Part shown: one piece after another, positions 1 to 64,000 of the stretch
Position numbering within the stretch: the first letter of the stretch is position 1
How the letters are laid out: each line of letters opens with the position of its first letter
Origin: Haladaptatus caseinilyticus
GTDB taxonomy: Archaea > Halobacteriota > Halobacteria > Halobacteriales > Haladaptataceae
Assembly (NCBI RefSeq): GCF_026248685.1
Contig: NZ_CP111036.1
Coordinates: 2,418,001 to 2,482,000 of the forward strand
DNA length: 64,000 bases
Direction of reading: 5' to 3'
Program-made: the position numbers and the translations under genes
Notes under the pieces: generated by a model
The model's input: only the letters and a program-made list of their open reading frames with translations
The model's database searches: none
Told to the model about the DNA's origin: nothing

Positions 1-549
1 AGCGGCGACTCGGCTGGCGTCGGCGATTGTGTTTCTCGTTGCACGACTTCCGCTGGGGTTGTGACGGTTCGTGATGACGATACATTCCGTATCATCGGTC
101 GTCGCGGATTCGATTCGGTCGGGATCGAGCGCGTAGTCGTTTTCGGCCGGTCGTCGAAATCGGTCGACGACGGCCCCCAGCCCCTTCGGTGTTTGGACGA
201 GGGGCTCGTAGCCCGGCTTTTCGACGAGGACGCGTGGCTCGTTCTCATCGTTCTCGTCGTCCGTTTTCGTCCCACCGGCTACACCATTTATCGTAGCGGC
301 GACTGCGATGAAATTCGCGTGTGTTGCCCCCGCAGTGACGAGGACGTTCTCCGTTTCGACATCGTATTCCTCGGCGATGATCGTTTCGAGGTCGAGATCT
401 TCCGGCGGTGCCGGAAGGTCGGCGAGTTCCGGCGGGACAACACCGTCCGGTTTAGGCATCGTTCGGCGAAGGTCGCTCGACCCGAGATCGTGCACCGTCG
501 TCTCGGGGCGATCAGAAAGCCAGTCGAGATATTCGATATCAGGGAACAC
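1..549 (-). CDS. PLP-dependent aminotransferase, class I/II (3' end outside window)
   Basis: This is the N-terminal ~183 residues of a fold-type I aminotransferase; the rest lies left of base 1. Reading the minus strand from a GTG at 549 gives VFPDIEYLDWLSDRPE, then VLVTAGATHANFIAV (cofactor-phosphate loop region), VLVEKPGYEPLV (the conserved P-x-Y segment) and CIVITNRHNPSG (the N-x-H-N-P-S-G motif whose Asn contacts the pyridine ring). The catalytic lysine would be in the missing part. The frame stays open upstream of 549 but has no ATG, so GTG is a reasoned choice. Haloarchaeal proteins of this kind are annotated only as aminotransferases, and the amino-acid substrate cannot be read from this fragment. 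An AT-rich segment at about 600-620 (AAATATT on the reading strand) could be its promoter. Confidence 0.85.
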   Translation of the reverse strand, partial: MFPDIEYLDWLSDRPETTVHDLGSSDLRRTMPKPDGVVPPELADLPAPPEDLDLETIIAEEYDVETENVLVTAGATHANFIAVAATINGVAGGTKTDDENDENEPRVLVEKPGYEPLVQTPKGLGAVVDRFRRPAENDYALDPDRIESATTDDTECIVITNRHNPSGSRATRNTIADASRVAA

Positions 550-1015
550 GCTGGATGCTACGACAACGAGTGTATTAACGTTCGGGAAGGTTGCAAAACG
601 GAGCAATATTTGTATTTTTCACATGAACGGTGTTTGCTCGGTTTGCATGTGTGGTATTCACACATATATTGAAACGGATACTCTCAGTTTCAGTTATCGG
701 CGAAGTCTCGAAAAGTAGAAAAGGGGACGCCGGTAAGGACACCGTAACAGAGGTCTTCGCTGATTCAAGCGAGCGAGTCTCAACGGCAAATGGGCGAGTA
801 ACCGGTGGTTACTCAATACGAACCGGGGATAATGTGTTACTCGCAAAGTCAGTCCCCCGAAGGGGTGTTCGCTATGGCCGATTATTTCGTCCGTTACAAC
901 CCCCTTTTCCGCCAAGGGCTGGTTTCTCTTGGGACATGAACAAATATTCCAATTAATTTCCTATCGACATCATTTAGAAAAAGCTATTCTCAATGCCTCC
1001 CACGTCTCGAATGCG
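550..1015. other. Intergenic region between divergent genes
   Basis: No convincing gene is seen here. Open frames exist on both strands (for example 630-956 plus and 694-915 minus), but their translations are rich in Arg/Leu/Ser and lack the acidic composition of neighbouring proteins. The segment probably holds the promoter of the leftward aminotransferase (AT-rich 600-625) and that of the micro-protein starting at 1016 (AT-rich 970-985). Confidence 0.5.
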
Positions 1016-1150
1016 ATGACGGAAAGTAATGACACGTTAACGGCGTACCTCGCGGAGAATCCACGAATGGCTGGCGTCCTGTTCACCATCTGTCTGCTAC
1101 TCACACAAACCGGAAACGCGACGGCAGCGTGCTGCGGAACGATCGGATAA
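1016..1150 (+). CDS. Haloarchaeal micro-protein, 44 residues (DUF7503-like)
   Basis: The protein reads MTESNDTLTAYLAENPRMAG followed by a hydrophobic stretch, VLFTICLLLTQTGNATAA, and a short Cys-containing tail. I recognise the pattern T-x2-YLAENPRM-x-G-x-LFT-x-LLLTQ-G as a family of 40-50 residue haloarchaeal proteins of unknown function (DUF7503, from memory). The middle could be one membrane helix or an uncleaved signal. The frame extends upstream to 929, but homology supports the ATG at 1016. It converges on the CHAT gene, with stop codons 3 bases apart. No function is known. Confidence 0.6.
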   Translation: MTESNDTLTAYLAENPRMAGVLFTICLLLTQTGNATAACCGTIG

Positions 1151-1153
1151 TCG

Positions 1154-3229
1154 CTACAACTTTTCGAGGCCGATATCGGTCGACCAACCGAACTCACCAT
1201 CGACGATTACAGGAATCTGTTCCAGTCGGAAGAACTGGACTAGCGTATCCCGATCGACGGATAGCTTTGGCGTCGAACCACCGTTCAAAAAGTACGTTTC
1301 GATGTTTTCGATAAACGGGGTGATGATGGATCCCATCCCTCGCTCGACCGTCGGATAGGTTATGAGTTGAACGTCGTACTCGTCGTCGGTATCCGTTTCA
1401 GTGGTGACATCACACAGAATCGGCGTACCGCTTTCACTCTGCGCGATTTCGATGCTCCCATCCCCGACGACGATGTACTGATTACCGACTATCTGTCGGT
1501 TCCGGGCGATGGTAAGGGCGGATCGGAGGGAGAATCCTCGATTGAGAAGCCGAGCGATGGTACGCCCGATTTGAATCGCGCTTTTGTTAGCGATTTCACT
1601 GTACGTGACTATTCCTCCGATGCTGCCGGATTCGATCAGTTCCAATCCCTGTTCGTAGGACCGACAACCGTTCAAAAGGAACGTCTCGACCCCAACGTCA
1701 TCGATCGTACCAACATCGAGTTCGCCATCATGGCAGATGAATTTTCCATCCTTGACGTGGCCGATGTAGTGCAGAAAATCGGTGGAAGCGGTGAGAACCG
1801 ATTCCAATTCACGGACGGAAAGGTTGCGATGTACGTCGATATCGAATCGAAGCTCCTGACGTTTTCCATAGAGATTGTTTCCACCATCGTACTCCGGGCT
1901 CATTTCTTGCTCGTTACAGACGACGGTGATATCGATTTCGCCCGTCGATGATGACCGTCCGAGTTTGTTCTCGAACGACTGTTTGATTAGTTTGTTCGCA
2001 CCGATGGGCATCCCGCCACCGAGCCACGCGTGTTCCAAGGAGTCCGTTCGATTCGGCGCAACGTAGGAGTGGTGCGCTTGTTGCTGTCCACGGTGTTTTG
2101 CTTTCGTCCCGCGGAAGAAGCTATCGATTGGCTCCGGTGTTTCGGGCGACGGTTTGCGACGTTTTTCGCCCTTCGTCGAGATGAGGGAGAGGTTATTCAC
2201 GAGATACGGAATCGCTTCGAGGTTCGTCACGTCCTCGGAGACGGTCGTCGAGAGTAACCACGTCGGAACATGCTCTTTTATCGTATCAAACGGAACGTCG
2301 AGGTAAGCTTCGATTTGCTCCGAGAGGCTCCGTTCGTACAACTCGTCGAAGGCGAAATCGAGGTCCGACTCGATCATTTGCCGTTCGTGGAGCGGTATCT
2401 GATAGAACCCCTCAGTTCGTGTGATACAATCGAGGAAAAGAGTCTGTTTGAGTACGCGTTCGATCTCGCCTTCGAAGCCTCTCTCTGGATGGGTGAGGGA
2501 ATGAGCGAAGCCATCATCCGTGACGAGCGTCGGTTCGTCACCCGGAACGATATTCGCGCCCAAATAGTATGCGAGGGTGCTCGACGGATAGATCATCGAC
2601 AGTTCGGGAGGCAGTTCGATTCGAACACCCGTCTCCGGACGTGAAATTTCGTTCGGGATGTGAAATCGGTCATCGAGTTCGATTTTGGGAGGATGTCCCC
2701 TGAGCGAGGGAAGCGACCGCTCGCAACTCCGTGTCTTGAGTGCCGAACCGAACGTCGAAAAAGCAGCCATCACGTCACGTGGGTCTGCCGTCGTCGTCAC
2801 CGTCGCTCCTGGCTGTTCGTGATACGAGCGTGCCCCGATTCGAACCCGTGTTTCCGCCCCAAAATCGAACTCCATTCGATCCGCTGACGTAGCGATGGTG
2901 GCTTCGCTAGTCATTCTCAGATATATCTTGATCGGGGCGTTGAGTTCGATCAAATAGTCCCCTTTCGGAAGTTGTTCGTATGCAAAATCTTCGACTTTTG
3001 TCAACACATCCCCGTCCGCACTTCGGACATATGCGATAACGATGTGCGGTAAAACGAGCTTGTTGGTCGCGATTTCGGCCGCGTTGTCGATGGGGAACGA
3101 AAATTGATCGACGCCGGTCGAAGTCGGTTGGACAGGTGTCGAAGTCTGAATTGGGAACTGCCGCCGCTGAATGGGGTCGATGACCGTTATACCGGGGGCG
3201 TCGGTATCGGGCCGAAATATCGGTTTCAT
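1154..3229 (-). CDS. CHAT-domain (caspase-like) protein
   Basis: A 691-residue protein with a C-terminal CHAT domain, a clan CD peptidase fold related to caspases and separases. The catalytic dyad is visible: His in LHYIGHVKDG (residue ~491) and Cys in FLLNGCRSYEQG (~522). The typical G-SIGGIVTYSEIANKSA and ARLLNRGFSLRSALTIAR helices follow. The first ~450 residues match nothing I know and may be a sensor or scaffold. A longer start at 3373 is possible but overlaps the upstream gene by 74 bases; the ATG at 3229 avoids this and begins MKPIFRPDTDAPG. The gene lies directly downstream of, and collinear with, the HalOD1/DUF7504 gene, which suggests co-transcription. Peptidase activity is inferred from the dyad. 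The substrate is unknown. Confidence 0.75.
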   Translation of the reverse strand: MKPIFRPDTDAPGITVIDPIQRRQFPIQTSTPVQPTSTGVDQFSFPIDNAAEIATNKLVLPHIVIAYVRSADGDVLTKVEDFAYEQLPKGDYLIELNAPIKIYLRMTSEATIATSADRMEFDFGAETRVRIGARSYHEQPGATVTTTADPRDVMAAFSTFGSALKTRSCERSLPSLRGHPPKIELDDRFHIPNEISRPETGVRIELPPELSMIYPSSTLAYYLGANIVPGDEPTLVTDDGFAHSLTHPERGFEGEIERVLKQTLFLDCITRTEGFYQIPLHERQMIESDLDFAFDELYERSLSEQIEAYLDVPFDTIKEHVPTWLLSTTVSEDVTNLEAIPYLVNNLSLISTKGEKRRKPSPETPEPIDSFFRGTKAKHRGQQQAHHSYVAPNRTDSLEHAWLGGGMPIGANKLIKQSFENKLGRSSSTGEIDITVVCNEQEMSPEYDGGNNLYGKRQELRFDIDVHRNLSVRELESVLTASTDFLHYIGHVKDGKFICHDGELDVGTIDDVGVETFLLNGCRSYEQGLELIESGSIGGIVTYSEIANKSAIQIGRTIARLLNRGFSLRSALTIARNRQIVGNQYIVVGDGSIEIAQSESGTPILCDVTTETDTDDEYDVQLITYPTVERGMGSIITPFIENIETYFLNGGSTPKLSVDRDTLVQFFRLEQIPVIVDGEFGWSTDIGLEKL

Positions 3230-3299
3230 TGTTTCATTGATGTGCAACGATTTTGGCTCTGCCTTCGTGGAGGATGAATGCTCGCGTTCAACGACGTCG

Positions 3300-4250
3300 T
3301 TAGATCGAGAACCACGTCGTGGTGTAGTTCGTATCGTGTAGATGCCACCGCTGTTCCGGCCCGTCTTTGCCAATTTTCAGCTCGATAGTCACGTCGAACA
3401 GTGATTCGACCGCTTGAACCGAGGACGATTCGTATGCTTGCGGGAGGATGTACTGACCCATTCCGGAGACTTCCTCCACTGTCTCGGTGACCGTTTGCAA
3501 GAAATCGGTTACGGTCCGGTCATCTTCCTCGCTGGAGAGTATTTGTAGTGAGTCGAAACAAAAACGAAGTTCTCCCGGTTCGAATCCCATTTGTCGGCGC
3601 TGCAGTTCGAATATTTCCGTTCGAATCTCCGCTTCGAAGTCGTCGAGAGACCCATACACGGGCGATGTCGATAGCTGACTCGGGCTGTCACTGGTCTGTG
3701 CTTGTGCGGCCGACCGCACCGCAGCTTCGTACGTCAGGAGATGTGCGTGGTCGAGGTTCGCATTCGCCCGTGAGAGTCTCGTCCGAGCAACGTCGATGTC
3801 GCGTCCGTAGAGGGCGAACAGGTGGGTTCGGTCGCGAGCTACACCTCCCAAAAACTGTGCGCTCAACTGCTCGAAAACGTCCGTTGGCACGTCACCAGTG
3901 AGGAGTAAATTTCCGCCGGATCGTTTCAATCGTCCGAGTTCCGATTCGATCTCGACGGTGCCATCGCTGTCTGCAGTGACGTAGTGACCAGCGAGATGGA
4001 AGGTGACACACCCACTCGTGCGAGGCGTTCCATCTTGAAGCGGTTGGAATATATCCTCTAGCGCGTCCGGGTCAATACATTGATACAACGACTCGGGGAC
4101 CTCGGCAGACCCGACTTTGGCTTCCTCCGCCATTTGTTGAATGATGAGTGCAGTTAAGCTATCCTCGCTCGTCCAATCGTATTGGAACGTTATGGGTGCC
4201 TCCACACCACACATGAACGGGGAGGTGGCATCGTCGTCTTGAATACTCAT
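3300..4250 (-). CDS. HalOD1 output domain + DUF7504 (degenerate RecA-like) protein
   Basis: The protein has 316 residues. Residues ~25-100 form a HalOD1 domain, an output module found in haloarchaeal signalling proteins (SLTALIIQQMAEEAKVG, then LYQCIDPDALEDIF and CVTFHLAGHYVTADSDGTVEI). Residues ~105-316 form a DUF7504 domain, a KaiC/RecA-like fold without an obvious Walker A; diagnostic parts are LKRSGGNLLLTG, ELRFCFDSLQIL and the GPEQRWHL end. The C-terminal half aligns well with the protein at 40073-40801. It is the promoter-proximal gene of a pair with the CHAT gene, so a regulatory or sensing role towards the CHAT protein is likely but unproven. No membrane segment is seen. Confidence 0.75.
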   Translation of the reverse strand: MSIQDDDATSPFMCGVEAPITFQYDWTSEDSLTALIIQQMAEEAKVGSAEVPESLYQCIDPDALEDIFQPLQDGTPRTSGCVTFHLAGHYVTADSDGTVEIESELGRLKRSGGNLLLTGDVPTDVFEQLSAQFLGGVARDRTHLFALYGRDIDVARTRLSRANANLDHAHLLTYEAAVRSAAQAQTSDSPSQLSTSPVYGSLDDFEAEIRTEIFELQRRQMGFEPGELRFCFDSLQILSSEEDDRTVTDFLQTVTETVEEVSGMGQYILPQAYESSSVQAVESLFDVTIELKIGKDGPEQRWHLHDTNYTTTWFSI

Positions 4251-4494
4251 ACTCTTGTACCGTTACTACCTCAACGGTCAAAAGTCCATGTGCTGTTTTG
4301 AAATGCTATCACAGAACATTATTTTTAGTAATTCCTGCCGTATGGAATCCTTATTAATTCCGAACACTTGTGATAAGAAAATTTATATAGTATAGGAAGG
4401 CGCTTTTTAATTCACAAAGTGTGAGTAAACGACGGTGAAAGTGACCAAATAGCAAAATCACGTGATTCATACATTGCTACGACAATAATAGTGT
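4251..4494. promoter_or_regulatory. Divergent promoter region, HalOD1/CHAT module and DUF7344/helicase operon
   Basis: This 244-base AT-rich stretch separates divergent transcription units. It contains TTTATATAG near 4382-4390, a good archaeal TATA candidate for rightward transcription, and an A/T-rich block at 4313-4340 suited to leftward transcription. Both lie 65-110 bases from the start codons, longer than the usual leaderless spacing, so transcripts would have leaders or other boxes are used. Confidence 0.4.
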
Positions 4495-4872
4495 ATGAGC
4501 GATACACCGAACGACCGGGAGCAGGTTCTCATAGAGTTGCTGAAATTCTTGGAAACCGTTGATCCCGATGTTCTCATTTCCACTTCCGAGATGGTGTATA
4601 CGCTACTGAAAAAAGAACAACGACGGCATCTCATCCTCTATCTTACGGAACAGGAAACCGCGACACCGCTTTCACGGGTCGCAATGGAGGTCACGAGCCG
4701 TTGTAACGCTACTCCCTTTACCGAGGTTACTCCTTCCGAACAGGAACGAACACGTATCCGTCTTGAACAGGAACATCTCCCACGGCTTGCTGATTACGGC
4801 ATTCTCTCCTGGAAATACGGTGACGAGATGGTGGATCCACTACCGGCGACACTCCCATCGGAGGAGGAGTGA
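4495..4872 (+). CDS. DUF7344 domain protein, putative winged-helix regulator
   Basis: A 125-residue protein. The segment MVYTLLKKEQRRHLILYLTEQETATPLSRVAMEV followed by RIRLEQEHLPRLADYGILSWKYGDEMV matches DUF7344, a haloarchaeal winged-helix-like domain built as 'N-E-R-R-R-x2-L-x2-L...L-x2-H-LP-x-L-x2-x-G-x-(V/I)'. The family is thought to bind DNA, but no target is known. Its stop codon overlaps the GTG start of the helicase (GTGA, 4869-4872), so the two proteins are probably translationally coupled. Confidence 0.75.
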   Translation: MSDTPNDREQVLIELLKFLETVDPDVLISTSEMVYTLLKKEQRRHLILYLTEQETATPLSRVAMEVTSRCNATPFTEVTPSEQERTRIRLEQEHLPRLADYGILSWKYGDEMVDPLPATLPSEEE

Positions 4873-7226
4873 CGAAACCGGTTAGAACTTCCACCCCAAA
4901 CATCTCCTCAGTGCAGGATACAATCGACTGGCTTCGCGGGCGACCGTACTACGAAGGGCAAATCGCTCGACACGAGACGATTCCCGGTCACGATGGCGAG
5001 TTTCGAGCAATTTCCCTCGAATCGCGTCTCGAATCAGCCCTTGCGAACCGCGGCATCGACCGACTCTACCGGCATCAAGCCGAGGCCGTCGAAGAGTTCC
5101 GGGCGGGGAAAAACATCGTCATCGCCACCCAAACCGCGAGTGGCAAGAGCCTCGCATACACGATTCCGGCGTTCGAACGGGCGATGGATCATGGGGGCAG
5201 AACCCTCTACATCGCTCCACAGAATGCCCTCATCAACGACCAAGAGGAGAACTTGTCGGAACTCGCTCGCGACCTGGGCTTTGGCAGTCGGGTCTCGGTA
5301 GACCAGTACACCGGACGACTCGACAAAAACGAGAAACGAGCGGTCCGTGACCGCCATCCAACCGTCCTACTCACGACGCCCGATATGCTTCATTATGCCC
5401 TCCTGCCGTACGCCCATCGTCTCTGGGATTGGTTTTTCAAGGGGTTGGAGACGGTCGTCGTCGACGAAGTACACGAATATCGCGGCGTCTTCGGCAGTCA
5501 CGTGGCACTCGTCCTCGGACGGCTCGCGCGGATCTGCGACCGGTTCGATTCATCCCCGCAGTTCGTCTGCTGTTCGGCGACTATCGGTAATCCGGTCGAA
5601 CACGCCAGTGCGGTCACCGGCCACCCCGAACCGACGTTTCACCTCGTGGACGACGACACGAGTCGGACGGGCCCGACCCACTGGGTGCTGTGGAATCCTC
5701 CGGAATACGAGGACGAAAATCGCGGTAGTGGACGCAGAAAGTCGAGTCACGGCGAGACGAAGCGACTGTTCACCGACCTCGTCACTCAGGACTATCAAAC
5801 GTTGGTGTTCACCCGAGCCAGACAGGCCGCGGAACGCTACGCGATGGAGAGTGCGGACGAACTCCGGCGGCGAGGGGAACAGGATGCCGCCTCCGAAATA
5901 TCGGCGTATCAAGCCGCGCTTCGAAACGACCGGCGACAGGAGCTGGAGTCGGGACTCCACTCCGGCGACGTTCGCGGCGCGTGGAGCACGAACGCGCTGG
6001 AACTCGGCGTGGATATCGGCGGTCTCGATGCCGTTTTGCTCGATAGCTATCCCGGGACGCGGATGGCGGCGTTCCAGCAGGCCGGGCGAGCAGGTCGGGG
6101 AACTGACGCCTGCCTCGTCACCCTCGTCGCCGGCGAAGATCAGTTAGACCAGTTCCTGATGCGGAATCCCGACGAATTCTTTTCGGGCGAGCCTGAACGA
6201 GCGGTGGCAAATCCGAGAAACGAAGAACTGCTACCGGACCACGTTACATCCGCCGCTCGCGAATCGTGGCTTTCGCCCGACGACGAGCGGTACTTTGGCG
6301 AGGAGTTTCCCGGTCTCGTCGCCGATCTCGAATCGGATGGCGAACTGAAACGCCGACGGACGGATACCGGCGTTCGTTGGGTGTTCGATGGCGATGGCAG
6401 CCCACAGCACGAAATGAGCCTGCGAACGATCGACGAGCGGGAAATCGACCTGCTCGACCGCTCCCGTGACGATGTTATTTCCTCATTGCCCTTCAGCGAC
6501 GCACTGAACGATGCCCATCCCGGTGCCATCTATCATCACCAAGGGCAGTCGTACGAGGTGGTCGACCTGGATTTGACGAAGGACGTGGCAGAACTGTCCC
6601 CCACGTGGGCGGACTACCACACGAAAACGCTCCACGAGAAGGGGATTACGGTCGAAGAAGATGTAGACGAAAAGACACTCTCGACTCGGTCCGACTGTAT
6701 CGTACGATTCGCCGACGTGACGATGAGAAAACGTATCACCGGGTTCGAGCGGCGGGACGCGAAACGCGGTGAGACGCTCGGAAGCGAATCACTCGACCTG
6801 CCGGAACTCACGCTCCGGACAAAGGCGCTTTATTTCACGATACCGGACGATGTTGAGCGCGAACTCCGCGCCATGGACGGGGAGTTCGACGGCGCGATTC
6901 ACGCCGCGGAACACGGGATGATTTCGCTCTTTCCGCTGGAACTGCTATGTGACCGTCGTGACATCGGCGGCCTCTCCACGCCGGTACACCCACACACCGG
7001 TGTGAGTACCATCTTCATCTACGACGGGTATCCAGGCGGTGTCGGTCTCACCCGCGAAGGCTACGAGACGGTCGAGTCGCTCATGCGCAATACGTGCGAG
7101 ATGATTCGCGACTGCAACTGCGACTCCGGATGCCCGTCTTGCATCCAATCGCCACATTGTGGAAACGCCAACGAACCGCTCGACAAACGCCTTTCTTCCC
7201 ATCTGCTCTCACTGCTCACGGAATGA
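4869..7226 (+). CDS. DEAD/DEAH-box helicase with C-terminal DUF1998 (MrfA/Hrq1 family)
   Basis: A superfamily 2 DNA helicase of 785 residues. Motif I is ATQTASGKS (~85-93), motif II DEVH, motif III SAT (CCSATIGNP) and motif VI QQAGRAGRG. The C-terminus carries the DUF1998 zinc module, with Cys in CNCDSGCPSCIQSPHCGN. This order is that of Bacillus MrfA and of eukaryotic Hrq1, 3'-5' helicases that repair mitomycin-type crosslinks and other adducts; the same role is inferred here. Translation starts at GTG 4869, overlapping the DUF7344 stop, so the helicase may be under control of, or coupled to, that small protein. Length is normal and all motifs look intact. Confidence 0.92.
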   Translation: MTKPVRTSTPNISSVQDTIDWLRGRPYYEGQIARHETIPGHDGEFRAISLESRLESALANRGIDRLYRHQAEAVEEFRAGKNIVIATQTASGKSLAYTIPAFERAMDHGGRTLYIAPQNALINDQEENLSELARDLGFGSRVSVDQYTGRLDKNEKRAVRDRHPTVLLTTPDMLHYALLPYAHRLWDWFFKGLETVVVDEVHEYRGVFGSHVALVLGRLARICDRFDSSPQFVCCSATIGNPVEHASAVTGHPEPTFHLVDDDTSRTGPTHWVLWNPPEYEDENRGSGRRKSSHGETKRLFTDLVTQDYQTLVFTRARQAAERYAMESADELRRRGEQDAASEISAYQAALRNDRRQELESGLHSGDVRGAWSTNALELGVDIGGLDAVLLDSYPGTRMAAFQQAGRAGRGTDACLVTLVAGEDQLDQFLMRNPDEFFSGEPERAVANPRNEELLPDHVTSAARESWLSPDDERYFGEEFPGLVADLESDGELKRRRTDTGVRWVFDGDGSPQHEMSLRTIDEREIDLLDRSRDDVISSLPFSDALNDAHPGAIYHHQGQSYEVVDLDLTKDVAELSPTWADYHTKTLHEKGITVEEDVDEKTLSTRSDCIVRFADVTMRKRITGFERRDAKRGETLGSESLDLPELTLRTKALYFTIPDDVERELRAMDGEFDGAIHAAEHGMISLFPLELLCDRRDIGGLSTPVHPHTGVSTIFIYDGYPGGVGLTREGYETVESLMRNTCEMIRDCNCDSGCPSCIQSPHCGNANEPLDKRLSSHLLSLLTE

Positions 7227-7237
7227 GTCGCAACCTT

Positions 7238-7274
7238 TTTAGGACAGCCTAAACCTAAATTAGGTTAGCCTAAA
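7238..7274. promoter_or_regulatory. Two tandem DtxR-type iron boxes
   Basis: Between the helicase stop and the ATG at 7276 are two copies of TTAGG-N4-CCTAA. The first is TTTAGGACAGCCTAAA at 7238-7253 and the second ATTAGGTTAGCCTAAA at 7259-7274, exactly 21 bases apart, so they face the same side of the helix. Bases TTAGGTTAGCCTAA in copy 2 equal positions 1-14 of the bacterial DtxR/IdeR consensus. The last copy abuts the start codon, which suggests a repressor that covers the promoter and start site. Confidence 0.75.
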
Positions 7275-7275
7275 C

Positions 7276-7728
7276 ATGGACGACATCCTCCGGCAGACAC
7301 GCAGAAAAATCGAAGCATTAGCGGTCGAAAGCGGTCAGGGTGGATTTTCGGTCGTTTGTGCGGACTCCGGTGAGTGTCCGATGCCGCTAACGGGAAATCA
7401 GTTCGAAAGTCACGACGATGCGTCCCGCGCTGCCGAACTCGCTCGTGGATATCGGAACGCACTCCGCGAGCACGACCCGAAAATACCCCACTATCGATTC
7501 GTCGTTACCGAGGAGCCTGCCCGTCCGCTACAGATGGCGGGCGTCCGCGAACGAACCGATGGCACGCGCGCCAACGGGCTTCCGCAAACGCAGCGCTCCG
7601 TCACGGTAGCCAGCGACGGCGAAGGGGAATGGCTCAGGATGGAGAATGCACCGCTCGTTCACCTCGCACGTGATTGTGGTCCCGTCGGCGACGATGCAGT
7701 CGGTAGACAACTCGACTCGAAGCTTTAG
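7276..7728 (+). CDS. Small soluble haloarchaeal protein, likely iron-regulated (DUF7552-like)
   Basis: A 150-residue protein beginning MDDILRQTRRKIEALAVE. The first ~85 residues (GGFSVVCADSGECPMPLTGNQFES, AAELARGYRNALREHDPKIPHYRFVV) resemble a haloarchaeal family of unknown function that I believe is DUF7552, although the number is uncertain. The C-terminal ~60 residues look low-complexity. There is no signal peptide, membrane segment or cofactor motif. The start codon is fixed by two tandem DtxR-type operators ending 1 base upstream, so expression is probably repressed in iron-replete cells. It converges on the next gene with a 4-base overlap. Confidence 0.65.
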   Translation: MDDILRQTRRKIEALAVESGQGGFSVVCADSGECPMPLTGNQFESHDDASRAAELARGYRNALREHDPKIPHYRFVVTEEPARPLQMAGVRERTDGTRANGLPQTQRSVTVASDGEGEWLRMENAPLVHLARDCGPVGDDAVGRQLDSKL

Positions 7729-8723
7729 CGGACCTCTTCTCGCAGTTCGGGTATGAGGTCGAGTTCATGGTTCGTATCGCCGAGTACGAGCAGCGCGAAA
7801 TACCGGAGATACGTCTGAACTGGTACTCGAATGACGGCGAAGGCGAACACCAGTAGGAGGATGTAGAGGAGAGCGACCAGGCCGAACGAAACCAACAGTG
7901 GCGTGTTCGATACGATTGCTGGCGGCACGGGAAACCCGGCGGTCATGTATAGCCCGACAGCGACGATTGCGAACGGAATCAAAGCCACGAAGCTGAGGAT
8001 TCCACCGACGATGGAGACGGCGATTCCTGCGGCGATGCTGAGAGCGAACCGAAGCAACACGTACACACCATACTGCTTCCACTCTCGTCGAAGCGTCGGC
8101 CAAAACGTACGCCAACCAGCTACGACGCCGCCACCGCGAAGCACCATTACCGGGACGACGAAGTTCGTCGTCAACCCGTCCACCAACCCGACGAAGAGTC
8201 CGAGTACTACCACGACCGGCAAGAAGAGGAACAGGGCGCCGAGAGCAAGACTACTCGAACCGTCGAGTATCGATGGGATAAAAACGAGTAGAAATCCGAC
8301 TATCGGGAGAAGAACGAGCGTGAAGAGGACGAGTCGAAACCCGAAGAGACGAAGTCCCTGCCCGAAATATCGGCGGAGATACGGACGGACGTGAACGTCC
8401 TGCGAGCGAAGCGACTCGACGAACGCGAACTCCATCAGCGACCCGACACCAGCGAAGACTACCCAGAGGAGTATCGCTACTGCGACGATAGCAACGGTGA
8501 ACGTAATGAGGGTGTCCATCGAAATCGGGATATCCGGAAACGGCCCCCCGAATTCACCCGAGAGTTGATAGTTTTTGCCACCCGTTGGTGGTGAGATGCT
8601 CGTTCCACCGAGGAAGAGAACGATGATGCTGAGTTTGAGCCACGCTCGAACCTCGACGGGGAGCAAGAGTTCCTTCGTGGCCTCGATCGCATCGTCCAGG
8701 GCTTCGACGGCATACCACGGCAT
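7725..8723 (-). CDS. Multi-pass membrane protein, DUF7544 type
   Basis: A 332-residue integral membrane protein with about six hydrophobic segments. The N-terminus MPWYAVEALDDAIEATKELLLPVEVRAWLKLSIIVLFLGG is typical of haloarchaeal DUF7544 proteins, and fixes the ATG at 8723 rather than an upstream start at 8777. The middle has the loop SLRSQDVHVRPYLRRYFGQGLRLFGFRL, then long Leu/Val/Phe-rich helices, and the tail ends DTNHELDLIPELREEV. No transport or catalytic motif is seen and the function is unknown. The next gene upstream on the same strand stops 41 bases before this start. Confidence 0.75.
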   Translation of the reverse strand: MPWYAVEALDDAIEATKELLLPVEVRAWLKLSIIVLFLGGTSISPPTGGKNYQLSGEFGGPFPDIPISMDTLITFTVAIVAVAILLWVVFAGVGSLMEFAFVESLRSQDVHVRPYLRRYFGQGLRLFGFRLVLFTLVLLPIVGFLLVFIPSILDGSSSLALGALFLFLPVVVVLGLFVGLVDGLTTNFVVPVMVLRGGGVVAGWRTFWPTLRREWKQYGVYVLLRFALSIAAGIAVSIVGGILSFVALIPFAIVAVGLYMTAGFPVPPAIVSNTPLLVSFGLVALLYILLLVFAFAVIRVPVQTYLRYFALLVLGDTNHELDLIPELREEVR

Positions 8724-8764
8724 ACCGAACGATTCGGTGTCGTGATAGTTAACCGTCGTGCAAA

Positions 8765-9163
8765 TCAGCTCGCCCACTCCGCGACGTGGCCCTCGAACAA
8801 AAGGAGAACGTTGTACGTAAACGTCGTCTGTACGCCGATGATGAGGTAGGCAGCGCCCCCGTGAAAAACGAACAGGAGAAGATAACTGATCAGTAAATTA
8901 CCCAATGTCGCAACGACGTGAACTAGCGGTGTTGCCCTCGTTTTCCGATCTTCATCAGGAACGATGGATAGGTGGCCAAATACCCCGAGTGCGAGCACGC
9001 CGAAGGCCGCAACCCCGCCGCCGACGTAGGCGAACACTTCGAGCGCGGACGGCGTTCCAACCCGTGACAGCAACAATCCGCCACCTCCCCAGACTGAGAG
9101 CGTGTAGCCATATGCACGCGATTCTGACAGCAAGTTTCTGGCTAAACGACGATTCGGCCCCAT
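8765..9163 (-). CDS. Hypothetical membrane protein, ~4 helices
   Basis: A 132-residue protein with four predicted membrane segments (around GYTLSVWGGGGLLLS, VFAYVGGGVAAFGVLALGVFG, LVHVVATLGNLLISYLLLFVF and AAYLIIGVQTTFTYNVLLLFEG) and a short charged cytosolic loop, PDEDRKTRAT. I do not recognise the family. It lies between the TrmB/RND operon and the DUF7544 gene on the same strand, so it may be co-transcribed with the latter. Confidence 0.6.
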   Translation of the reverse strand: MGPNRRLARNLLSESRAYGYTLSVWGGGGLLLSRVGTPSALEVFAYVGGGVAAFGVLALGVFGHLSIVPDEDRKTRATPLVHVVATLGNLLISYLLLFVFHGGAAYLIIGVQTTFTYNVLLLFEGHVAEWAS

Positions 9164-9203
9164 ACTCGACGATTTTTACCGGAGCAAAAAACGTGTATCG
9201 GCG

Positions 9204-9941
9204 TCAGTTCCGCGTCGCACCTTCGAGCCGCGCGTCGATGAATTGACTGAGAATCGCCGCGAAACCGGTCTCGGAACTCCAGATGGCGGACTCTTCGTCA
9301 CCGAGAACGCTGATGAGAACCGTATCGCCGTCGATGACCAACACTCGTCCAGCTCGGTGTTCCGCCGGGCCGTCGGGCATTTCGATAACCGGAACGTCAT
9401 CAAACCGGTCGTGAACGTCCGCATCGTCACTGACGACGAGGATACTGACCCCGGCGTCAGCACGCTCTCGCAACGCGTCGGCGAGGGGACGGGTAAACAG
9501 GGAGGCATCGTGAACGGCGAAAACGATTCTCGACTCGGCCGCTTCGATGAGTTGCTCGATACGACTGCTGACGGCGTCACGGCCATCGACCGACCATACG
9601 TCTTCCCGTTCCTCGTCACCGTCAACGAACTCGTTCTGTGCGGTTTCCAAGTACTCGAACGCCCGTTCCTGCGTTCGTTCGAATCGCTCCTTCAGGAGCG
9701 ATTTCGCAGCCTCTAGGCTCACCGGGCGGTACTGGATTGGCTTCGACTGCTGGAGTTCCACCAGACCACGTTCCTGAAGCGTCTCGGCCGCACCGTACAC
9801 CTGTGACCGTGGAACATCAGTGACGCTGTTGATATCTCGGGCAGTTCCCGTGCCTAATTTTTGGAGCGCGACGAACACCTTGGCCTCGTAGTTCGACAAG
9901 CCGAGGTCCGACAGTGCCTTGATGGCGTCTGATTCGTCCAT
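9204..9941 (-). CDS. TrmB-family transcriptional regulator
   Basis: A 245-residue regulator. The N-terminal winged helix-turn-helix reads LSDLGLSNYEAKVFVALQKLGTGTARDINSVTDVPRSQVYGAAETLQERGLVELQQSKPIQYRPVS, the hallmark of TrmB-like archaeal repressors. A PLD-like effector region follows (SRIEQLIEAAESRIVFAVHD...VLVIDGDTVLISV). The start at 9941 is chosen because the family begins at this M-x-E-S-x2-A-I-x-A-L segment; an upstream frame would run into the RND gene. The stop of the RND transporter lies 1 base before this ATG, so the regulator is the distal gene of that operon and probably controls it through the dyad at 13023-13041. Confidence 0.88.
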   Translation of the reverse strand: MDESDAIKALSDLGLSNYEAKVFVALQKLGTGTARDINSVTDVPRSQVYGAAETLQERGLVELQQSKPIQYRPVSLEAAKSLLKERFERTQERAFEYLETAQNEFVDGDEEREDVWSVDGRDAVSSRIEQLIEAAESRIVFAVHDASLFTRPLADALRERADAGVSILVVSDDADVHDRFDDVPVIEMPDGPAEHRAGRVLVIDGDTVLISVLGDEESAIWSSETGFAAILSQFIDARLEGATRN

Positions 9942-9942
9942 C

Positions 9943-12900
9943 TCAATCCTCCCCCGATGTCGTGGTCGCCGGTTTCGTCTCCATGGTCCCACGAGCGCCG
10001 GGTCCGAAGTATCGTGTCCAGACCACGAGCAGGCTGGGAAGCACCAGCACGCTGGCGATGAAGGCGTAGATGATCGTCAGTCCCGTGATGATGCCGAACT
10101 GCTGGAGTGCGGGCAGGATGGCGAACGCGAGGACGCCGAAGCCACCGACCGTCGTCGCCGCACTGCCGAGCAGTGCACCGCCGGTACCGGCGAGTGCGAC
10201 GTTCATCGCCTCCCAGACGGAGCCACGGCGTTCCAGTTCCACGTTGTATCGCTCGGACAGGTGAATACTGTAGGCGACACCTAGCCCGACGGTGAGGCTC
10301 GTGATCATGCCCGTGAGGATGTTGAACGGCATCCCGATGAGGTACATCGTTCCTAGAATCCACGCCACGCTGAACACGACGGGGAGCAGTGTAACGGCAC
10401 CGAGGGCCGCACTGCCCTCCGTGATGCGGTAGATGAGCATCAAGAATACGAAGACTGCGACCATCGTGATGACGAGACTCTGGATAACCGTGTCGAGCAG
10501 CTGCTTTTGGACGATTTCGAAGACGATTGGCTGTCCGGTTGCGGTCGCTTCGAGATTGTCGAAGGAGCCAGCCACGTCACGCATCTGCTCGGTAACTGCG
10601 GCACTCGACGCGCCTCCCTTCGTCGAAATCGACATCCGGAGTGCGTGATACTCGCCGTCCTCGCGGTGAACGACGCTCGCGGCTTGGTCGGGCGCGACCG
10701 TGTACAGTTTGTCGTACACGGCTTTCAGATTCCGGTCGGGGACGCCGTTACCGTCCGTATCCGCCGAAACGAACGTTCGGTTGAACGATTGGTTCTGTGC
10801 TGCAACCCCTTGCATCACCGAAATCGGACTCGTAACCTCGGGCTCGCCGTTCGAAAGGACGAGGGTCGGTTCCTTTTTCGCGGCCTTCTGACGGGCCTGC
10901 TGTAGCTGTTCGAGCGCGTCGTCCCGTGTTACACTTCCTTGTATCAGGATTTGTGCCTGCGAGTCCTCGCGAACGAAGTTATCGTTCACGTAGTCTAGAT
11001 GCTTCTTCGCCGAATAGTCGCCTGGTTTGAACGGCTCCGGGAGTTCCTTCGTCCACCCCGGTGGGTCTTCTGCGAGGAAGTCCTCCTGTGAGAAACTGGT
11101 ATCGACTTTCGTCGCGCCGTAGGCACCGCCAGCACTCACGACCACGGTCAGGAGGATGACGACGAGTGGAGCCTTTCGTGCCGCGACTGCACCGACAGCG
11201 AGGGCACGTGCCAGTGCGCCACCGCCGGTACCGAACGCGCGCTTGTCGCGGTCGAAGCCACGAGATTCGAGAACAGAATCGAGTTCGACCTTCAGCGCGG
11301 GAATCAGCGCGCCGAAGACGAGCAGGGCCGCGAGTATACCGACAGAGCTGACGATACCGAAGTCCTGAATCGGTGGAAGCGGACTGACCAGATTCGAGAG
11401 GAAACCGATAACCGTCGTCGCAGTCACCCACGTCAGGGCCGCGCCGACGCTCACGAGGGCAACGCGCATGGAACCGCGAACGCCCATGTCGGGATTCTCC
11501 TCTCGCTCCTCGCGATGGCGCATGAAGACGTGAATCGCGTAATCGATGGACAACCCGATGAGCAAGACCGGTACCGCGATGAACATCTGGTTGAAGGTGA
11601 TACCGACCCAGCCCATGAAGCCGAACGTCCACACTAACACGAAGACGATACCGACGACGCCGAGCAGAATGTCGAGTAAATCGCGGTAGGCCACGAGCAG
11701 GGTTAGGATGACGAACAGGAGGGCGAGCGGACCGACGATGGCCAGACTGTCCGCCATCGATTGGTTGATCTCTTCGCTGATAATGCCGCTTCCGAAGACG
11801 ACCGCTTCCCGGTCGAATTCCTCCTTTGCGACCGATTGGATAGCCGACTGTGAGGCGACGAGCGTATCGGAGGCTTGTCCCTGTTGCATCGACTGGCCGC
11901 CCTGTTCTTGGAAGACGATGAGCATCGTCGCGTTTGCGTCAGTCACACCGGGTTCGTAGGAGGTCGGCATGAATGCCAGTGCTTGGCCGTCCATCCCACC
12001 GGAACTGGAGTTCGCGGAAAGCACCGACTTCGCCAGGCTATCGACCTGTGACTGGTTCATCGACTCCAACTGCTGGATTTGGCGGGAGAGCGACGGAAGC
12101 GAGGCGTTCTTGAGACCTTCCTGCTTGGCTTGCAGGTTCTCACTCCGCTTTTGGAGTTGTTCGTACTCCTCCGCCAGCACGCCTTGCGTGCCGAGTTTGT
12201 ACACCTGTTCGAACTGCGACCGGACCTCGCCAGCACGTCGCTGGTAGGTCGATTGGTTGATTTTGCCCTGCTGGTAGGAGGCGTTCACTTGATCGAGTCG
12301 TGCTTGCAAGTCGCGAGCCTGCTGTGCGGATTTGTTGAACGTCTCGGACTGATTCCCGGAGAGTTCGGTCGTCGCGTTCGCTTGTACGCTTTGTAGTTGG
12401 GATTCGATCTCGGTCGCCCGCTGGCGATACGTTTCGTTGTCGATGTCCCCGGCCTGCCGGGAGGCATTTAGCTGGTCGTACTGCGCTTGGAGGTCCCGTG
12501 TCCGGTTCAGCGCCTCGCTCAATCGTGCCGCAGTCTGGTTCAGTCGTTGACTCCGCTGTTGGAGTCGTGCACCATCGGAACGGATTTCGGATACCTTCTC
12601 CTGTTGTATCGCGCTGATTGCGATAACGTTCGCCACACCGCTGGTCGGGTTTTCCGACACCAGCGTCTCGTTGACCGTTTGGTTTTCACGAAGTCGCTGT
12701 TGGAACTGGAGCGAGTTCACCAACGCTTCTTTCGACAGCACATCGTCACCGCGGACGATCACCTGCACCGCCGTCGTATTCTCCCGCCCCGTGGTGAAGT
12801 TGGAATCGATGTAATCCAGTTTCTCTGCCGCCTCACTGTCGCTCTGGAACTGGTCCAAGGACGACGATTGGTCTATCATCGGTGCGCCCGCTCCGACGAG

Positions 12901-12981
12901 GACGGTCAGAAGGAGTAGTACGGCGATTATCACTCGCGAGTGGGCCGTTACGTTCGCAAAAATCCGGTCCAGACGGCTCAC
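9943..12981 (-). CDS. RND-superfamily (MMPL/HAE3-type) exporter
   Basis: A 1012-residue transporter. The N-terminal helix IIAVLLLLTVLVGAGAPMI is followed by a long extracytoplasmic region with Gln/Asn-rich coiled coils (~110-320; repeated motifs such as ARDLQARLDQVNASYQQGKI) and a first six-helix membrane block. A second external domain (~620-800) and a second membrane block (SLVITMVAVFVFLMLIY... onward) follow. The duplicated layout and the GLSIDYAIHVFMRHREER and GLGVAYSIHLSERYNVE segments are those of the MMPL/HAE3 branch, proton-driven exporters of lipids or hydrophobic compounds. The substrate is unknown. It forms an operon with the TrmB-type regulator, 1 base apart. Confidence 0.9.
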   Translation of the reverse strand: MSRLDRIFANVTAHSRVIIAVLLLLTVLVGAGAPMIDQSSSLDQFQSDSEAAEKLDYIDSNFTTGRENTTAVQVIVRGDDVLSKEALVNSLQFQQRLRENQTVNETLVSENPTSGVANVIAISAIQQEKVSEIRSDGARLQQRSQRLNQTAARLSEALNRTRDLQAQYDQLNASRQAGDIDNETYRQRATEIESQLQSVQANATTELSGNQSETFNKSAQQARDLQARLDQVNASYQQGKINQSTYQRRAGEVRSQFEQVYKLGTQGVLAEEYEQLQKRSENLQAKQEGLKNASLPSLSRQIQQLESMNQSQVDSLAKSVLSANSSSGGMDGQALAFMPTSYEPGVTDANATMLIVFQEQGGQSMQQGQASDTLVASQSAIQSVAKEEFDREAVVFGSGIISEEINQSMADSLAIVGPLALLFVILTLLVAYRDLLDILLGVVGIVFVLVWTFGFMGWVGITFNQMFIAVPVLLIGLSIDYAIHVFMRHREEREENPDMGVRGSMRVALVSVGAALTWVTATTVIGFLSNLVSPLPPIQDFGIVSSVGILAALLVFGALIPALKVELDSVLESRGFDRDKRAFGTGGGALARALAVGAVAARKAPLVVILLTVVVSAGGAYGATKVDTSFSQEDFLAEDPPGWTKELPEPFKPGDYSAKKHLDYVNDNFVREDSQAQILIQGSVTRDDALEQLQQARQKAAKKEPTLVLSNGEPEVTSPISVMQGVAAQNQSFNRTFVSADTDGNGVPDRNLKAVYDKLYTVAPDQAASVVHREDGEYHALRMSISTKGGASSAAVTEQMRDVAGSFDNLEATATGQPIVFEIVQKQLLDTVIQSLVITMVAVFVFLMLIYRITEGSAALGAVTLLPVVFSVAWILGTMYLIGMPFNILTGMITSLTVGLGVAYSIHLSERYNVELERRGSVWEAMNVALAGTGGALLGSAATTVGGFGVLAFAILPALQQFGIITGLTIIYAFIASVLVLPSLLVVWTRYFGPGARGTMETKPATTTSGED

Positions 12982-13022
12982 AACCGCCCTCCGTGTTTGT
13001 AGTACGTTCGAACCATTGCTGT

Positions 13023-13041
13023 TGTTAGAATCCTACTAACA
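13023..13041. promoter_or_regulatory. Dyad operator upstream of RND/TrmB operon
   Basis: TGTTAG (13023-13028) and CTAACA (13036-13041) form a perfect inverted repeat around a 7-base spacer. It lies 42-60 bases upstream of the RND start and just downstream, in the reading direction, of an AT-rich block (13046-13062) that can serve as TATA box. The dyad would thus cover the transcription start, as expected of a repressor site. The natural candidate ligand is the TrmB-like protein of the same operon. Confidence 0.55.
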
Positions 13042-13185
13042 GCATTGGCAAAAAGATAGTGGTTTGTTTTGTCTGGTGAGACATAAGTCCGGAGAGCGGT
13101 CGCTCAGGTTTCGCATACGAGAAACGATCGGACACATCACCGAAAGCAAAGCAGTAAAAAAGCAGTCGAAATGACCGTTTGTTAC

Positions 13186-13936
13186 TTATTCGCGCACTGC
13201 TGCATCGGTGTTGAGATGGCCCTTCCCGTGGTACTTTTTCTCACCGACGCGGTCGGCAGTGTTGCGGAGCGTCTTTCGGATCTGGTTCGCGTTGTAGTTC
13301 GGATTGACGCTTTTGACCATCGCGGCGGCGGCGGCGACCTGCGGCGACGCCATGCTCGTTCCGGCGAGCCACGCATAGCTTCCCATCCACGTTGGAATCG
13401 TGTTGAAGACGAGGTCGTAATAGTAGTTTTCGGGGAACCCGGCAGCGTAGTTTCCGCCGGGCGCGCTGATATCGATGGCGTTCGTTCCGTAGTTGGTGTA
13501 CTTTGCCGGGGTCGTCGTCGGCGCTTCGAGACCCTCGTCGCCCCAGTTGAATCCGATTGGACCGGTCGCGCTGATGCTCATGACGTTCGACGCTTCGTTG
13601 GGCACGCTGATGACGTTCCCATCGTGCTGGAGATCGGCAGCGTCGTTTCCTGCGGCCGTGACCACGAGCATCCCGTTTCTACGTGCGTAGGCCATCGTCT
13701 TGTTGAGGGTTCGGCCGTAGTCCGCTGACGACCAGCAGGTCGACAGCACTCAGGTCATGAACGACTTCGACGCCGTTCGATTCGAGATCGGCCGAGGAAA
13801 CCGTGTTCGATTTGACGATAAAACGGTCCGTGGATTTCGCCGCGGTTACCGTGGTCCCAACCGCGATGCCACCCATTACTGTTCCGCTAATCTTCAGAAA
13901 TGACCGCCGTGTTTGTTGCGACTCAACACGGAACAT
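13186..13936 (-). pseudogene. Halolysin-like subtilase (S8), internal deletion and frameshift
   Basis: The N-terminal part from 13936 has a Tat signal (QQTRRSFLKISGTVMGGIAVGTTVTAA) and the start of an I9-type propeptide (DRFIVKS...VEVVHDLSAVDLLVVSG). Near 13730 the reading frame changes and continues as SADYGRTLNKTMAYARRNGMLVVTAAGN, then the Ser box GTSMASPQVAAAAAMV and a normal C-terminal catalytic end. The roughly 150-200 residues holding the catalytic Asp and His boxes are missing, so this cannot be an active protease. Parent function: extracellular serine protease of the halolysin type. The retained parts have normal codon use, which suggests a recent deletion. Confidence 0.85.
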
Positions 13937-14105
13937 GTGTTCACCAGATATAATTATTTCTATTATTCTACTTCTCTAATTTATAAATGCCTGCATTTGC
14001 AAACGATTCTACTCTCCTATGTTATCATAGCGTCATTATTGCAGAACGTTTCCGGTATCCAGGTGCCCACCAGAGTTAGGACGGTTCACGGAAGAGAACC
14101 ACCCA

Positions 14106-15209
14106 ATGGTAGATGTCGTAACGATACTTCGTGCCTTCGGTGGCCTGTTTCTCCTGTTGATGAACGCTTACTTCGTCGTTATCGAATTCGCCATGACGCG
14201 GGTTCGACAGTTCGACGAACAGGAGTTCGGCGAATCATCCGGTCTTCGACGAGCGTGGGAGATGACCGACCGTCTCGAAATCTATCTGTCCGGCTGTCAG
14301 CTCGGTATTACCATCGCCAGCGTCGGACTGGGTGTCGTTGCGGAGCCTGCAGTTGCGAAACTGTTCACGCCGCTCGTGAAGGCCGTCGGACTGGGGCAGG
14401 GTTCGACACATGCCCTTTCGGCCATTTTGGCGCTGGGCCTCATTAACCTCCTCCACGTCATCGTGGGTGAGCAAGCGCCGACCTACCTCGGCATTGAGCG
14501 AACGAAATTCGTCGCACGACACGGTTCCGGGCTGCTTTACTGGTGGGCGAAGCTCCTGTACCCCGTCATCGTCGTCGCCGACAAAGTCGCCAAAGCACTG
14601 CTCGGTCTGTTCGGCGTCAAAATCACGCGGTCGTGGACGGAGGCCGAAGAGGGTGAGGACGGCGGCGCAGGTGGAGAAATCGTCAGTCGTGCCGACCTCC
14701 ACCGTGAGATGGGTGACGTGCTCAGCCAGGTGGACCACCTCTCGGAGGAACGGGAAGAGGAGATCTTAGCCGCCATGGAGATCGAAATGGTTCCGATTCG
14801 GGATATCATGGTCCCTCGGGAAGACATCGTCGCACTGTCGACCAACGACAGTATCGAAGAAAACCTCGAACGAATGGAAGCGAATCCACTCGTTCGGTTC
14901 CCTGTCATCGGCGAATCGTTCGACGAATATCGCGGAATCGTCTACACACCGAGCGTTGTGAGCCAGTACGACGCACTCAGAGCGGGAGAGATATCGCTCA
15001 CCGATATCGCCCACGAACCGATGTCGATTGCGGGGGATACCAGCGTTGCCGACGCAATCGACCTGTTCCAAGCTGAAAACCAGGAACTCGCGCTCGTACT
15101 GGATGGGGAGGAAGTCGTCGGGGTGGTGACTGCGACGGACGCTTTCGAAGCCGTCCTCGGCGAATTAGAGGACCCGACGGACAGGGAATCCGCGGTTCAC
15201 TCGTCGTAG
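14106..15209 (+). CDS. CNNM/CorC-type membrane protein with CBS pair
   Basis: A 367-residue member of the CNNM (hemolysin C/TlyC-like) family. The N-terminal CNNM membrane domain (~1-180) includes FAMTRVRQFDEQ, CQLGITIASVGLGVVAEPAV and HVIVGEQAPTYLGIERT. The cytosolic CBS pair (~230-345) starts at PIRDIMVPREDIVALS and includes FPVIGESFDEYRGIV and ELALVLDGEEVVGVVTATD. Relatives move Mg2+, Co2+ or Na+, with the CBS pair sensing nucleotide. The usual C-terminal CorC/HlyC domain is absent, as in many archaeal members. The end overlaps the convergent zinc-finger gene by 13 bases. Confidence 0.88.
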   Translation: MVDVVTILRAFGGLFLLLMNAYFVVIEFAMTRVRQFDEQEFGESSGLRRAWEMTDRLEIYLSGCQLGITIASVGLGVVAEPAVAKLFTPLVKAVGLGQGSTHALSAILALGLINLLHVIVGEQAPTYLGIERTKFVARHGSGLLYWWAKLLYPVIVVADKVAKALLGLFGVKITRSWTEAEEGEDGGAGGEIVSRADLHREMGDVLSQVDHLSEEREEEILAAMEIEMVPIRDIMVPREDIVALSTNDSIEENLERMEANPLVRFPVIGESFDEYRGIVYTPSVVSQYDALRAGEISLTDIAHEPMSIAGDTSVADAIDLFQAENQELALVLDGEEVVGVVTATDAFEAVLGELEDPTDRESAVHSS

Positions 15210-15412
15210 AACTGTCGCGCTTCCTCGGGAGTCATCGTCTCCCATTCGTCGTCGTCGGTTCGCACTTGTACGTAGCCGTCCGGAATATCCATCTCCATCT
15301 CGACCGTTTCGACGTGTTCGCGCAAGAGGTGTGATTCGTACTGTCTCCATGCCGCCTGCTCCGAGGGGGCGACGGCAACCCAACCGCACTCTCGCTGACT
15401 GCACCGTATCAT
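15197..15412 (-). CDS. Small C2H2-like zinc-finger protein
   Basis: A 71-residue acidic protein: MIRCSQRECGWVAVAP, then SHLLREHVETVEME and a tail with TDDDEWETMTPEEARQFYDE. Two Cys (C-x4-C) and two His (H-x4-H) at finger-like spacing suggest one zinc-binding unit. Short proteins like this are common in haloarchaea, with unknown function; DNA, RNA or protein binding is possible. It is probably monocistronic and ends 13 bases inside the CNNM gene. Confidence 0.65.
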   Translation of the reverse strand: MIRCSQRECGWVAVAPSEQAAWRQYESHLLREHVETVEMEMDIPDGYVQVRTDDDEWETMTPEEARQFYDE

Positions 15413-15476
15413 TGAGTATCGTTCACTCGCCGTAGTGGATATAAACCTTCAGAAACGACATCGTCAGGAAGTGACG

Positions 15477-16178
15477 TTATCCGGTGACGACGTGAGAGGA
15501 TAGTTCGCCGATGGTTCCTTCAACCTCGTATTCCGGCGTCTGGACGGAGAGCACGCTATCCGGCGTTACGTCGTGGAACTTGATTCGGAGCGAGTAGGTC
15601 CCGTCCCCGAGAATGTCGGTCGCCTCCTTTTGACCGGATGCGAGATGACGCGCCCATGCAGTCTCGCCGACGAACGCCGGGTCGGCGATTCCGTCGATGA
15701 TGTAGGCATTGGGGGATGCTTCCGTGTTCTGTCCACGAATCGGATACCCTTTCTCGTGCCATGCCCAGTAGCCCTCGTCGATGACGTAGACGTTTTCGTA
15801 CCCGTTTTTGATCAGTTTGCCCGCGCGCATCGAAGAGAGATGGTGAGGACAGCCACAGTAGCAAACGATTTTCTGATCCTTCGACCAGGACGAGACCGGG
15901 TCGTTCTGTTTCAATCCATCAGGCGCGGGACTGAGCACCGCACCCTTGATGTGTGATGTTTCGTACTGTCGCTTACCGCGGGCGTCCACGAATCGCGCGC
16001 TGTCGTTCTTGTACCACTGATACGTATCGGAAAGCGGTGCGAGTGGGACCTGTTGTCCATACTCTTCGACCGTCTCGTATCCGTCGCTGTTCTTTCCCGA
16101 ACCCCCACCTAGTCCGAGACAGCCACTCAATCCAGCGACCGAGACTGCCCCCGCCGCGAGGAACGTTCGTCGATTCAT
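15477..16178 (-). CDS. Rhodanese-domain lipoprotein (Tat-exported)
   Basis: A 233-residue protein. The signal MNRRTFLAAGAVSVAGLSGC combines a twin-arginine motif with a lipobox Cys20, so the protein is anchored to the outer face of the membrane. Residues ~35-150 are a rhodanese domain: RFVDARGKRQYETSHIKGAVL, then the active loop IVCYCGCPHH (Cys108 is the likely sulfur carrier) and GYENVYVIDEGYWAWHEKGYP. The C-terminal ~80 residues form an extra domain (AYIIDGIADPAFVG...RIKFHDVTPDSVLSV) that I cannot assign. The role may be thiosulfate or persulfide transfer at the cell surface. The extra Cys106 and Cys110 beside the active Cys are unusual. Confidence 0.85.
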   Translation of the reverse strand: MNRRTFLAAGAVSVAGLSGCLGLGGGSGKNSDGYETVEEYGQQVPLAPLSDTYQWYKNDSARFVDARGKRQYETSHIKGAVLSPAPDGLKQNDPVSSWSKDQKIVCYCGCPHHLSSMRAGKLIKNGYENVYVIDEGYWAWHEKGYPIRGQNTEASPNAYIIDGIADPAFVGETAWARHLASGQKEATDILGDGTYSLRIKFHDVTPDSVLSVQTPEYEVEGTIGELSSHVVTG

Positions 16179-16352
16179 CGTTACACAGCCGTAGTGACCA
16201 GCAGCGTATCAATTTTATCATGGTATTTCCACACGAAATTTCACGGAGAAAAGTCGATTGATGATTTGAATCCGTCGGTACCCGAACTGGTTTGGCATCG
16301 TCTTTTTTCAGACTACCGACGTACCATCTACTATTCTCGGGGCGCACATGCA

Positions 16353-17303
16353 ATGAAGGACACACACGTACGGACGGGAAAGTCGATACAACAACGGACT
16401 GGAAAGACGTTCCACCTCGCCACGCGACTCTTGCCGAAGCGAGTACGCCACCCGACGTACGTATTGTACGGTTTCTTCCGGATTTGCGACGAAGTAGTCG
16501 ACGACGCAGCGGACATACCACCCAAAGAGCAGAAGGCGCAACTCGAATCGTTCCGGGCGCAAGCGCTCGGAACCGTCGAACCTGACGACCCGGTCCTCGA
16601 AGCATTTCAACAACTCCGTACATCCCACGGCATCTCGGACGAAGAGGTTACACTCTTCATCGACGCCATGGAATCGGACATCACCAAATCGCGATACGAG
16701 ACCTACGACGAACTCGAAACGTACATGCGAGGGTCCGCGGCCGCCGTCGGTCGGATGATGACGACGATAATGAATCCTAAAGACGCCGAACGTGCCCTGC
16801 CACACGCGACGGCGCTGGGGGAGGCGTTCCAACTGACCAACTTCCTCCGCGACGTGCGCGAAGACATCGAAGACCGCAACCGAATCTACCTGCCACGAAC
16901 GACGCTTTCCCGATACGGCGTCACCGACGGGGAAATCGGGTCTTTCGAGTTTTCCGAGGGGTTCGCCGACGCGATGCGTGACGAACTCCATCGAGCGGAA
17001 TCGCTATACAGTGATGGGGTCGCTGGCATCCAGTTCCTCCCCGAAGATTGCCAGTTCGCCGTCTTGGTTTCGGCGGTTCTCTACGCCGATTATCATCGCG
17101 TGATTCGTACACAGGGATACGACGTTCTCTCCACGGAACCGACCCTCGGAACCCTGCGAAAACTCTCACTCATCGCCACGACGCGTTGGCACTGGCGGAA
17201 GACTCGCGACCCGGAAACCGTCTTCCGGGCCGTAAGTTCCGTTTCCCCTTCGGAGCACAAACAGGCTGACTTCGAACGTCGGGACACCCTTCCAACACGG
17301 TAG
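16353..17303 (+). CDS. crtB: Phytoene synthase (trans-isoprenyl diphosphate synthase fold)
   Basis: A 316-residue enzyme that joins two geranylgeranyl diphosphates into phytoene, the first committed step to bacterioruberin-type carotenoids. The two Asp-rich motifs that bind Mg-diphosphate are DEVVDD (~46-51) and DVREDIEDR, preceded by NFLR. SIQQRTGKTFHLATRLLPKRVRHPTYVLYGFFR is the usual N-terminus and fixes the ATG at 16353; the frame runs upstream to 16194 but that part is not homologous. The protein has full family length. No other carotenoid gene is adjacent, which is common in haloarchaea. Confidence 0.92.
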   Translation: MKDTHVRTGKSIQQRTGKTFHLATRLLPKRVRHPTYVLYGFFRICDEVVDDAADIPPKEQKAQLESFRAQALGTVEPDDPVLEAFQQLRTSHGISDEEVTLFIDAMESDITKSRYETYDELETYMRGSAAAVGRMMTTIMNPKDAERALPHATALGEAFQLTNFLRDVREDIEDRNRIYLPRTTLSRYGVTDGEIGSFEFSEGFADAMRDELHRAESLYSDGVAGIQFLPEDCQFAVLVSAVLYADYHRVIRTQGYDVLSTEPTLGTLRKLSLIATTRWHWRKTRDPETVFRAVSSVSPSEHKQADFERRDTLPTR

Positions 17304-17325
17304 GACAAAAATCAGTACGCTCACG

Positions 17326-18795
17326 TCAGTCGTCGGCGACAGTCGGTTTCTTCGACGGTTCGACGACCGAATCGGTCCACGTTCCACGAAGGAACCACGC
17401 GACGGCAACGACCGCGGTCAAGACGTTCGACAACGCGATTCCGTACCAGATACCCATCGCACCCCTGTCGTACCACTCGACGAACGCGTAAGCGGGCGGC
17501 AATCGGAACACCCACAGCGAGAGGATGGAGAGTATCATCGCCACCCGCGTGCTCCCACTTCCCCGGAACCCACCGGAGACTATTCTGAACACACCGATAC
17601 CGAAAAACGTGGGACCGACGATTCGGAGATAGTCGCCACCGATTTCGACGACCCGTCTCGATCCCTCACCGGTGATGAAAACGCTCGTAATAGGCTCCGC
17701 AAAGACGTACGCTATCGTGCCGATGACGGCGAGAACCGCGGTGATGATTCCGGTTGCGAGATAGACCGCACGTTTCGCTCGTTCGATCTTTTCGGCACCG
17801 AGGTTTTGGCCGACCACGGTTTCGGTTCCCTGTGCGAGTCCGAGTGCGGGTAGGAAGACGAGCGACGTGAGTCGGTTGCCGATACCGAACGCCGCGACCG
17901 CGTCACTTCCGGCTAGCGCGACGAGAGCGGTCATTGCCGTGATACCGAGTGCACGAGTGCTCTGTTCGATGCTCGTGGGTCCTCCGATTTCGACGATCTT
18001 TCGAACCGACTCGGTACGCAGTCGCAGATCGTCCAGTGAAAGATGAATGCCAACTCTGCCGGAGAACAGGAGGGCAAACCCGACCACGGCACCGACACCA
18101 CGTGAGAGGACGGTGGCGAATGCCGCACCCTGCACGCCGAACCCGGTGAAACCGGTGGCATCGAACAGCGCGGTCTCGAGTCCGCGCATCCCGAGATACC
18201 CGAACAGCGGGTTGCCCTGAAATCCGAGGATGAAAAACGGGTCCAAGACGACGTTGATGACGACACCGAACGCCATCAGATACATCGGCGTCTTCGTGTC
18301 GCCCCACCCGCGCAGGAGCGCCTGAAAAATGAAGAACCCGAACATGAAAAACACGCCGAGGAAGATGGTCCGCGTGTACTCGACCGAGTAGGTATGAATC
18401 CGCGTGCCCGGTGTCGTCCCGATGAGCGACAGAAGCGTCGGCGCGAGAAACCACCCGAGAACGGAAAAGCCGACTGCGATCGCGATGACGAACGCGATCG
18501 TCTGCCCCGCGATGTGGTCCACACGGTCGTGATTGCCCGCACCCTTGTTCTGGGCGACGAGCACTGTTCCGGCAACCGTGAACCCGCCACCGACCGAGAT
18601 CATGAGGAAGACGAGCGGCCACGAAAACGAAAGCGCGCTCACGGCGTCCTGTCCGAGACGGCCGACCCAAAACGTGTCCGCGAGGTTGTAGGCGACCTGC
18701 ATCAACTGCGAGAGGACGATGGGGAAGGAGAGCACGAGCAATGGTTTAAGCAGTTCACCCTCGGTCAGATCGACGTCGAAGTTTTTCGTGCTCAT
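17326..18795 (-). CDS. MATE-family multidrug/Na+ exporter
   Basis: A 489-residue protein with 12 hydrophobic segments in two homologous halves. The N-terminal ELLKPLLVLSFPIVLSQLMQVAYNLADTFWVGRLG and the second-half VALAGSDAVAAFGIGNRLTSLVFLPALGLAQGTETVVGQNLGA are classic NorM/DinF-type MATE motifs. It should export cationic organic compounds using a cation gradient. Its start codon overlaps the stop of the TetR gene (4 bases), so the exporter is the distal gene of a self-regulated operon. Confidence 0.92.
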   Translation of the reverse strand: MSTKNFDVDLTEGELLKPLLVLSFPIVLSQLMQVAYNLADTFWVGRLGQDAVSALSFSWPLVFLMISVGGGFTVAGTVLVAQNKGAGNHDRVDHIAGQTIAFVIAIAVGFSVLGWFLAPTLLSLIGTTPGTRIHTYSVEYTRTIFLGVFFMFGFFIFQALLRGWGDTKTPMYLMAFGVVINVVLDPFFILGFQGNPLFGYLGMRGLETALFDATGFTGFGVQGAAFATVLSRGVGAVVGFALLFSGRVGIHLSLDDLRLRTESVRKIVEIGGPTSIEQSTRALGITAMTALVALAGSDAVAAFGIGNRLTSLVFLPALGLAQGTETVVGQNLGAEKIERAKRAVYLATGIITAVLAVIGTIAYVFAEPITSVFITGEGSRRVVEIGGDYLRIVGPTFFGIGVFRIVSGGFRGSGSTRVAMILSILSLWVFRLPPAYAFVEWYDRGAMGIWYGIALSNVLTAVVAVAWFLRGTWTDSVVEPSKKPTVADD

Positions 18796-19385
18796 TCCGC
18801 GTCCTCCCAGCCGAGATACCGAGCGAGCAACCCATCGATGGCTTCACCGTCGTCATCCCCGCCAAGTGTCACGTTTCGAATCCGCGTCCCGTCTGTCGCC
18901 GCCAGCAGAACCGTGGCGGCCTCGTCGGGATCGATCTCGTCGAACCGGCCGTTTTCGATACCTTCTCGCACGATGGCGGCGACGAGTTCGTGAAGGTCGT
19001 CCGAGTTCCGTCGAAGTTGTTCGCGGTAGGCATCGCTGTAGGGTGCCTGCGCCCGGATTTCGAGAAGCGCGACGTGGAAATCGCGCTTCTCGTCGTCGGA
19101 CGGCCCCGACTGGAAGAGTTCGAGTAGTCGGCGAAGGCGCTCCGCCGGATCATCACTCTCGATGGAATCGATGTGATCGCGGAAATGGTTGAGCAGATAA
19201 TCCAGAAACGCGACGAAGAGGTCCTCTTTCGTCTCGTAGTGGTAGTGGATGAGCGATTTGCTCTTTTCGAACTCCGCCGCGATATCCTGCATCGTCAAAT
19301 CGGCGTACCCGTGTTTGCAAAGCGCGCAGTAGGTAGCACGCATGATCGATTCACGAGTATCCGACGATTCGTTCCGCTGGCCCAT
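18792..19385 (-). CDS. TetR/AcrR-family repressor
   Basis: A 197-residue regulator. The N-terminal helix-turn-helix spans RESIMRATYCALCKHGYADLTMQDIAAEFEKSKSLIHYHYETKEDLFVAFLDYLL, the TetR consensus. The C-terminal ligand domain is variable and ends LGGDDDGEAIDGLLARYLGW. It overlaps the MATE gene by 4 bases, and a 14-base palindrome sits directly in front of its start codon. Substrate-induced relief of repression of the MATE pump is the simple model. Confidence 0.92.
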   Translation of the reverse strand: MGQRNESSDTRESIMRATYCALCKHGYADLTMQDIAAEFEKSKSLIHYHYETKEDLFVAFLDYLLNHFRDHIDSIESDDPAERLRRLLELFQSGPSDDEKRDFHVALLEIRAQAPYSDAYREQLRRNSDDLHELVAAIVREGIENGRFDEIDPDEAATVLLAATDGTRIRNVTLGGDDDGEAIDGLLARYLGWEDAE

Positions 19386-19387
19386 TA

Positions 19388-19401
19388 ACTGACTAGTCAG
19401 T
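19388..19401. promoter_or_regulatory. TetR-type operator
   Basis: ACTGACTAGTCAGT is a perfect 14-base palindrome, 3 bases upstream of the TetR start codon at 19385. TGACTAGTCA-type dyads are typical targets of TetR-family repressors. Its position at the start of the operon indicates autoregulation of the TetR/MATE pair. Confidence 0.75.
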
Positions 19402-19498
19402 CAGGACGTCGGAAGTAGGTTTCGTTTACGGAGAAACGCCCGGAACTGGGGATTAGTCTCAACGTTCAGTATCCTTCGAATGCTACAATCGAACTACC

Positions 19499-20521
19499 AT
19501 GCAAGTCGCAGTCCTCGACGAGCCGGGAACGCTCCGCGTCGAAGAGCGCAAGCGTCCCGAACCCGAACCGGACGAACTGCTGGTCAACATCCGTGAAATC
19601 GGCATCTGTGGGTCGGATGTCCACTACTACGAGCACGGGAAAATCGGTGACTACGTGGTCGAATCCCCGCTCGTCCTCGGTCACGAGAGCGCGGGCGAGG
19701 TGGCCGCAGTCGGCGAAAGCACCGATTTCGAGCCGGGTGAGCGTGTGGCCCTCGAACCCGGCGTCCCCTGCCGTCGCTGCGAACACTGCAAACGCGGGGA
19801 GTACAACCTCTGCCCGGACGTGACGTTCATGGCGACCCCACCGGACAACGGCGCGTTCGCCGAGTTCGTCGCGTGGCCCGCCGACTTCGCCTATCGGCTT
19901 CCCGATTCGGTGTCGCTGCGCGAAGGCGCGCTCTGTGAACCGCTGAGCGTCGGGATTCACGCCGCCCGCCGTGGCAACGTCGGCGTCGGCGATTCCGTTC
20001 TCATCACTGGCTGTGGACCAATCGGTCTGCTGGCGATGGAGGTAGTGCGCGCTGCCGGAGCGACCGAGGTGTTCATCTCCGACGTGGTGCCCGAAAAGCT
20101 GCAGGTAGCCGAGTCGCGCGGTGCGGACGCAACGTTCGACGTTCGAGGGACGGACCTCATCGATGCAGTCGCGGAACACACCGACGGAGAGGGTGTCGAT
20201 ATCGTCATCGAAGCCTCCGGTTCGGAGCCAGCGATTCGCTCGACCATCGATGCGGTTCGACGCGGTGGAACCGTCGTCCTCATCGGCCTCGCGCAGGACG
20301 CGGAAGTGCCGCTGGACACGGGCAAAATCATCGACAACGAACTCGATATGTTCGGCTCGTTTCGCTACCGGAATACGTATCGCGCGGCTGTCGAGTTGTT
20401 GGCCGACGGCATCGTCGATGTCGAAGGCATCGTCGATTTCGAACGGGCGTTGGAGGATATCGGCGTGGCGTTCGAGCGAGCACGGGAAGCAACCACCGTG
20501 AAAGGGATGATCACGACGTGA
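19499..20521 (+). CDS. Zn-dependent polyol/sorbitol-type dehydrogenase (MDR superfamily)
   Basis: A 340-residue medium-chain dehydrogenase. Catalytic zinc ligands are Cys37 (GICGSDVHYYEHGKIG) and His62-Glu63 (GHESAG). The structural zinc loop is PCRRCEHCKRGEYNLC. The Rossmann motif is GCGPIGLLA, and the acidic residue ending the second strand (VFISDV) favours NAD+. The CGSDVHYYEHG segment is that of sorbitol, xylitol and L-iditol dehydrogenases; the actual substrate cannot be fixed. The 3' end overlaps the convergent flavoprotein gene by 11 bases. Confidence 0.88.
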   Translation: MQVAVLDEPGTLRVEERKRPEPEPDELLVNIREIGICGSDVHYYEHGKIGDYVVESPLVLGHESAGEVAAVGESTDFEPGERVALEPGVPCRRCEHCKRGEYNLCPDVTFMATPPDNGAFAEFVAWPADFAYRLPDSVSLREGALCEPLSVGIHAARRGNVGVGDSVLITGCGPIGLLAMEVVRAAGATEVFISDVVPEKLQVAESRGADATFDVRGTDLIDAVAEHTDGEGVDIVIEASGSEPAIRSTIDAVRRGGTVVLIGLAQDAEVPLDTGKIIDNELDMFGSFRYRNTYRAAVELLADGIVDVEGIVDFERALEDIGVAFERAREATTVKGMITT

Positions 20522-21770
20522 ACGGCGCGTCCTCCACGGAAACATCCTCTGCACCGAGCGCGAACGTCTCCCACGCCCGCCGGAAACCGGGTGTTTTCGG
20601 GGCCACCGCGAACAGCAACCGAGCGAACGGCGCGGCGACCCACCCCGGAATCGAGTCGTGATTGAGGACGTACCATGATAACGCTCGTTCACCCCGTCGC
20701 TGGAGTCGCACCACTTCTTCGACGGCCGGCCGTCGAATCGATTCGAACCGGCGAAGTCGCGCCGCTGGAATAACACCGTCGGCTCCATCTAGTGCGCCCA
20801 CGATCGTCGAATGGGCGACGACCGCGTCCTGAATCGCCAGTCCGTTCCCCTGTCCGCCGACTGGCGAGGCGACGTGTGCCGCGTCGCCGAGCAGTAGCAA
20901 GCCATCGGACACCCATCTCTCGGCCAGTCCGGGTTCGATGTGGAGGAGTGAGCACTGGTCGAAGCTTACGAGATGACGGGCGAGCGTCGGTTCGACGGCA
21001 CCGATCCGTCGGCGGAGGTCGTCGATTCCACGCTCTCGAATTTCGGGGTACGCCCCCTTCTGGATGAACCATCCGGCCTGTGCCTCCTCCTCACCCAGTC
21101 CGAAGTAGAGTACGATTCCGTCGCTCTCGATACGGCCCTGTGCGGCCGAGTGGACGGCGTCCGCAGGAAGCCTGAACCACAGCAGTTCCACCTGCGAGTC
21201 GAACAGACCGGGGTCGATTCCGGCAACCTCTCGAACCGTCGAATAGCGCCCGTCAGCACCGACGACGAGGCTGCTGTGCAGTTCGAGCGTTTCGTCGTGT
21301 CCGCGGTCGGTCGCCGTCACGCCGACCACGTCACCACCGTCCGTCAGGAGGTCGGTAACGGTCGTCGCGGGATGGAATTCGAAGTTTTCGAACTCGTTCG
21401 ACCGGTCGATGAGTAGACGAAGTAGTGGCGGTTGTTCCATCAAAATGCCGTAATCGTACGGTTTCGGTAGTCGAGAAAAATCCACGACTTCGTAGGGATG
21501 GCCGAACACCGTCAGGAGGGGTCGGCGGACTTCGTCGTGGTCGAGCAGTCGAACGTCGTCTAAAACTCCCATCTGGTCGAACAGTCGGAGGACGAGTGGT
21601 TGAAACAAGTACCCCCGAAACTCGCGGTCGAGGTCGGTATGACGCTCCAACAGGACGGTATCGACGCCGCTTCTTGCAAGGAGATAGCTCAACACGCAAC
21701 CACCCGGACCGGCCCCGACGATGACCACGTCAGTGTCTCGAGTGGTCGCACCATCCCCGTCCCCGGGCAT
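20511..21770 (-). CDS. FAD-dependent monooxygenase (PHBH fold)
   Basis: A 419-residue flavoprotein of the p-hydroxybenzoate hydroxylase group. It has the dinucleotide motif DVVIVGAGPGGCVLSYLLARSGVDTVLLERH, the DG motif VVGADGRYSTVR, and the FAD ribityl motif LLLGDAAHVASPVGGQGNGLAIQDA. The start at 21770 (MPGDGDGATTRDTD) lies 1 base after the stop of the upstream BioD-like gene; the frame continues upstream, but that part is a non-homologous read of the neighbour. The family covers aromatic hydroxylases and geranylgeranyl reductase-like enzymes, and I cannot specify the substrate. Confidence 0.85.
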   Translation of the reverse strand: MPGDGDGATTRDTDVVIVGAGPGGCVLSYLLARSGVDTVLLERHTDLDREFRGYLFQPLVLRLFDQMGVLDDVRLLDHDEVRRPLLTVFGHPYEVVDFSRLPKPYDYGILMEQPPLLRLLIDRSNEFENFEFHPATTVTDLLTDGGDVVGVTATDRGHDETLELHSSLVVGADGRYSTVREVAGIDPGLFDSQVELLWFRLPADAVHSAAQGRIESDGIVLYFGLGEEEAQAGWFIQKGAYPEIRERGIDDLRRRIGAVEPTLARHLVSFDQCSLLHIEPGLAERWVSDGLLLLGDAAHVASPVGGQGNGLAIQDAVVAHSTIVGALDGADGVIPAARLRRFESIRRPAVEEVVRLQRRGERALSWYVLNHDSIPGWVAAPFARLLFAVAPKTPGFRRAWETFALGAEDVSVEDAPFTS

Positions 21771-21771
21771 G

Positions 21772-22878
21772 TTACTCTCCGCTTTTTCCGCTTTCTTCGG
21801 GTTCCGTCGAATCGCTGTCCGCGTCGTCGAGCAGTGCATCCACATCGGCGTGGTCGTGAAGCAGTCTCCGCATATGTTCGACCGTCTCTTCGTCACGGGT
21901 TCGGCCGCTGCGAACCACGTCCTCCGCGCGTTCGATGGCTGTCAACGTGTCGCCCTGCACGAGCAGGATTGGGACATCCTTCTCCTCCGCCTTTCCGATA
22001 ACCGCTCCGGGAGGGCGGAATCCACCGGTCAGAATCAGACATTTTACGCCGGGTGCTTCCAGCGCGACGGTCTGCAAATCCGGACGGTCGCCGCCGGTGA
22101 CCAGGGCTGCGTCTTTCGTCCGGCGGAGGTGATGAAGCGCCTTGTCGCCGCTCATTGCGCCGACGAGGAAGCGTTCCACGAAGGCGTCCGTATCGGCCCC
22201 CGTCAGCACGTCGGCGTTCAGTTCGGTAGCTAACTGCCCCACCGTCACGCCCGCCAGTTCCCGTCGGCGCGGAACGACGCCGAGAACCGGAATACCCCGT
22301 CCTTCGAGGAACGGAATCACGTCGGTATCCAAGGGGTCGAAGTTCGCGTTCTCGACGGCGTTGAACAGCACGCCATCGAGTCGGTCGCCCACGTCGGTAA
22401 CCGCGGCGAGCAGGTCGTCAACGTCGCTTCCATTTCGATATCGCGAGATGAGCAGTACCGACGCATCCAGTAGTTCAGCCACGTCAGGGTCGGTGAGTTC
22501 GACGATTCCGCCGGTGGTGAGTTCACCGCCGCCTTCGACCACCATCAAATCGTGCCCCTTGGCCAACGAGTCGAAACTTTCGCGGATCTGTTCGCGGAGT
22601 TCGTCCGGATCCTCGCGGCCTCGAATCGCTTGCTGAATGAACGTCGGCGAGTAGACGATGGGTTCGAGTTCGTGCATCTCCGCATCCAACCCGAGTAGTT
22701 CGCGGGCCAGCATCGGGTCTTCGTCCAATGTCTTGCCGACGTTGCTCTGGAGCCGGGTCCCCTTCGGTTTCATGTAGCCCACCGACAGTCCCCGCTCCTG
22801 TGCGAGTCGCGCCAGAGCGAGGGCGACGGCAGTCTTGCCTGTGCTTTCTTCGGTTGCAGTAACGAGTATCGTGTTCAT
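21772..22878 (-). CDS. BioD-like P-loop protein with DRTGG domain (phosphotransacetylase-type N-terminal family)
   Basis: A 368-residue protein. The N-terminus MNTILVTATEESTGKTAVALALARLAQERGLSVGYMKPKG carries a dethiobiotin-synthetase-like P-loop, and VEGGGELTTGG is the second nucleotide motif. A DRTGG domain follows (~215-330; GAMSGDKALHHLRRTKDAALVTGGDRPDLQTVALE). This is the architecture found at the N-terminus of some phosphate acetyltransferases, but the catalytic Pta domain is absent, so it is probably regulatory. Its start overlaps the stop of the ADP-forming acetyl-CoA synthetase gene by 4 bases, and this association suggests a role in acetyl-CoA/acetate metabolism. Confidence 0.82.
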   Translation of the reverse strand: MNTILVTATEESTGKTAVALALARLAQERGLSVGYMKPKGTRLQSNVGKTLDEDPMLARELLGLDAEMHELEPIVYSPTFIQQAIRGREDPDELREQIRESFDSLAKGHDLMVVEGGGELTTGGIVELTDPDVAELLDASVLLISRYRNGSDVDDLLAAVTDVGDRLDGVLFNAVENANFDPLDTDVIPFLEGRGIPVLGVVPRRRELAGVTVGQLATELNADVLTGADTDAFVERFLVGAMSGDKALHHLRRTKDAALVTGGDRPDLQTVALEAPGVKCLILTGGFRPPGAVIGKAEEKDVPILLVQGDTLTAIERAEDVVRSGRTRDEETVEHMRRLLHDHADVDALLDDADSDSTEPEESGKSGE

Positions 22879-24977
22879 AGTTCGTCGGTGTCCACGGTCA
22901 GTCGAATGTCGATAGCTTGCACGCCGTCGGGCGTAGCAACGAGGGGGTTGACGTCCAGTTCCAGAATCGCTGGAAAGTCCGTAACCAGTTGTGAGAGTCG
23001 TTGGATGCTTTCGACGATGCTCTCGACGTCCGCGGGGTCACGTCCTCGCGCTCCGCGAAGCAGCGGTGCGGTTTCGATGTCGTTCACCATCTCCCGGGCC
23101 TCGCGTTCGCTCACGGGTGCGACTCGGAACGTCGTGTCCTCGATGATTTCCACGAAGATGCCACCCAGACCGAACAGCAGGAGCGGTCCGAACTGCGGGT
23201 CACGGTTCATCCCGATAATGGTCTCCGTACCCGAATCGAGGTCCACCATCTCCTGCACCTGCACGCCGAGAATCGTCGCGTCCGGTTGGTAGTTCCTCGC
23301 CCGGGTCACCAAGTCTTCGTAAGCGTCGTACACCTCCTCGTTCGGAACGCCCACTTTTACGCCGCCGATATCTGATTTGTGGAGGATGTCTGGGCTGACG
23401 ATTTTCATCACGACATCACCATCGATATCCTGTGCGGCAGCCACCGCGTCTTCCGGTGCGTCCGCGATGGTACCTTCGGGCGTGGGTATTCCGTATGCTG
23501 AAAGTAGATCCATCGCCTCCACGCCGAGTCGGTTGTCACCACGCTCCTTCGCACGAGAAAGGATTTCATTTGCGCGCTCGGTATCCACTTCGAACCGGGT
23601 CGGTTCCTCGTACTCGCGTCCGCTGATGTCCCGATACGTGGCAAGAGCCTCCAGGCTTCGCACCGCACGGGCCGGGTCGAAGTAGTTCGGAATCCCGTCC
23701 TCGCGCAGGATTTCCTTCGCGTCCGCAGTTCGTTCGCCCCCCATCATCGCTGATGCGACCGGTTTTCCGTGCTTCACCTGCAGGTCAGCGATTACCTCGG
23801 CGAGTTCCCGGTAATCGAGCACCGCGGTTGGTGCCGACAGCACGACTGCGCAGCCGACGGTATCGTCGGCAAGCGCGAGGTCGATTGCCTCCGCGAAGCG
23901 GTCGATGTCAGCGTCTCCAATCGTGTCGATCGGATTGTAGATGTTCGCCTCCTCGGGCATGGCGTCGGAGAGTTCGGACAGCGTTTCCTCCGAAAAGGAG
24001 GCGAGCGAGAGGTTCGAATCGCCTACCGCGTCGGTCGTCATCACGCCCGGTCCCCCCGCGTTCGTGACGATTGCCACGTCGTCGCGTTCGGGAAGCGGTT
24101 GCCCCGCCAGAATCTGGGCGAAGTCGAACAGTTCTTCGACGTTGTCCACCCGAAGGACGCCCGCCTGTTCGAGTCCGGCTTCGTAGGCCCGGTCGCTTCC
24201 CGCCAAGGTTCCGGTGTGCGACGAAACGGCCTGCGCTCCAGCGTCGGTTCGTCCGGATTTGACCATCACGATCGGCGTGTTGCTGGTCGCCTCGCGAGCG
24301 GACGAGATGAACTCACCGCCGTCCTCGACGCCTTCGAGATACGCCAGAATGACGTCCGTGTCGGGGTCGTCGCCCCACGCCCGGACGAAATCGGTTTCGT
24401 CCAACACGGCTTTGTTGCCGAGCGAGACGACGTCTTTGAAGCCGAGTCCCTCGTCGTTGGCCCAGTCGAGGACGGCGGTGATGAACGCCCCCGACTGGCT
24501 CATAAACGACATCGACCCCGACAGGGCGTTCTCCGGTCCGAACGTCGCGTTCAAACCGAGAGGGGTGCTCATCACCCCGAGGCTGTTCGGGCCGACGAGG
24601 TTGATGGTATACTCCTCAGCCACCTCCTGTAACTCCCGTTCTCGCTCGGCACCGTCGCTCCCGGTCTCGCCGAACCCGGCGGTGATGACGACGACGTTTT
24701 GCACGCCCGCCTCGCCCGCGTCGCGAACTACATCGACCGCGATGTGGGGCGGAACGACCACCACCGCGAGGTCTACGTCCGGCGCGGACGCGAGGTCCGG
24801 GTAGCAATCCAGCCCGAACACGTCGTCGTAGTTCGGGTTCACCGGCACCGTCTCCCCGTCGAAGTCCTCGCGTAGGTTCGTCACGATAGCACGACCGATG
24901 GAACCCTCGCTTTCCGTCGCGCCGACGACTGCGACACGCGACGGCGAGAAAAGGTTCGAAAGTACGCGGTCACCCAT
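22875..24977 (-). CDS. acd: Acetate--CoA ligase (ADP-forming), fused alpha-beta
   Basis: A 700-residue enzyme converting acetyl-CoA + ADP + Pi to acetate + ATP + CoA, the archaeal route of acetate formation. The CoA-binding domain comes first (SRVAVVGATESEGSIGRAI), then the succinyl-CoA-ligase-like domain with the phospho-histidine His254 in SSHTGTLAGSDRAYEA. The ATP-grasp beta domain follows (AMDLLSAYGIPTPEG...VVMKIVSPDILHKSDIGGVKVGV...LLLFGLGGIFVEIIEDTTFRVAP). The fused order is normal for haloarchaea. An upstream TTG at 24998 is in frame; the ATG at 24977 is preferred. It overlaps the BioD/DRTGG gene by 4 bases. Confidence 0.93.
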   Translation of the reverse strand: MGDRVLSNLFSPSRVAVVGATESEGSIGRAIVTNLREDFDGETVPVNPNYDDVFGLDCYPDLASAPDVDLAVVVVPPHIAVDVVRDAGEAGVQNVVVITAGFGETGSDGAERERELQEVAEEYTINLVGPNSLGVMSTPLGLNATFGPENALSGSMSFMSQSGAFITAVLDWANDEGLGFKDVVSLGNKAVLDETDFVRAWGDDPDTDVILAYLEGVEDGGEFISSAREATSNTPIVMVKSGRTDAGAQAVSSHTGTLAGSDRAYEAGLEQAGVLRVDNVEELFDFAQILAGQPLPERDDVAIVTNAGGPGVMTTDAVGDSNLSLASFSEETLSELSDAMPEEANIYNPIDTIGDADIDRFAEAIDLALADDTVGCAVVLSAPTAVLDYRELAEVIADLQVKHGKPVASAMMGGERTADAKEILREDGIPNYFDPARAVRSLEALATYRDISGREYEEPTRFEVDTERANEILSRAKERGDNRLGVEAMDLLSAYGIPTPEGTIADAPEDAVAAAQDIDGDVVMKIVSPDILHKSDIGGVKVGVPNEEVYDAYEDLVTRARNYQPDATILGVQVQEMVDLDSGTETIIGMNRDPQFGPLLLFGLGGIFVEIIEDTTFRVAPVSEREAREMVNDIETAPLLRGARGRDPADVESIVESIQRLSQLVTDFPAILELDVNPLVATPDGVQAIDIRLTVDTDEL

Positions 24978-25037
24978 CGCTTGAGAATCCGTCGGCAACG
25001 GGATTAAAAGTAGTGTCCGCCGTCCCGCTCGTGATGG

Positions 25038-25341
25038 TCAGTGTTCTGCCATCTTATGCGCGTCGCGAACTGCCGATTCGAGTGCGTCTTTTTCGAGTGC
25101 GAAATGGAGATGCGTAGCACAGTCGCAGTCCGACGCCCCGATTCCCGAGATCCGCTGCACTTCCGTATCGAGTGTTTGAGCGACCTTACACTCGACGTCG
25201 TTCCTGGCGGTTCGGACGTCGTCAGCCAATCGTGATTCGGAACTACCCAACAGATAATCGATGTGCCAGTGTCGAGCGTCGTTTTCCCCGGACGCGACTC
25301 GCGCGTGGCGTGCAACGCGCGAGAAACCGCCCTGCCCGGTT
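25038..25341 (-). pseudogene. DUF123 (GIY-YIG-like) C-terminal remnant
   Basis: Read on the minus strand this frame gives GGFSRVARHARVASGENDARHWHIDYLL, then ECKVAQTL and ISGIGASDCDCATHLHF. RHWHIDYLL and G-x-G-x-SDC-x-C-x-x-HL are the signature motifs of DUF123, a small GIY-YIG-related nuclease-like family. The N-terminal ~30-40 residues, which should hold the Y-Y and V-G-S motif, are gone. The frame meets a stop near 25346 and is joined at about 25325-25340 to the start of a DUF4149 gene in another frame. A start at TTG 25250 could still give a 70-residue product, but function is doubtful. Confidence 0.65.
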
Positions 25342-25479
25342 CACCACCGGTCCGGCATCGGTGTCCAACACGTCGAACGTCGTCGGCGCGCCGATGAACG
25401 AGAAGAACACCATTGCCCCGAGCCACATTCCGAGGCTAACGTCCAGAACCACCAGCAATCCGGTTTCGAGGAGAGTCAT
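25333..25479 (-). pseudogene. DUF4149 N-terminal remnant
   Basis: MTLLETGLLVVLDVSLGMWLGAMVFFSFIGAPTTFDVLDTDAGPVVNRA is the N-terminus of a DUF4149 membrane protein (normally ~140-160 residues, four helices). After the Asn-Arg-Ala the expected IFPRYY segment is absent, and the reading continues as an unrelated basic tail to a stop at 25243. The break coincides with the beginning of the DUF123 remnant, so one deletion probably removed the end of this gene and the start of the next. Confidence 0.7.
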
Positions 25480-25527
25480 GGCGAAAATTTGTGACGGGGT
25501 GAAAATCGGTGTTTCGCTTGCTCTTTC

Positions 25528-26007
25528 TCACTCGCTCACGTCGGCAACCGTCGCTCCCGACAACTCGCCCAACTTCTCGGGCATGATCGGGAAGACGGCC
25601 TGTGGCGTTCCCGCCGCCGCCCACACCGTTTCGAACTCCGTGAGCGTCTCGTCCAGATAGACGGGCAGGTCGGTGTCGTGGCAGAACGGCGGCACGCCGC
25701 CAATCGACCACCCGACTGTTTTCCGAATCTCGTCGGCGTCGGCCATCCCGACGTTGGTTTCAGGGAGGTCGCGCAACGTCGCGAGTTTTTCTTCGCTCAC
25801 TCGGTTCCCGCCGCTGGTGACGACCACGACGAGGTCATCTTCAGCGGTACGAAAGACGAGACTGCTGGCGATTTGATCCACGTCACAACCGATCGCATTT
25901 GCGGCGTCCTCTGCGGTTTTCGTCCCTTCGGGAAACTCGTGAACGTCCACGTCGAAGCCGAACTCGTTTTGGGCGCGCTCTTCGAACTCGCTGGCTCGTT
26001 CGTGCAT
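25528..26007 (-). CDS. YbaK/EbsC-family aminoacyl-tRNA deacylase-like protein
   Basis: A 159-residue protein of the YbaK/ProX editing family, which hydrolyses misacylated tRNAs (Cys-tRNAPro or Ala-tRNAPro in bacteria). Visible family parts are VDVHEFPEGTKTAEDAANAIGCDVDQIASSLVFRTAEDDLVVVVTSGGNRVS and the GGVPPF loop (SIGGVPPFCHDTDLPVYLDETL). The start at 26007 (MHERASEFEERAQNEFGF) is chosen because family similarity begins there; the frame reaches back to 26253 with a basic, non-haloarchaeal composition. Which tRNA is edited is not determinable. Confidence 0.85.
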   Translation of the reverse strand: MHERASEFEERAQNEFGFDVDVHEFPEGTKTAEDAANAIGCDVDQIASSLVFRTAEDDLVVVVTSGGNRVSEEKLATLRDLPETNVGMADADEIRKTVGWSIGGVPPFCHDTDLPVYLDETLTEFETVWAAAGTPQAVFPIMPEKLGELSGATVADVSE

Positions 26008-26095
26008 AACAGAAGTGTCGTTCGGAACCTCAAATCGATGGTGGTGGCGGTAATCCAAAACCGCTGTCGCGTCGGAGAAGAGTAAAGAGCCGGTA

Positions 26096-28549
26096 CTACA
26101 GCATATCGTCCGAATCGTCCGCATCCTCGCGACGACTGACTTCGAAGTCGTCAACCGTTGCTGCAAGCGACTCGGCTTGTCGGGCGAGCGATTCGGCACT
26201 CTGGGATACCTCACCGAGGGAAGCGGTCTGTTCCTCGGCCGCGGCCGCAACATCCTCAGCCTCTTCCGCAGTTTCGTCGCCGATTCGGCTCACGTCGTCT
26301 ACCATGGCGACGACCTCCTCGGTCGTCGCCGCCTGCTCGTCCGTCACCTCGTTGATTTCTTCGACGCCAACGCTCGTCTCCTCTACGTTGTTCACGATCG
26401 CTTCCAGCGACTCCAGCGCCTCGTGAACGGTCACGACACCATCTTCGACGGCATCGTGCGTCTTCCGGATGTCCTCGACCGTCACTTCGGCCCGCGTACG
26501 AACCGTTTCGATGCGCTGTTCGATATCGCCAACCGCCTCTTTCGTTTCGTTGGCGAGTTCCTTCACTTCGTTCGCAACGACTTCGAAGCCCTCGGTGGAG
26601 CCATCCGCGCTCGCCGCCTCGATATTCGCGTTCAGCGCGAGCATGTTCGTCTGATCGGCAATGGACCGAATCAGTTCGACCACGTCACCGATACGCACGA
26701 TTTCCGACTCCAACTCTTCGATGTGTTCGACCGTCGTTTCGGTTCCCGATTCGATGGCCGCCATCTCCTCGATAGCCGCCTGAGCGGCTTCCCTGCCGTC
26801 CTGTCCGAGCGTCTCGGAGTGGCGCGCCGATTCGGCTACCTGATCAGCGGATGCCGCGATTTCCTCTATCGTTGCGGACAGTTCACTCATCTCCCCGGCA
26901 GTGTGTTCGAGACGCTCGGATTGTTCGACTGCCCCTTCGGACATCAACTGTGTCGATTCCGTCACCTGGCGACTCGCTCGTTCTATCTCGTCGGTGCTCG
27001 CCGTCACTTCCTGACTCGCTGCCGCGACGGTTTCCGCGAACTCGTGAACGTCGTGTATCGTCGCTTCGAGTTCGTCCATCATCTGGTTGAACTCGCGGGC
27101 GATGTCGGTCATCGGTTGTGTCGGGCTCTCGGTCGCCATTCGTCGAGTGAGGTCGCCGTCGGCAGCCTCGCCCATCACGGTGCTGAACTCGTTCGCCTTT
27201 CGCTGAAGCGCAGTGTTGAGCTGCTCGGCCTCCTGCCGTGCCTCAACCGCCTTCGCCTGCGACGCTTCCGCTTCCTTCTGCGCCGTTTCGGCTTCGGTGC
27301 GGGCCCGTTCGATGTCGGTCACCATCGTCCGGAGGTCGTGGCGCATCTCCTCCAACGTCTCGCCAAACTCGCCGGGGACTTCCTTTTCGAACACCGGTGC
27401 GTCGAACTCCTTTCTGGCAAGGGCGTCCGCCTGATCGGCAACCGTGTTCAGGTACTCGTGCATCGACTCGAACGAACCGAACAGCGTTCCCATTTCGTCC
27501 TCGCGTTTCGTTTGCGGGAGTTCGGCGTCGAGTCGTCCGGCGGAAATCTCGTCCGCCGTCTTCGAGACGGTTGCAAGCGACTGTGCGGTTCCCCGACCGA
27601 TGGACAATCCAACGACGACGAGCATGAGCACCGCCATCGCCACGAGCACGCCGATGTTCTGTGTGACGTGCGTTTGCAGTGCGAACGCGGAATCGATCGG
27701 AACCTGATACAGCAGTACCCAGTCCGTCCCGATGACGGGCGTGTACGCCATAACGGCCGACTTGTCGTTCGCACCGGTCACTCGCTTGATGTCACTATTT
27801 CCGGAGAGACCATCCGCGATAGCCGCACTCGCGACGTTGCCATAGTCCGTCAAGACACGGGCGTTCTGATTGTCGAGAACCACGGTTCCGTCTCCATCGA
27901 CGACGGTGATGTCGCCGGTCGCAATCGGGGACGAGAGGGCGTGCGAACGCTGTGTCAACGAAGTCGTCATGACGACGATCCGGTTCGGTTCGTCGGTCGG
28001 GGCGACGAACGCCGTCACCGGTTCTCCGTTCTCCTCGTATGGTTTCATCAGTTGGACGGAGTCCGAGCCGGAGAACGACAGCGATTCGTTCGCCCACGCG
28101 GCGTCGGTTTCGGAAGGTGTCGTTCCGACCAATTCATCGGTCGTACTGGCGAGCACCGTTCCGCTCCGTTTATCAATGTAGTGAATCGCCTGCACGTCGT
28201 TCGGAAGGTCGATGAGTTTCCGTTCGACGAGTGCCTGTCGTTGTGCGTCGGTCCGATTTGCGGATAGCGACTCCGCAAGGAAGCGAGTCGTCGAACGCTT
28301 CTTCGTGACCCATTTATGCAGTGCCTCCGCCTCGCCCTTCGCGGCGTTGTTTATCTCCATCCGGTTTTCGTCCTGCACGAGTTGCTTGGTGTCGAAGTGG
28401 ATGTAGAAGCCGATCGCCGAGATGAGGACCAGTATCGTGAACAACACCGCTCCGAACTTCGCCGCATAGCTTCTCCTGATTCGCATCGGCAACGATCCCT
28501 CGATGCGTTCTCTGAACGAATCGCCCCCGGAGCCGTCCGGCTCGAACAT
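26096..28549 (-). CDS. Methyl-accepting transducer (BasT-like)
   Basis: An 817-residue membrane chemoreceptor. TM1 is ~30-50 ([19 protein letters not shown]). The external ~230-residue sensor region resembles a double Cache fold. TM2 is ~290-312 ([19 protein letters not shown]), followed by HAMP segments (~312-365 and ~455-510). The signalling tip is around [47 protein letters not shown], with flanking coiled coils that would be methylated. The start ATG shares its A with the TGA stop of the binding-protein gene. That pairing is the arrangement of Halobacterium BasB/BasT, where the lipoprotein captures branched-chain amino acids and presents them to the transducer. Ligand identity is inferred. 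Confidence 0.88.
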
Positions 28550-29787
28550 CAGTCCATCCTCCCTTCGAAAAAGGACGCTCTGAGGAGTTCGAGTTCGGCA
28601 ATCGTGGCCCCGTCCACTTGCCCGATGAGATACGCATTGAGCGGTTCGAGGTTCGCGTTCAGATCGACCGAACTCGATGCACCTTGATAGTTCACGTCCC
28701 GCCCAGCGTCGAGGAGCGTCGTGGCTCGCTCGAAGTCGTCGACCGAAACGGTCTGTCCCCGGCCGCCCGAGACGGAAACGAGATTGTCGCTAATCGCGGT
28801 TGCGGTCGCCGTTCCGGCCTGATGTATCGCGAGTGCCATCAGGAAAAGCCCGTCGTAGGCGTGTTGCGTGTAGGGTGCGAGTGGCGCGATGTCGCGGAGC
28901 TTCTGACGAAGTTCGATGGCACCAGTCGTGTTCGTGGCGGCCACCGAGGCACTGTACATCCCGTCGAGATGCGGGGGTATCTCGGTCGGAATAAGCCCCT
29001 CGCTCAGCACGTACTCACCTCCGTAGGAACTTTCCGTCAGACGTTCGAGTACGGTCGTATTTCCGGGTTCGCTGGCGAACGCCACCGCATCCGCTCCGGA
29101 GTTTACGATCTCTGCTACTTGCATCGAATACGTTTCCCGGTCCGTCGGGAACGGTACGGATGCAACTACATCGCCGGAAACGTTGGATTCGATGGTGTCC
29201 GCGAGTCCCTTCCCGAAACTGTTGTCCACGTACAGGGTGGCAACCGTATCTGCCCCCACGTAATGGTCGCTATTGAGTACTTTCGCCATCACGAGTGCTT
29301 GCTGGATATCGTTCGCCGCGGTTCGACCGAAAAACTTCGTCCCGCCGGACATTCCCGCGCTCGCGAGCGCTGGATGCGTGCTCGACGGGCTGACGGCGAA
29401 CATGTCTTTTTTCGGAAGTTCATCCGCAAGCACCATCGAGATGTCAGTGACGACGGGGCCGACGAATCCAATCGCTCCCGCATCGGAAAGTGTTTGTAGC
29501 GCCTTCCGTGCCCGCTTCGGGTTGAGTTCCGTGTCCTCGACCATCAGTTCGATTTCACGTCCGAGCGGTCCACCCGCTCGATTCACGTCGGCGACTGCCT
29601 GTTCGACCGCTCGTTGGTGATGTTCGGCGACGGTTCCGAGGAAACCATCTACCGAAAGCGGAAGGACTGCACCGAGTTGAATCGGTGACCGACCGAGTCT
29701 GCCACCGAGACAACCGGCGAGCGCACCAGTTGCTGGGAGCGTGCTAGCGAGACGTAGATATCCGCGCCTCGACACATAAGTATTCAT
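28549..29787 (-). CDS. Branched-chain amino acid-type binding lipoprotein (BasB-like)
   Basis: A 412-residue periplasmic-binding-protein-type (LivJ-like) lipoprotein. The N-terminus [26 protein letters not shown] has a twin-arginine motif and lipobox Cys26. Family landmarks: [73 protein letters not shown], and [14 protein letters not shown]. No ABC permease or ATPase is adjacent. Instead the gene is coupled to a chemotaxis transducer with a one-base stop/start overlap, so its role is probably sensing for chemotaxis rather than uptake, as for BasB of Halobacterium. Confidence 0.87.
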
Positions 29788-30148
29788 ATATACTCATGGA
29801 TAAGCAAATCGAGGTTAATCCTTTCGATTCACCTATCGATTGTGATAATCAGCAGGACGCTTGTTGGATTTTTGTCCCGTTTCTCGAGGACGATAGCTGT
29901 CTGTGGTAAATGATAGGTGAAATATATATTGTCAAAAAAACCGCTTCGAACCGACTCGATCGGTATCGAGAACAACTCGATTCACAGTTTTACCCTGCGT
30001 CTCTGATTTCCCCGCGAGGTCGAACGATCGAGAAGCTGGCGGGGCGTCCGTTTCGTGTTCCGCGAGGAACCGTGCGACGATTCGTTGTTCGCTCGTATCG
30101 TTGTACTTTCGAACCGATGATTTAGACCCTACGGGTCGAAGGTAGTGT
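29788..30148. other. Intergenic region with a 10-base inverted repeat
   Basis: This stretch holds the promoter of the leftward BasB/BasT operon and that of the rightward YjbQ gene. TTCACCTATC at 29828-29837 and GATAGGTGAA at 29912-29921 are perfect inverted copies, 74 bases apart, next to the AT-rich block AATATATATTGTC (29921-29933). No gene is supported; a 71-residue frame at 29910-30125 is basic and has no recognisable feature. Confidence 0.4.
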
Positions 30149-30523
30149 ATGGAATTCGAAGTCAGTACCACAGAACGCGTGGACGTCGTGGACATCACCG
30201 AACAGGTAAATAGACGAACGTACTCGAACGCCGAAACATGTACCGTTTTCGTCCCCCACACAACTGCCGGCGTGGTTATCAACGAAAACGAATCCCGCCT
30301 GCTCACCGACCTCGAAGACGCGCTTTCGACGCTCGTACCGAAGGAAAAGGGGTATCAACACGACGAACTGGACGACAACGCCGACGCACACCTCCGAGCG
30401 ATGTTACTCGGGTCCCACGTCTCGATTCCGGTCGAATCCGGCGAGCTGGCGCTCGGGACGTGGCAATCGATTCTGTTCGTGGACTGTGACGGACCGCGAA
30501 CTCGCCGCGTTCTCGTTAGGTGA
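30149..30523 (+). CDS. YjbQ/UPF0047 family protein
   Basis: A 124-residue single-domain protein of the YjbQ family (YjbQ of E. coli has weak thiamine-phosphate synthase activity; the true role is unclear). Signature parts: VFVPHTTAGVVINENESRLLTDLEDAL, the DNADAHLRAMLLG helix, SIPVESGELALGTWQSILFVDCDGPRTRRVLVR. The His in PHTTAG and the DNADAH segment form the conserved metal or active site. It is full length. Its end overlaps the convergent zinc-ribbon gene by 8 bases. Confidence 0.9.
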   Translation: MEFEVSTTERVDVVDITEQVNRRTYSNAETCTVFVPHTTAGVVINENESRLLTDLEDALSTLVPKEKGYQHDELDDNADAHLRAMLLGSHVSIPVESGELALGTWQSILFVDCDGPRTRRVLVR

Positions 30524-30809
30524 GGCGTTTGCCGCAGTTCCGACACTCGACTTTCTTTTTGCCTGTGGCGGTTCGCTCGACCGAGAGCGAACCGCCGGAG
30601 TTACACTCCGGACAGACGCTCTTTCCGGTCTCGCTCGCCTGATGCTGCGCCATCCAACGCAGGTTTTTTTCGGCGCTGTGGAGGCGTTCTTTCGTCGCTT
30701 GGAGTTCGTCGCGGAGTGCTTCGACTTGCGATTGGAGTTCTCGCAAATCGTCGCTCGCGCGTGGGTCATCGGCGGTATCCGTCGTGGTCTCCGATTCGTT
30801 TGTCGTCAT
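30516..30809 (-). CDS. Coiled-coil protein with C-terminal zinc ribbon
   Basis: A 97-residue protein. Residues ~18-58 form a coiled coil (DDLRELQSQVEALRDELQATKERLHSAEKNLRWM). Residues ~66-97 are a zinc ribbon with CPEC (CPECNSGGSLSV) and CRNC (VECRNCGKRL). Such small proteins are frequent in haloarchaea; roles are unknown, and nucleic-acid or protein binding is plausible. Nothing nearby gives a pathway. Confidence 0.7.
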   Translation of the reverse strand: MTTNESETTTDTADDPRASDDLRELQSQVEALRDELQATKERLHSAEKNLRWMAQHQASETGKSVCPECNSGGSLSVERTATGKKKVECRNCGKRLT

Positions 30810-30903
30810 AGAAATCTATCCTTGTTTCGTGCTATCTCTACTCAATACGGGGGAGAACAAAAACGTGTGGGCAAAAATCCCGAGTCGGATGTGAATCGGA
30901 CCG

Positions 30904-32463
30904 TCAGTCCGCCTTTGTCGGGTCGGAACCGCTACCGGAACCGAATCGTTCGACTGCGCTTTTGAAGTCGCCCTCGTCTTCCGTGATCGCATCCCACGCT
31001 TCGAGACCACGTTCCTTTCGAGTACCCGCCACCGTATTGTCGAGGACGAACGCGACGAGACCACCGACGGCCATTCCGGTTCCGAGGACGACGTACAGCG
31101 TGTGTGAAACGAGATCAGTTCCCAGCACCGGGCCGAGGACGGCAACGTTCGCCATCCCCTGCTGGAAGGCACCCGCATCGACGCCGCCGATGTACGCCGG
31201 AATCGAGAGCCCCGCGAACAGGGCGAACCCGACGATGAAGAGGTTCCGCTGGGAATCCAAGTCGATATATTTCAAGTTTGACAGACCGACGGCGGCGATC
31301 TGTCCGAACATAGCGATGAACAGGCCGCCGACGATCGGCGTTGGAATAGTTGCGACGAGTTGGCCGAAGTAGCCGACGAAGCCGACGACGAGCATGAGAC
31401 CAGCACCGATTTGAACGACGTAACGCGAGGCCACGCCCGTCAGGCCGATCGCGCCGATGTTCTCCGAATAGGATGTCGAACCGTTTCCGGTACCCATGAT
31501 TCCGGCGAAAACGCTAGCGATTCCCTCCATTCCGATCCCGTGATCGATTCGTTTTCTGCTCGGCGCACCGACACCCGACAACCGGGCGACGGCGTGATAG
31601 TCCCCGAAACTCTCTATCATCGAGGCGACGACCCCCGCAAACATGCCGATGATGTACGGGAGCGTGAACTTCGGCATCCCCCACTGCAGCGGCATCACTG
31701 GTTGAATCGGCTTCGCACTCGCTACCTGCCCGAGAGGCACGTACCCCGGCGTTCCGGGGGCGTAAAAGCCCGTCACCGACAGTACCGCGGCGATAGTCCA
31801 CGCGGAAACGACGCCGATGAGAACGGGAAAGAGACGAAACGCGCGGTGGTTGTCGAGATACTGCGAAAAGAGGATTATGAGTCCAAGCGTGAGACCGACG
31901 AGCCACCAGTTCTGTTCGGGGGCAGGGGTTGCGAGATTCACATCGGTAATCTGTGGGACACCGAACAGTGACAACCCGATGAGCGCGATAGTGGGTGCGA
32001 TGACGACCGGTGAGAGGTACTTTTTCAATCGGCCCATCAACCCCAAATAGCCGACCACCACCTCGACTGCAGCCGCCGCGATAACGGCTCCTTGTAGTTC
32101 GAGAAGGGTCGTTTGCCAGCCAGCACCGATGACACCGATGATGGCCAGCGCAGGTGCGAGCATCGAAAACGTCGCCCCCTGTACGATCGGATACCGGTTT
32201 CCGAACGTCGTCTGAGCCAATGTGGCGAGGCCGGAGACGACGAAGAACGTGCCGACGAACCGCGCCGTTTGCGCCTCCGGCATCCCCATCGCACCCGCCA
32301 ATGCCAACGGAACGGCGATGTTCGCGCCGATCATCGTCAGGTAGTGCTGAAAACCGAGTAGAACCGACTCCCCGATCGGTGGTTTGTCTTCGATCCCGTA
32401 CTCCACGAACGACGCTTCCTCGAGCGTCGCCTCCTCGTTCGTGTCTCCTGTCGTTCCTGTCAT
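30904..32463 (-). CDS. NCS2-family uracil/xanthine permease
   Basis: A 519-residue transporter with about 14 hydrophobic segments. Family signatures: GESVLLGFQHYLTMIGANIAVPLAL near the N-terminus, PIVQGATFSMLAPALAIIG, and the substrate-binding helices SYSENIGAIGLTGVASRYVVQIGAGLML and PTPIVGGLFIAMFGQIAAVGLSNLKYIDLDSQRNLFIVGFALF. Members import uracil, xanthine, uric acid or other purines with H+ or Na+; the exact substrate is not clear. It appears monocistronic. Confidence 0.9.
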   Translation of the reverse strand: MTGTTGDTNEEATLEEASFVEYGIEDKPPIGESVLLGFQHYLTMIGANIAVPLALAGAMGMPEAQTARFVGTFFVVSGLATLAQTTFGNRYPIVQGATFSMLAPALAIIGVIGAGWQTTLLELQGAVIAAAAVEVVVGYLGLMGRLKKYLSPVVIAPTIALIGLSLFGVPQITDVNLATPAPEQNWWLVGLTLGLIILFSQYLDNHRAFRLFPVLIGVVSAWTIAAVLSVTGFYAPGTPGYVPLGQVASAKPIQPVMPLQWGMPKFTLPYIIGMFAGVVASMIESFGDYHAVARLSGVGAPSRKRIDHGIGMEGIASVFAGIMGTGNGSTSYSENIGAIGLTGVASRYVVQIGAGLMLVVGFVGYFGQLVATIPTPIVGGLFIAMFGQIAAVGLSNLKYIDLDSQRNLFIVGFALFAGLSIPAYIGGVDAGAFQQGMANVAVLGPVLGTDLVSHTLYVVLGTGMAVGGLVAFVLDNTVAGTRKERGLEAWDAITEDEGDFKSAVERFGSGSGSDPTKAD

Positions 32464-32540
32464 GCCTTCTCAGTCGCGGTCTGTTGTTCGGATACCTCGT
32501 AATAGCCTTAAAAGTGCCGTTACGAACTCCGCAGAGAATA

Positions 32541-33500
32541 TTACGATTCTCGTAACTGAGTGACTGCCGGCCGGGTCGGAAGCGCGGTCATCGCGCCCGG
32601 TTCGGTCGTCGTCAAAGCAGCAACCGCATTGGCGAACGCGAGAACGTCGTCGAGCGGACGCCCCGAAGCGAGCGCCGCCAACGCACCCGCAGTGAACGCG
32701 TCTCCCGCACCTGTGGTGTCCGCAACTGAAACGTCGTAGGCATCGTGGCGTACGGACTGTTCGCCCCACGGCGCGTTCTCAGTCGCATGGGCGTACGCGC
32801 CGTCTCCACCGAGCGTAATCAGACAGGTGTGTGGTCCAGCACCGCAGACATCCTCGGCGAGGGTAGCCGGGTCTTCCGCGTCGAATCCGGCCATTTCGAG
32901 GTCGTCGGGCGTTGCTTTCACCACGTCGGAGAGTGTCAGCATCTCCGCAATCATGTTCGGAAATCCGTTTTCCGGCCAGAGTTCGGGCCGCGCATTCGGG
33001 TCGAAGACGACCGAACATCCCGCTCTTTTTGCGCGTTCCGCGAGGTCGAGCGTGGCCCGACGACCGGGATTTGAGGCCAACATCACACCACCCACGTATA
33101 CCCAATCGACGTCGGCGAGCACGTCGTCCGGCACGCCACCGGGGCGGAGTCGAGTGTCCGCTGTCTCGTCACGATAGAACGTAAATTCGCGGTCGCCTGT
33201 CGAATCGTGGGTCACAAACGCGAGGGTCGTTTTCGCGTCCGTGTCGCGTTCGATGAACCGGTCGGGGAGCGACTTCGTGATGGTGTCTGCGAGAAAGTCA
33301 CCGAAGGGGTCCGTGGCGATACGCGTCCAGAACCACGGTGTTTCGTCCAGTTTCGACAGCGCGACTGCGACGTTCGCGGGTGCGCCACCCGGTCTCCGTT
33401 CGAAGGTCGATACGTCGGAGAGAGAGCCAGGTTGTTCCGGCAGAAAATCTACAAGCGTTTCCCCCGAGACAAGGATTTTCGGCGTCGATGTATCGGTCAC
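32541..33500 (-). CDS. PfkB-family sugar kinase (fructokinase/ketohexokinase-like)
   Basis: A 319-residue ribokinase-fold kinase. The N-terminal signature reads RRPGGAPANVAVALSKL and the C-terminal signature with the catalytic base reads VADTTGAGDAFTAGALAALA (Asp of GAGD). VDFLPEQPGSLSDV and the GGAPAN segment place it among fructokinase-type PfkB members. In haloarchaea, fructose enters by ketohexokinase or a PTS-derived fructose-1-phosphate route, so fructose is likely but unproven. The sugar isomerase gene lies upstream on the same strand with a 185-base gap. Confidence 0.87.
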   Translation of the reverse strand: MTDTSTPKILVSGETLVDFLPEQPGSLSDVSTFERRPGGAPANVAVALSKLDETPWFWTRIATDPFGDFLADTITKSLPDRFIERDTDAKTTLAFVTHDSTGDREFTFYRDETADTRLRPGGVPDDVLADVDWVYVGGVMLASNPGRRATLDLAERAKRAGCSVVFDPNARPELWPENGFPNMIAEMLTLSDVVKATPDDLEMAGFDAEDPATLAEDVCGAGPHTCLITLGGDGAYAHATENAPWGEQSVRHDAYDVSVADTTGAGDAFTAGALAALASGRPLDDVLAFANAVAALTTTEPGAMTALPTRPAVTQLRES

Positions 33501-33685
33501 AGTTCCTTCGTGGGGAGGCCAATAGGAAAGGATTTGCTTACGCGACGTGGTTTGTCACGGTTTCGAAATAACCCTCGATTCGGCGAACATTGCAGAGAAA
33601 CCCGGTTTTGTTCGCATTTCGCGGGTGGTGTTACGGTAAGCTCGCTGTGGTTACAATAGGGTCTCCATCTCAGCCGTGACGAACC

Positions 33686-34474
33686 CTACCTCCTTTCGAT
33701 CCCTCGAAGCACTTCATCCAAATTCGCTTTGCTCGTCTCGATGTAGCCGTAATCGAGTGTGAATACTTCGAGTGAGAGTGTTCCTCCCCAGTCGTCCGGC
33801 AGGGCGGCGAAAATCGTGCGGAAATCGATAGTACCCGACCCGAAAGGAAGATGTTCGTCTTTCGCCCGTCGTGTATCGTTGAGGTGGAAATGCGAAATCC
33901 GGTCTCCGTGTCTGCCGACGAACGTCGCCATTCCTTCTGAGTCCACCCCATCGATTCGTGCGTGGCCCGTATCCAACGTCATCGAGGCCGCAGTTTCGTC
34001 AAAAATTCGGTCGAAGTCGTGAATCGTGAACCACCCACGCGGAATGTTCTCGACACAAATTTCGAATCCCCGTTTGCGGGCGAACTCATCGAGGATGCGT
34101 ATCGATTCGACGATGTTCGACCCGACGGTTTCCGCGTTCCATGCTGGCTTCCACGCATTCGAACTCGCGTGGAGAACACCCTTCGTCGCTCCGAACTCGC
34201 TCGCCGTTTCGATGGCGGGCTGTATCTCTCGAATTGCTCCCTCCCGGACGTGTTCGAAGGGCGAACCGATATCGAGCGTAAACGGTAGGTGAACCGCGAG
34301 TTCGATGTCACACTCGCTTGCACGTGTCCTGACTGCATCAGGGTCGAGGTGTCGACGCTCAGTCGGTCCATCCATCATCAGTTCGACGTAATCAAAACCA
34401 AGGTCCGCCGCAACGTCGAACGCTTCCTCATACTCCATTCCGATCTGCGTGACGAATCCCACCTTCGCGTCCAT
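33686..34474 (-). CDS. Xylose-isomerase-like TIM barrel sugar isomerase/epimerase
   Basis: A 262-residue protein of the AP-endonuclease-2 / sugar-phosphate isomerase superfamily. Metal-site residues are visible in the barrel strands: His in LAVHLPF and GVLHASSN, Glu in ICVENIP, Asp and His in TLDTGHARIDG, His in ISHFHLNDT, and Glu in LSLEVFTLDYG. Members isomerise or epimerise hexoses, inosose or hydroxypyruvate; the substrate is not readable. It lies between the PfkB kinase and orc1 on the same strand. Confidence 0.82.
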   Translation of the reverse strand: MDAKVGFVTQIGMEYEEAFDVAADLGFDYVELMMDGPTERRHLDPDAVRTRASECDIELAVHLPFTLDIGSPFEHVREGAIREIQPAIETASEFGATKGVLHASSNAWKPAWNAETVGSNIVESIRILDEFARKRGFEICVENIPRGWFTIHDFDRIFDETAASMTLDTGHARIDGVDSEGMATFVGRHGDRISHFHLNDTRRAKDEHLPFGSGTIDFRTIFAALPDDWGGTLSLEVFTLDYGYIETSKANLDEVLRGIERR

Positions 34475-34551
34475 ATCCGTTGCTCATCGGGTGGCATGTT
34501 AGCTCTGATGGAGGCTCACATTTCGTGGCAGCAATCGAGTCCGATACGACG

Positions 34552-35766
34552 TCAGACGTAGCCTTTGACGCTCGTGTGAACACCCATTGCTTCGAGCGTT
34601 TCTTCGAGTGCATCGAGCACGACCGCCAAATCCTGCTGGAGAGCGTATTCGCGGTACTTTCCACCCGCGGAGCCTTCGTTGATTTCGGAAACCGAGAGGA
34701 TACCGAGCATCGAGAGGTCATCGAGATGCTCCCGGAGCCACCGGGCGGTGAGTGCTTCACGCTGGGCTGCCTCCGAGAGTGCTTTGTATCGGGAGTAGAT
34801 TTCGCGTGAGCGAGCTGGTGTTTCGCTCTCAGCCTCAAGCGTTGCGAGCGCGTAGACGACGAGACGTTCGTGGTCATTCAAGTCGGCGATTCCGCGGGCG
34901 ACCTGCTCTCGCTCGAGGAGGTCGCGACCTCTACGAACGTGTTCTTCGGACACCTGTGCCGCGTTTTCCTCTCGTGCGAGGTCGCCCGCTTTTAGGAGCA
35001 AGTCGAGTGCTTTTCGCGCATCACCGGATTCCTGCGCGCCGAACGCCGCACAGAGAGGAATCACGTCGTCCGTCAGCACGTCGTCCTTGAACGCGACTTC
35101 CCTGCGCTGTTCGAGTACTGCACGGAGTTCGTTCGCGTCGTAAGTGGAAAAGGAAATCGAGCGCTCACAGAGCGACGAACGAACCTTCGGGGAAAGGCCG
35201 TCCCGGAACGTGAGGTCGTTACTGATGCCGATAAGGCCGATTCGGGCTTCGGTGAGGTTCTCGTTCTCTCGTGCACGGGAAAGTTGGTAGAGGATACTAT
35301 CGTCTTTGAGGTGGTCGATTTCGTCCAGCACCAAGAGGATGATGCCGCCGTGACTGTCGAGTTCGTCCCACATAAGCTCGTAGACCTGCGACCGCGAATA
35401 GCCGGTTTCGCTGATGCGGTTCGCTGGGTCACGAAGGGTGTTTACCAGATGACTGGCGACACGATAGCTGGAGTTGAGACCATCGCAGTTGACGAGTTCC
35501 GTGAAGATATCGAGGTCGTCGTAGTCGTCGGCGTTGTGTTCGAGTTTGTTGAGGAGAAATCGTGTTGCAGCGGTCTTGCCGACACCGGCTTTTCCATAGA
35601 GAAAGATGTTGTCGGGTTGTTCACCGTAGATAGCTGGTTGCAGTGCACCGTGATATTCCGCTAGTTCGGAGTCCCGACCGACCAACGTGTCCGGAGTGTA
35701 ATCGTCGAGCAGTGCCTCCCGATGTTTGTAGGGGGAGTGTTCGCGGACGAACTCGAATGAACCCAT
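34552..35766 (-). CDS. Orc1/Cdc6-family replication initiator
   Basis: A 404-residue AAA+ initiator that binds origin recognition boxes and loads MCM. Walker A is GKAGVGKT (58-65), Walker B LLVLDEID (Asp148-Glu149), sensor-1 region IGISNDLTF, sensor-2 region DARKALDLLLKAGDLA. The C-terminal winged helix (~300-390) reads LVVYALATLEAES...LDDLSMLGILSVSEI. Haloarchaeal genomes have many orc paralogs, mostly beside their own origins; this one starts 40-250 bases from ORB-like repeats, so it most likely serves that origin. It is full length with no damage. Confidence 0.94.
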   Translation of the reverse strand: MGSFEFVREHSPYKHREALLDDYTPDTLVGRDSELAEYHGALQPAIYGEQPDNIFLYGKAGVGKTAATRFLLNKLEHNADDYDDLDIFTELVNCDGLNSSYRVASHLVNTLRDPANRISETGYSRSQVYELMWDELDSHGGIILLVLDEIDHLKDDSILYQLSRARENENLTEARIGLIGISNDLTFRDGLSPKVRSSLCERSISFSTYDANELRAVLEQRREVAFKDDVLTDDVIPLCAAFGAQESGDARKALDLLLKAGDLAREENAAQVSEEHVRRGRDLLEREQVARGIADLNDHERLVVYALATLEAESETPARSREIYSRYKALSEAAQREALTARWLREHLDDLSMLGILSVSEINEGSAGGKYREYALQQDLAVVLDALEETLEAMGVHTSVKGYV

Positions 35767-35986
35767 TACTCCACCGCAAACGGGGCGGATTGATAACCCT
35801 TCCGAACCACCCGTTCCTATGTTTCCTGAGTTTCGTGAGAATCGTCTGTTTTAGCTACTCAGGGTGTATGACGATGCTATCCGTGTTCTCATCGGTTTTA
35901 TGCGGCAGTCGATTACGCCGAAAACCGATCGGAACCACCTGTTCCTATGTTTCGTTTGTTTCTTTTGACACGGTTGTTTAAGTACA

Positions 35987-36010
35987 ACCCCCACCCCTCT
36001 GTTCCGCTGT
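35987..36010 (-). repeat. ORB element, left arm
   Basis: On the minus strand the element begins ACAGCGGAACAGAGGGGTGG and continues into a G/T tail. It matches the right-arm element at 36189 in the first 10 bases and the G-string, in opposite orientation. Such head-to-head ORB pairs bind Orc1/Cdc6 at archaeal origins. Confidence 0.8.
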
Positions 36011-36108
36011 ATCAGCGAGAATGAGTACGGGGGGTGTAAGAGCCAGCTCTAGAATAGGAAGATTCAAGCCACCATCGATACAACAGTACCCGTAAACCAG
36101 GTATAATA

Positions 36109-36129
36109 GACTATTTCACCGAAATAGTC
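36109..36129. repeat. Perfect 9-base hairpin in the origin core
   Basis: GACTATTTC and GAAATAGTC are separated by only ACC, forming a compact hairpin between the two strong ORBs. It sits in the AT-richer centre (GGTATAATAGACTATTTC), where duplex opening would be expected. It could also be a binding dyad for a regulator of orc1. Confidence 0.55.
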
Positions 36130-36188
36130 GCTGTATAATTCGCCTATCGGTCGTTTCTATCTTTCCTCCCCTCCCTCTTTCTGAAAAT

Positions 36189-36212
36189 ACAGCGGAACGA
36201 AGGGGTGGGGGT
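36189..36212 (+). repeat. ORB element, right arm
   Basis: This element reads ACAGCGGAACGAAGGGGTGG with a further G-rich tail. It is the best ORB in the region and the mirror partner of the copy at 35987-36010; the two are 178 bases apart. Confidence 0.8.
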
Positions 36213-36286
36213 GGGTATAAAAACAACCGAGACACCGGAAACAACGGAATCCCACCCATTCCGAGAAATCCGTACGCCTATAGAGA

Positions 36287-36769
36287 ACAACGGAACGATG
36301 AGGTCGGACAGAATCACCGTCCAAGCAGACAACACCGGGAACAAGCGAGATCGAGCAATCCAAAGACAGCGGAACGACGGTGTGTGCGATATGAGAAACA
36401 GTGTCCCGGAGGAAGGCGATTACGAAACCGTTCATCGATGGCGGGTGGACTGCTACTCCGCAAGACTTCTTGTTCTGTGGTTGCGTATCGCTCCCCGCAT
36501 AATCGTCCAGCAGGTAATTTTACCCGACGGCAAACTCGTCCACGATCGACGCACGAATAACAGCGGAACGACGGGGTCTTTCGAAGGACTGATCATGCGG
36601 AAAACAACGGAACGGCGGGGTCCGAAAAACGAAGAAAACGGAGAAAACGGTGGAACGATGGGCTCAAACCGTCACACCCCCTTCTGCCGTGTGCATTTGG
36701 GACACCAAAATACAGCGGAACGGAGGGGTCTAACGCATACGTTGTCTGACACAGAGGAACGATGGGGGA
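36287..36769 (+). repeat. Tail of seven further ORB copies, same orientation
   Basis: Direct copies of A-C-(A/G)-(A/G)-C/T/A-GGAACGA/G followed by a G-string start at 36287, 36366, 36560, 36604, 36647, 36712 and 36751; a partial ACAACGGAAT lies at 36241. Each carries GGAACG with a G-rich block 2-4 bases downstream. All point away from the core, on the side opposite to orc1. They are not a CRISPR: repeats are short and spacing varies from 35 to 194 bases. Confidence 0.75.
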
Positions 36770-36931
36770 TCGACCTCGATGGACATTCGGATCGGGGTAC
36801 GATAGAACAAACGCGAGAGAGTAATCGATGTGCAAAGCCCGTAGAGCGAGACTGGCAAATACTGATTGATCTAATGATAACTAACTAGACTGGTAACTAA
36901 TCATAAATGACAAATAAGCGCGAACGATCGG

Positions 36932-38362
36932 TTAGAGGATGATGCTCTTTCGTCGGACCATTTCTTCGATCGTCAGGTGGAGGCCCTGCCGACCGATGCC
37001 TGAGTCTTTGTTGCCACCGAATGGGATGTCACCGAGTCCGTGACTCGGTGCGCCGTTGATTCGAACTGCTCCGGCGTCGAGTTTGTCGGCCATCCGACGC
37101 GCACGGTCGTAGTCCGCGGTGAACACCGCCGCATCGAGCGCCAAGTCGCCGCCGTTCGAGATATCGAGGGCTTCTTCCTCCGTCTCGAACGTGGTAACTG
37201 CCGCAACGGGGCCGAACTGCTCTTCGTGGATAATCCGGGCGTCGTGAGGGACGTTCGCTAACAGAGTCGGTTCGAAGAACTGACCGTCGCGCTCCCCGCC
37301 TCGAATCAGGTTCGCACCTTTTTCGACCGCATCTTCTACGAGTTCTTCGACCCAATCCGCCTGCTCTTCGCTGATAAGTGGCCCCATCTGTGTGTCTTCG
37401 TCGAAGAGGTCGCCCGCGGTCCAGCCATCCATCGTCGCATCGATCCGTTCGACGACCTCGTCGTGAACGGATTCGTGGGCGACGACACGACTCACGGCAG
37501 AACAACGTTGTCCAGCATACTTGAACGAACCTTTCGTGCAGGCCCCAGCAACGTCCGAGAGGTCGGCGTCGGGGAAGACCACGGCGGGTGCGTTCCCCCC
37601 GAGTTCCATGTGCAGATTCGCCATTCCACTTTTCCGTGCGACGTGCTTTCCCGCCGCACTGGAACCAGTCATCGTAATCATGTTCACGCGGTCGTCACCG
37701 ACGAGGAGGTCACCGATTTCGCTCGCATTGCCGGGCGTGAAATTGAACGCACCGTCGGGAAGATCCATTTCTGAGATCACCTCGGCGAGAATGGCCGCAC
37801 TCACCGGCGTTTTGCTCGCTGGTTTGAGAATGACGCAGTTCCCCGCCGCCAACGCGGGGGCTACCTCCAACGCGGTCGTTGAGAGGGGGTAATTATACGG
37901 CGTAATCGCCAAGATGGTTCCGATCGGCTCCGGCTTCACGATCGCTTCCCACCCTTCGTGTCCACGCGTCGTTCCTTCACGATACTCGCCGCGGAGGTCG
38001 TGTGCTTCCTCCGCAGCGCGGCGGAATCGCTCCGCGGCGCTCTCGACTTCACCACGGGCACTCGAGATCGGCTTGCCGGCTTCGCGGACGATAACCTCCG
38101 CCAACTCTTCTTTTCGCTCGAGAAGTCCGTCGGCGATGGTTTCCATCCATTCAGCACGTTGTGGTATCGTCGTCTCGCGCATCTCGGCCTGGGCACGCTG
38201 TGCAGTGGCAAGTGCTTCCTCGGCTTGTTCGGCATCAGCCGCGGCGACTTCGGCAAAAATACCGCCGTCTGCGAGATCGGTGACTTCGAGCTCGTTATCG
38301 GCATCCAACCACTCGCCGTCGATGTACAACTGCTCCCGACGATGGAGGCGTTTCTGTGTCAT
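36932..38362 (-). CDS. NAD(P)-dependent aldehyde dehydrogenase
   Basis: A 476-residue ALDH. The nucleotide loop GTILAITPYNYPLSTTALEVAPALAAGNCVILKPASKTP, the general base Glu in NLHMELGGNAPAVVF, the nucleophile Cys in KYAGQRCSAVSRV, and the C-terminal EEQFGPVAAVTTF and GLGDIPFGGNKDSGIGRQGLHLTIEEM are all intact. The last motifs resemble GapN-type and lactaldehyde dehydrogenases, so a phosphorylated or hydroxylated short aldehyde (for example glyceraldehyde or its 3-phosphate) is a fair guess. It borders the origin. Confidence 0.9.
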   Translation of the reverse strand: MTQKRLHRREQLYIDGEWLDADNELEVTDLADGGIFAEVAAADAEQAEEALATAQRAQAEMRETTIPQRAEWMETIADGLLERKEELAEVIVREAGKPISSARGEVESAAERFRRAAEEAHDLRGEYREGTTRGHEGWEAIVKPEPIGTILAITPYNYPLSTTALEVAPALAAGNCVILKPASKTPVSAAILAEVISEMDLPDGAFNFTPGNASEIGDLLVGDDRVNMITMTGSSAAGKHVARKSGMANLHMELGGNAPAVVFPDADLSDVAGACTKGSFKYAGQRCSAVSRVVAHESVHDEVVERIDATMDGWTAGDLFDEDTQMGPLISEEQADWVEELVEDAVEKGANLIRGGERDGQFFEPTLLANVPHDARIIHEEQFGPVAAVTTFETEEEALDISNGGDLALDAAVFTADYDRARRMADKLDAGAVRINGAPSHGLGDIPFGGNKDSGIGRQGLHLTIEEMVRRKSIIL

Positions 38363-38601
38363 AGCTATCCCTTAGCACTCCGTCGGTAAATTATTTACTC
38401 ACAACTGGATTAATGACTTTGGATTGCTTTTAGCACCTGATATGTCGAACGCTATCGTACCACAGTAAAAAATCCGATTCAGCGAATCGAATAACAGTGC
38501 CCTAAACGAGGACATCTGAACCGAACGGTGTTCGTCTCGAAGAGTTCGTTCCGAGCGAATATTTTTATGCCGGCCGCGGATGTACCGGATTTGGGGGTAC
38601 G

Positions 38602-39138
38602 ATGAGCCGACAGCAACAGGTCCGACAGCGGGCGGGAACCATCGAAAAGAACGCCATTCGATTGGATATCGACAAGGCAGAACTAGTTGTCGAAGCGTTG
38701 AACATCGATCTTGCAGCGATGTACGTTCTCTATCACCAACTTCGAAAACACCACTGGAACGGTAGCGGCCCACAGTATCGTGAACTCCATCTGTTCTGGG
38801 GGGAGGCCGCGGAAGAGGCGGAGTATTCGGCCGACGAAATTGCGGAACGAATTCAGGCACTCGGAGGCGTTCCGGTAAGTGGTCCGGCGATGCTCGAACA
38901 CCACAGCCCGATTCCGTTCGAGGGGGAGGACGTCTACGACGCGCGTACGTCGATGAAAAACGATCTCGAAGCATACGGCGATATAATCGAGAGCGTCAGT
39001 AGTCATATCGACCTATCCGAAAGCGTCGGAGACCATGCCACCGGTGAGATACTCCGCGAGCGGCTCGTGAAACTGGAGGAGTTTGCACACGAAATGGACC
39101 ACTTTCTCGCCCACGATTCACTCACGCTTTGGGAGTGA
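38602..39138 (+). CDS. dpsA: DNA-protecting ferritin-like protein Dps
   Basis: A 178-residue Dps protein that oxidises and stores Fe2+ with H2O2 in a dodecamer, protecting DNA. The intersubunit ferroxidase ligands are visible: His in LAAMYVLYHQLRKHHWN, and the HLFWGEAAEEAEYSADEIAERIQALGG helix with Asp/Glu. The N-terminus SRQQQVRQRAGTIEKNAIRLD and the C-terminal HEMDHFLAHDSLTLWE match the haloarchaeal DpsA type. An AT-rich TATA candidate (AATATTTTTATG, ~38559-38570) sits ~32 bases before the ATG, fitting leaderless transcription. No TTAGG-N4-CCTAA iron box is seen upstream. Confidence 0.93.
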   Translation: MSRQQQVRQRAGTIEKNAIRLDIDKAELVVEALNIDLAAMYVLYHQLRKHHWNGSGPQYRELHLFWGEAAEEAEYSADEIAERIQALGGVPVSGPAMLEHHSPIPFEGEDVYDARTSMKNDLEAYGDIIESVSSHIDLSESVGDHATGEILRERLVKLEEFAHEMDHFLAHDSLTLWE

Positions 39139-39333
39139 GTTGGGGATGTCGTTTGCCATACAGCCCGAAACGCGACTCTGGCCACAGTCGAAACACCATC
39201 CCCAATACGGCCTGAAGCATCGTAGCACTCTCCTTGGAGTTGTTTAGCGCTTTCCAGCTCCGCAAATTATTTCTCGTGATAATCCCGGTGAAACATTTAT
39301 ACTACATCACTCGAACGAAATACCAACTATCAC

Positions 39334-40050
39334 ATGGTTTCGAAGGGTTTCTTTCGAGGGTCTCGAGATTTGGTCGAGCGAAGTGATGGCCGATACAGGT
39401 TTTTCCATTATCGGGGCGAGCAGTGCCTCAGCGCATTGGTCAACGTTGGACGGGGTGTTGTTGCTCTTCGCTCACCGTCGCCCGAGCGAAAACTGGAGTA
39501 CCTCGACGTACTGAGCGAAATCAACGATCAGTATTTGGAGGCCCGGTCCTTCGAACACGACGTTCGGGGGAAGTTTTATCGCTACGACGAGGAAGCCGAG
39601 AAACGGTTTCGGTTGACGGTCACCGAGGAACTCTCACGCTCCATCGAACAGCTCCATCGACTGCTGAGCGCTCACGACGGGCTTCTCGAATCGGTCCCCG
39701 ATACCGGAAAACAAGCGTCGGACGGTACCCTCCATCGAGAAAAACGAGCGGCCGTTTCTCGATATACGAGTCACGCCGTTCGGGATGGTTGGTATCCGAT
39801 AATCGAATCCTACGACCACTCGCTCGATCCTGGCGAACGAATCGCCGAGGGCAAACGACGGCGCCGTCAACGACTGCACGGGCAGCAGACGCTTCCTGGT
39901 ATCGTCCATCTCCTCGACACACCGCTGTTCGAGCGGATAACAGGTGAGGATATTACCCGACTCAGAGAACTCGACCGGTTCGCTCCAATGGAGGAGCGAC
40001 GTGTCGCCTCTCGTTTGACCAACCGACATCCGTGGCTACTGACCGACTGA
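39334..40050 (+). CDS. Hypothetical protein, unknown family
   Basis: A 238-residue soluble protein of even Arg/Glu/Asp content that I cannot place. It begins MVSKGFFRGSRDLVERSDGRYRFFHYRGEQCLSALVNVGRGVVALRSPSPERKLEYLDVLSEINDQYLEARSFEHDV and ends ITRLRELDRFAPMEERRVASRLTNRHPWLL. There is no signal peptide or membrane segment; helices dominate. A good TATA candidate, TTTATAC at 39296-39302, lies ~32 bases upstream. It converges on the DUF7504 gene with a 22-base gap. Confidence 0.6.
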   Translation: MVSKGFFRGSRDLVERSDGRYRFFHYRGEQCLSALVNVGRGVVALRSPSPERKLEYLDVLSEINDQYLEARSFEHDVRGKFYRYDEEAEKRFRLTVTEELSRSIEQLHRLLSAHDGLLESVPDTGKQASDGTLHREKRAAVSRYTSHAVRDGWYPIIESYDHSLDPGERIAEGKRRRRQRLHGQQTLPGIVHLLDTPLFERITGEDITRLRELDRFAPMEERRVASRLTNRHPWLLTD

Positions 40051-40072
40051 CATTCGATCACGGTCACGCGAT

Positions 40073-40801
40073 TCAGAGCGCTAACCAGTCCGTCGTCACG
40101 TCTTGTTGGACTAACTTCCATCGCTGCTCGGCCTGTCCACCCCTCATCCGTACTTCGACGACGGCGTCGAAAACGGGGGCAAGCGTGTTGACGATCGCTG
40201 AATCCATTTGACCTGGAAGATGGAAGTGAGCCATCCCGTTGACGTTTCGGACGCGGGCAGTCAAAATGTGAAGGAATCGGAACACTGACTCCTGGTCGTG
40301 GTCCGCTAAAAGCGGTGCGAGCGAATCGAAGCATACTCGAAGTTCTCCCGAGGCCAGTTCGCCTCGTTCGCGTTCGAACTCATCGATACATTCGGAAACC
40401 GTGATTCCAAGCCGGGGAAGGCTCCCACTCGTGAGGACTACTCTGTCCGGATCGTCACCGATTCCGGTTTCCTCGTGGTAATCATCCGCCACTGTCGTGG
40501 CACTTCGTGTGTGAGTCGATCGTTCGATGATTTTCACACGACCGCCGTTCGAATGGGTGTTCCCACACGCGCCGTGGGCACATTCCCTTTTCCCGTCGGT
40601 TTGAACGAACAACCGCTGTCGAGGCTCGGTCCGTGATTCACCGAGAAATCGGTCACAGGCTGGCCCCATCACTGGTTGTGGTCCAACTAGGAGAAGTCCG
40701 CTTCCTCGACGTTTGAGTCCCGCCAGTGTCCGAGTAAAAACGGCTGCCGTCTCGGACGTGTGGGTACTACTTTCGCCCCGATACTGCATTGTTTCACACA
40801 T
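40073..40801 (-). CDS. DUF7504 (degenerate RecA/KaiC-like) protein
   Basis: A 242-residue single-domain protein. The N-terminal AGLKRRGSGLLLVGPQP replaces a Walker A loop, so ATP binding is doubtful. The C-terminal ELRVCFDSLAPLLADHDQESVFRFLHILTARVRNVNGMAHFHLPGQMDSAIVNTLAPVFDAVVEVRMRGGQAEQRWKLVQQDVTTDWL aligns residue for residue with the second half of the HalOD1 protein at 3300-4250. It lacks the HalOD1 domain. The middle has three Cys (ECAHGACGN) of unknown meaning. Function unknown; probably signalling. Confidence 0.72.
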   Translation of the reverse strand: MCETMQYRGESSTHTSETAAVFTRTLAGLKRRGSGLLLVGPQPVMGPACDRFLGESRTEPRQRLFVQTDGKRECAHGACGNTHSNGGRVKIIERSTHTRSATTVADDYHEETGIGDDPDRVVLTSGSLPRLGITVSECIDEFERERGELASGELRVCFDSLAPLLADHDQESVFRFLHILTARVRNVNGMAHFHLPGQMDSAIVNTLAPVFDAVVEVRMRGGQAEQRWKLVQQDVTTDWLAL

Positions 40802-40904
40802 TCATCCCTCTGTATTATAAATTTTCGGGTATGACGATCATGGATATCGGCAAACACGGCGGTGTTTGTAGCTGTTTTCAGTGATGAACGTGTATGGGTC
40901 GTTG

Positions 40905-41990
40905 ATGGCTGACGACCTCTTTAGTTCCCTTTCGTTTCGGAATAGCACGGCACGAAATCGAGTGATGGTTTCCCCGATGTGTCAGTATTCCTGTGCGGAA
41001 GACGGTCTGGCAACCGATTGGCATCGGGTTCACCTCGGAAGTCGCGCAACTGGTGGCGCTGGAATCGTAATGACGGAAGCGACCGCTGTCGAACCTCGTG
41101 GCCGCATCTCGCCGAACGACCTCGGAATTTGGAGCGACGAGCACGCTGCGGCTCTCGAACCGGTCGCAGGGTTCATCCGCGAACGAGGAGCCGTTCCCGC
41201 GATTCAACTTGCGCACGCAGGTCGAAAAGCGAGCAAGTCCCGGCCATGGGAAGGAAGCACGCCAGTTCAATCCGACGATGGCGGATGGGAAACGATCGCA
41301 CCAAGTGCCACCCCCTGGCCCTACGATACCAACCCGCCTCAAATCCGCGAACTGACGACGGACGACATCGATACCGTCGTGGATGCATTCGGAACCGCGG
41401 CACAGCACTCCCTCAACGCCGGATTCGAAATCGCCGAAGTGCACGCCGCTCATGGCTACCTCCTTCACGAATTTCTTTCGCCCGTTACGAACCACCGTGA
41501 CGACGAGTACGGTGGAAGCTTCGAAAACAGAACCCGTCTCGTCCGCGAAGTGACCGAAACCGTTCGACAAATATGGCCCGACGACAAACCCGTGTTCGTT
41601 CGTATCTCAGCAACCGATTGGCTTCCGGACCGTGATTCCTGGACGGTTGCGGACTCCGTTCGACTGGCGGACCGGCTTGCCGACGTGGCCGACCTCATCG
41701 ACGTAAGTGCCGGTGGTCTGCATCCCGACCAACAGATCCCAACTACCGGCCCAAATTATCAGGTACCATATGCCGAGGAGATCCGCGAGCAGACCGACCT
41801 TCCCGTTGGCGCAGTCGGCGGTATCACGGAACCTGCACAGGCCGACGCACTCATCCGAAACGAGCGCGCGGACCTCGCCGTCATCGGACGCGAGCACCTC
41901 CGCGACCCGTACTTCACGCTTCACGCCGCTGAGGAACTCGATGCCGAAGATCGAGTCGAGTGGCCACAACAGTATCGACGGGCAGTATAG
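40905..41990 (+). CDS. Old Yellow Enzyme, NADH:flavin oxidoreductase (YqjM-like)
   Basis: A 361-residue FMN TIM-barrel ene-reductase. VMVSPMCQYSCAEDG has the YqjM-type Cys near FMN. HAGRKASKSRPWEG holds the conserved HAGR, HAAHGYLLHEFLSPVTNHRDDEYGGSFENRTRLVREV is the central barrel signature, and AVGGITEPAQADALI and DLAVIGREHLRDPYF bind the FMN phosphate. It reduces activated C=C bonds such as enones with NAD(P)H. The upstream in-frame ATG at 40881 is possible; the ATG at 40905 matches the usual N-terminus. Monocistronic. Confidence 0.9.
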   Translation: MADDLFSSLSFRNSTARNRVMVSPMCQYSCAEDGLATDWHRVHLGSRATGGAGIVMTEATAVEPRGRISPNDLGIWSDEHAAALEPVAGFIRERGAVPAIQLAHAGRKASKSRPWEGSTPVQSDDGGWETIAPSATPWPYDTNPPQIRELTTDDIDTVVDAFGTAAQHSLNAGFEIAEVHAAHGYLLHEFLSPVTNHRDDEYGGSFENRTRLVREVTETVRQIWPDDKPVFVRISATDWLPDRDSWTVADSVRLADRLADVADLIDVSAGGLHPDQQIPTTGPNYQVPYAEEIREQTDLPVGAVGGITEPAQADALIRNERADLAVIGREHLRDPYFTLHAAEELDAEDRVEWPQQYRRAV

Positions 41991-42014
41991 CGTTTCGACC
42001 GATACTCGCACCCG

Positions 42015-42503
42015 TCACTCGTCCCGATCGCGCTCGTTTTCCGAAAGCGCATCGTCACGACCGTTGTACTGGTCGCCGAATGTTTTCGTTACTTCTTTTT
42101 CCGCCTCCCACGCGACGTAATAGTCGGTGAGGACCCCGGCAACCGTCTCACCTAGGTCGTCCAACTCCTCGTTTATCTCGGAGACGGCCGACCACGAGTC
42201 AAGCGATGGATGGAGATTCAGCCACCCATCACCGATTTCCGGGGATTCATATCTGACTTCCTCGGTTTCGGCGTCCCAGAAGAAATCGAGTCGGTCCAGG
42301 AGACCGAGTTCGAGGATGATTCGATAGGACTCCTCCGAAAGCGGCGTCTCTGCTGCCCATTCACTGAACCCCTCTTCCCATGCGTTTTCCTCGCCATCGA
42401 GGTACTCCTGTAGGTCACTCCGCTTTGCCCCGTCGGGTTCGTACTGGTCTTCACGCTCCCCGTCGATTGTCGGCGCATCGGGCGTGCTCACGTCCAGACT
42501 CAT
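42015..42503 (-). CDS. Acidic haloarchaeal hypothetical protein
   Basis: A 162-residue protein with about 30% Asp+Glu. The central part LQEYLDGEENAWEEGFSEWAAETPLSEESYRIILELGLLDRLDFFWDAETEEVRYESPEIGDGW looks globular and helical; the C-terminus ends in a charged tail. No motif is recognised and no cofactor is suggested. It is divergently arranged to the Eis-like gene, with ~150 bases between starts. Confidence 0.6.
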   Translation of the reverse strand: MSLDVSTPDAPTIDGEREDQYEPDGAKRSDLQEYLDGEENAWEEGFSEWAAETPLSEESYRIILELGLLDRLDFFWDAETEEVRYESPEIGDGWLNLHPSLDSWSAVSEINEELDDLGETVAGVLTDYYVAWEAEKEVTKTFGDQYNGRDDALSENERDRDE

Positions 42504-42657
42504 ACCTCTAGAAACGCTATTCGCCGAGATAAACTCTCATGCGTCCGCTGGCGGTTTGTCACTATCAATATCGGACTCATATTCGCATTTAATATCGCAA
42601 AATAGAGTTTATGTGTTCTATACGAACTTATTTCTCAGTTCACATCTACCTCCAAAT

Positions 42658-43872
42658 ATGCCCGAATATCGACCGATTCCCGCAAAACGAAAGCAGGAAT
42701 ACGAGGAATTTTTGCACTACGCGTTTCAGCCCGAAAAGGGTCCGAAGTCCGACGAGGATGAAGGCGATAAACCGGAACTCGGTGATAGGCGCGGACTGTT
42801 CGACGACGACGATCTCCTCTGTGTCTGCAAGCATCATTGGTTCTCCGCGCGTATTCGCGGCGAATGGCACGAAATGGCTGGCCTGTCCGCCGTCGCCTCA
42901 CCACCCGAGAGTCGTCGTAGAGGACTGGTACAGCAGATGCTCACCGATTCGCTTGCCGAATACCGCGAGAACGAGGTGTACTTTTCCGCTCTTTGGCCCT
43001 TTTCGTCCGAATTTTATCGAAAGTACGGTTGGGGCACGGCGACCAAGTACACACGATACGAGACGACACCGGACGCCCTCACACTCGATACCGAATCGGC
43101 GGGCGAGTTCCGCCGTGTCGAGGCCGATGACTGGGAACTACTCGTATCTGCCTTCGACGCCCACAGCGAGCGGTACGCCCTCACCATCGATCGAACGGAG
43201 GAGTGGTGGCGACATCGAGTGTTCGAAAGCTGGACCAAGGATCCATACGTGTATGCGTGGATGGAAGGCGACGAGGAATCGAACGGTGAGAGCGAGCCAA
43301 ACGTTGCAGTGCGCGGCTATCTCGTCTACGACATCGAAGAAACCGAGGACGGTAGAAAACTCAACGTCCGGGAGCTGGCATACACGGACGAGGAAACCTA
43401 CCGCCATCTGCTTCGGTTTATGCGGTATCACGATTCACAAGTCGATAGCGTGGTGATTCAGGAACCAGAGAGCACCGCCCTACTCGACTTGGCGGCCAAC
43501 CCACGCGATGTCGAGTGTAATGTTCGAACCGGGGCCATGTTCCGACTCGTGGATGTCTCCCGGGCGCTTGAGACTATCTCGTATCCTGACGGAGCGACCG
43601 GGAATATCGTCCTTCGCGTCACCGACCCGCTCGTGGATTGGAACGACGGCACCTTCGAACTCGATACGGAGGACATCGTTCTCTGTGACCGCACCGACGC
43701 CACCCCCGACGTGACACTCGACGTGAACACGCTCTCGCAGCTCGTCGCTGGATACTACTCGGTCGACGATGCGGAACGATTCGGTTCCCTCATTATCGAG
43801 TCCAAGGACGCGCACGCCCACCTCGGTGCCCTGTTCCCCCGTGAGAACGTGTATCTCAGGGAAGGATTCTGA
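42658..43872 (+). CDS. Eis-like GNAT acetyltransferase with SCP2-type C-terminal domain
   Basis: A 404-residue protein with the tripartite layout of mycobacterial Eis: N-terminal GNAT (~1-130; MAGLSAVASPPESRRRGLVQQMLTDSLAEYRENEV is the acetyl-CoA-binding V-x-P-x-x-R-R-R-G motif), a second GNAT-like fold (~140-290), and a C-terminal sterol-carrier-like domain ending DAHAHLGALFPRENVYLREGF, whose terminal carboxylate is catalytic in Eis. The start at 42658 is chosen because the family begins MPEYRPIP; upstream codons to 42484 overlap the promoter. Acceptors in haloarchaea are unknown amines. Confidence 0.85.
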   Translation: MPEYRPIPAKRKQEYEEFLHYAFQPEKGPKSDEDEGDKPELGDRRGLFDDDDLLCVCKHHWFSARIRGEWHEMAGLSAVASPPESRRRGLVQQMLTDSLAEYRENEVYFSALWPFSSEFYRKYGWGTATKYTRYETTPDALTLDTESAGEFRRVEADDWELLVSAFDAHSERYALTIDRTEEWWRHRVFESWTKDPYVYAWMEGDEESNGESEPNVAVRGYLVYDIEETEDGRKLNVRELAYTDEETYRHLLRFMRYHDSQVDSVVIQEPESTALLDLAANPRDVECNVRTGAMFRLVDVSRALETISYPDGATGNIVLRVTDPLVDWNDGTFELDTEDIVLCDRTDATPDVTLDVNTLSQLVAGYYSVDDAERFGSLIIESKDAHAHLGALFPRENVYLREGF

Positions 43873-43911
43873 CCAACCAATATTTTTGTCCTGCGGTGCG
43901 AACATCCGGCT

Positions 43912-44607
43912 ATGGCAGACGACCCGGACGACCTCGAAGAGCGAATCGAGGAGTTGGAGACGATGTTGCGCGACCTCCAAACGGAACTCCGACGGCCGCC
44001 GCGAGGAGCGTTCGGTCTCCCACGACCGCCGACGCCCCGCGAAGTGCTTTCGTTCACGAGCGAGTACGCACTCCCGACGCTCATCACGATGCTGGAGGCG
44101 AACGTCCGCGCCCTCAAAGCGCTCCAGCAAATCATCCGCCTCGTTGACCCCGAATACGATTCGACCCGCGAAGCGCGCTCCGAACTCGGTTCCCGTGCCG
44201 GACAAGCGAGTCGGGCGACGCTCGACCGCCTCCAATCCACGCTCGATGAAGTCGAGGGCGCACTAACCGAAGGTGGCCTGCCACAGGAGCCAGGTGCCCG
44301 GCGGATTCTCGAGGACGCACGCAGACTCAGCGACGACATCCGTGAGGAGATTTCGACCGGGAAAGAACAAGCGGACGAGGGCCGCGAGGCGATGAAGGGA
44401 GCGGACGCGGAGGCCGAGGAAACCGAGGACGACGAGGAAAAACCGCAGGTCGATGTGGACGCCGAACTGCGCTCGATTCGAGACGAACTCGGCGTCCGGG
44501 ACGGGGACGTTGGCGATTCTGCGGCCGAGTTAGACGACGATTCGGAGAAGAGCGACGACTCGGATGCGGGTACAGCTGCCGACGGTTCCGACGATTCCGA
44601 GGAGTAG
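43912..44607 (+). CDS. Coiled-coil haloarchaeal protein (DUF7547-like)
   Basis: A 231-residue protein. It begins with a coiled coil (DLEERIEELETMLRDLQTELRRPPRGAFGLPRPPTPREVLSFTSEYALPTLITMLEANVRALKALQQIIRLVD), followed by a second helical part and a very acidic low-complexity tail (SDDSDAGTAADGSDDSEE). The RPPRG-x-LP-RPPTPREVL segment is a haloarchaea-specific signature I associate with DUF7547. No membrane segment or enzyme motif. It lies ~40 bases downstream of the Eis-like gene and may be co-transcribed. Confidence 0.68.
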   Translation: MADDPDDLEERIEELETMLRDLQTELRRPPRGAFGLPRPPTPREVLSFTSEYALPTLITMLEANVRALKALQQIIRLVDPEYDSTREARSELGSRAGQASRATLDRLQSTLDEVEGALTEGGLPQEPGARRILEDARRLSDDIREEISTGKEQADEGREAMKGADAEAEETEDDEEKPQVDVDAELRSIRDELGVRDGDVGDSAAELDDDSEKSDDSDAGTAADGSDDSEE

Positions 44608-44695
44608 GATTTCCCTATATGTGGGTCGGATTGTCGGGGTTCTCTATTCCCTGTGATTGAAGTTATCTTCCCCAAAAAATCAGCGGTCGCTCCGT

Positions 44696-45061
44696 TTACT
44701 CCACAGGTTCGAACCGATAGCCGTCCCACTCCTGGCTTGCCGTCTCTCGAATACCGGCGTTCGGGTCACGGAGCTCCTCGGCGTAGACTGGTCGAACCTC
44801 GTCACCGATCTCTACGTCTCCGGTCGTCAACTGGCCGATCGTCCGCACCGATTCGCCGTCCACCTCGAACTCGACGATTGCGAGGTGATTCGGCTGACGG
44901 ACGCCGGGCGGGGTCGCGGTGCTGGTTGTCCACGTCACGACTTCGGCAGTTTTGTCGGTCAAATCGGTCGTTCCGTTCTGCGGTTCGGCACACTCCGGGC
45001 AGCGTGGATGACCCGGAATCGAGAGATGGCCGTTCGAGCAGCGATGTGCGTTCAGTGGCAT
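44696..45061 (-). CDS. Zn-ribbon OB-fold (DUF35-type) partner of thiolase
   Basis: A 121-residue protein starting MPLNAHRCSNGHLSIPGHPRCPECAEPQ, which is the Cys4 zinc ribbon (C-x9..-C and C-x2-C), followed by an OB fold (AEVVTWTTSTATPPGVRQPNHLAIVEFEVDGESVRTIGQL...EIGDEVRPVYAEE). In archaea such DUF35 proteins scaffold thiolase/HMG-CoA-synthase complexes and bind CoA. The ATG at 45061 lies 2 bases after the stop of the thiolase gene. The frame continues upstream, but as a non-homologous read across that gene. Confidence 0.87.
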   Translation of the reverse strand: MPLNAHRCSNGHLSIPGHPRCPECAEPQNGTTDLTDKTAEVVTWTTSTATPPGVRQPNHLAIVEFEVDGESVRTIGQLTTGDVEIGDEVRPVYAEELRDPNAGIRETASQEWDGYRFEPVE

Positions 45062-45063
45062 GA

Positions 45064-46215
45064 TTATCGTGCCTCCATGATGGTAGTGGTGACGCAGTTG
45101 CCGAATCCACCGACGTTGCAGGCCAGTGCGACTTCCGCATCGACCTGTCGTTTTCCGGCCTCGCCGAGCAACTGTTGGTGGAGTTCGTACGCCTGTGCGA
45201 CTCCGCTCGCACCGAGTGGGTGTCCTTTGGATTTCAGGCCGCCGGAGGTGTTGATGGGAAGCTCTCCGTCCCGTTCGGTGACACCCTCCTCCACTGCCTT
45301 CCACCCCGTACCCTGGTCGAAGAACCCGACGGCTTCGCTCTGCAGGAACTCGAGGATGGTGAACATATCGTGGAGTTCCGCTACGTCTACGTCGTCCGGG
45401 TCCCGTTCCGCCATCTGGTACGCGAGTTCGCTACTCTCGTATGCCGCACCCATCACCGTCGGGTCGGTACGCTGGTGGACGACGTGGGTGTCGGTCGCGC
45501 CTGCGATACCCGAAATGACCGTGTAATCGTCCGTGTACTCCTTTGCCTTCGATTCGGGACAGAACATGAGTGCCGCGCTCCCGTCCGTAATCGGACAGAA
45601 ATCGTACAGTCGGAGTGGGTCGGCGACGATGGGTGAGTCCATTACCGTTTCCAGGGCTACCTCTTTGCGGAACTGTGCATGGGGATTATCGACGCCGTTC
45701 TTGTGGTTCTTTACGGCCACCCTCGCCAAGCTCTCGCGTGGGGCGTCGTACTCGTAGAGGTATCTCCGTGCGGTCAGCCCCGCAAAACTCGGGAGCGTGA
45801 CGCCGTGTTTGTACTCCTCGGGATGCGTGAGCGAGGCGATCACGTCCGTCGATTCGGCGGTCGTTTTGTGGGTCATCTTCTCACCACCGACGAGCATCGT
45901 CAGATCGCTCGCACCCGATGCGACCGATTGCCACGAGGCGTAGATTCCAGCCCCGCCGCTCGCGCTCGTCTGGTCGATTCGTTGGGTGTACGCCGGCAGC
46001 GCGCCCAAATCGTGTGCCAGTGCGTTCGGAATCCCTGTTTGCCCCTCGAACTCGCCACTCGCCATGTTCGAGACGTAGAGATGTTCCACGTCGAGCGGCG
46101 AGACGCCAGCGTCGTCTAGACAATCCTGCCCGGCCTCCGCGAGGAGATCGCGTATCCATCCCTCGCGCTTTCCGAACTCCGTCATCGACGCGCCGATGAC
46201 TGCGACTCGGTTCAT
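45064..46215 (-). CDS. Thiolase-family acyl-CoA acyltransferase (nucleophile Cys replaced by Ser)
   Basis: A 383-residue thiolase-fold protein. Family motifs: HLYVSNMASGEFEGQ, GLKSKGHPLGASGVAQAYEL (His of the active site) and CNVGGFGNC near the end. The usual nucleophile motif N-x-C-(A/S)-S-G reads DQTSASGGAG, so Cys is replaced by Ser84. SCP-x-like thiolases and partners of DUF35 proteins can vary here, and the codon change is clean (AGC in the sequence). It may be a non-decarboxylating or non-catalytic subunit, or use another mechanism. It is followed by its OB-fold partner. Confidence 0.85.
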   Translation of the reverse strand: MNRVAVIGASMTEFGKREGWIRDLLAEAGQDCLDDAGVSPLDVEHLYVSNMASGEFEGQTGIPNALAHDLGALPAYTQRIDQTSASGGAGIYASWQSVASGASDLTMLVGGEKMTHKTTAESTDVIASLTHPEEYKHGVTLPSFAGLTARRYLYEYDAPRESLARVAVKNHKNGVDNPHAQFRKEVALETVMDSPIVADPLRLYDFCPITDGSAALMFCPESKAKEYTDDYTVISGIAGATDTHVVHQRTDPTVMGAAYESSELAYQMAERDPDDVDVAELHDMFTILEFLQSEAVGFFDQGTGWKAVEEGVTERDGELPINTSGGLKSKGHPLGASGVAQAYELHQQLLGEAGKRQVDAEVALACNVGGFGNCVTTTIMEAR

Positions 46216-46331
46216 AGCACAGACGACGCGCGGGTGGGTTTAGAATCTTGAGATTCGGAAAGAACACCGACTCCGTCCGCCGAGTGACGTGAGACAGAGC
46301 CAAGACGATGCATACCGTACTTTTGCTTGCC

Positions 46332-46631
46332 GTGGCAAAAGACGACTTCAAATCTATCACGGGATTGCCGGAAGAACTCGGCATCGACGAGGACCTGGGG
46401 CGAACCGAACAACGCCTCACGATTCGAATCGAAAAACGACGCTACGACAAACCGGTGACCATCGTAGAGGGGTTCGACACCGATTCGGTTAACCTGAAAG
46501 AACTCGCGTCGGAACTCAAACGAAAGATGGCAACCGGTGGAACCATACACGACGGAGCGATCGAACTCCAAGGCAACCATCGAGAACGCGTCGCGGACGT
46601 ACTCCGCGAAAAGGGGTACGCGATCAACTAG
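46332..46631 (+). CDS. SUI1/eIF1-family translation factor
   Basis: A 99-residue SUI1 domain protein: GTG-encoded start followed by AKDDFKSITGLPEELGIDEDLGRTEQRLTIRIEKRRYDKPVTIVEGFDTDSVNLKELASELKRKMATGGTIHDGAIELQGNHRERVADVLREKGYAIN. The K-K/R-x-G-K-x-VT-x-(V/I)-x-G and LK-x-K-x-(A/G)-x-G-G-T motifs match aIF1, which checks start-codon fidelity on the 30S subunit. An ATG at 46308 is in frame (107 residues), but its first eight residues do not fit family members, so the GTG at 46332 is preferred. Confidence 0.85.
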   Translation: MAKDDFKSITGLPEELGIDEDLGRTEQRLTIRIEKRRYDKPVTIVEGFDTDSVNLKELASELKRKMATGGTIHDGAIELQGNHRERVADVLREKGYAIN

Positions 46632-46666
46632 CCGGAACGTAAAGGGGTGGTGAGCGGTGCGGTGAA

Positions 46667-48292
46667 CTATCCGAACTTCGCCTGTTCCTGGTCACGGAGT
46701 TCGATGCGCCTGATTTTTCCGCTGGACGTCTTCGGTAATTCGTCCACGAATTCGATTCTACGCGGATATTTGTACGGAGCGGTCTCTTCTTTCATGTACT
46801 CTTGGAGCTCCGCCACGAGTTCGTCACTACCTTCGTAGCCATCCGCGAGGATGACGTATGCTTTGACGACGTTCCCACGTTCTTCGTGGGGGCTGCCGAC
46901 TGCGGCCGCCTCAGCGACCGCCGAATGTCCGACGAGGGCGTCTTCGACCTCGAACGGGCCGATCCGGTAGCCCGAGGAGATGATGATGTCGTCCGCTCGC
47001 CCCTCGAAGAAGAATCGACCCTCCTCGTCCTCGCTCGCCAAGTCGCCGGTTCGGTAGTAGGCACCCGAGAACGTCTTCTCGTCCAATGCCGGTTTCTCGA
47101 AGTAGCCGTCGAAAATCGCGGGGCTATCGACGGGCACCGCGATTTCACCGATTTCCCCCTGCTCGACTTCCTCGTCGTCCACCGTGTCGATAATGGTCGT
47201 TCCGAGGCCGGGCGTCGGCTTGCCCATACTTCCCGGTTGTACGTCGATCCCGGGATAGTTCGTCACCAATGCGACCGTTTCGGTCTGGCCGTAGCCGTCC
47301 CGCGGCGTCACGCCGAAGGCGTCGTCGAACGCTTGAATCGGCTCGCGGTTCAGCGGTTCGCCGGCGGAAACGACCTCCTTCAGCGAAAGGTCGTAATCGG
47401 CCATGTCGTCTTCCTGCGTAAACATCCGATACTGGGTCGGTACCGCACAGAGTCGGGTGACACCCTCTTCTTCCATCAGGGAAAGGAACGTTTCTGGGTC
47501 GAAATCGCCCTGATATACGAACTGCGGTGCACCCGTCGTCAGCGCGACGCCGACCGGACTCCAGAACCATTTGGCCCATCCGGTACCCGTCGTCGCCCAG
47601 AGGAGTTCGTTCTCGAAATCCATCCCTTGTTCGACGCCCCACCAGTAGCGTCCGTTGACGCGCTCGAAGCAGTGCATCCAGCGGTGGCGGTGGAGGACGG
47701 GTTTCGGTTGGCCCGTCGTCCCGCTGGTGTAATTGATGGACATGGGTGACTGTGCCCCGATATCCGGACCATCGTGCTGCGTCGATTCGCCATCGAGCAG
47801 AGCCGCGAACGACTCCCAGTTGCCCGTCCGCGACCCGTCGAGCACGATCATCGTGTCGAGGGGTGTCTCGTCCAGAATCGGTTCGACCATGTCCGTGAGT
47901 TCGTCGTGACAAACGATGGTAGTCGCCTCGCAGTCGTTCGCGCGGAACTGGAGGTCTTTCGGCTTCAGCATGGCCGAACACGGAACCAGAATCGCACCGC
48001 GTTGTAGCGCCCCGAGTTGAATCGCGAACACGTCGGGATGACGCGGCAGGAGGTGCATCATCCGGTCACCTTCGCCGATGCCGAGCGATTCGAGGGCGTT
48101 TGCGAACCGATTCATGTCGTCGCGCAAGTCTGCATAGGTCCGGCTTTCCTCCGTTCCTTCGTCGTCGCGGAACTTTATCGCAAGTCGGTCGCCGAACGCC
48201 TCTGCATGCGATTCGATGACTGCCGGGAGATTGTAGGTCTCCGGGATATCCCACTCGAAATCCGAAAGTTCGCGCTGGTAGTCGATTTGCAT
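46667..48292 (-). CDS. AMP-forming acyl-CoA synthetase
   Basis: A 541-residue adenylate-forming ligase. Core motifs: P-loop SINYTSGTTGQPKPVLH (A3), ATTGTGWAKWFW, GYGQTETV (A5), GAYYRTGDLASEDEEGRFFFEGRADDIIISSGYRIGPFEVEDAL (A7-A8) and the catalytic lysine near the C-terminus in PKTSSGKIRR (A10). The sequence pattern is that of medium-chain or acetyl/propionyl-CoA synthetases; chain length cannot be read. Neighbouring thiolase/OB-fold genes on the same strand are also CoA enzymes, but a separate rightward SUI1 gene intervenes. Confidence 0.9.
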   Translation of the reverse strand: MQIDYQRELSDFEWDIPETYNLPAVIESHAEAFGDRLAIKFRDDEGTEESRTYADLRDDMNRFANALESLGIGEGDRMMHLLPRHPDVFAIQLGALQRGAILVPCSAMLKPKDLQFRANDCEATTIVCHDELTDMVEPILDETPLDTMIVLDGSRTGNWESFAALLDGESTQHDGPDIGAQSPMSINYTSGTTGQPKPVLHRHRWMHCFERVNGRYWWGVEQGMDFENELLWATTGTGWAKWFWSPVGVALTTGAPQFVYQGDFDPETFLSLMEEEGVTRLCAVPTQYRMFTQEDDMADYDLSLKEVVSAGEPLNREPIQAFDDAFGVTPRDGYGQTETVALVTNYPGIDVQPGSMGKPTPGLGTTIIDTVDDEEVEQGEIGEIAVPVDSPAIFDGYFEKPALDEKTFSGAYYRTGDLASEDEEGRFFFEGRADDIIISSGYRIGPFEVEDALVGHSAVAEAAAVGSPHEERGNVVKAYVILADGYEGSDELVAELQEYMKEETAPYKYPRRIEFVDELPKTSSGKIRRIELRDQEQAKFG

Positions 48293-48382
48293 TCGTTCGA
48301 CAATGGATGGTCGGTTATTTGATTTTGTCGTCTGCTATCATGGGTCGGACAAGAACGCTCTCGCCGATCAGATAGACAAGCT

Positions 48383-48398
48383 TTTAGGAGGGCCTAAA
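48383..48398. promoter_or_regulatory. DtxR-type iron box upstream of RGP-like gene
   Basis: TTTAGGAGGGCCTAAA is a perfect dyad of TTTAGG/CCTAAA with a 4-base centre, the same build as the boxes at 7238 and 49644. It ends 29 bases before the ATG at 48428, where the promoter would be expected, and suggests iron-dependent repression. Confidence 0.75.
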
Positions 48399-48427
48399 CC
48401 AGAACAGAGCAAGAGGCACACGAGAGC

Positions 48428-49585
48428 ATGACCGAGGAGGATATCTGTGTCGTCGTCCCGACGATTCGGGAGTACGAGTGCATGCGGGAGTACTTCGACA
48501 ACGCTCGCGAGCACGGTTTCGATCTGAACCGACTGCACGTGGTGCTGGTCACGGAGGATTTCTGCGACGGCAACGAGATGGCCGCGATGCTCGATGATGA
48601 GGGTGTTTCCGGGGAAGTGTTCGACGGAACCCGTCGGGATGAGTGGTTCGAATCGCACGGAATCTCGGAGTACAGCCATCTGATTCCGGCGGCCAGTCAC
48701 GCCCAGACGAGTTTCGGCCTGCTGTATCTCTGGGCTGGCGATTTCGAGTATGGCTTTTTCATCGACGACGATACCCTTCCGCACGCCGAGGACGACTTTT
48801 TCGGTCGACATCTTCGTAATCTCCAGTTCGACGGCGAAATAGAGCAGGTGTCCTCCGACGAGCAATGGGTGAACGTGCTCTACCAGAACGCCGACGAACA
48901 CGGGCTGTACCCTCGTGGATACCCGTACGCCGCGATGGACGAGCACGTCGAAACCGAGACGACGCAGGTTTCCGACGTGGTCGCTTCACAGGGTCTCTGG
49001 ACGAACGTGCCCGACCTCGATGCAGTTCGAATCCTGATGGACGGCGATCTACAAGGACAGGCCCAGACCCGCACCTCGCGGGACGATTTCGAGGGGGATT
49101 TCGTCGCGGAACCCGGAAACTACCTCACGGTATGCTCGATGAACCTCGCGTTTCGTCGGGAAGTCGTTCCGGCGTTCTACCAACTCCCGATGGACGACAA
49201 CCCGTGGAACGTGGGACGGTTCGACGATATTTGGAGCGGGGTATTCCTGAAACGGGCCTGTGACCTCCTCGGCACGCAGATTTACAACGGCGGGCCGCTC
49301 TGTGAGCACAACAAGGCTCCACGTTCGACCTTCGGCGACCTTCAAAACGAGGTTGCCGGATTGGAACTGAACGAACATCTCTGGGATATCATCGACGGAA
49401 CGGGAGAAGGAGCGGACTGCTATGCAGACGTCTTCTCCGCGATGGCAGACGCTCTCGTCTCGGGCGACTGGTCAGAGTACGAGAACGGGGAGTTTTTCAC
49501 CTACATCGGCGAATACATGCACGACTGGTTGGCCTGTCTCGACGCACTCGACGCAGTTCGTGAACCCATTCCGGCGGACGACTGA
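48428..49585 (+). CDS. RGP-like (alpha-1,4-glucan-protein synthase) GT-A-type protein
   Basis: A 385-residue protein of the reversibly glycosylated polypeptide family (UDP-arabinopyranose mutase-like in plants). Key parts: DICVVVPTIREYECMREYFDNA at the N-terminus, the DDD metal-binding motif in GFFIDDDTLPHAEDDFF, RGYPYAAMDE, TVCSMNLAFRREVVPAFYQLP, RFDDIWSGVFLKRACDLLG, and CEHNKAP. Plant RGPs auto-glycosylate or isomerise UDP-sugars; the archaeal role is unknown. It has an iron box directly upstream and the ferric importer 80 bases downstream, so it belongs to an iron-regulated group. That is unexpected for a sugar enzyme. Confidence 0.82.
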   Translation: MTEEDICVVVPTIREYECMREYFDNAREHGFDLNRLHVVLVTEDFCDGNEMAAMLDDEGVSGEVFDGTRRDEWFESHGISEYSHLIPAASHAQTSFGLLYLWAGDFEYGFFIDDDTLPHAEDDFFGRHLRNLQFDGEIEQVSSDEQWVNVLYQNADEHGLYPRGYPYAAMDEHVETETTQVSDVVASQGLWTNVPDLDAVRILMDGDLQGQAQTRTSRDDFEGDFVAEPGNYLTVCSMNLAFRREVVPAFYQLPMDDNPWNVGRFDDIWSGVFLKRACDLLGTQIYNGGPLCEHNKAPRSTFGDLQNEVAGLELNEHLWDIIDGTGEGADCYADVFSAMADALVSGDWSEYENGEFFTYIGEYMHDWLACLDALDAVREPIPADD

Positions 49586-49631
49586 CCGTCCACAATTGCC
49601 CGTTCTCCTCATAGACGATCCGAAAACCGGT

Positions 49632-49642
49632 AGGTATAAACG
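49632..49642 (+). promoter_or_regulatory. TATA box of the ferric importer operon
   Basis: GGTATAAACGC lies ~30 bases before the ATG at 49667, the right distance for a leaderless haloarchaeal mRNA. The iron box begins 2 bases downstream, so the repressor would block polymerase recruitment or start. Confidence 0.6.
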
Positions 49643-49643
49643 C

Positions 49644-49659
49644 TTTAGGCTGGCCTAAT
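49644..49659. promoter_or_regulatory. DtxR-type iron box upstream of fbp operon
   Basis: TTTAGGCTGGCCTAAT keeps TTAGG and CCTAA at 4-base spacing, immediately after the TATA box. It ends 8 bases before the start codon of the iron-binding protein gene. Among the three loci this is the one whose target function, iron uptake, is clear, and it anchors the reading of the other two. Confidence 0.8.
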
Positions 49660-49666
49660 TTTAGTA

Positions 49667-50842
49667 ATGAGTGATAACGGTGTCGACGGCCCTGACCGAA
49701 TGGAGGTCGGTCGGCGGTCGGTTCTCGCTACGACTGCGGCGACGATGATTTTCGGACTCGCTGGATGTACATCACTGCCGGGCACTGGCGGGAACAAGGA
49801 CGAGACGAACAACGTCAGCAAGAGCGACATCATGGGTTCCGGCCCCCTCGTCGAAAACCGCCCGACACCGGGTGGGACCTCCATGGACGACATGCCGAAC
49901 CTCGCAGGCAAACTTACGCTCTATCTCGGTGGCGGAGAGGGTGGCCTGTATCAACGCCTCATCGAGTACATCGACGGCAAATATCCTGACCTCGAAATCC
50001 TCGTCAAAACCGATAGCTCGGCATCGTTGGCCAACACCATCATCGAAGAAACCAAGGGCAGTGGGAGCAGAGCCGATCTGTTTCTCTCCATCGACGCCGG
50101 CTCGCTCGGCGTCGTGGCCGACAGCGGAGCAACGGTTTCGCTCCCACGGACGGTGTTGAAGAAGGTTCAACCCCACTACCGTGGTCCGAACGGGAGCTGG
50201 GTCGGTATCGAAGGGCGAGCCCGTACCATCCCCTACAACACGGATAAACTATCTCGATCTGACATCCCGGACGATATCTTTGCACTACCGAACCAGCAGC
50301 GGTTCGATGGCGCGATGGGTTGGGCACCGAGTTACGGTGCATTCCAGTCGTTCATCACCGCGATGCGCGTGTTGAACGGTGATAAGAAAACGAAGGCGTG
50401 GCTCCAAGGGATGAAAAACCAGAAGGCGACGACGTACAAGGACGAATTCCTCGTTTCGAACGCCGTCGCCGACGGCGAAATCGCGGCCGGGTTCGCCAAC
50501 CATTATTATGCCCTCCGCGTACAATCCCAGCGACCGGACGCTCCGATAGACCTCGCGTTCACGAAAAACGACGCGGGCGCGCTTGTGAACGTCTCCGGCG
50601 CCGAAATCATCAAGGGAACTGATCAGAAAGAACTCGCAGGCAACTTCGCACTCCACCTCCTCTCCTCGGAGGCACAGGAGTTCTTCGCGACGGTTACGCT
50701 CGGCTACCCGATGATTTCGGGCGTGAAACCGGTCGGTGGTCTGCCACCGATCGAGAAGCTTCGCCCACCGGAGATGGACCTCTCAAAACTCTCGAACGTC
50801 CAACCGACTCTGGAACTGATGCGTGAGGTGGGAGTGCTGTAA
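49667..50842 (+). CDS. Ferric iron ABC transporter, binding lipoprotein (FbpA-like)
   Basis: A 391-residue Fe3+-binding protein. The signal VGRRSVLATTAATMIFGLAGC has a twin-arginine motif and lipobox. The mature part begins ~residue 40 and has the transferrin-like binding fold: LTLYLGGGEGGLYQRLIEYIDGKYP, ADLFLSIDAG, RARTIPYNTDKL, and EIAAGFANHYYALRVQ, whose adjacent tyrosines are the signature Fe3+ ligands of FbpA. It is first gene of an operon with permease and ATPase and follows an iron box by 8 bases. Confidence 0.92.
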   Translation: MSDNGVDGPDRMEVGRRSVLATTAATMIFGLAGCTSLPGTGGNKDETNNVSKSDIMGSGPLVENRPTPGGTSMDDMPNLAGKLTLYLGGGEGGLYQRLIEYIDGKYPDLEILVKTDSSASLANTIIEETKGSGSRADLFLSIDAGSLGVVADSGATVSLPRTVLKKVQPHYRGPNGSWVGIEGRARTIPYNTDKLSRSDIPDDIFALPNQQRFDGAMGWAPSYGAFQSFITAMRVLNGDKKTKAWLQGMKNQKATTYKDEFLVSNAVADGEIAAGFANHYYALRVQSQRPDAPIDLAFTKNDAGALVNVSGAEIIKGTDQKELAGNFALHLLSSEAQEFFATVTLGYPMISGVKPVGGLPPIEKLRPPEMDLSKLSNVQPTLELMREVGVL

Positions 50843-50846
50843 TCGT

Positions 50847-52463
50847 ATGGCGACACGCGACCGACTCCAGCGACTGGCTGCATCCGACACGGACAGCAGC
50901 GAGTCGTATCCAATCGGACTGACGCTCGTCAGTGGGGCCGTCGCCACAGCCGTCCTCTTTCCCATCCTTTGGTTAGTCGTTCGCGTCCTCGGGATGAACC
51001 CGAACGCAATCGTATCGAACCTCACCGCCGGTGCGACGCTAACGGTGGTCGCGAACAGTGCTGCCCTCGTGACCGCCGTGACCGCCGGTTCCATCCTGAT
51101 CGGCGTCCCGCTCGCGGTGCTGACCGTGCAGACCGATTTACCATTTCGACGATTCTGGACGGTCGTCGGCGCGCTGCCGCTCGTCATTCCAAGCTACATC
51201 GGCGCGTTCACGTACGCCTCCGCGCTTGGCCCGCAGGGTGAACTCGCCGACGCGCTCGCGCCGCTGGGAATCCAATCGATCCCATCGATCTACGGCTTCA
51301 CCGGTACGGCGCTCGTGCTGACGCTGTTCACCTACCCCTACGTCTTCCTGACGACGCGAGCGTCGCTGCTGTCTTTCGACTCGACACTCGTGGAAGCCGC
51401 ACGCACACTCAACCACTCGCGCTGGGAGGCGTTCAAGCGCGTCACCGTTCCCCAGATACTCCCCGGCATCGCGGCTGGCTCGCTCCTCGTCGGCCTTTAT
51501 GCACTGTCCGACTTCGGAACGCCGATGATTATGCAATTCGAGGTGTTTACCCAGCAGATCTACGTCCAGTACAACGCTTGGGGTCGCGACCCTGCGGCGT
51601 TACTCTCGCTCCAACTCGTCGCCGTCACCGTCGTCATTCTCGCGTTGGAGTCCCGAATTAGTGCCGGGGCGAAAACCGGTACCAGAAGTTCGAACCGGTC
51701 GGCGACGTTCAAACTCGGACCATGGCGCTATCCCGCGCTGCTGTTCAGTTCCGTCGTCGCATTTCTCTGCCTCGTCGTTCCGCTCGGAATGCTGGCATAC
51801 TGGATGCAGCGTGTCGAGCCGACGTACGGTTCGAGTACATTTACCTTCCAGTGGCAGTACGCGTGGAGTTCCGTCGCTGTTTCGGGACTTGCAGCACTCG
51901 CGGCGATCATCGCCGCGGTGCCCGTCGCGTATTTCGCTGCCCGACACTCCTCGACCCTTTCGAACGTCTTGGACCGTGCAACCTACGTTGGGTACGCGAT
52001 ACCCGGCGTCGTGCTAGGATTGTCGCTCGTCTCGTTTGGGTCCGCTTACGCACCTGCACTCTATCAGACGATACCGCTTCTTCTCTTCGCGTACGTCGTT
52101 CGATTCCTGCCGCAGGCCGTCGGCGCGGTCGGTTCGTCGGTCGTGCAAGTGGATCCGAAACTGACGGAGGCGGCACAGACGCTCGGTCATTCGCCGGCGG
52201 CGGCGTTCCGGAAGGTGACGCTTCCGCTCATCGCACCGGGTGTCGCGGCGGGTGCGGCGCTCGTGTTCCTGACGACGATGAAAGAACTTCCGGCGACGCT
52301 CATCCTCCGCCCACCGGAGTTCGAGACGCTCGTCACCTACATCTGGCAGGTTCAAGCATCTGGACTCTACGACAAAGCGGCGATACCGGCGCTCGTGCTT
52401 GTCGCTATCTCCGGCCTGTCGCTGCTCATCATCATAAAACGGGAGGACTACGATGTCAAATAG
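50847..52463 (+). CDS. Ferric iron ABC transporter, permease (FbpB-like)
   Basis: A 538-residue membrane protein of two fused homologous halves, ~12 helices. The two EAA loops that dock the ATPase are VEAARTLNHSRWEAFKRVTVPQILPGIAAG and LTEAAQTLGHSPAAAFRKVTLPLIAPGVAAG. A start 24 bases earlier is in frame but would overlap the binding-protein gene; the ATG at 50847 lies 4 bases after that stop. The end overlaps the ATPase gene by 11 bases, so the three are co-translated. Confidence 0.92.
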   Translation: MATRDRLQRLAASDTDSSESYPIGLTLVSGAVATAVLFPILWLVVRVLGMNPNAIVSNLTAGATLTVVANSAALVTAVTAGSILIGVPLAVLTVQTDLPFRRFWTVVGALPLVIPSYIGAFTYASALGPQGELADALAPLGIQSIPSIYGFTGTALVLTLFTYPYVFLTTRASLLSFDSTLVEAARTLNHSRWEAFKRVTVPQILPGIAAGSLLVGLYALSDFGTPMIMQFEVFTQQIYVQYNAWGRDPAALLSLQLVAVTVVILALESRISAGAKTGTRSSNRSATFKLGPWRYPALLFSSVVAFLCLVVPLGMLAYWMQRVEPTYGSSTFTFQWQYAWSSVAVSGLAALAAIIAAVPVAYFAARHSSTLSNVLDRATYVGYAIPGVVLGLSLVSFGSAYAPALYQTIPLLLFAYVVRFLPQAVGAVGSSVVQVDPKLTEAAQTLGHSPAAAFRKVTLPLIAPGVAAGAALVFLTTMKELPATLILRPPEFETLVTYIWQVQASGLYDKAAIPALVLVAISGLSLLIIIKREDYDVK

Positions 52464-53574
52464 TACGCTTCGATCACCATCGACCGAACACGAACCACAC
52501 GAAACTGAAAACCAGGCGGAGCCGGTTCTCGAACTCGACGATATCGCCAAGGAGTACGGTTCCGAGACGGCCGTCGAGAACCTCTCGCTCGACGTTCGGG
52601 AGGGAGAACTACTCACCATGCTCGGCCCATCCGGGTGTGGGAAAACGACAACCCTCCGGATGATGGCCGGACTGGAACGTCCCGACGGCGGGGAGATTCG
52701 CCTCCGTGGCGACCGAATTACCGGCGACGAATTCGTCGAACCGGAGAGCCGCGATGTGGGCATCGTCTTCCAAGATTTCGCGCTCTTTCCTCACCTCACT
52801 ATCGCAGAAAACATCGCCTTTGGACTCACGGAGGAGGACGATGCGGCAACACAAAAACGCGTCACCGAACTGCTCGACCTCGTCGGTCTGGAAAGTCATC
52901 GAGACCGAACGCCTGACCAGCTTTCCGGCGGTCAGAAACAGCGTGTGGCACTCGCTCGTTCGCTCGCTCCCGAACCCGAAATACTCCTGCTCGACGAACC
53001 GTTTTCGAACCTCGACGTGAAACTCCGCGTCGAGATGCGCGAGGAGGTTCGCGCCATCATAAAGGAAGCGGGAGTCACCGCCGTCTCGGTTACCCACGAC
53101 CAGGAGGAAGCGCTCTCCATCAGCGACCGGGTGGCCGTAATGAACGAGGGTCGTATCGAGCAAGTGGGCCGGCCCGAAATCGTCTTCGAACACCCCGAGT
53201 CACGGTTCGTCGCTGGTTTCCTCGGCCAGGCAGGGTTCGTCTCCGGACGACTGAGTGACGGCCACGTCGATACATCCATCAGGACGTTCAAAACCAACCA
53301 ACTCGAAGGACTTTCGGAGGAATACGATGGGGCCATCGTGGACGTTCTCGTCCGACCGGACGACCTCAAGGCCCGAGCAACCGAAGGCGATGCCGCCGAC
53401 GGCCACATCGTCCACCGGCAGTACACCGGTCCATCCTTCGTCTATCATGTCGAACTCGGTTCCGGCGAAGTCGTCTACTGTCAACACAATCACGTCAAGG
53501 ACTTCGAAATCGGCCAACCCGTGAACGTCGAACTGGTCGCTGATCACACACTCGCGTGGTATCCGACCCAGTGA
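52453..53574 (+). CDS. Ferric iron ABC transporter, ATPase (FbpC-like)
   Basis: A 373-residue ATPase. Walker A GPSGCGKTT, Q-loop VFQDFALFPHLT, signature LSGGQKQRVALARSL, Walker B EILLLDEPFSNLD, and H-loop SVTHDQEEALSISDRV. The C-terminal ~100 residues (VLVRPDDLKARATEGDAADGHIVHRQYTGPSFVYHVELGSGEVVYCQHNHVKDFEIGQPVNVELVADHTLAWYP) form a TOBE domain that in FbpC can bind effector. It powers the permease encoded immediately upstream. All active-site residues are present. Confidence 0.93.
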   Translation: MSNSTLRSPSTEHEPHETENQAEPVLELDDIAKEYGSETAVENLSLDVREGELLTMLGPSGCGKTTTLRMMAGLERPDGGEIRLRGDRITGDEFVEPESRDVGIVFQDFALFPHLTIAENIAFGLTEEDDAATQKRVTELLDLVGLESHRDRTPDQLSGGQKQRVALARSLAPEPEILLLDEPFSNLDVKLRVEMREEVRAIIKEAGVTAVSVTHDQEEALSISDRVAVMNEGRIEQVGRPEIVFEHPESRFVAGFLGQAGFVSGRLSDGHVDTSIRTFKTNQLEGLSEEYDGAIVDVLVRPDDLKARATEGDAADGHIVHRQYTGPSFVYHVELGSGEVVYCQHNHVKDFEIGQPVNVELVADHTLAWYPTQ

Positions 53575-53575
53575 G

Positions 53576-55630
53576 ATGACGACGCGACGGCGCGCCCGAA
53601 TTCTCGCCACTTTGCTCTCGATCGTCACCGCGGTCGTCGTGTTCTTCATCGCAACGAAGCTGTTTCCGTATCACTCCCTCAACCACGACGAGGGCGTTTA
53701 TCTCCAGCAAGCGGCGATGCTGATCGAGGGGAACCTGTTTCTCCATCCCCCCGTTCCCGACGCGTTCCGACCGTGGTTCTTCGTGCGGGATGGCGGACGG
53801 CTCTTCCCGAAGTACGCACCCGTCCCGGCGGCCATGTTCGCACTCGGAACGCTCGCCGGAAACGCTCGTCTTTCGCTGGCCGCCATCGCCGCCGCCAACG
53901 TTGGACTCACGTATGCGATTACCACCGAGTCATTCGACCGCAGGACTGGGGTGATCGCCGCCATCTTGCTTGCCACGTCACCGTTGTTTATCGTGGACTC
54001 CGCGATCTTTCTTCCCTACGCGCCGACGACGCTCTGGAACCTCCTGTTCGCGTTCGCGTACTTCCGTTCCGCCCGTCTCGAATCGCGGGGCTATTCGGTT
54101 CTCGCCGGTAGTGCCATCGGCATCTCGTTTTTCTCTCGACCGTACACCGCGATATTGTTCGCCGCGCCGTTCGTCGTTCACGCACTCCACGCGGCTCGGG
54201 CGACATGGTTCGACCGCGACGTCGTTTCACGACTCACAATCACTGGCGTCACCGGACTGTTCGGTGTCGGCATCACGCTAGGATACAATGCCATCGTCAC
54301 CGGCTCTCCGTTCGTATTCCCGTACGAAGCCTTCGCTCCCCTCGATGGGCTGGGCTTCGGACACCGAAAACTGCTCGATTACGAACAGCAGTATACCGTT
54401 GGACTCGCGCTGCGATCGAACGCAGGGGTTCTCGCCGCCTTGTTCACCAGGTGGGTTGCCGGTGGTATCCTCGGAACGGGGCTGGCGGCAGTCGGTCTCG
54501 TCGCCGGGATTCACCGGAGCCATTCGAACCATTGGCGGGACCGATTCACGCAGAATCAAGCGCGAGCGATCCTCGCAGGGCTGTTCGTTTCCATCCCTCT
54601 CGGCAACGTCTACTTTTGGGGAAACCGGAACATCGTCGCTACGCTCTCCGATCCAAACGACGGTCTGATTCACTTCCTCGGTCCGTACTATCACTTCGAT
54701 ATCCTCCTCCCGATGGCCGTTTTCGGAGCGTTCGGTGCCATCACCCTTTCCCGATGGCTTCGAAACCGGGTGGATAGATTCGTCCGAACCCGCCGGACGA
54801 GAACGGTGTTTGTCACCATTCTCGTCCTTTCTGCGTCCGTGTTTGCCGGTGTAACTGCTTCGCTTGCGACGGCCCCGCTTCAGGCGAACGCAACGGTTAC
54901 CGACCAGTATCAGGTGGCGTACGAACCCGTCGAAAATCGCTCGTTCGAGAACGCTCTCGTCTTCGTCCCGACGACGCACGGCGATTGGCTGAACCACCCG
55001 TTTCAATCGTTCCGAAACGACCCGGGGTTCGACGGGGAGGTCGTGTACGCGCTCGACGGTCCCCGACGATTCGCCGTCGTCGATAGCTATCCGAATCGCA
55101 CCCTGTATCGGTACGTCTACCGCGGGCAGTGGGAACCGTACTCCGGAACCGCGGTCGAACCACGACTCCAGCGGGTCAGAGCGGTTCGCGGTGACTCGGT
55201 ATCTCTCCATACGACCGTCGGACTTCCGCAAGCAGTCGATTCGGCGTCGATACGACTGGCGTCTGACGAGGGGGATACGTACTACGTCGCCGATGGCGAC
55301 GATTCGGCGCGATTTCGTCTCGTCGTCTCCGACGGACGCGCACGATTGGACGGTTCGACTGTTCGCTCAGTGGGGAACGACGCGGCGATTCCAGTCGGTC
55401 GAACCGACACGCTTGCTGTCGAGGTGTACGTCGAAAACGCCGACGGAACCGGTTTTTCCTACATTATTCGGCTCCCAGTCGAACGACGAGACGGGACGAT
55501 TCGGGCGCTGTCACCGTACCGAGGGCTCTGTCGCGTCCCGAGAAATTGCGGTGATGATGGGATTACCTACCTTCCGGACGAAACCCGGCCCGACGTCTCC
55601 CTTACAACACGGTTGAACGGTTCAGCGTGA
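53576..55630 (+). CDS. GT39/ArnT-like membrane glycosyltransferase
   Basis: A 684-residue protein with ~11 N-terminal membrane helices (~1-430) and a soluble C-terminal domain. The first extracytoplasmic loop has SLNHDEGVYLQQAAMLIEGNLFLHPPVPDAF, the D-E-x-x-Y motif of GT39/ArnT/PMT-fold enzymes, which use lipid-linked sugar donors outside the cell. The C-terminal part (~470-684) is beta-rich and may bind glycan. Its ATG lies 1 base after the ATPase stop, so it seems transcribed with the iron operon although its function would be surface glycosylation. Donor and acceptor are unknown. Confidence 0.8.
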   Translation: MTTRRRARILATLLSIVTAVVVFFIATKLFPYHSLNHDEGVYLQQAAMLIEGNLFLHPPVPDAFRPWFFVRDGGRLFPKYAPVPAAMFALGTLAGNARLSLAAIAAANVGLTYAITTESFDRRTGVIAAILLATSPLFIVDSAIFLPYAPTTLWNLLFAFAYFRSARLESRGYSVLAGSAIGISFFSRPYTAILFAAPFVVHALHAARATWFDRDVVSRLTITGVTGLFGVGITLGYNAIVTGSPFVFPYEAFAPLDGLGFGHRKLLDYEQQYTVGLALRSNAGVLAALFTRWVAGGILGTGLAAVGLVAGIHRSHSNHWRDRFTQNQARAILAGLFVSIPLGNVYFWGNRNIVATLSDPNDGLIHFLGPYYHFDILLPMAVFGAFGAITLSRWLRNRVDRFVRTRRTRTVFVTILVLSASVFAGVTASLATAPLQANATVTDQYQVAYEPVENRSFENALVFVPTTHGDWLNHPFQSFRNDPGFDGEVVYALDGPRRFAVVDSYPNRTLYRYVYRGQWEPYSGTAVEPRLQRVRAVRGDSVSLHTTVGLPQAVDSASIRLASDEGDTYYVADGDDSARFRLVVSDGRARLDGSTVRSVGNDAAIPVGRTDTLAVEVYVENADGTGFSYIIRLPVERRDGTIRALSPYRGLCRVPRNCGDDGITYLPDETRPDVSLTTRLNGSA

Positions 55631-55659
55631 TGGATTCTCCCACCATCTTCGTTGACGGC

Positions 55660-56364
55660 TCAACGGAATCGTTCTTGGAGTGCGACCTTTGCGATGGACC
55701 CCGCGATTTCGGCCCCACCTGAAAATGGGTCGAGTTTCGTCTCCCCCTTTCGCTCGGCGTAGTCGATAGGAATCTCTCGAACCCGATATCCCCGCATGAG
55801 CGGCCGAATCAATAACTCCGCCGAAAGACCGGTGTTCTGCGTCCAGTCTATCGTTTCGATAACGTCCCGACGATAGGCACGCATTCCCGTCGTCGTGTCG
55901 TGAACGCGCTTTCCCATCAACACGGATGCGAGGACGGCGAACGCCCGATTTCCCCACCGGTTGATCTCCGGCATGGCATCCGCACCATAGTATAGTCTAT
56001 CGCCGCTCACCACGTCGTAGCCCTCGTTCAGCAGGTCGAGGAATTCGGGCAACTGGTCCATCGGATAGGTGTCGTCGCAGTCCGTGGTTACGACGACCGG
56101 TCGGTCCGGCGCGAGCAGAGCGGCCCGCACCGCGATGCCGTATCCTTGCGGTTGTTGTCGGATGACACGGGCACCGTGTTCCGCCGCGATTTCGGGCGTT
56201 TCGTCGGATGACCCATCGACACAGACGACTTCCGCCCTTCCGTCCGTTACACGATCGATATCAGCGAGCACTGACCTGATTGCCGCCTCCTCGTTGTATG
56301 TTCCCATGACGACACTCACGTCGTCGAACGTGAACTCGCTGCCGTCCCGTGCTTCGGGTTGCAT
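55660..56364 (-). CDS. Family 2 glycosyltransferase, dolichyl-phosphate-sugar type
   Basis: A 234-residue GT2 enzyme of the DPM1-like group. VSVVMGTYNEEAAIRSVLADID begins the GT-A fold; VVTTDCDDTYPMDQLPEFLD holds the D-x-D metal motif; EINRWGNRAFAVLASVLMGKRVHDTTTGMRAYRRDVIE is the acceptor-side segment with the usual T-D-T-T-x-G-x-R. It probably loads a sugar onto dolichyl phosphate for N-glycan assembly (Agl-type pathway). It converges with the GT39 gene, whose product would use such lipid-linked sugars. Confidence 0.85.
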   Translation of the reverse strand: MQPEARDGSEFTFDDVSVVMGTYNEEAAIRSVLADIDRVTDGRAEVVCVDGSSDETPEIAAEHGARVIRQQPQGYGIAVRAALLAPDRPVVVTTDCDDTYPMDQLPEFLDLLNEGYDVVSGDRLYYGADAMPEINRWGNRAFAVLASVLMGKRVHDTTTGMRAYRRDVIETIDWTQNTGLSAELLIRPLMRGYRVREIPIDYAERKGETKLDPFSGGAEIAGSIAKVALQERFR

Positions 56365-56485
56365 CTATCCTCGGATAGCCACGGACAGTACTTGAATTTT
56401 AGGTTTGCCAAAAACAGTATCAGAACACGTGTTAGCCGCTTCGATCGCCGATATATATTTTACCAAATTCGTTGTACCCCAACGG

Positions 56486-57079
56486 ATGCCAGGAAAGAAA
56501 CTCCTGATGATAGTCGGTGATTTCGGCGAAGATTACGAAATCATGGTTCCGTTTCAGGCACTGCAGGCGGTTGGCCACGATGTAGATGCAGTGTGTCTGG
56601 AAAAAGACGGAGATGATGCCATCAAAACCGCGATTCACGAGTTTCGGGGAGATCAGACCTATGTCGAGTCACGCGGCCACGATTTCGTACTCTCCGCTTC
56701 GTTCGACGATATCGACCCCGACGACTATGACGGACTCGTTATCCCAGGTGGTCGCGCTCCGGAGTATCTGCGAACCTACGACGAGGTCATCGAGATCGTC
56801 GAACAGTTCGATGACGAGAACAAACCCATCGCCGCCATTTGCCATGCCGCCCAGATTCTCGCTGCTGCTGACATCATCGAAGGGCGGACGTGCTCCGCAT
56901 ACTCGGCGCTGAAGACCGATGTCGAGGATGCTGGCGGTGAGTATTACGACGGCGTGACGACCGACGGAAATCTGGTAACCGGTCGCGATTAGAGTGACCA
57001 CGTGGAGTGGCTAGCGCAATTCCTCGACGTTCTAGGAACCAATATCGAACACGAACCAGTGGCCACTGCTGACGACTGA
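56486..57079 (+). pseudogene. DJ-1/PfpI family protein with one in-frame amber codon
   Basis: The sequence from ATG 56486 to TGA 57079 is one continuous reading frame of 197 sense codons, broken only by a TAG at 56990-56992. It encodes a glyoxalase/protease-like DJ-1 protein: [41 protein letters not shown], and the Cys nucleophile in [18 protein letters not shown]. After ...NLVTGRD the amber is followed in frame by SDHVEWLAQFLDVLGTNIEHEP, the expected family C-terminus. A single TGG to TAG change (Trp codon) explains it. Alternatives: sequencing error, readthrough, or a shortened but stable 168-residue protein. Confidence 0.78.
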
Positions 57080-57116
57080 GGTCTCCCACTCTATTATAAA
57101 AAAGTCGACCCGTGTT

Positions 57117-57620
57117 TTAGTTGGACGAGTTGTTCCCGCCGCTCTGCGTCGTCGAGGTCCCGCCGTTTCCACCACCCTGCAGTGTCGTGCTGAGCAGGTT
57201 GAGTTCGCTGCTGAAGATGGTCGCGTCACCGGCGAACCGACGACGGTCGCCCCTGCTGAGGCTCGCACTGCGCGAGAACATGACCGTCGTGATCGCGGCG
57301 TCTTGACCACCGAGGTCGTAGCGAATGACCCAACCGCTGTAGTCGTCAGGCTGGCTGATCTCGGGCACGTCGCCGCCGCCAGGGCGCTGTAGTAGCCGAA
57401 CGACCGTCGATGCTTCGAGGCTGTTGGTAACGCGGAACGGAACGTTCGGGTGGTAGTCGTACGTGTAGACCAGCACCGAATTTCCGTCCTGCGCGGCAGC
57501 GGTTCCGGCACTACCGAGACCCAGCGCGAGCGCACCCGTCGCGAGTGCGCCCTTCTTCATGAACGAGCGTCGTTCTTCCGATTCTACCGATTTCGTGTCG
57601 TCGTTTTTGTTCTCGGACAT
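57117..57620 (-). CDS. Tat-exported haloarchaeal protein, unknown family
   Basis: A 167-residue secreted protein. Signal: MSENKNDDTKSVESEERRSFMKKGALATGALALGLGSAGTAAAQ, twin-arginine with a typical cleavage after AAAQ, without lipobox. The mature domain (~45-150) reads VLVYTYDYHPNVPFRVTNSLEASTVVRLLQRPGG...EISQPDDYSGWVIRYDLGGQ...FSSELNLLSTTL, followed by a Gly/Ser/Thr/Asn-rich tail. Similar Tat-exported proteins exist in other haloarchaea without known function. The start at 57620 gives the standard signal; the upstream in-frame codon at 57665 adds 15 non-homologous residues. Confidence 0.7.
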   Translation of the reverse strand: MSENKNDDTKSVESEERRSFMKKGALATGALALGLGSAGTAAAQDGNSVLVYTYDYHPNVPFRVTNSLEASTVVRLLQRPGGGDVPEISQPDDYSGWVIRYDLGGQDAAITTVMFSRSASLSRGDRRRFAGDATIFSSELNLLSTTLQGGGNGGTSTTQSGGNNSSN

Positions 57621-58101
57621 CTCTCCCTCACGCACCTGTAGGTGGGAACCACTGATAAAGCGCATAGAACTTTCAAATTATCAGACTGAGCCTATCGGGG
57701 ACAGAATACTGGTAACCCCCATATCTACGCGGTAATGGGGATTACAGCCCCTATTTCGGATAACGATTTGCAGCGCACGGACTGCTCGCAATACGATCGT
57801 TTGGTATCGCAGCATATGATTTATTTATTCGAAGTGGGACGTGCTCCGTCCGGCAACTGATAAATTAATTCCACTTCTTACCGTGGAATTCACTTTCCAA
57901 TCGATATATCTGCGTCTCCGATTCCGGTGTTCTATTCATTGGTCTACCGAAGAATGTTGGTCGGCAAATAGCGTTATTGGAATCTATCCCCGTATTCGTT
58001 TGGTACCGCGACTGACGACGTTTCGACCGTTCCAACCGCCGTTGGCGAGGCACGAATCGATATTTCGAACGATTCCGGAACTCTCGGCGCGCTTTTCATT
58101 G
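57621..58101. other. Intergenic region with dyad elements
   Basis: No gene is supported in this 480-base AT-rich stretch. It contains GTAAT-GGGG-ATTAC at 57732-57745, a perfect 5-base dyad, and GTAACCCCCAT at 57712-57722, which pairs with ATGGGGATTAC (57735-57745) with one mismatch. CATATCTAC (57720-57728) and TTACAGCCCC (57742-57751) also recur, the latter inverted, on the far side of the recombinase genes. Confidence 0.45.
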
Positions 58102-59160
58102 CTACAGCAGCGAGTAGACGTTCGCTTCATATACTTCTCGTACTCGGTCGCCCCAATTGTGAGTGTACGTGTCGATGATATCGCTCGCGACGTCGCCACG
58201 GAGGTATTTCACGATTCCACGGTCACCGGTCCGGTCGCGAAGATGCGTCGTGAAAAAGTGACGGAAATAGTGGGGAGTGACGTTTTCCTCGGCACCACCT
58301 CCGGTTCGATGCCAACCCCACTCACGGGCATGACGTTCGACGATATTTCGAATCATTTTCGGCGTGAGACGTGCGCCCCAATCGCCGCTTGTGCTGACGA
58401 ACAGTGGTTCCGCGGATGATCGGACGTCCGGACGAATCGCAAGCCATCGGATGAGTACTTTTTTGAGTTCGCTGTCCACCGGAACGATGGTCTCTCGCTT
58501 CCGCTTGTTCGAGGCTGTGCGTTCTTCGCCGTTGACGACTTCTCCCCTGATCGCATCCGCCGCGATGAAAATCGAGTCGGGCCGGCCATCGAGTTGCGGG
58601 CGATCACCGACAGTGTATGCCCGCTGCACATTTTCATCGGCGAGATTCACATCCCGAAGATCGAGGTTGCTGACTTCGCCGACACGCATTCCGGTCTTCA
58701 ATAGAGTGAGGACGACAGCGCGCTCCAGTGGGTGGGTGACATTTGCGGTGAATTTTCGCATGTCCGCCACCGAAATTTCGCGGCGCATCGGGTCTTTGTC
58801 GATGGATTCGTGCATCTCCTCAACCACGAGTGCCATGGGATTCGAGTCGAACGCACCGACCTGTGTCATGTACGTGTAAAACCGGTGGAGATAGGACGCA
58901 TACGTGGCGATGGTGCTTTCGGCATGGTTTCCGCGGAGGGTGTGAATCCACGCCATACAATCGCGCTGGGTAGCTGACGCTGGCGTCACACTGCGGCCAG
59001 AAGGATTTACCTCGGGGTCACCAAGGAACGCTTCGAAGCGGCGCAGGACTCGTTTGTATGCCGCTCTGGTTCGTTCGCTCTTTCCGTGATAGAGTAAATC
59101 CTGAAGGAAATAACCAACCGGGTCCTCGGGATTCGGACTGTCGGAATTACGCGTGGCCAT
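58102..59160 (-). CDS. Tyrosine recombinase (XerC/D-like integrase)
   Basis: A 352-residue site-specific recombinase. The N-terminal SAM-like DNA-binding domain (~20-120) reads SERTRAAYKRVLRRFEAFLGD... and TYASYLHRFYTYMTQVGAFDSNPMA. Catalytic residues: Arg in LKTGMRVGEVSNLDL, the His-x-x-Arg box TPHYFRHFFTTHLRD, and the nucleophilic Tyr in DIIDTYTHNWGDRVREVY. The family includes XerA (chromosome dimer resolution) and mobile-element integrases. The ATG at 59160 (MATRNSDSPNPEDPVGYFLQDLL) overlaps the DUF5805 stop by 14 bases. No genomic island is evident around it. Confidence 0.9.
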   Translation of the reverse strand: MATRNSDSPNPEDPVGYFLQDLLYHGKSERTRAAYKRVLRRFEAFLGDPEVNPSGRSVTPASATQRDCMAWIHTLRGNHAESTIATYASYLHRFYTYMTQVGAFDSNPMALVVEEMHESIDKDPMRREISVADMRKFTANVTHPLERAVVLTLLKTGMRVGEVSNLDLRDVNLADENVQRAYTVGDRPQLDGRPDSIFIAADAIRGEVVNGEERTASNKRKRETIVPVDSELKKVLIRWLAIRPDVRSSAEPLFVSTSGDWGARLTPKMIRNIVERHAREWGWHRTGGGAEENVTPHYFRHFFTTHLRDRTGDRGIVKYLRGDVASDIIDTYTHNWGDRVREVYEANVYSLL

Positions 59161-59539
59161 CGATACCTCCGACCAGTTCGTAACCTCCGTGTCGCCCACT
59201 ATACTGAACTCGGTTTGTCGACTGGAGCTCGTTGAGTTCGTCTTCCAGTTTGTCCTCGAAATCGCCCGCGAGGCGTTCGACCAGTTCGTCCCATGACAGA
59301 TGCCCCTCCGATGCGAGGATTTCGAGCAACCGTGTTTTCAGCTCGTCACCCCTGGGGTTGGACCCCTCGGGTTGGGTCTGCACGGGATCCATTTCGAACC
59401 CCTTTCTTCCGGCCTGTACCATGGCCCTAACGAACTCGCTCTGGCTCATGTCGAGTTCGTCCGCATGTGACTGCCAATCGTCCTTTTGATACTCCGGAAT
59501 GTATGTTTTAACGACAGCTCTGCTCGTTTCGTCGGCCAT
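59147..59539 (-). CDS. DUF5805 protein, putative DNA-binding partner of the recombinase
   Basis: A 130-residue haloarchaeal protein. The N-terminal MADETSRAVVKTYIPEYQKDDWQSHADELDMSQSEFVRAMVQAGRKGF resembles ribbon-helix-helix dimers; the C-terminal DELKTRLLEILASEGHLSWDELVERLAGDFEDKLEDELNELQSTNRVQYSGRHGGYELVGG is winged-helix-like. It belongs to DUF5805 and overlaps the recombinase gene by 14 bases, so it probably assists or regulates recombination. The start at 59539 fits the family; a longer in-frame start exists at 59578. Confidence 0.78.
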   Translation of the reverse strand: MADETSRAVVKTYIPEYQKDDWQSHADELDMSQSEFVRAMVQAGRKGFEMDPVQTQPEGSNPRGDELKTRLLEILASEGHLSWDELVERLAGDFEDKLEDELNELQSTNRVQYSGRHGGYELVGGIDGHA

Positions 59540-59628
59540 GGTTGCACGTCCCACTCCCAGTATATCAAGTTGTCCCATAAAGAGTGATAAGGGACTTTAT
59601 CTCCCTGTCTGTGTCTCTATTCTCACCC

Positions 59629-59647
59629 GTAGATAGTACATATCTAC
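59629..59647. promoter_or_regulatory. 19-base inverted repeat upstream of the DUF5805/recombinase operon
   Basis: GTAGATA (59629-59635) and TATCTAC (59641-59647) form perfect arms around a 5-base centre, GTACA. It lies ~90 bases before the DUF5805 start. It could be an operator for DUF5805 or a recombinase-binding core, since Xer-type sites are short arms around a 6-8 base centre. Confidence 0.45.
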
Positions 59648-60375
59648 AATTCTGGGGCTGTAACCGTGGCTGATTTAGTACCATCGAACGAGATATCGTT
59701 TTCAGCCAGAGGCCAAAATCATGCATAGTCGATCGTTATATTTCTCGCCACGTTTTTTGACACCTGATCGGTTCGTCGTTCGGGACATAACTGTGGTTAG
59801 GTCTAGTGAAACATTCTCGCCGTTGCTCACCAAAAACTCGGTTGGGGTTCGATTCTCCCAATAATAGTTGGAGGTGGCATATCGCTTCTGGTTGGTTTTC
59901 CCGATGTCGTTCCTCTGAGCCTTTCACTCTCGAACGCGGCCCCTCGACCGATAGTTGATGCCATTTGCAGGGGATCAGTTGTAGTATCTCTGCACCAAGC
60001 GTTGCAATGAGGTAAAACAGGGTGACAGCTACTGATGCTCGCCGGAATCCGGAATGATGCTTGGTTAGTTACCTTCGTTCGCACAGGCTTACTACGGAAA
60101 CTCGTTGTTCGGGCCCTCACGAACATTTCATTATCAGTCCGCTCAGGGCGCTTTGTCCGGCGATAAGTTTGCTACAGCGATCGTGTGGGCTTTTTCCACT
60201 CTTCGATTGTTTGGTATCGTTTTTACTTTCGATTCAGGACGAATATACTGCATTTCGCTATATTATTCGGTGTAGGGAGGAGGCGACGTCGAGCGGCTAG
60301 TGGCGAATTGGTAATTCACGATCTTCCCCCTTTTCATAGAACTTTCGAACGGGTGATTGTAGCAGTCGCTCCGCG
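59648..60375. other. Gene-poor stretch
   Basis: About 730 bases without a credible gene. Open frames here have Ser/Arg/Phe-rich translations and low acidic content. The segment is likely decayed DNA, including the missing N-terminal part of the DUF2182 gene; I could not find its helices in any plus-strand frame, so it was probably deleted rather than mutated. Confidence 0.45.
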
Positions 60376-60813
60376 ATGGTTCCACTCGGATTCCATGCGG
60401 TGCTTCCCGGCGGTATCTACGGATTCACGCGGGCACACACTCACGCAGTCATCGGCGGAGTGCTCGTGCTGACCGGGTTGTATCAACTTTCGACTGTCAA
60501 ACAATCGCGACTCCGAACCTGCTGTGCACGTGTCGAACCGGGGCCTGCGCGTGCCGCGGACGGCCAGAAGAAGGGATTCGAACACGGTATAAGTTGCATT
60601 CTCGTCTGCCTCGGTCCGTTTTTCTTCCTGATGCCCTTCTTCGGCGAGATGAACTACTTCTGGATGGTCGCGCTCACCACGGTCGTAACGGTCGAACGAC
60701 TCCCGCCCACGTGGGGCAGGGAGTTTTCGAGTGCGACAGGTGCCGTCTCGTTGATTGCGGGCATCATCGTTCTTTTGCTACGGCCGCCTCTCCCGATAGG
60801 ATTCGTAATGTAG
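60376..60813 (+). pseudogene. DUF2182 membrane protein, N-terminally truncated and degenerate
   Basis: The 145-residue reading resembles the C-terminal half of DUF2182 (predicted metal-binding membrane proteins of ~220-260 residues): GVLVLTGLYQLSTVKQSRLRTCCARV, then GFEHGISCILVCLGPFFFLMPFFGEMNYFWMVALTTVVTVERLPPTWGREFSSATGAVSLIAGIIVLLL. The conserved K-x-x-C-L-x-x-C-R-x-P and G-x-x-C-x-G-C-C-W motifs are damaged (SRLRTCCARV, SCILVCLGPF). No start with the N-terminal helices exists; an in-frame stop lies at 60337. A functional product is unlikely. Confidence 0.7.
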
Positions 60814-60836
60814 CACACATCGTGACCGAAAAACGC

Positions 60837-62360
60837 TCAGTCGGTCGCTTCGGGAACGTAGCCGTGCAGAAACGGCAGTTTCGTCTTTGTGATCTTTTCG
60901 ACGAAGTCGACGACGACTCTGTCCTCCGGTTGGAGACAATCCGCTGCGGAGACGGCGATGAGGGTCCCGACGGCGGCGATGGCGAGTGCGAGCGGAAGCG
61001 TAATGACGGAAAGCGAAACCATTCGTGAGACGACCACTGCCGGAGGAAACAGCAGAAGTGGCACGCGCGTCATCGTTCGGACGGTCCACCGGGAAAACGG
61101 CGTGATACCGAATTTCAGCCATAGCACCGCGAACATGAAGACGTTGAGCGTGACGTTTGCGATGGCGGATGCGACCGCGGCGCCGACGAACCCGTGTGCA
61201 GGAATCAAAACGAGGTTCAAAACGAGGTTGAGGCCGAACGCGAGCGCGTTACCCGTGAGTATCATCCCCGTATGGCCAAGGGCTGAAAGCGTCTCACGGT
61301 TTCGACCACCGGCGGCGTTGGTGAAAAACCCGAGCGAAAGGATGACCAAGGCCAACGCGCCGCCTGCGTATCGCTCGCCGAAGAAGACGGTCAGGATGTC
61401 CGCCGGGAAGGTTACGAACAGGAGGAACGCTGGAAAGGTCACGACGAAAATCCACTTCGTCGTGAGTTGATAAATCGACGATATCTCGTCCCGCTCGCCG
61501 TTCGCGTCGAGACGAGACGCCAGCGGAAGATACAGAAATCCGAACGACGAGAGCGCGATGAGCAGGCTGTTAGCGAGCGGGTAGGCCGCTGCGTACAATC
61601 CAACCTGATGCGAGGTTTTGAAAAATCCGAGCATCACGGTGTCGGTTCGGGTGAGGAGGTCGGCGAGCACTGACGAAACCACGAGCGGTGCGGAAAACAG
61701 CGCCATTTCTCGCATGTGGAGTCTGAACTCCCCGACGAGTGGCAACAATCGATTCAATAGATAGTGGGCGGCGACGAACGCGACGGCAGCGCTGATGAGG
61801 TACGCATACCCCGCCGCCACCGGACCGAACCCAAGCGCTAGCAACCCGACGAGCAGAAATATTCGGCCGAAGGGGTACAGCAGGTCGCCAACGTACGTTT
61901 TGTAAATCGTGTTCTCGAACCCACGGATGCCGCCGACACCGACCTGATAGCCGACGACGAGTGGAATCGCGAGGACGAACACGGGGACGAGGTTGCTCGA
62001 ATCACCCTTGTCGAAGAGGTTCGCGGTGATGAAGTCGGCCTTGAAGTACAGAACGCTGGCCACCGCGACTGCGACCACGCCGGCGAAGAGCAGGCCGGTC
62101 AACCACGCACCTCGAACGTCTCGCTCGTCCTCGTATCGGGACATGTACCGCGGGATTCCCTGCCCGAACCCGACGAGTGCGAACGTAACCCCCAACGACA
62201 TCGTCGTGAGCGCGATGTTCACTTCGCCGAATGCGGCCGTCGATAGACTCCGCCCGAGGACGATCCGTTCGAGTAGTTTCGCAACGGAGGCGATGGCGGC
62301 ACCGACGAACACGAGACTCGCACTCGAAAGGAGGTTCCGAAGCTCTCGTTGCTCACCCAT
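60837..62360 (-). CDS. Polysaccharide flippase (Wzx/AglR-like, MVF superfamily)
   Basis: A 507-residue protein with 12-14 hydrophobic segments. N-terminal LRNLLSSASLVFVGAAIASVAKLLERIVLGRSLSTAAFGEVNIALTTMSLGVTFALVGFGQGIPRYMSRYEDE is the Polysacc_synt signature; FSAPLVVSSVLADLLTRTDTVMLGFFKTSHQVGLYAAAYPLANSLL is the central one. It likely flips lipid-linked sugars across the membrane, like AglR of Haloferax for dolichol-phosphate mannose. Its ATG lies 3 bases after the stop of the upstream phosphodiesterase-like gene, so the two form an operon. Confidence 0.88.
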   Translation of the reverse strand: MGEQRELRNLLSSASLVFVGAAIASVAKLLERIVLGRSLSTAAFGEVNIALTTMSLGVTFALVGFGQGIPRYMSRYEDERDVRGAWLTGLLFAGVVAVAVASVLYFKADFITANLFDKGDSSNLVPVFVLAIPLVVGYQVGVGGIRGFENTIYKTYVGDLLYPFGRIFLLVGLLALGFGPVAAGYAYLISAAVAFVAAHYLLNRLLPLVGEFRLHMREMALFSAPLVVSSVLADLLTRTDTVMLGFFKTSHQVGLYAAAYPLANSLLIALSSFGFLYLPLASRLDANGERDEISSIYQLTTKWIFVVTFPAFLLFVTFPADILTVFFGERYAGGALALVILSLGFFTNAAGGRNRETLSALGHTGMILTGNALAFGLNLVLNLVLIPAHGFVGAAVASAIANVTLNVFMFAVLWLKFGITPFSRWTVRTMTRVPLLLFPPAVVVSRMVSLSVITLPLALAIAAVGTLIAVSAADCLQPEDRVVVDFVEKITKTKLPFLHGYVPEATD

Positions 62361-62363
62361 GAT

Positions 62364-64000
62364 TTAGAGATAGCCGAGGTCTTCGAGTCTCGATTCGACC
62401 TGTCCTTCGGTGCCCACGTTCCCATCCGTGCCGAACTCAACGTCGGTGTATGCTTTCGTTTCTATCGCGCCGGCCAGCAATCCATCCGGAACCGCTCCGG
62501 TCATTTGTTCGGGAACGGGAAGGCCTGCCGCCGCCATAGCGATCGGTGCGACGTCCGAGAGCGAGAGTTCGGCGAGGGTCGCGGTTTCGTCGAAGCTCGG
62601 CCCGGCGCCGATGAACACACCGTCCGGTTTGTGATTGTACTCCTCGACCGGGAGGAACCGCTCGCCGACGAGGCTCGGGAGGACGAGATGGTTCATTTCC
62701 GTCGGCATGAATACGACGTCCGGTCCGCTCTTCGGATCGGAACCCGAGGAGACAGCCTCGGCCCGTTTCACGAACTCGAACGCCGGTTTTCCATCCGGGG
62801 TTCTGACTTCCGAGAGGATTTCGATGAGTTCGGACCGAACATTCTCGTACTCCGATTCGGGAACCACGCCCTCGGGGTCGCGCCCTTCGAGATTGATGCG
62901 AACGCCGAGCTCGCCCAGTGCGCGACAGTACGCCTTCGAACCACGCCAATCGACGGTTTGATCCGCGACTGCGATCACGTTCTGCGGAACTGCTCGTTTC
63001 AGTGCGGAACCCAATCCGAACCGTTGTGCGGTCGTGTACACTTTGCCGGGCGTGATTCCGACTGCGCTGAGTCCTGTCACGCCCTTCGTCAACGCGGTCC
63101 GTGTGAGAGTTCGGTCCGACTCGGAGTCGTCACGTGCCTCCGGTTCGACGAGCGAATCCTTCACCGTCGCTAACCCGGTTCCGTGGTCGTCGCCGTTTGC
63201 GGCGGCCTCGACGAACCCGTGTTCTCGAAGTATCTCGTTGACGAATATTTTGTAGCCATCCGTGATACCCATTCCGTGGTCGGAACAGACGACGACGTTC
63301 GCGTCCGGTGCGGTTTTTAAGACGGTTCCGACGAGCTCGTCGGCCGTACGATACACTCTGCGGAACGCGGTTGGGTCGTCGAAGTTGTGGAAGACAGCAT
63401 CGGTCTTTTGTACTTGAACGACGGCCACGCGCCAGTCCCAGTTCTCGAGGAGATACTTGGCCGCGCGTGCGCGTAGCCCGATCGCATGGACGTATCCATC
63501 GAGCTTTTCCGATTTATTGCTCGACATCTCGCCTTTGGAGTAGATGCTGTACTCCTCGCCGAGGGCGTCCGACAGTTCGTCTCGGATGGTCTCCGGGTAG
63601 CCATCGGCGTCCTCAGGTGCGAGGTAGCCCGGAACGAGCGCCCCCGTAAGCGGTTCTGCAGGGTGTGTGACCGGGACGTTGAGGACGATCGACGGTTCGT
63701 CTATTGCCGTCAGGTAGTTCCAAAGGGCGGGTGCGGCCACGTCGTTGCGGGTGATGATGCTGGCCTCGTCGGGATAGGAGTTCGTGTAATCGAAAAAACC
63801 GAACGCGTTGTGTTGCGTCGGGTCGCTTCCCGTGTACATCGAGGGCCATGCGCTTCCGGTCCATGGGGGATGCGTCGAACGAAGCGGTGCGTCGATGCCA
63901 TCGGAGCGAAGTCGAGAGAAGTTTGGTAGCTCCGCGTCGAACTCGTCCAAGTACTCGAAGTCGAGTGCATCGAACCCGAGAACGACGGTTCGTGGAACGT
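62364..64000 (-). CDS. Alkaline-phosphatase-superfamily phosphodiesterase (start outside window)
   Basis: At least 545 residues; the frame is open to base 64000, where it reads VPRTVVLGFDALDFEYLDEF, the normal beginning of the family. Metal-binding features of the type I phosphodiesterase/phosphotransferase fold are visible: GFDALD (first Asp), STHPPWTGSAWPSMYTGSDP with the nucleophilic Thr/Ser, KTDAVFHNFDD, and VVVCSDHGMGI, where Asp and His bind metal. The C-terminal part has DVVFMPTEMNHL and SLSDVAPIAMAAAGLPVP. In haloarchaea such genes often neighbour glycan assembly genes, here the flippase; they may hydrolyse or transfer phospho-groups on glycans or lipids. Substrate unknown. Confidence 0.85.
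   Translation of the reverse strand, partial: VPRTVVLGFDALDFEYLDEFDAELPNFSRLRSDGIDAPLRSTHPPWTGSAWPSMYTGSDPTQHNAFGFFDYTNSYPDEASIITRNDVAAPALWNYLTAIDEPSIVLNVPVTHPAEPLTGALVPGYLAPEDADGYPETIRDELSDALGEEYSIYSKGEMSSNKSEKLDGYVHAIGLRARAAKYLLENWDWRVAVVQVQKTDAVFHNFDDPTAFRRVYRTADELVGTVLKTAPDANVVVCSDHGMGITDGYKIFVNEILREHGFVEAAANGDDHGTGLATVKDSLVEPEARDDSESDRTLTRTALTKGVTGLSAVGITPGKVYTTAQRFGLGSALKRAVPQNVIAVADQTVDWRGSKAYCRALGELGVRINLEGRDPEGVVPESEYENVRSELIEILSEVRTPDGKPAFEFVKRAEAVSSGSDPKSGPDVVFMPTEMNHLVLPSLVGERFLPVEEYNHKPDGVFIGAGPSFDETATLAELSLSDVAPIAMAAAGLPVPEQMTGAVPDGLLAGAIETKAYTDVEFGTDGNVGTEGQVESRLEDLGYL

Follow-up and report, generated by a model that had tools for sequence, protein, structure and literature searches.

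What does a caspase-like protein do in a haloarchaeon, and why is its gene preceded by that of a HalOD1-DUF7504 signalling protein? The question is raised by two genes within a 64,000 nt stretch of Haladaptatus caseinilyticus DNA (hereafter the window), which the original prediction, made from the letters only, regarded as a sensor-effector pair and placed next to the CHAT effectors of bacterial defence and cell death.

Organization of the locus

Both genes were present as predicted, collinear on the minus strand. The HalOD1-DUF7504 gene comes first and the gene for the CHAT-type protein follows after a gap of 70 nt (Table 1). The open frame of the CHAT-type gene reaches back to a TTG at position 3373. 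Since the start of homologues corresponds to the ATG at 3229 (MKPVF in L007, MKPIF in L008), we took the protein to have 691 amino acids; by this comparison the TTG is unlikely to be the true start. The predicted residue numbers of the catalytic pair, Cys522 and His491, fit the ATG start, and both codons were checked in the sequence. The divergent neighbour of the pair codes for a DUF7344 protein, and we would guess from its sequence that it is a winged helix protein.

Table 1. Features of the CHAT locus (positions in the window; residues are those of the respective protein).
Feature	Position	Strand	Basis and remarks
CHAT-type (clan CD) cysteine peptidase homologue, 691 aa	1154..3229	-	homologue starts, AlphaFold, Foldseek
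Caspase-like/CHAT domain, predicted, ~residues 396-600, borders approximate	1430..2044	-	AlphaFold, Foldseek, Pfam CHAT in homologues
Cys522 codon, predicted nucleophile	1664..1666	-	motif FLLNxCxSY
His491 codon, predicted catalytic His	1757..1759	-	motif HYIGH
Disordered linker between N-terminal region and CHAT domain, residues 355-386	2072..2167	-	pLDDT below 50
N-terminal region, residues 1-352	2174..3229	-	beta-rich module 1-146 and alpha/beta module 150-352
HalOD1-DUF7504 protein (degenerate KaiC, "iKaiC"), 316 aa, predicted regulatory partner	3300..4250	-	
DUF7504 (iKaiC) domain, residues 112-291	3378..3917	-	Pfam E 1.8e-43; no GxxxxGKT Walker A in alignment
HalOD1 domain, residues 29-102	3945..4166	-	Pfam E 2.6e-18
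DUF7344 protein, 125 aa, divergent neighbour	4495..4872	+	recurrent with iKaiC-CHAT loci

Predicted fold and catalytic dyad of the CHAT-type protein

The AlphaFold model of the CHAT-type protein, built from 28 homologues, had a mean pLDDT of 85.8 and a pTM of 0.85. When the model was compared to the PDB by Foldseek, the best match was separase (5fby, E 7.6e-7), and other matches were the SAVED-CHAT filament, gingipains, human and yeast separase, Craspase and Csx29. The top matches belonged to clan CD (E 7.6e-7 to 1e-3); caspases matched more weakly (E 0.006 and above). In the model, the two residues come after strands 483-489 (His491) and 514-520 (Cys522), the arrangement known from clan CD. 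The modelling agrees with the expected CHAT fold and intact dyad, and we predict a clan-CD (CHAT/separase-like) fold with an invariant His-Cys dyad for the C-terminal half.

The dyad was present in 34 of 34 homologues selected by BLAST and in 127 of the 128 proteins of a wider set, which is mildly biased because it was partly fetched by a pattern able to include the cysteine, a bias that the 34 do not share. His487 of the HYIGH motif was likewise invariant in the homologue alignment. Haloarchaeal paralogues diverge to ~30% identity with the dyad and the motifs HYIGH and FLLNxCxSY unchanged, and we infer that the family is proteolytic. The sole exception was L144, which belongs to the four homologues that come from non-Halobacteria genomes and has R and D in place of the dyad; the fold can therefore have a non-catalytic role.

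The Pfam CHAT profile (PF12770) matched neither the window protein itself nor, in a translated search, its own genome. It was matched by 9 of the 28 homologues with low scores (best E 6.1e-5), and a sequence-profile search of the PDB with the CHAT protein returned chance matches only. As standard profiles barely detect the family, it has been hidden from view, and its members are mostly annotated as "hypothetical protein".

The N-terminal region, when modelled alone, reached a pLDDT of 92.4. It carries the invariant motifs RSxPxxRGHPP and DC..R, and its invariant polar residues include R171, S172, R177, H179, D267, R271 and E282, on account of which ligand binding is possible. Neither the PDB nor a viral structure library gave a match to this model at E<=0.001, and the best matches, which were weak, were to beta-sandwich portions of GH31 enzymes. 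We also considered whether the region is a second, pseudo-caspase domain like that of separase or gingipain, and rejected this, as no clan-CD protein was among the listed structure matches. The original prediction had left ~450 N-terminal residues unassigned; the region is still unassigned, and its length is nearer 350 residues plus the disordered linker.

Nature of the DUF7504 partner

The assignment of the upstream protein to HalOD1 and DUF7504 was borne out by Pfam (Table 1). HalOD1-iKaiC proteins, which have the same architecture as the product of this gene, are listed in the text on this architecture by Galperin et al. (2018, PMC5847659), with iKaiC described as a divergent, possibly inactivated KaiC ATPase; that text does not mention an adjacent CHAT peptidase. 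We read DUF7504 as the iKaiC of these authors. The Walker A motif of KaiC/RecA (GxxxxGKT) was not found in the DUF7504 alignment, and the stretch that we judged equivalent is TGDVPTDVFEQLS, with no conserved GKT. The best PDB matches of the DUF7504 profile were nearly all KaiC, but weak, with E about 0.1. Alignment of DUF7504 with the KaiC proteins of its own genome by hhalign gave E 0.004 but a probability of 8%, and two unrelated profiles gave 0.15 and 0.44. Judged from these comparisons, DUF7504 is probably a degenerate KaiC.

The disk-determining factor DdfA (PMC10869688) has the HalOD1 domain in common with the partner, at an NCBIfam score of 59 bits, which is below the cut-off of 70 bits. 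Unlike the window partner, the DdfA model, with 67 positions, comprises HalOD1 only and lacks DUF7504.

Linkage of CHAT and DUF7504 genes

We determined the frequency of the pairing in 17 genomes that were not chosen by neighbour, in which we located 54 CHAT loci and 114 DUF7504 matches. A DUF7504 gene was present within 1 kb, in any orientation, at 20 of the 54 CHAT loci, with 0.24 expected by chance, and 17 of these 20 genes were located directly upstream on the same strand. The remaining 34 loci had no DUF7504 neighbour. With 20 of 54 loci linked and 114 DUF7504 matches placed, the pairing is genuine without being the rule, and the majority of DUF7504 genes are found elsewhere. The expected conservation of the gene pair across haloarchaea was thus confirmed as linkage and not as a universal trait; within our searches the conserved pairing was seen in haloarchaea only.

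Distances between CHAT proteins and distances between their partners correlated with r = 0.87 over 65 linked pairs (best of 2000 shuffles 0.11) and with 0.95 over 22 Haladaptatus pairs with several paralogues per species (best shuffle 0.52), values that partly reflect the shared descent of adjacent genes. Judged by these correlations, the CHAT gene and its partner appear to be duplicated together and to diverge in step. The HalOD1-DUF7504 protein is co-inherited with the CHAT protein, and the two could be linked for expression only. DUF7504 was present in 63 of 64 linked partners and HalOD1 in 36 of 64, so that DUF7504 is the constant part and HalOD1 is optional.

Among the frames that precede CHAT genes lacking DUF7504, several are suggested by Pfam and composition to be antisense or spurious and were not accepted as genes. 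Paralogue L002 has a true KaiC gene nearby, which was not regarded as part of the module, as a UspA gene on the opposite strand sits between the two.

Other neighbours of CHAT genes

We compared the neighbourhoods along a FastTree tree of 128 CHAT proteins, which has long branches and is weakly supported in parts. DUF7504 was located upstream on many branches of the main clade. A Haloarcula group of this clade had no DUF7504 upstream, and a subclade of 14 had two different small unnamed proteins as neighbours. In a sister clade, the gene for TbsP (identified by Pfam) was directly downstream of the CHAT gene in 10 of 13 members, and the TbsP-linked genes of this clade include L005/L135 of the Haladaptatus genome itself. 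These regulators of haloarchaea adjoin sister-clade CHAT genes and not the pair of the window. Genome G124 had 11 CHAT matches, none of them linked to DUF7504, and TbsP adjoined the CHAT gene at five loci. DUF7344 was near 17 of 41 iKaiC-linked loci and 1 of 47 others (Fisher p 5e-6, a value that is too small because the sequences are related).

At L095 the CHAT gene lies between two HalOD1-like proteins, followed by a DUF7504-DUF7344 fusion, and receiver or receiver-kinase proteins occur near some other CHAT loci. The neighbours of CHAT loci were genes for transcription and response regulators and for core metabolism. The varied partner sets (TbsP, DUF7504, DUF7344, HalOD1-like) indicate a reshuffling of one small set of signalling parts around the protease. 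Other members of the CHAT family have no recognised partner.

HVO_2248, a hypermotility gene of Haloferax volcanii, was considered as a member of the family and is unlikely to be one, as judged by spread and neighbours. It is present in 66 of 166 Halobacteria and has ura2, apt3 and tif2b2 as neighbours (PMC7824242), unlike the Haloferax CHAT locus L105 with its REC-HalX, IMP-dehydrogenase-like and aminotransferase-like neighbours.

A possible mode of action

By analogy to known CHAT systems, we give about an even chance to the CHAT-type protein being a signalling protease that is controlled by the degenerate KaiC-HalOD1 protein and acts on transcription regulators or on the partner itself, and we rank this explanation first. 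DUF7504 would be a KaiC-type domain minus the P-loop, with ATP hydrolysis lost, and together with HalOD1 would receive a cellular signal and switch the protease by binding to the CHAT protein. Once active, the protease would cut a single target or a small number of them, most probably a transcription regulator from a neighbouring gene or the partner itself. Candidate regulator substrates would be DUF7344 in the clade of the window and TbsP in the sister clade, and cleavage would result in changed gene expression. The CHAT protease Csx29 cleaves Csx30, a protein encoded in its own locus, which relieves the inhibition of a sigma factor (PMC10028731), and the haloarchaeal relay may be similar to this Csx29-Csx30-CASP-sigma relay, with core regulation instead of immunity. 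Duplication of the pair would provide parallel copies within one genome. We infer both the control by the partner and the nature of the substrate, transcription regulator or partner. A linked iKaiC cannot be the controller throughout the family, since 34 of 54 CHAT loci had no DUF7504 neighbour.

Second in rank, and possible but clearly less probable, is that the HalOD1-DUF7504 protein (or TbsP in the sister clade) serves as substrate, while the N-terminal region of the CHAT protein senses the signal and the protease cuts its neighbour to turn it on or off. The type III-E CHAT protease indeed has its substrate encoded in its own locus (PMC10028731), the many invariant charged residues of the N-terminal region are what a ligand site might show, and the neighbours differ by clade, as expected for substrates. 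However, no conserved cleavage loop was noticed in an unsystematic look, and a linked substrate cannot be general because many CHAT genes have no recognised partner.

Distribution of the family

Matches to the CHAT family were found in 365 of 391 sampled Halobacteria genomes (93%) and, in a phylum-wide sample, outside Halobacteria in four genomes of one family only. In the Haladaptatus genome itself we counted five full copies plus a remnant of the C-terminal part. A contig search with a single CHAT sequence gave no relative, and 483 were found with an alignment. The family was absent from 2.9 million viral contigs scanned by a conserved peptide pattern and from phage records. Copies were present in 25 plasmid records, including those of Haladaptatus, Halorussus and others. 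The plasmid copies were mostly annotated as "hypothetical protein"; among those listed, one was named "CHAT domain-containing protein" and one "caspase family protein", so the domain has already been noticed by some annotators. A description of the family was not found in the open-access literature searched, in line with the original prediction, which knew of none for the module, and we regard the family as real, conserved and overlooked.

This distribution bears on the defence role considered at the outset, which we do not favour. An antiviral abortive infection, in which the HalOD1-DUF7504 protein senses infection and frees the CHAT protease to cause cell death or arrest, would be in line with the known CHAT proteases of bacterial defence (Craspase, SAVED-CHAT), with the plasmid copies and with copy numbers that differ among genomes. 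It is nevertheless improbable: the family is nearly universal in the sampled Halobacteria, chromosomal paralogues lie beside core genes, PADLOC had no match for either protein, the neighbours at the loci examined were regulators and metabolic genes, and neither the viral contigs, by pattern scan, nor the phage records contained a member. Instead of a rare defence cassette, the pair belongs to a paralogous family. A non-proteolytic scaffold or receptor, with the dyad kept for structure or ligand binding, would agree with the dyad loss in L144 and with the low Pfam CHAT scores, but is hardly to be expected when catalytic residues and both motifs are invariant among paralogues this divergent.

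Relation to known proteases and to caspase-like activity

The CHAT peptidases of conflict systems (Csx29/TPR-CHAT, SAVED-CHAT) have in common with the window protein the predicted clan-CD fold and the His-Cys dyad, a conserved partner gene and the possible action on a locus-encoded regulator. In contrast to them, the window protein has no recognised TPR or SAVED part and has its own N-terminal region of ~350 residues. No CRISPR or nucleotide-signal genes were seen beside the window CHAT gene, and its family is near-universal in one archaeal class. The match to separase, the best in the PDB, extends over ~220 aligned columns with ~16% identity, and the window protein lacks the helical-repeat arm of separase.

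For Haloferax volcanii extracts, strong caspase-like activity with no gene to explain it was reported in 2012 (PMC3615174). Cleavage is after Asp, and further archaea were reported to show the activity; the authors noted the lack of gene homologues and raised the proteasome as a possible source. H. volcanii is not among our named records, and Haloferax species carry the iKaiC-CHAT pair (L098, L105, L106, L110-L112, L115). The CHAT family is a candidate, and should be taken as no more than that, for the source of the haloarchaeal activity, which extends to archaea where the family was not found or not sought. With it, caspase-like activity gains candidate genes in genetically tractable organisms, and some of the many HalOD1/iKaiC signalling proteins gain a candidate enzyme to control.

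A near-universal family of CHAT-type proteases, whose copy in the window has evolved as a pair with an iKaiC partner, suggests that haloarchaea control the cell by switched protein cutting. Whether Halobacteria share a core proteolytic network, in which caspase/separase-fold proteases each with their own degenerate KaiC-HalOD1 or TbsP partner would switch transcription by cleavage at specific sites and account for at least part of the caspase-like activity, seems doubtful to us at present. Archaeal caspase-fold proteases have been thought rare, with just 93 archaeal p20-domain proteins in a survey from 2019 (PMC6426788); the CHAT-fold family is present in ~93% of the sampled Halobacteria.

Copies and neighbors of CHAT genes outside the window

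Pairs of a DUF7504 (iKaiC) gene and a linked CHAT gene were present on Haladaptatus plasmids (loci L039, L040, L041, and L044). Since the pairs are plasmid-borne and three of them are held by a single Haladaptatus halobius strain, the pair was amplified outside the chromosome, too. The pair of a CHAT gene with the gene for the regulator TbsP was multiplied within the haloarchaeal genome G124: TbsP genes lie alongside 5 of its 11 CHAT-family matches (L117, L118, L119, L120, and L122).

At a sixth locus of the H. caseinilyticus genome (L006), the HalOD1-DUF7504-type gene is intact (312 aa) and is directly followed by only a short C-terminal CHAT remnant, which matches about core residues 620-676. 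This locus is a pair in decay that has kept the partner gene, while the CHAT gene is reduced to a remnant.

One CHAT subclade (L064, L071, L072, L080, L084, L087, L093, L096, L097, and L101) is flanked by c6 (about 230 aa) and/or c7 (about 137 aa), two conserved proteins without a name; a Pfam scan of c6 and c7 examples gave no match.

Full-length or nearly full-length homologs beyond Halobacteria (L144-L147) come from a single taxonomic family with genomes of about 3 Mb and lie near a dnaG-like gene. Both the catalytic His and Cys are substituted in the L144 homolog.

Other genes of the window

The second DUF7504 gene of the window is the top match to the DUF7504 model in the genome; it stands alone, with no CHAT gene beside it. 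The helicase gene adjoins the DUF7344 gene and overlaps its stop codon by a few bases.

Positions of the individual genes and of the decayed pair
Feature	Position	Strand	Remarks
Second DUF7504 gene	window 40073-40801	-	242 aa; match to DUF7504 model
DEAD/H helicase with MrfA Zn-binding domain	window 4869-7226	+	NCBIfam TIGR03817, score under the model's cut-off
Decayed pair	L006:1417-2640		G000:C1 (own genome, contig), about 668,000

What the first reader, a model, noticed from the sequence alone, without database searches (positions are those of the whole stretch)
48428..49585. RGP-like sugar enzyme inside an iron-controlled cluster
An RGP/alpha-1,4-glucan-protein synthase homolog with an intact DDD motif has its own perfect iron box and sits directly before the ferric importer. 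RGP proteins are known from plants as UDP-arabinopyranose mutases, and no iron link is established. It may make or modify a glycan or glycosylated siderophore needed under iron starvation.
Basis: partly seen in the sequence, partly recalled or inferred. Interest (0 to 1): 0.62.

Follow-up and report, generated by a model that had tools for sequence, protein, structure and literature searches.

The report
Iron-controlled sugar-enzyme and iron-importer gene cluster
In most salt-loving archaea, a sugar-modifying enzyme related to a plant cell-wall enzyme sits beside a ferric-iron importer and a surface sugar-attaching enzyme under the same iron-type switch, suggesting that these cells change their surface sugars when they run short of iron.

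Summary
The gene at 48428-49585 is a divergent PF03214/GT75 protein with the DDD motif and catalytic-type Arg/Asp residues intact. It has a perfect TTAGGN4CCTAA box 44 nt before its ATG and is followed by an FbpA-type Fe(III) ABC importer with its own box. Across 391 haloarchaeal genomes, RGP and the GT39/PMT-like membrane glycosyltransferase at the end of this operon occur in the same 306 and are both undetected in the other 85. In 63 distinct loci, RGP is followed by PMT in 63, by the ferric-binding protein in 62, and carries a perfect box in 59. A dolichyl-phosphate hexose transferase, NDP-sugar epimerase, UPF0104 flippase-type protein and GMC sugar-oxidase-type flavoprotein recur, several with own boxes. 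So a nucleotide-sugar to surface-glycan pathway appears wired to iron import. Limits: RGP-less genomes can keep the boxed importer, and one genus (4 of 4 genomes) kept RGP and PMT without the importer, its box decayed or gone. A glycosylated siderophore is not supported. The acidic residue needed for mutase activity in bacterial MtdL is missing, so the reaction is unproven. Both AlphaFold models failed.

The parts
48384..48397 (+). Iron-type box TTAGGAGGGCCTAA, 44 nt upstream of the RGP start codon
   Evidence: perfect box 25-69 nt before RGP in 59 of 63 distinct loci
48428..49585 (+). RGP: divergent PF03214/GT75 protein, 385 aa (DDD113-115, R163, D196, R264, D267, H294)
49645..49658 (+). Second iron-type box TTAGGCTGGCCTAA, before the ferric-binding protein
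   Evidence: SBP box in 60 of 62 loci
49667..50842 (+). FbpA-type Fe(III)-binding lipoprotein (SBP), NHYY tandem-tyrosine motif at 278-281
   Evidence: best PDB match 7w3w, E 4e-56
50847..52463 (+). ABC permease (BPD_transp_1); relatives annotated 'iron ABC transporter permease'
52453..53574 (+). ABC transporter ATP-binding subunit
53576..55630 (+). PMT: GT39/PMT_2-like membrane glycosyltransferase with C-terminal DUF7846; same 306 of 391 genomes as RGP
55660..56364 (-). Dolichyl-phosphate hexose transferase (DPHT; NF041391, 404.8 bits, cut-off 375), convergent
56399..56412 (-). Box with one mismatch (TTAGGTTTGCCAAA on the + strand) upstream of the dolichyl-phosphate hexose transferase
   Evidence: this family has a perfect box in 27 of 58 loci

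Best explanation
RGP is the nucleotide-sugar step of a haloarchaeal surface-glycan pathway placed under iron control together with an Fe(III) ABC importer. Proposed route: a GalE-type epimerase supplies an NDP-sugar; RGP (GT75) binds it through its DDD motif and a metal, forms a transient sugar adduct on R163 with D267 as base, and releases an altered (probably furanose) NDP-sugar; the dolichyl-phosphate hexose transferase loads a sugar on dolichyl phosphate; a UPF0104 protein flips it; the GT39/PMT-like enzyme attaches it to an acceptor outside the cell; the GMC/gluconate-dehydrogenase-3 pair may oxidise it there. When iron is replete a DtxR/FerR-type repressor covers the box; when iron falls, importer and glycan enzymes are made together. 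SHOWN: gene content, synteny, boxes, co-occurrence, conserved residues, ferric type of the importer. INFERRED: order of steps, sugar identity, furanose product, regulator, export of the oxidase, and that the glycan aids iron capture at the cell surface.
For: RGP in 306 of 391 Halobacteria genomes; PMT in the same 306 (handle lists transcribed by hand), and 25 of 25 RGP-plus versus 0 of 25 RGP-minus in a separate call (64). In 63 distinct loci PMT follows RGP in 63 and SBP in 62. Perfect box before RGP 59 of 63, SBP 60 of 62, PMT 0 of 63 (as expected for an internal gene); 201 boxes against 0 reversed controls in 1.03 Mb. UPF0104 directly upstream in 24, epimerase in 18, GMC oxidoreductase in the cluster in 37 of 63. 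RGP matches GT75 MtdL structures (E 9e-24) with DDD, R159, D195, R257, D260 and H287 equivalents invariant in 64 of 64. SBP matches ferric-binding proteins. In Haloferax volcanii a GalE-family epimerase (HVO_0655, +12.7) and a UPF0104 protein (HVO_1859, +11.6) are among the proteins most raised in iron starvation (PMC11349517 section 3.3); orthology to the cluster genes was not tested.
Against: RGP-less genomes can keep the importer: ten such loci (nine genomes) all have SBP and permease, 7 of 10 with a box (up to one mismatch) within 200 nt before SBP, so the glycan genes are not needed for this import. Genus g66 keeps RGP, PMT and DPHT in 4 of 4 genomes with no SBP match, the box decayed (2 mismatches) in 3 and absent in 1, so the glycan has a use without this importer. 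The acidic residue D87, required for mutase activity in MtdL, is replaced (H91, or S90). No expression datum for RGP itself was found: the Haloferax iron paper has neither 'RGP' nor 'glucan' in its main text.
Confidence: 0.55

Rival explanations
1. The glycan genes modify the importer itself: the PMT-like enzyme O-glycosylates the linker of the Fe-binding lipoprotein at the conserved G-S/Y-G motif just after the lipid anchor, protecting it or helping it capture iron.
For: RGP-SBP-PMT order is nearly fixed. A G-S/Y-G(S) motif in the SBP linker was found in 62 of 62 RGP-plus SBPs and in 4 of 10 SBPs from RGP-less genomes by a permissive pattern.
Against: RGP and PMT persist without SBP in 4 of 4 g66 genomes. 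The motif difference may simply mark SBP subfamilies, and the pattern was fitted after seeing the sequences.
Confidence: 0.12
2. RGP is a GT75 protein without mutase activity: a self-glycosylating priming or binding protein, or a transferase using another (for example acidic) sugar, feeding a general exopolysaccharide; the iron box adjusts the cell surface in low iron.
For: No acidic residue at the position of MtdL D87 (H91 in 63 of 63 orthologues), whose mutation abolished mutase activity (PMC9937993 passages). The UAM chain 8cid also lacks one there (alignment). R163, D267 and DDD remain.
Against: Arg, Asp and metal-binding residues are all kept; no assay data. H91 may serve in place of Asp.
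Confidence: 0.23
3. Co-regulation by neighbourhood: the glycan operon merely sits beside the importer and its box has no functional meaning for iron.
For: Box absent or decayed where the importer is missing; the importer exists without the glycan genes in other genomes.
Against: RGP has its own box in front of it, separate from the SBP box, in 59 of 63 loci drawn from many genera; DPHT (27 of 58), PERM (19 of 60, mostly when displaced) and flippase genes (4 loci) have own boxes too.
Confidence: 0.08

Closest known systems
GT75 NDP-pyranose mutases: plant UAM/RGP and bacterial MtdL, Hyg20 (PF03214)
   Same: Profile match over cut-off, DDD metal/nucleotide motif, glycosylated-type Arg, base-type Asp, His metal ligand
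   Different: Low score (45-67 bits in the sampled haloarchaea versus 452 for the plant-like copy in G037/Salarchaeum), no acidic residue at MtdL D87, genomic link to Fe(III) import
FbpABC/HitABC/SfuABC ferric ABC importers
   Same: SBP matches solved ferric-binding proteins with the tandem tyrosines aligned; permease and ATPase follow
   Different: Genes for a nucleotide-sugar enzyme and a membrane glycosyltransferase flank it
Haloarchaeal dolichyl-phosphate sugar pathways: HVO_1613 and AepG exopolysaccharide glucuronosyltransferase (PMC9943897)
   Same: DolP-sugar GT2 step feeding a surface polymer; AepG deletion removes GlcA from the acidic exopolysaccharide (passages)
   Different: AepG has C-terminal membrane segments, and that paper's main text has 0 hits for 'iron'
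Mycobacterial polyprenyl-phospho-arabinofuranose and GT-C arabinofuranosyltransferases (recalled, no call)
   Same: Lipid-linked furanose used by a GT-C membrane enzyme
   Different: Different enzymes make the furanose; no iron control known to me

Membership tests
PF03214/GT75 (RGP) | Score above curated family cut-off | tested here: met
   59.3 bits versus 23.8
PF03214/GT75 (RGP) | DXD (DDD) metal/nucleotide motif | tested here: met
   D113-D115 in 64 of 64
PF03214/GT75 (RGP) | Autoglycosylated Arg (MtdL R159) and base Asp (D260) | tested here: met
   R163 and D267, 64 of 64
GT75 NDP-pyranose mutase activity | Acidic residue equivalent to MtdL D87 | tested here: not met
   H91 in 63 of 63 orthologues by the ungapped MtdL alignment, S90 if shifted by one; so it is filed as a GT75 relative, not as a mutase
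GT75 NDP-pyranose mutase activity | Pyranose-furanose interconversion | not testable with these tools
   Needs enzyme assay
FbpA-type ferric importer | Sequence relation to Fe(III)-binding proteins with tandem Tyr | tested here: met
   7w3w E 4e-56; N278/Y280/Y281 invariant in 62 of 62
Haloarchaeal DtxR/FerR-type iron regulon | Shared palindromic box in front of several iron genes of the same genome | tested here: met
   Boxes at siderophore-type, FecCD, sufCB and fbp genes; regulator name and consensus are recalled or cited second-hand
Haloarchaeal DtxR/FerR-type iron regulon | Repressor binding and iron-dependent transcription of RGP | not testable with these tools
   Needs ChIP/EMSA and RT-qPCR
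Siderophore biosynthesis cluster | Siderophore biosynthesis genes next to RGP | tested here: not met
   None among the genes recognised; such a gene lies elsewhere in the genome (L111)

The most novel reading that the evidence does not exclude
Haloarchaea answer iron starvation with a cell-anchored iron trap: a surface glycan built from GT75-made furanosyl units, flipped on dolichyl phosphate, attached by a PMT-type enzyme and oxidised outside the cell by an exported GMC oxidoreductase, so that its carboxylates hold Fe(III) beside the FbpA-type lipoprotein that takes it in. That would be a siderophore-independent, glycan-based iron acquisition system.
Probability: 0.18. Interest if true: 0.85.

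Novelty: new variant of a known kind. Interest (0 to 1): 0.64.

Why it matters
It ties a widespread but unassigned haloarchaeal gene to two measurable processes. If true, archaeal surface glycosylation is part of iron homeostasis, GT75 enzymes have a role beyond plant walls and antibiotics, and standard deletion mutants in Haloferax could test it directly.

Tried and rejected
AlphaFold2 on 5-row alignments failed for RGP (mean pLDDT 39.2) and SBP (35.0); no fold search was run on them. Glycosylated siderophore: rejected, no such genes recognised in the cluster. Q229-to-M238 as a special feature: dropped, because the plant-like copy L105 has M there too. PF03214 outside Halobacteria: in 294 genomes of the phylum the 40 genomes with a match were all labelled own, same family or same order. 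Literature: none of the listings of the searches showed a paper joining this RGP to iron in archaea, but long result sets were listed only in part, the two papers most likely to list the gene (Leyn and Rodionov 2015; the Haloferax TroR network paper, DOI recalled) are not held, and supplements could not be read, so prior mention in a regulon table is not excluded. HVO_1859 as the flippase next to Haloferax RGP: not established; HVO_1861 and HVO_1862 are ThiL and a protease homologue.

Full report
WHAT IS THERE. The finding's ORF 48428-49585 (+) encodes 385 aa and matches PF03214 RGP at 59.3 bits against a cut-off of 23.8. It heads a run of genes on one strand: FbpA-type binding lipoprotein (SBP, 49667-50842), permease (PERM, 50847-52463), ATPase (52453-53574) and a GT39/PMT_2-like membrane protein with DUF7846 (PMT, 53576-55630); a dolichyl-phosphate hexose transferase (DPHT, 55660-56364, NF041391, over its cut-off) converges on it. 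An AMP-binding (acyl-CoA-synthetase-type) gene (46667-48292) diverges upstream.

THE BOX. TTAGGN4CCTAA occurs perfectly at 48384 and 49645, twice near 7240, and with one mismatch at 56399; 5 matches at up to one mismatch against 0.32 expected. The genome has 13 sites against 2 for the reversed pattern. Other sites precede or touch a diaminobutyrate transaminase followed by a decarboxylase-like frame, a Peripla_BP_2/FecCD importer, sufC-sufB, and a Gluconate_2-dh3 plus GMC oxidoreductase pair; sites in L110 and L112 have no clear target and the one in L113 lies between a DUF373 and a DUF5059/cupredoxin protein. This supports an iron box without assuming it. The name FerR/DtxR for the regulator is second-hand (PMC11349517, citing Leyn and Rodionov 2015).

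CONSERVATION. RGP was found in 306 of 391 Halobacteria genomes (66 of 86 genera). The PMT-like protein was found in 306 of 391, the same genomes. In a separate call PMT was in 25 of 25 RGP-plus and 0 of 25 RGP-minus genomes, including six RGP-minus genomes of the window's own genus, so the pair comes and goes together. SBP in the same 50 genomes: 25 of 25 and 17 of 25, the latter mostly at 33-41% identity.

I read 65 loci around RGP (the window, L024-L027 and L050-L109). Two were dropped for counts: L060 (same contig as L024) and L105 (a distant paralogue). In the remaining 63: PMT follows in 63, SBP in 62 (the miss is L097); a perfect box lies before RGP in 59 (25-69 nt from the predicted start), before SBP in 60 of 62, PMT 0 of 63, DPHT 27 of 58, PERM 19 of 60, ATPase 1 of 31; 201 boxes in 1.03 Mb against 0 reversed controls. 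Three of the four RGP misses have a one-mismatch box (L077, L078, L096). In roughly half the loci PERM directly follows SBP as in the window; in most of the rest it lies further downstream, often with its own box. UPF0104 (LPG_synthase_TM) lies directly upstream of RGP in 24 of 63, a GalE-type epimerase before it in 18, and a GMC oxidoreductase is in the cluster in 37. Named examples: Salarchaeum sp. JOR-1 and Halobaculum marinum plasmids, annotated 'alpha-1 4-glucan-protein synthase' and 'iron ABC transporter permease', and in Salarchaeum also 'glycosyltransferase family 39 protein', 'gluconate 2-dehydrogenase subunit 3 family protein', 'GMC family oxidoreductase' and 'dolichyl-phosphate hexose transferase'.

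THE ENZYME. phmmer aligns RGP with GT75 structures 7yua, 7xpr and relatives (E 9e-24; taken as MtdL because the residue numbers fit PMC9937993) and weakly with UAM 8cid (0.0043). Using the residues named in PMC9937993 (passages), the equivalents of D109-D111, R159, D195, R257, D260 and H287 are invariant in 64 of 64. MtdL D87, needed for mutase activity, is H91 in all 63 orthologues, or S90 if the alignment shifts by one. R289 and H292 become K and R. So the catalytic core is kept and the sugar pocket altered. G037, which carries the Salarchaeum JOR-1 plasmid locus, also has an ordinary plant-like GT75 (452 bits; 8cid E 1.6e-81; no box within 300 nt), 28% identical to the iron-linked one.

THE IMPORTER. 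SBP's best solved relatives are ferric-binding proteins (7w3w, E 4e-56; 29 sequences in all, most of them named as iron-binding), with the NHYY motif aligned to N-x-Y-Y in the three alignments shown, and N278, Y280, Y281 invariant in 62 of 62.

NATURAL EXPERIMENTS. Ten importer loci from nine RGP-less genomes: all have SBP and permease; 7 have a box (up to one mismatch) within 200 nt before SBP, L122 only about 1.3 kb upstream, L124 and L126 none. Genus g66: 4 of 4 genomes keep RGP, PMT and DPHT but no SBP match was found (which had no positive control of its own; the same query matched 42 of 50 genomes). In three of them a two-mismatch relic sits at -28, where the box should be; in the fourth none. 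Reading: in this genus the iron switch on RGP faded together with the importer, which argues for a functional tie; but the glycan has another use too. This rests on one genus.

MECHANISM. See Best explanation. The order epimerase, GT75, DolP transfer, flipping, PMT transfer, oxidation is inferred from families. The flippase role of UPF0104 is a published prediction (PMC5898192, passages). Independent support: under iron starvation Haloferax volcanii raises a GalE-family epimerase 12.7-fold and a UPF0104 protein 11.6-fold (PMC11349517 section 3.3, read in full), but I could not show that these are the cluster's orthologues, and RGP is not named in that main text. No transcript, binding or enzyme datum for RGP itself was seen.

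NOVELTY. The parts are known families; the iron-wired combination did not appear in the listings of the searches named in Tried and rejected, with the two key regulon papers unavailable.

Noticed in passing
window 7239-7273 and 7276-7728: Two perfect iron-type boxes 21 nt apart directly before a DUF7552 protein of unknown function; similar-looking proteins follow the importer in L119 and L120, the latter with a box upstream. DUF7552 may be a new iron-regulon member.
   Followed up: partly
L114 (G000 C1:2394736) and L117:17110-19274: Gluconate_2-dh3 plus GMC oxidoreductase (weakly pyranose-oxidase-like) carries an iron-type box in the window's genome and sits inside the RGP cluster in 37 of 63 loci: a probable iron-regulated sugar oxidase.
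   Followed up: partly
L105:6986-7957: G037 (Salarchaeum JOR-1 plasmid locus) carries an additional ordinary plant-like UDP-arabinopyranose-mutase-type GT75, without a box.
   Followed up: partly
L113:1722-5389: Iron-type box between a DUF373 gene and a DUF5059/cupredoxin gene, both possible iron-regulated genes.
   Followed up: no
L133, L134, L135, L136 upstream of RGP: Genus g66 has decayed or lost boxes before RGP and no ferric SBP match.
   Followed up: yes
window 46667-48292: Divergent AMP-binding (acyl-CoA-synthetase-type) gene shares the intergenic region with the RGP box; the same neighbour occurs in L053-L055. The box may act on both.
   Followed up: no
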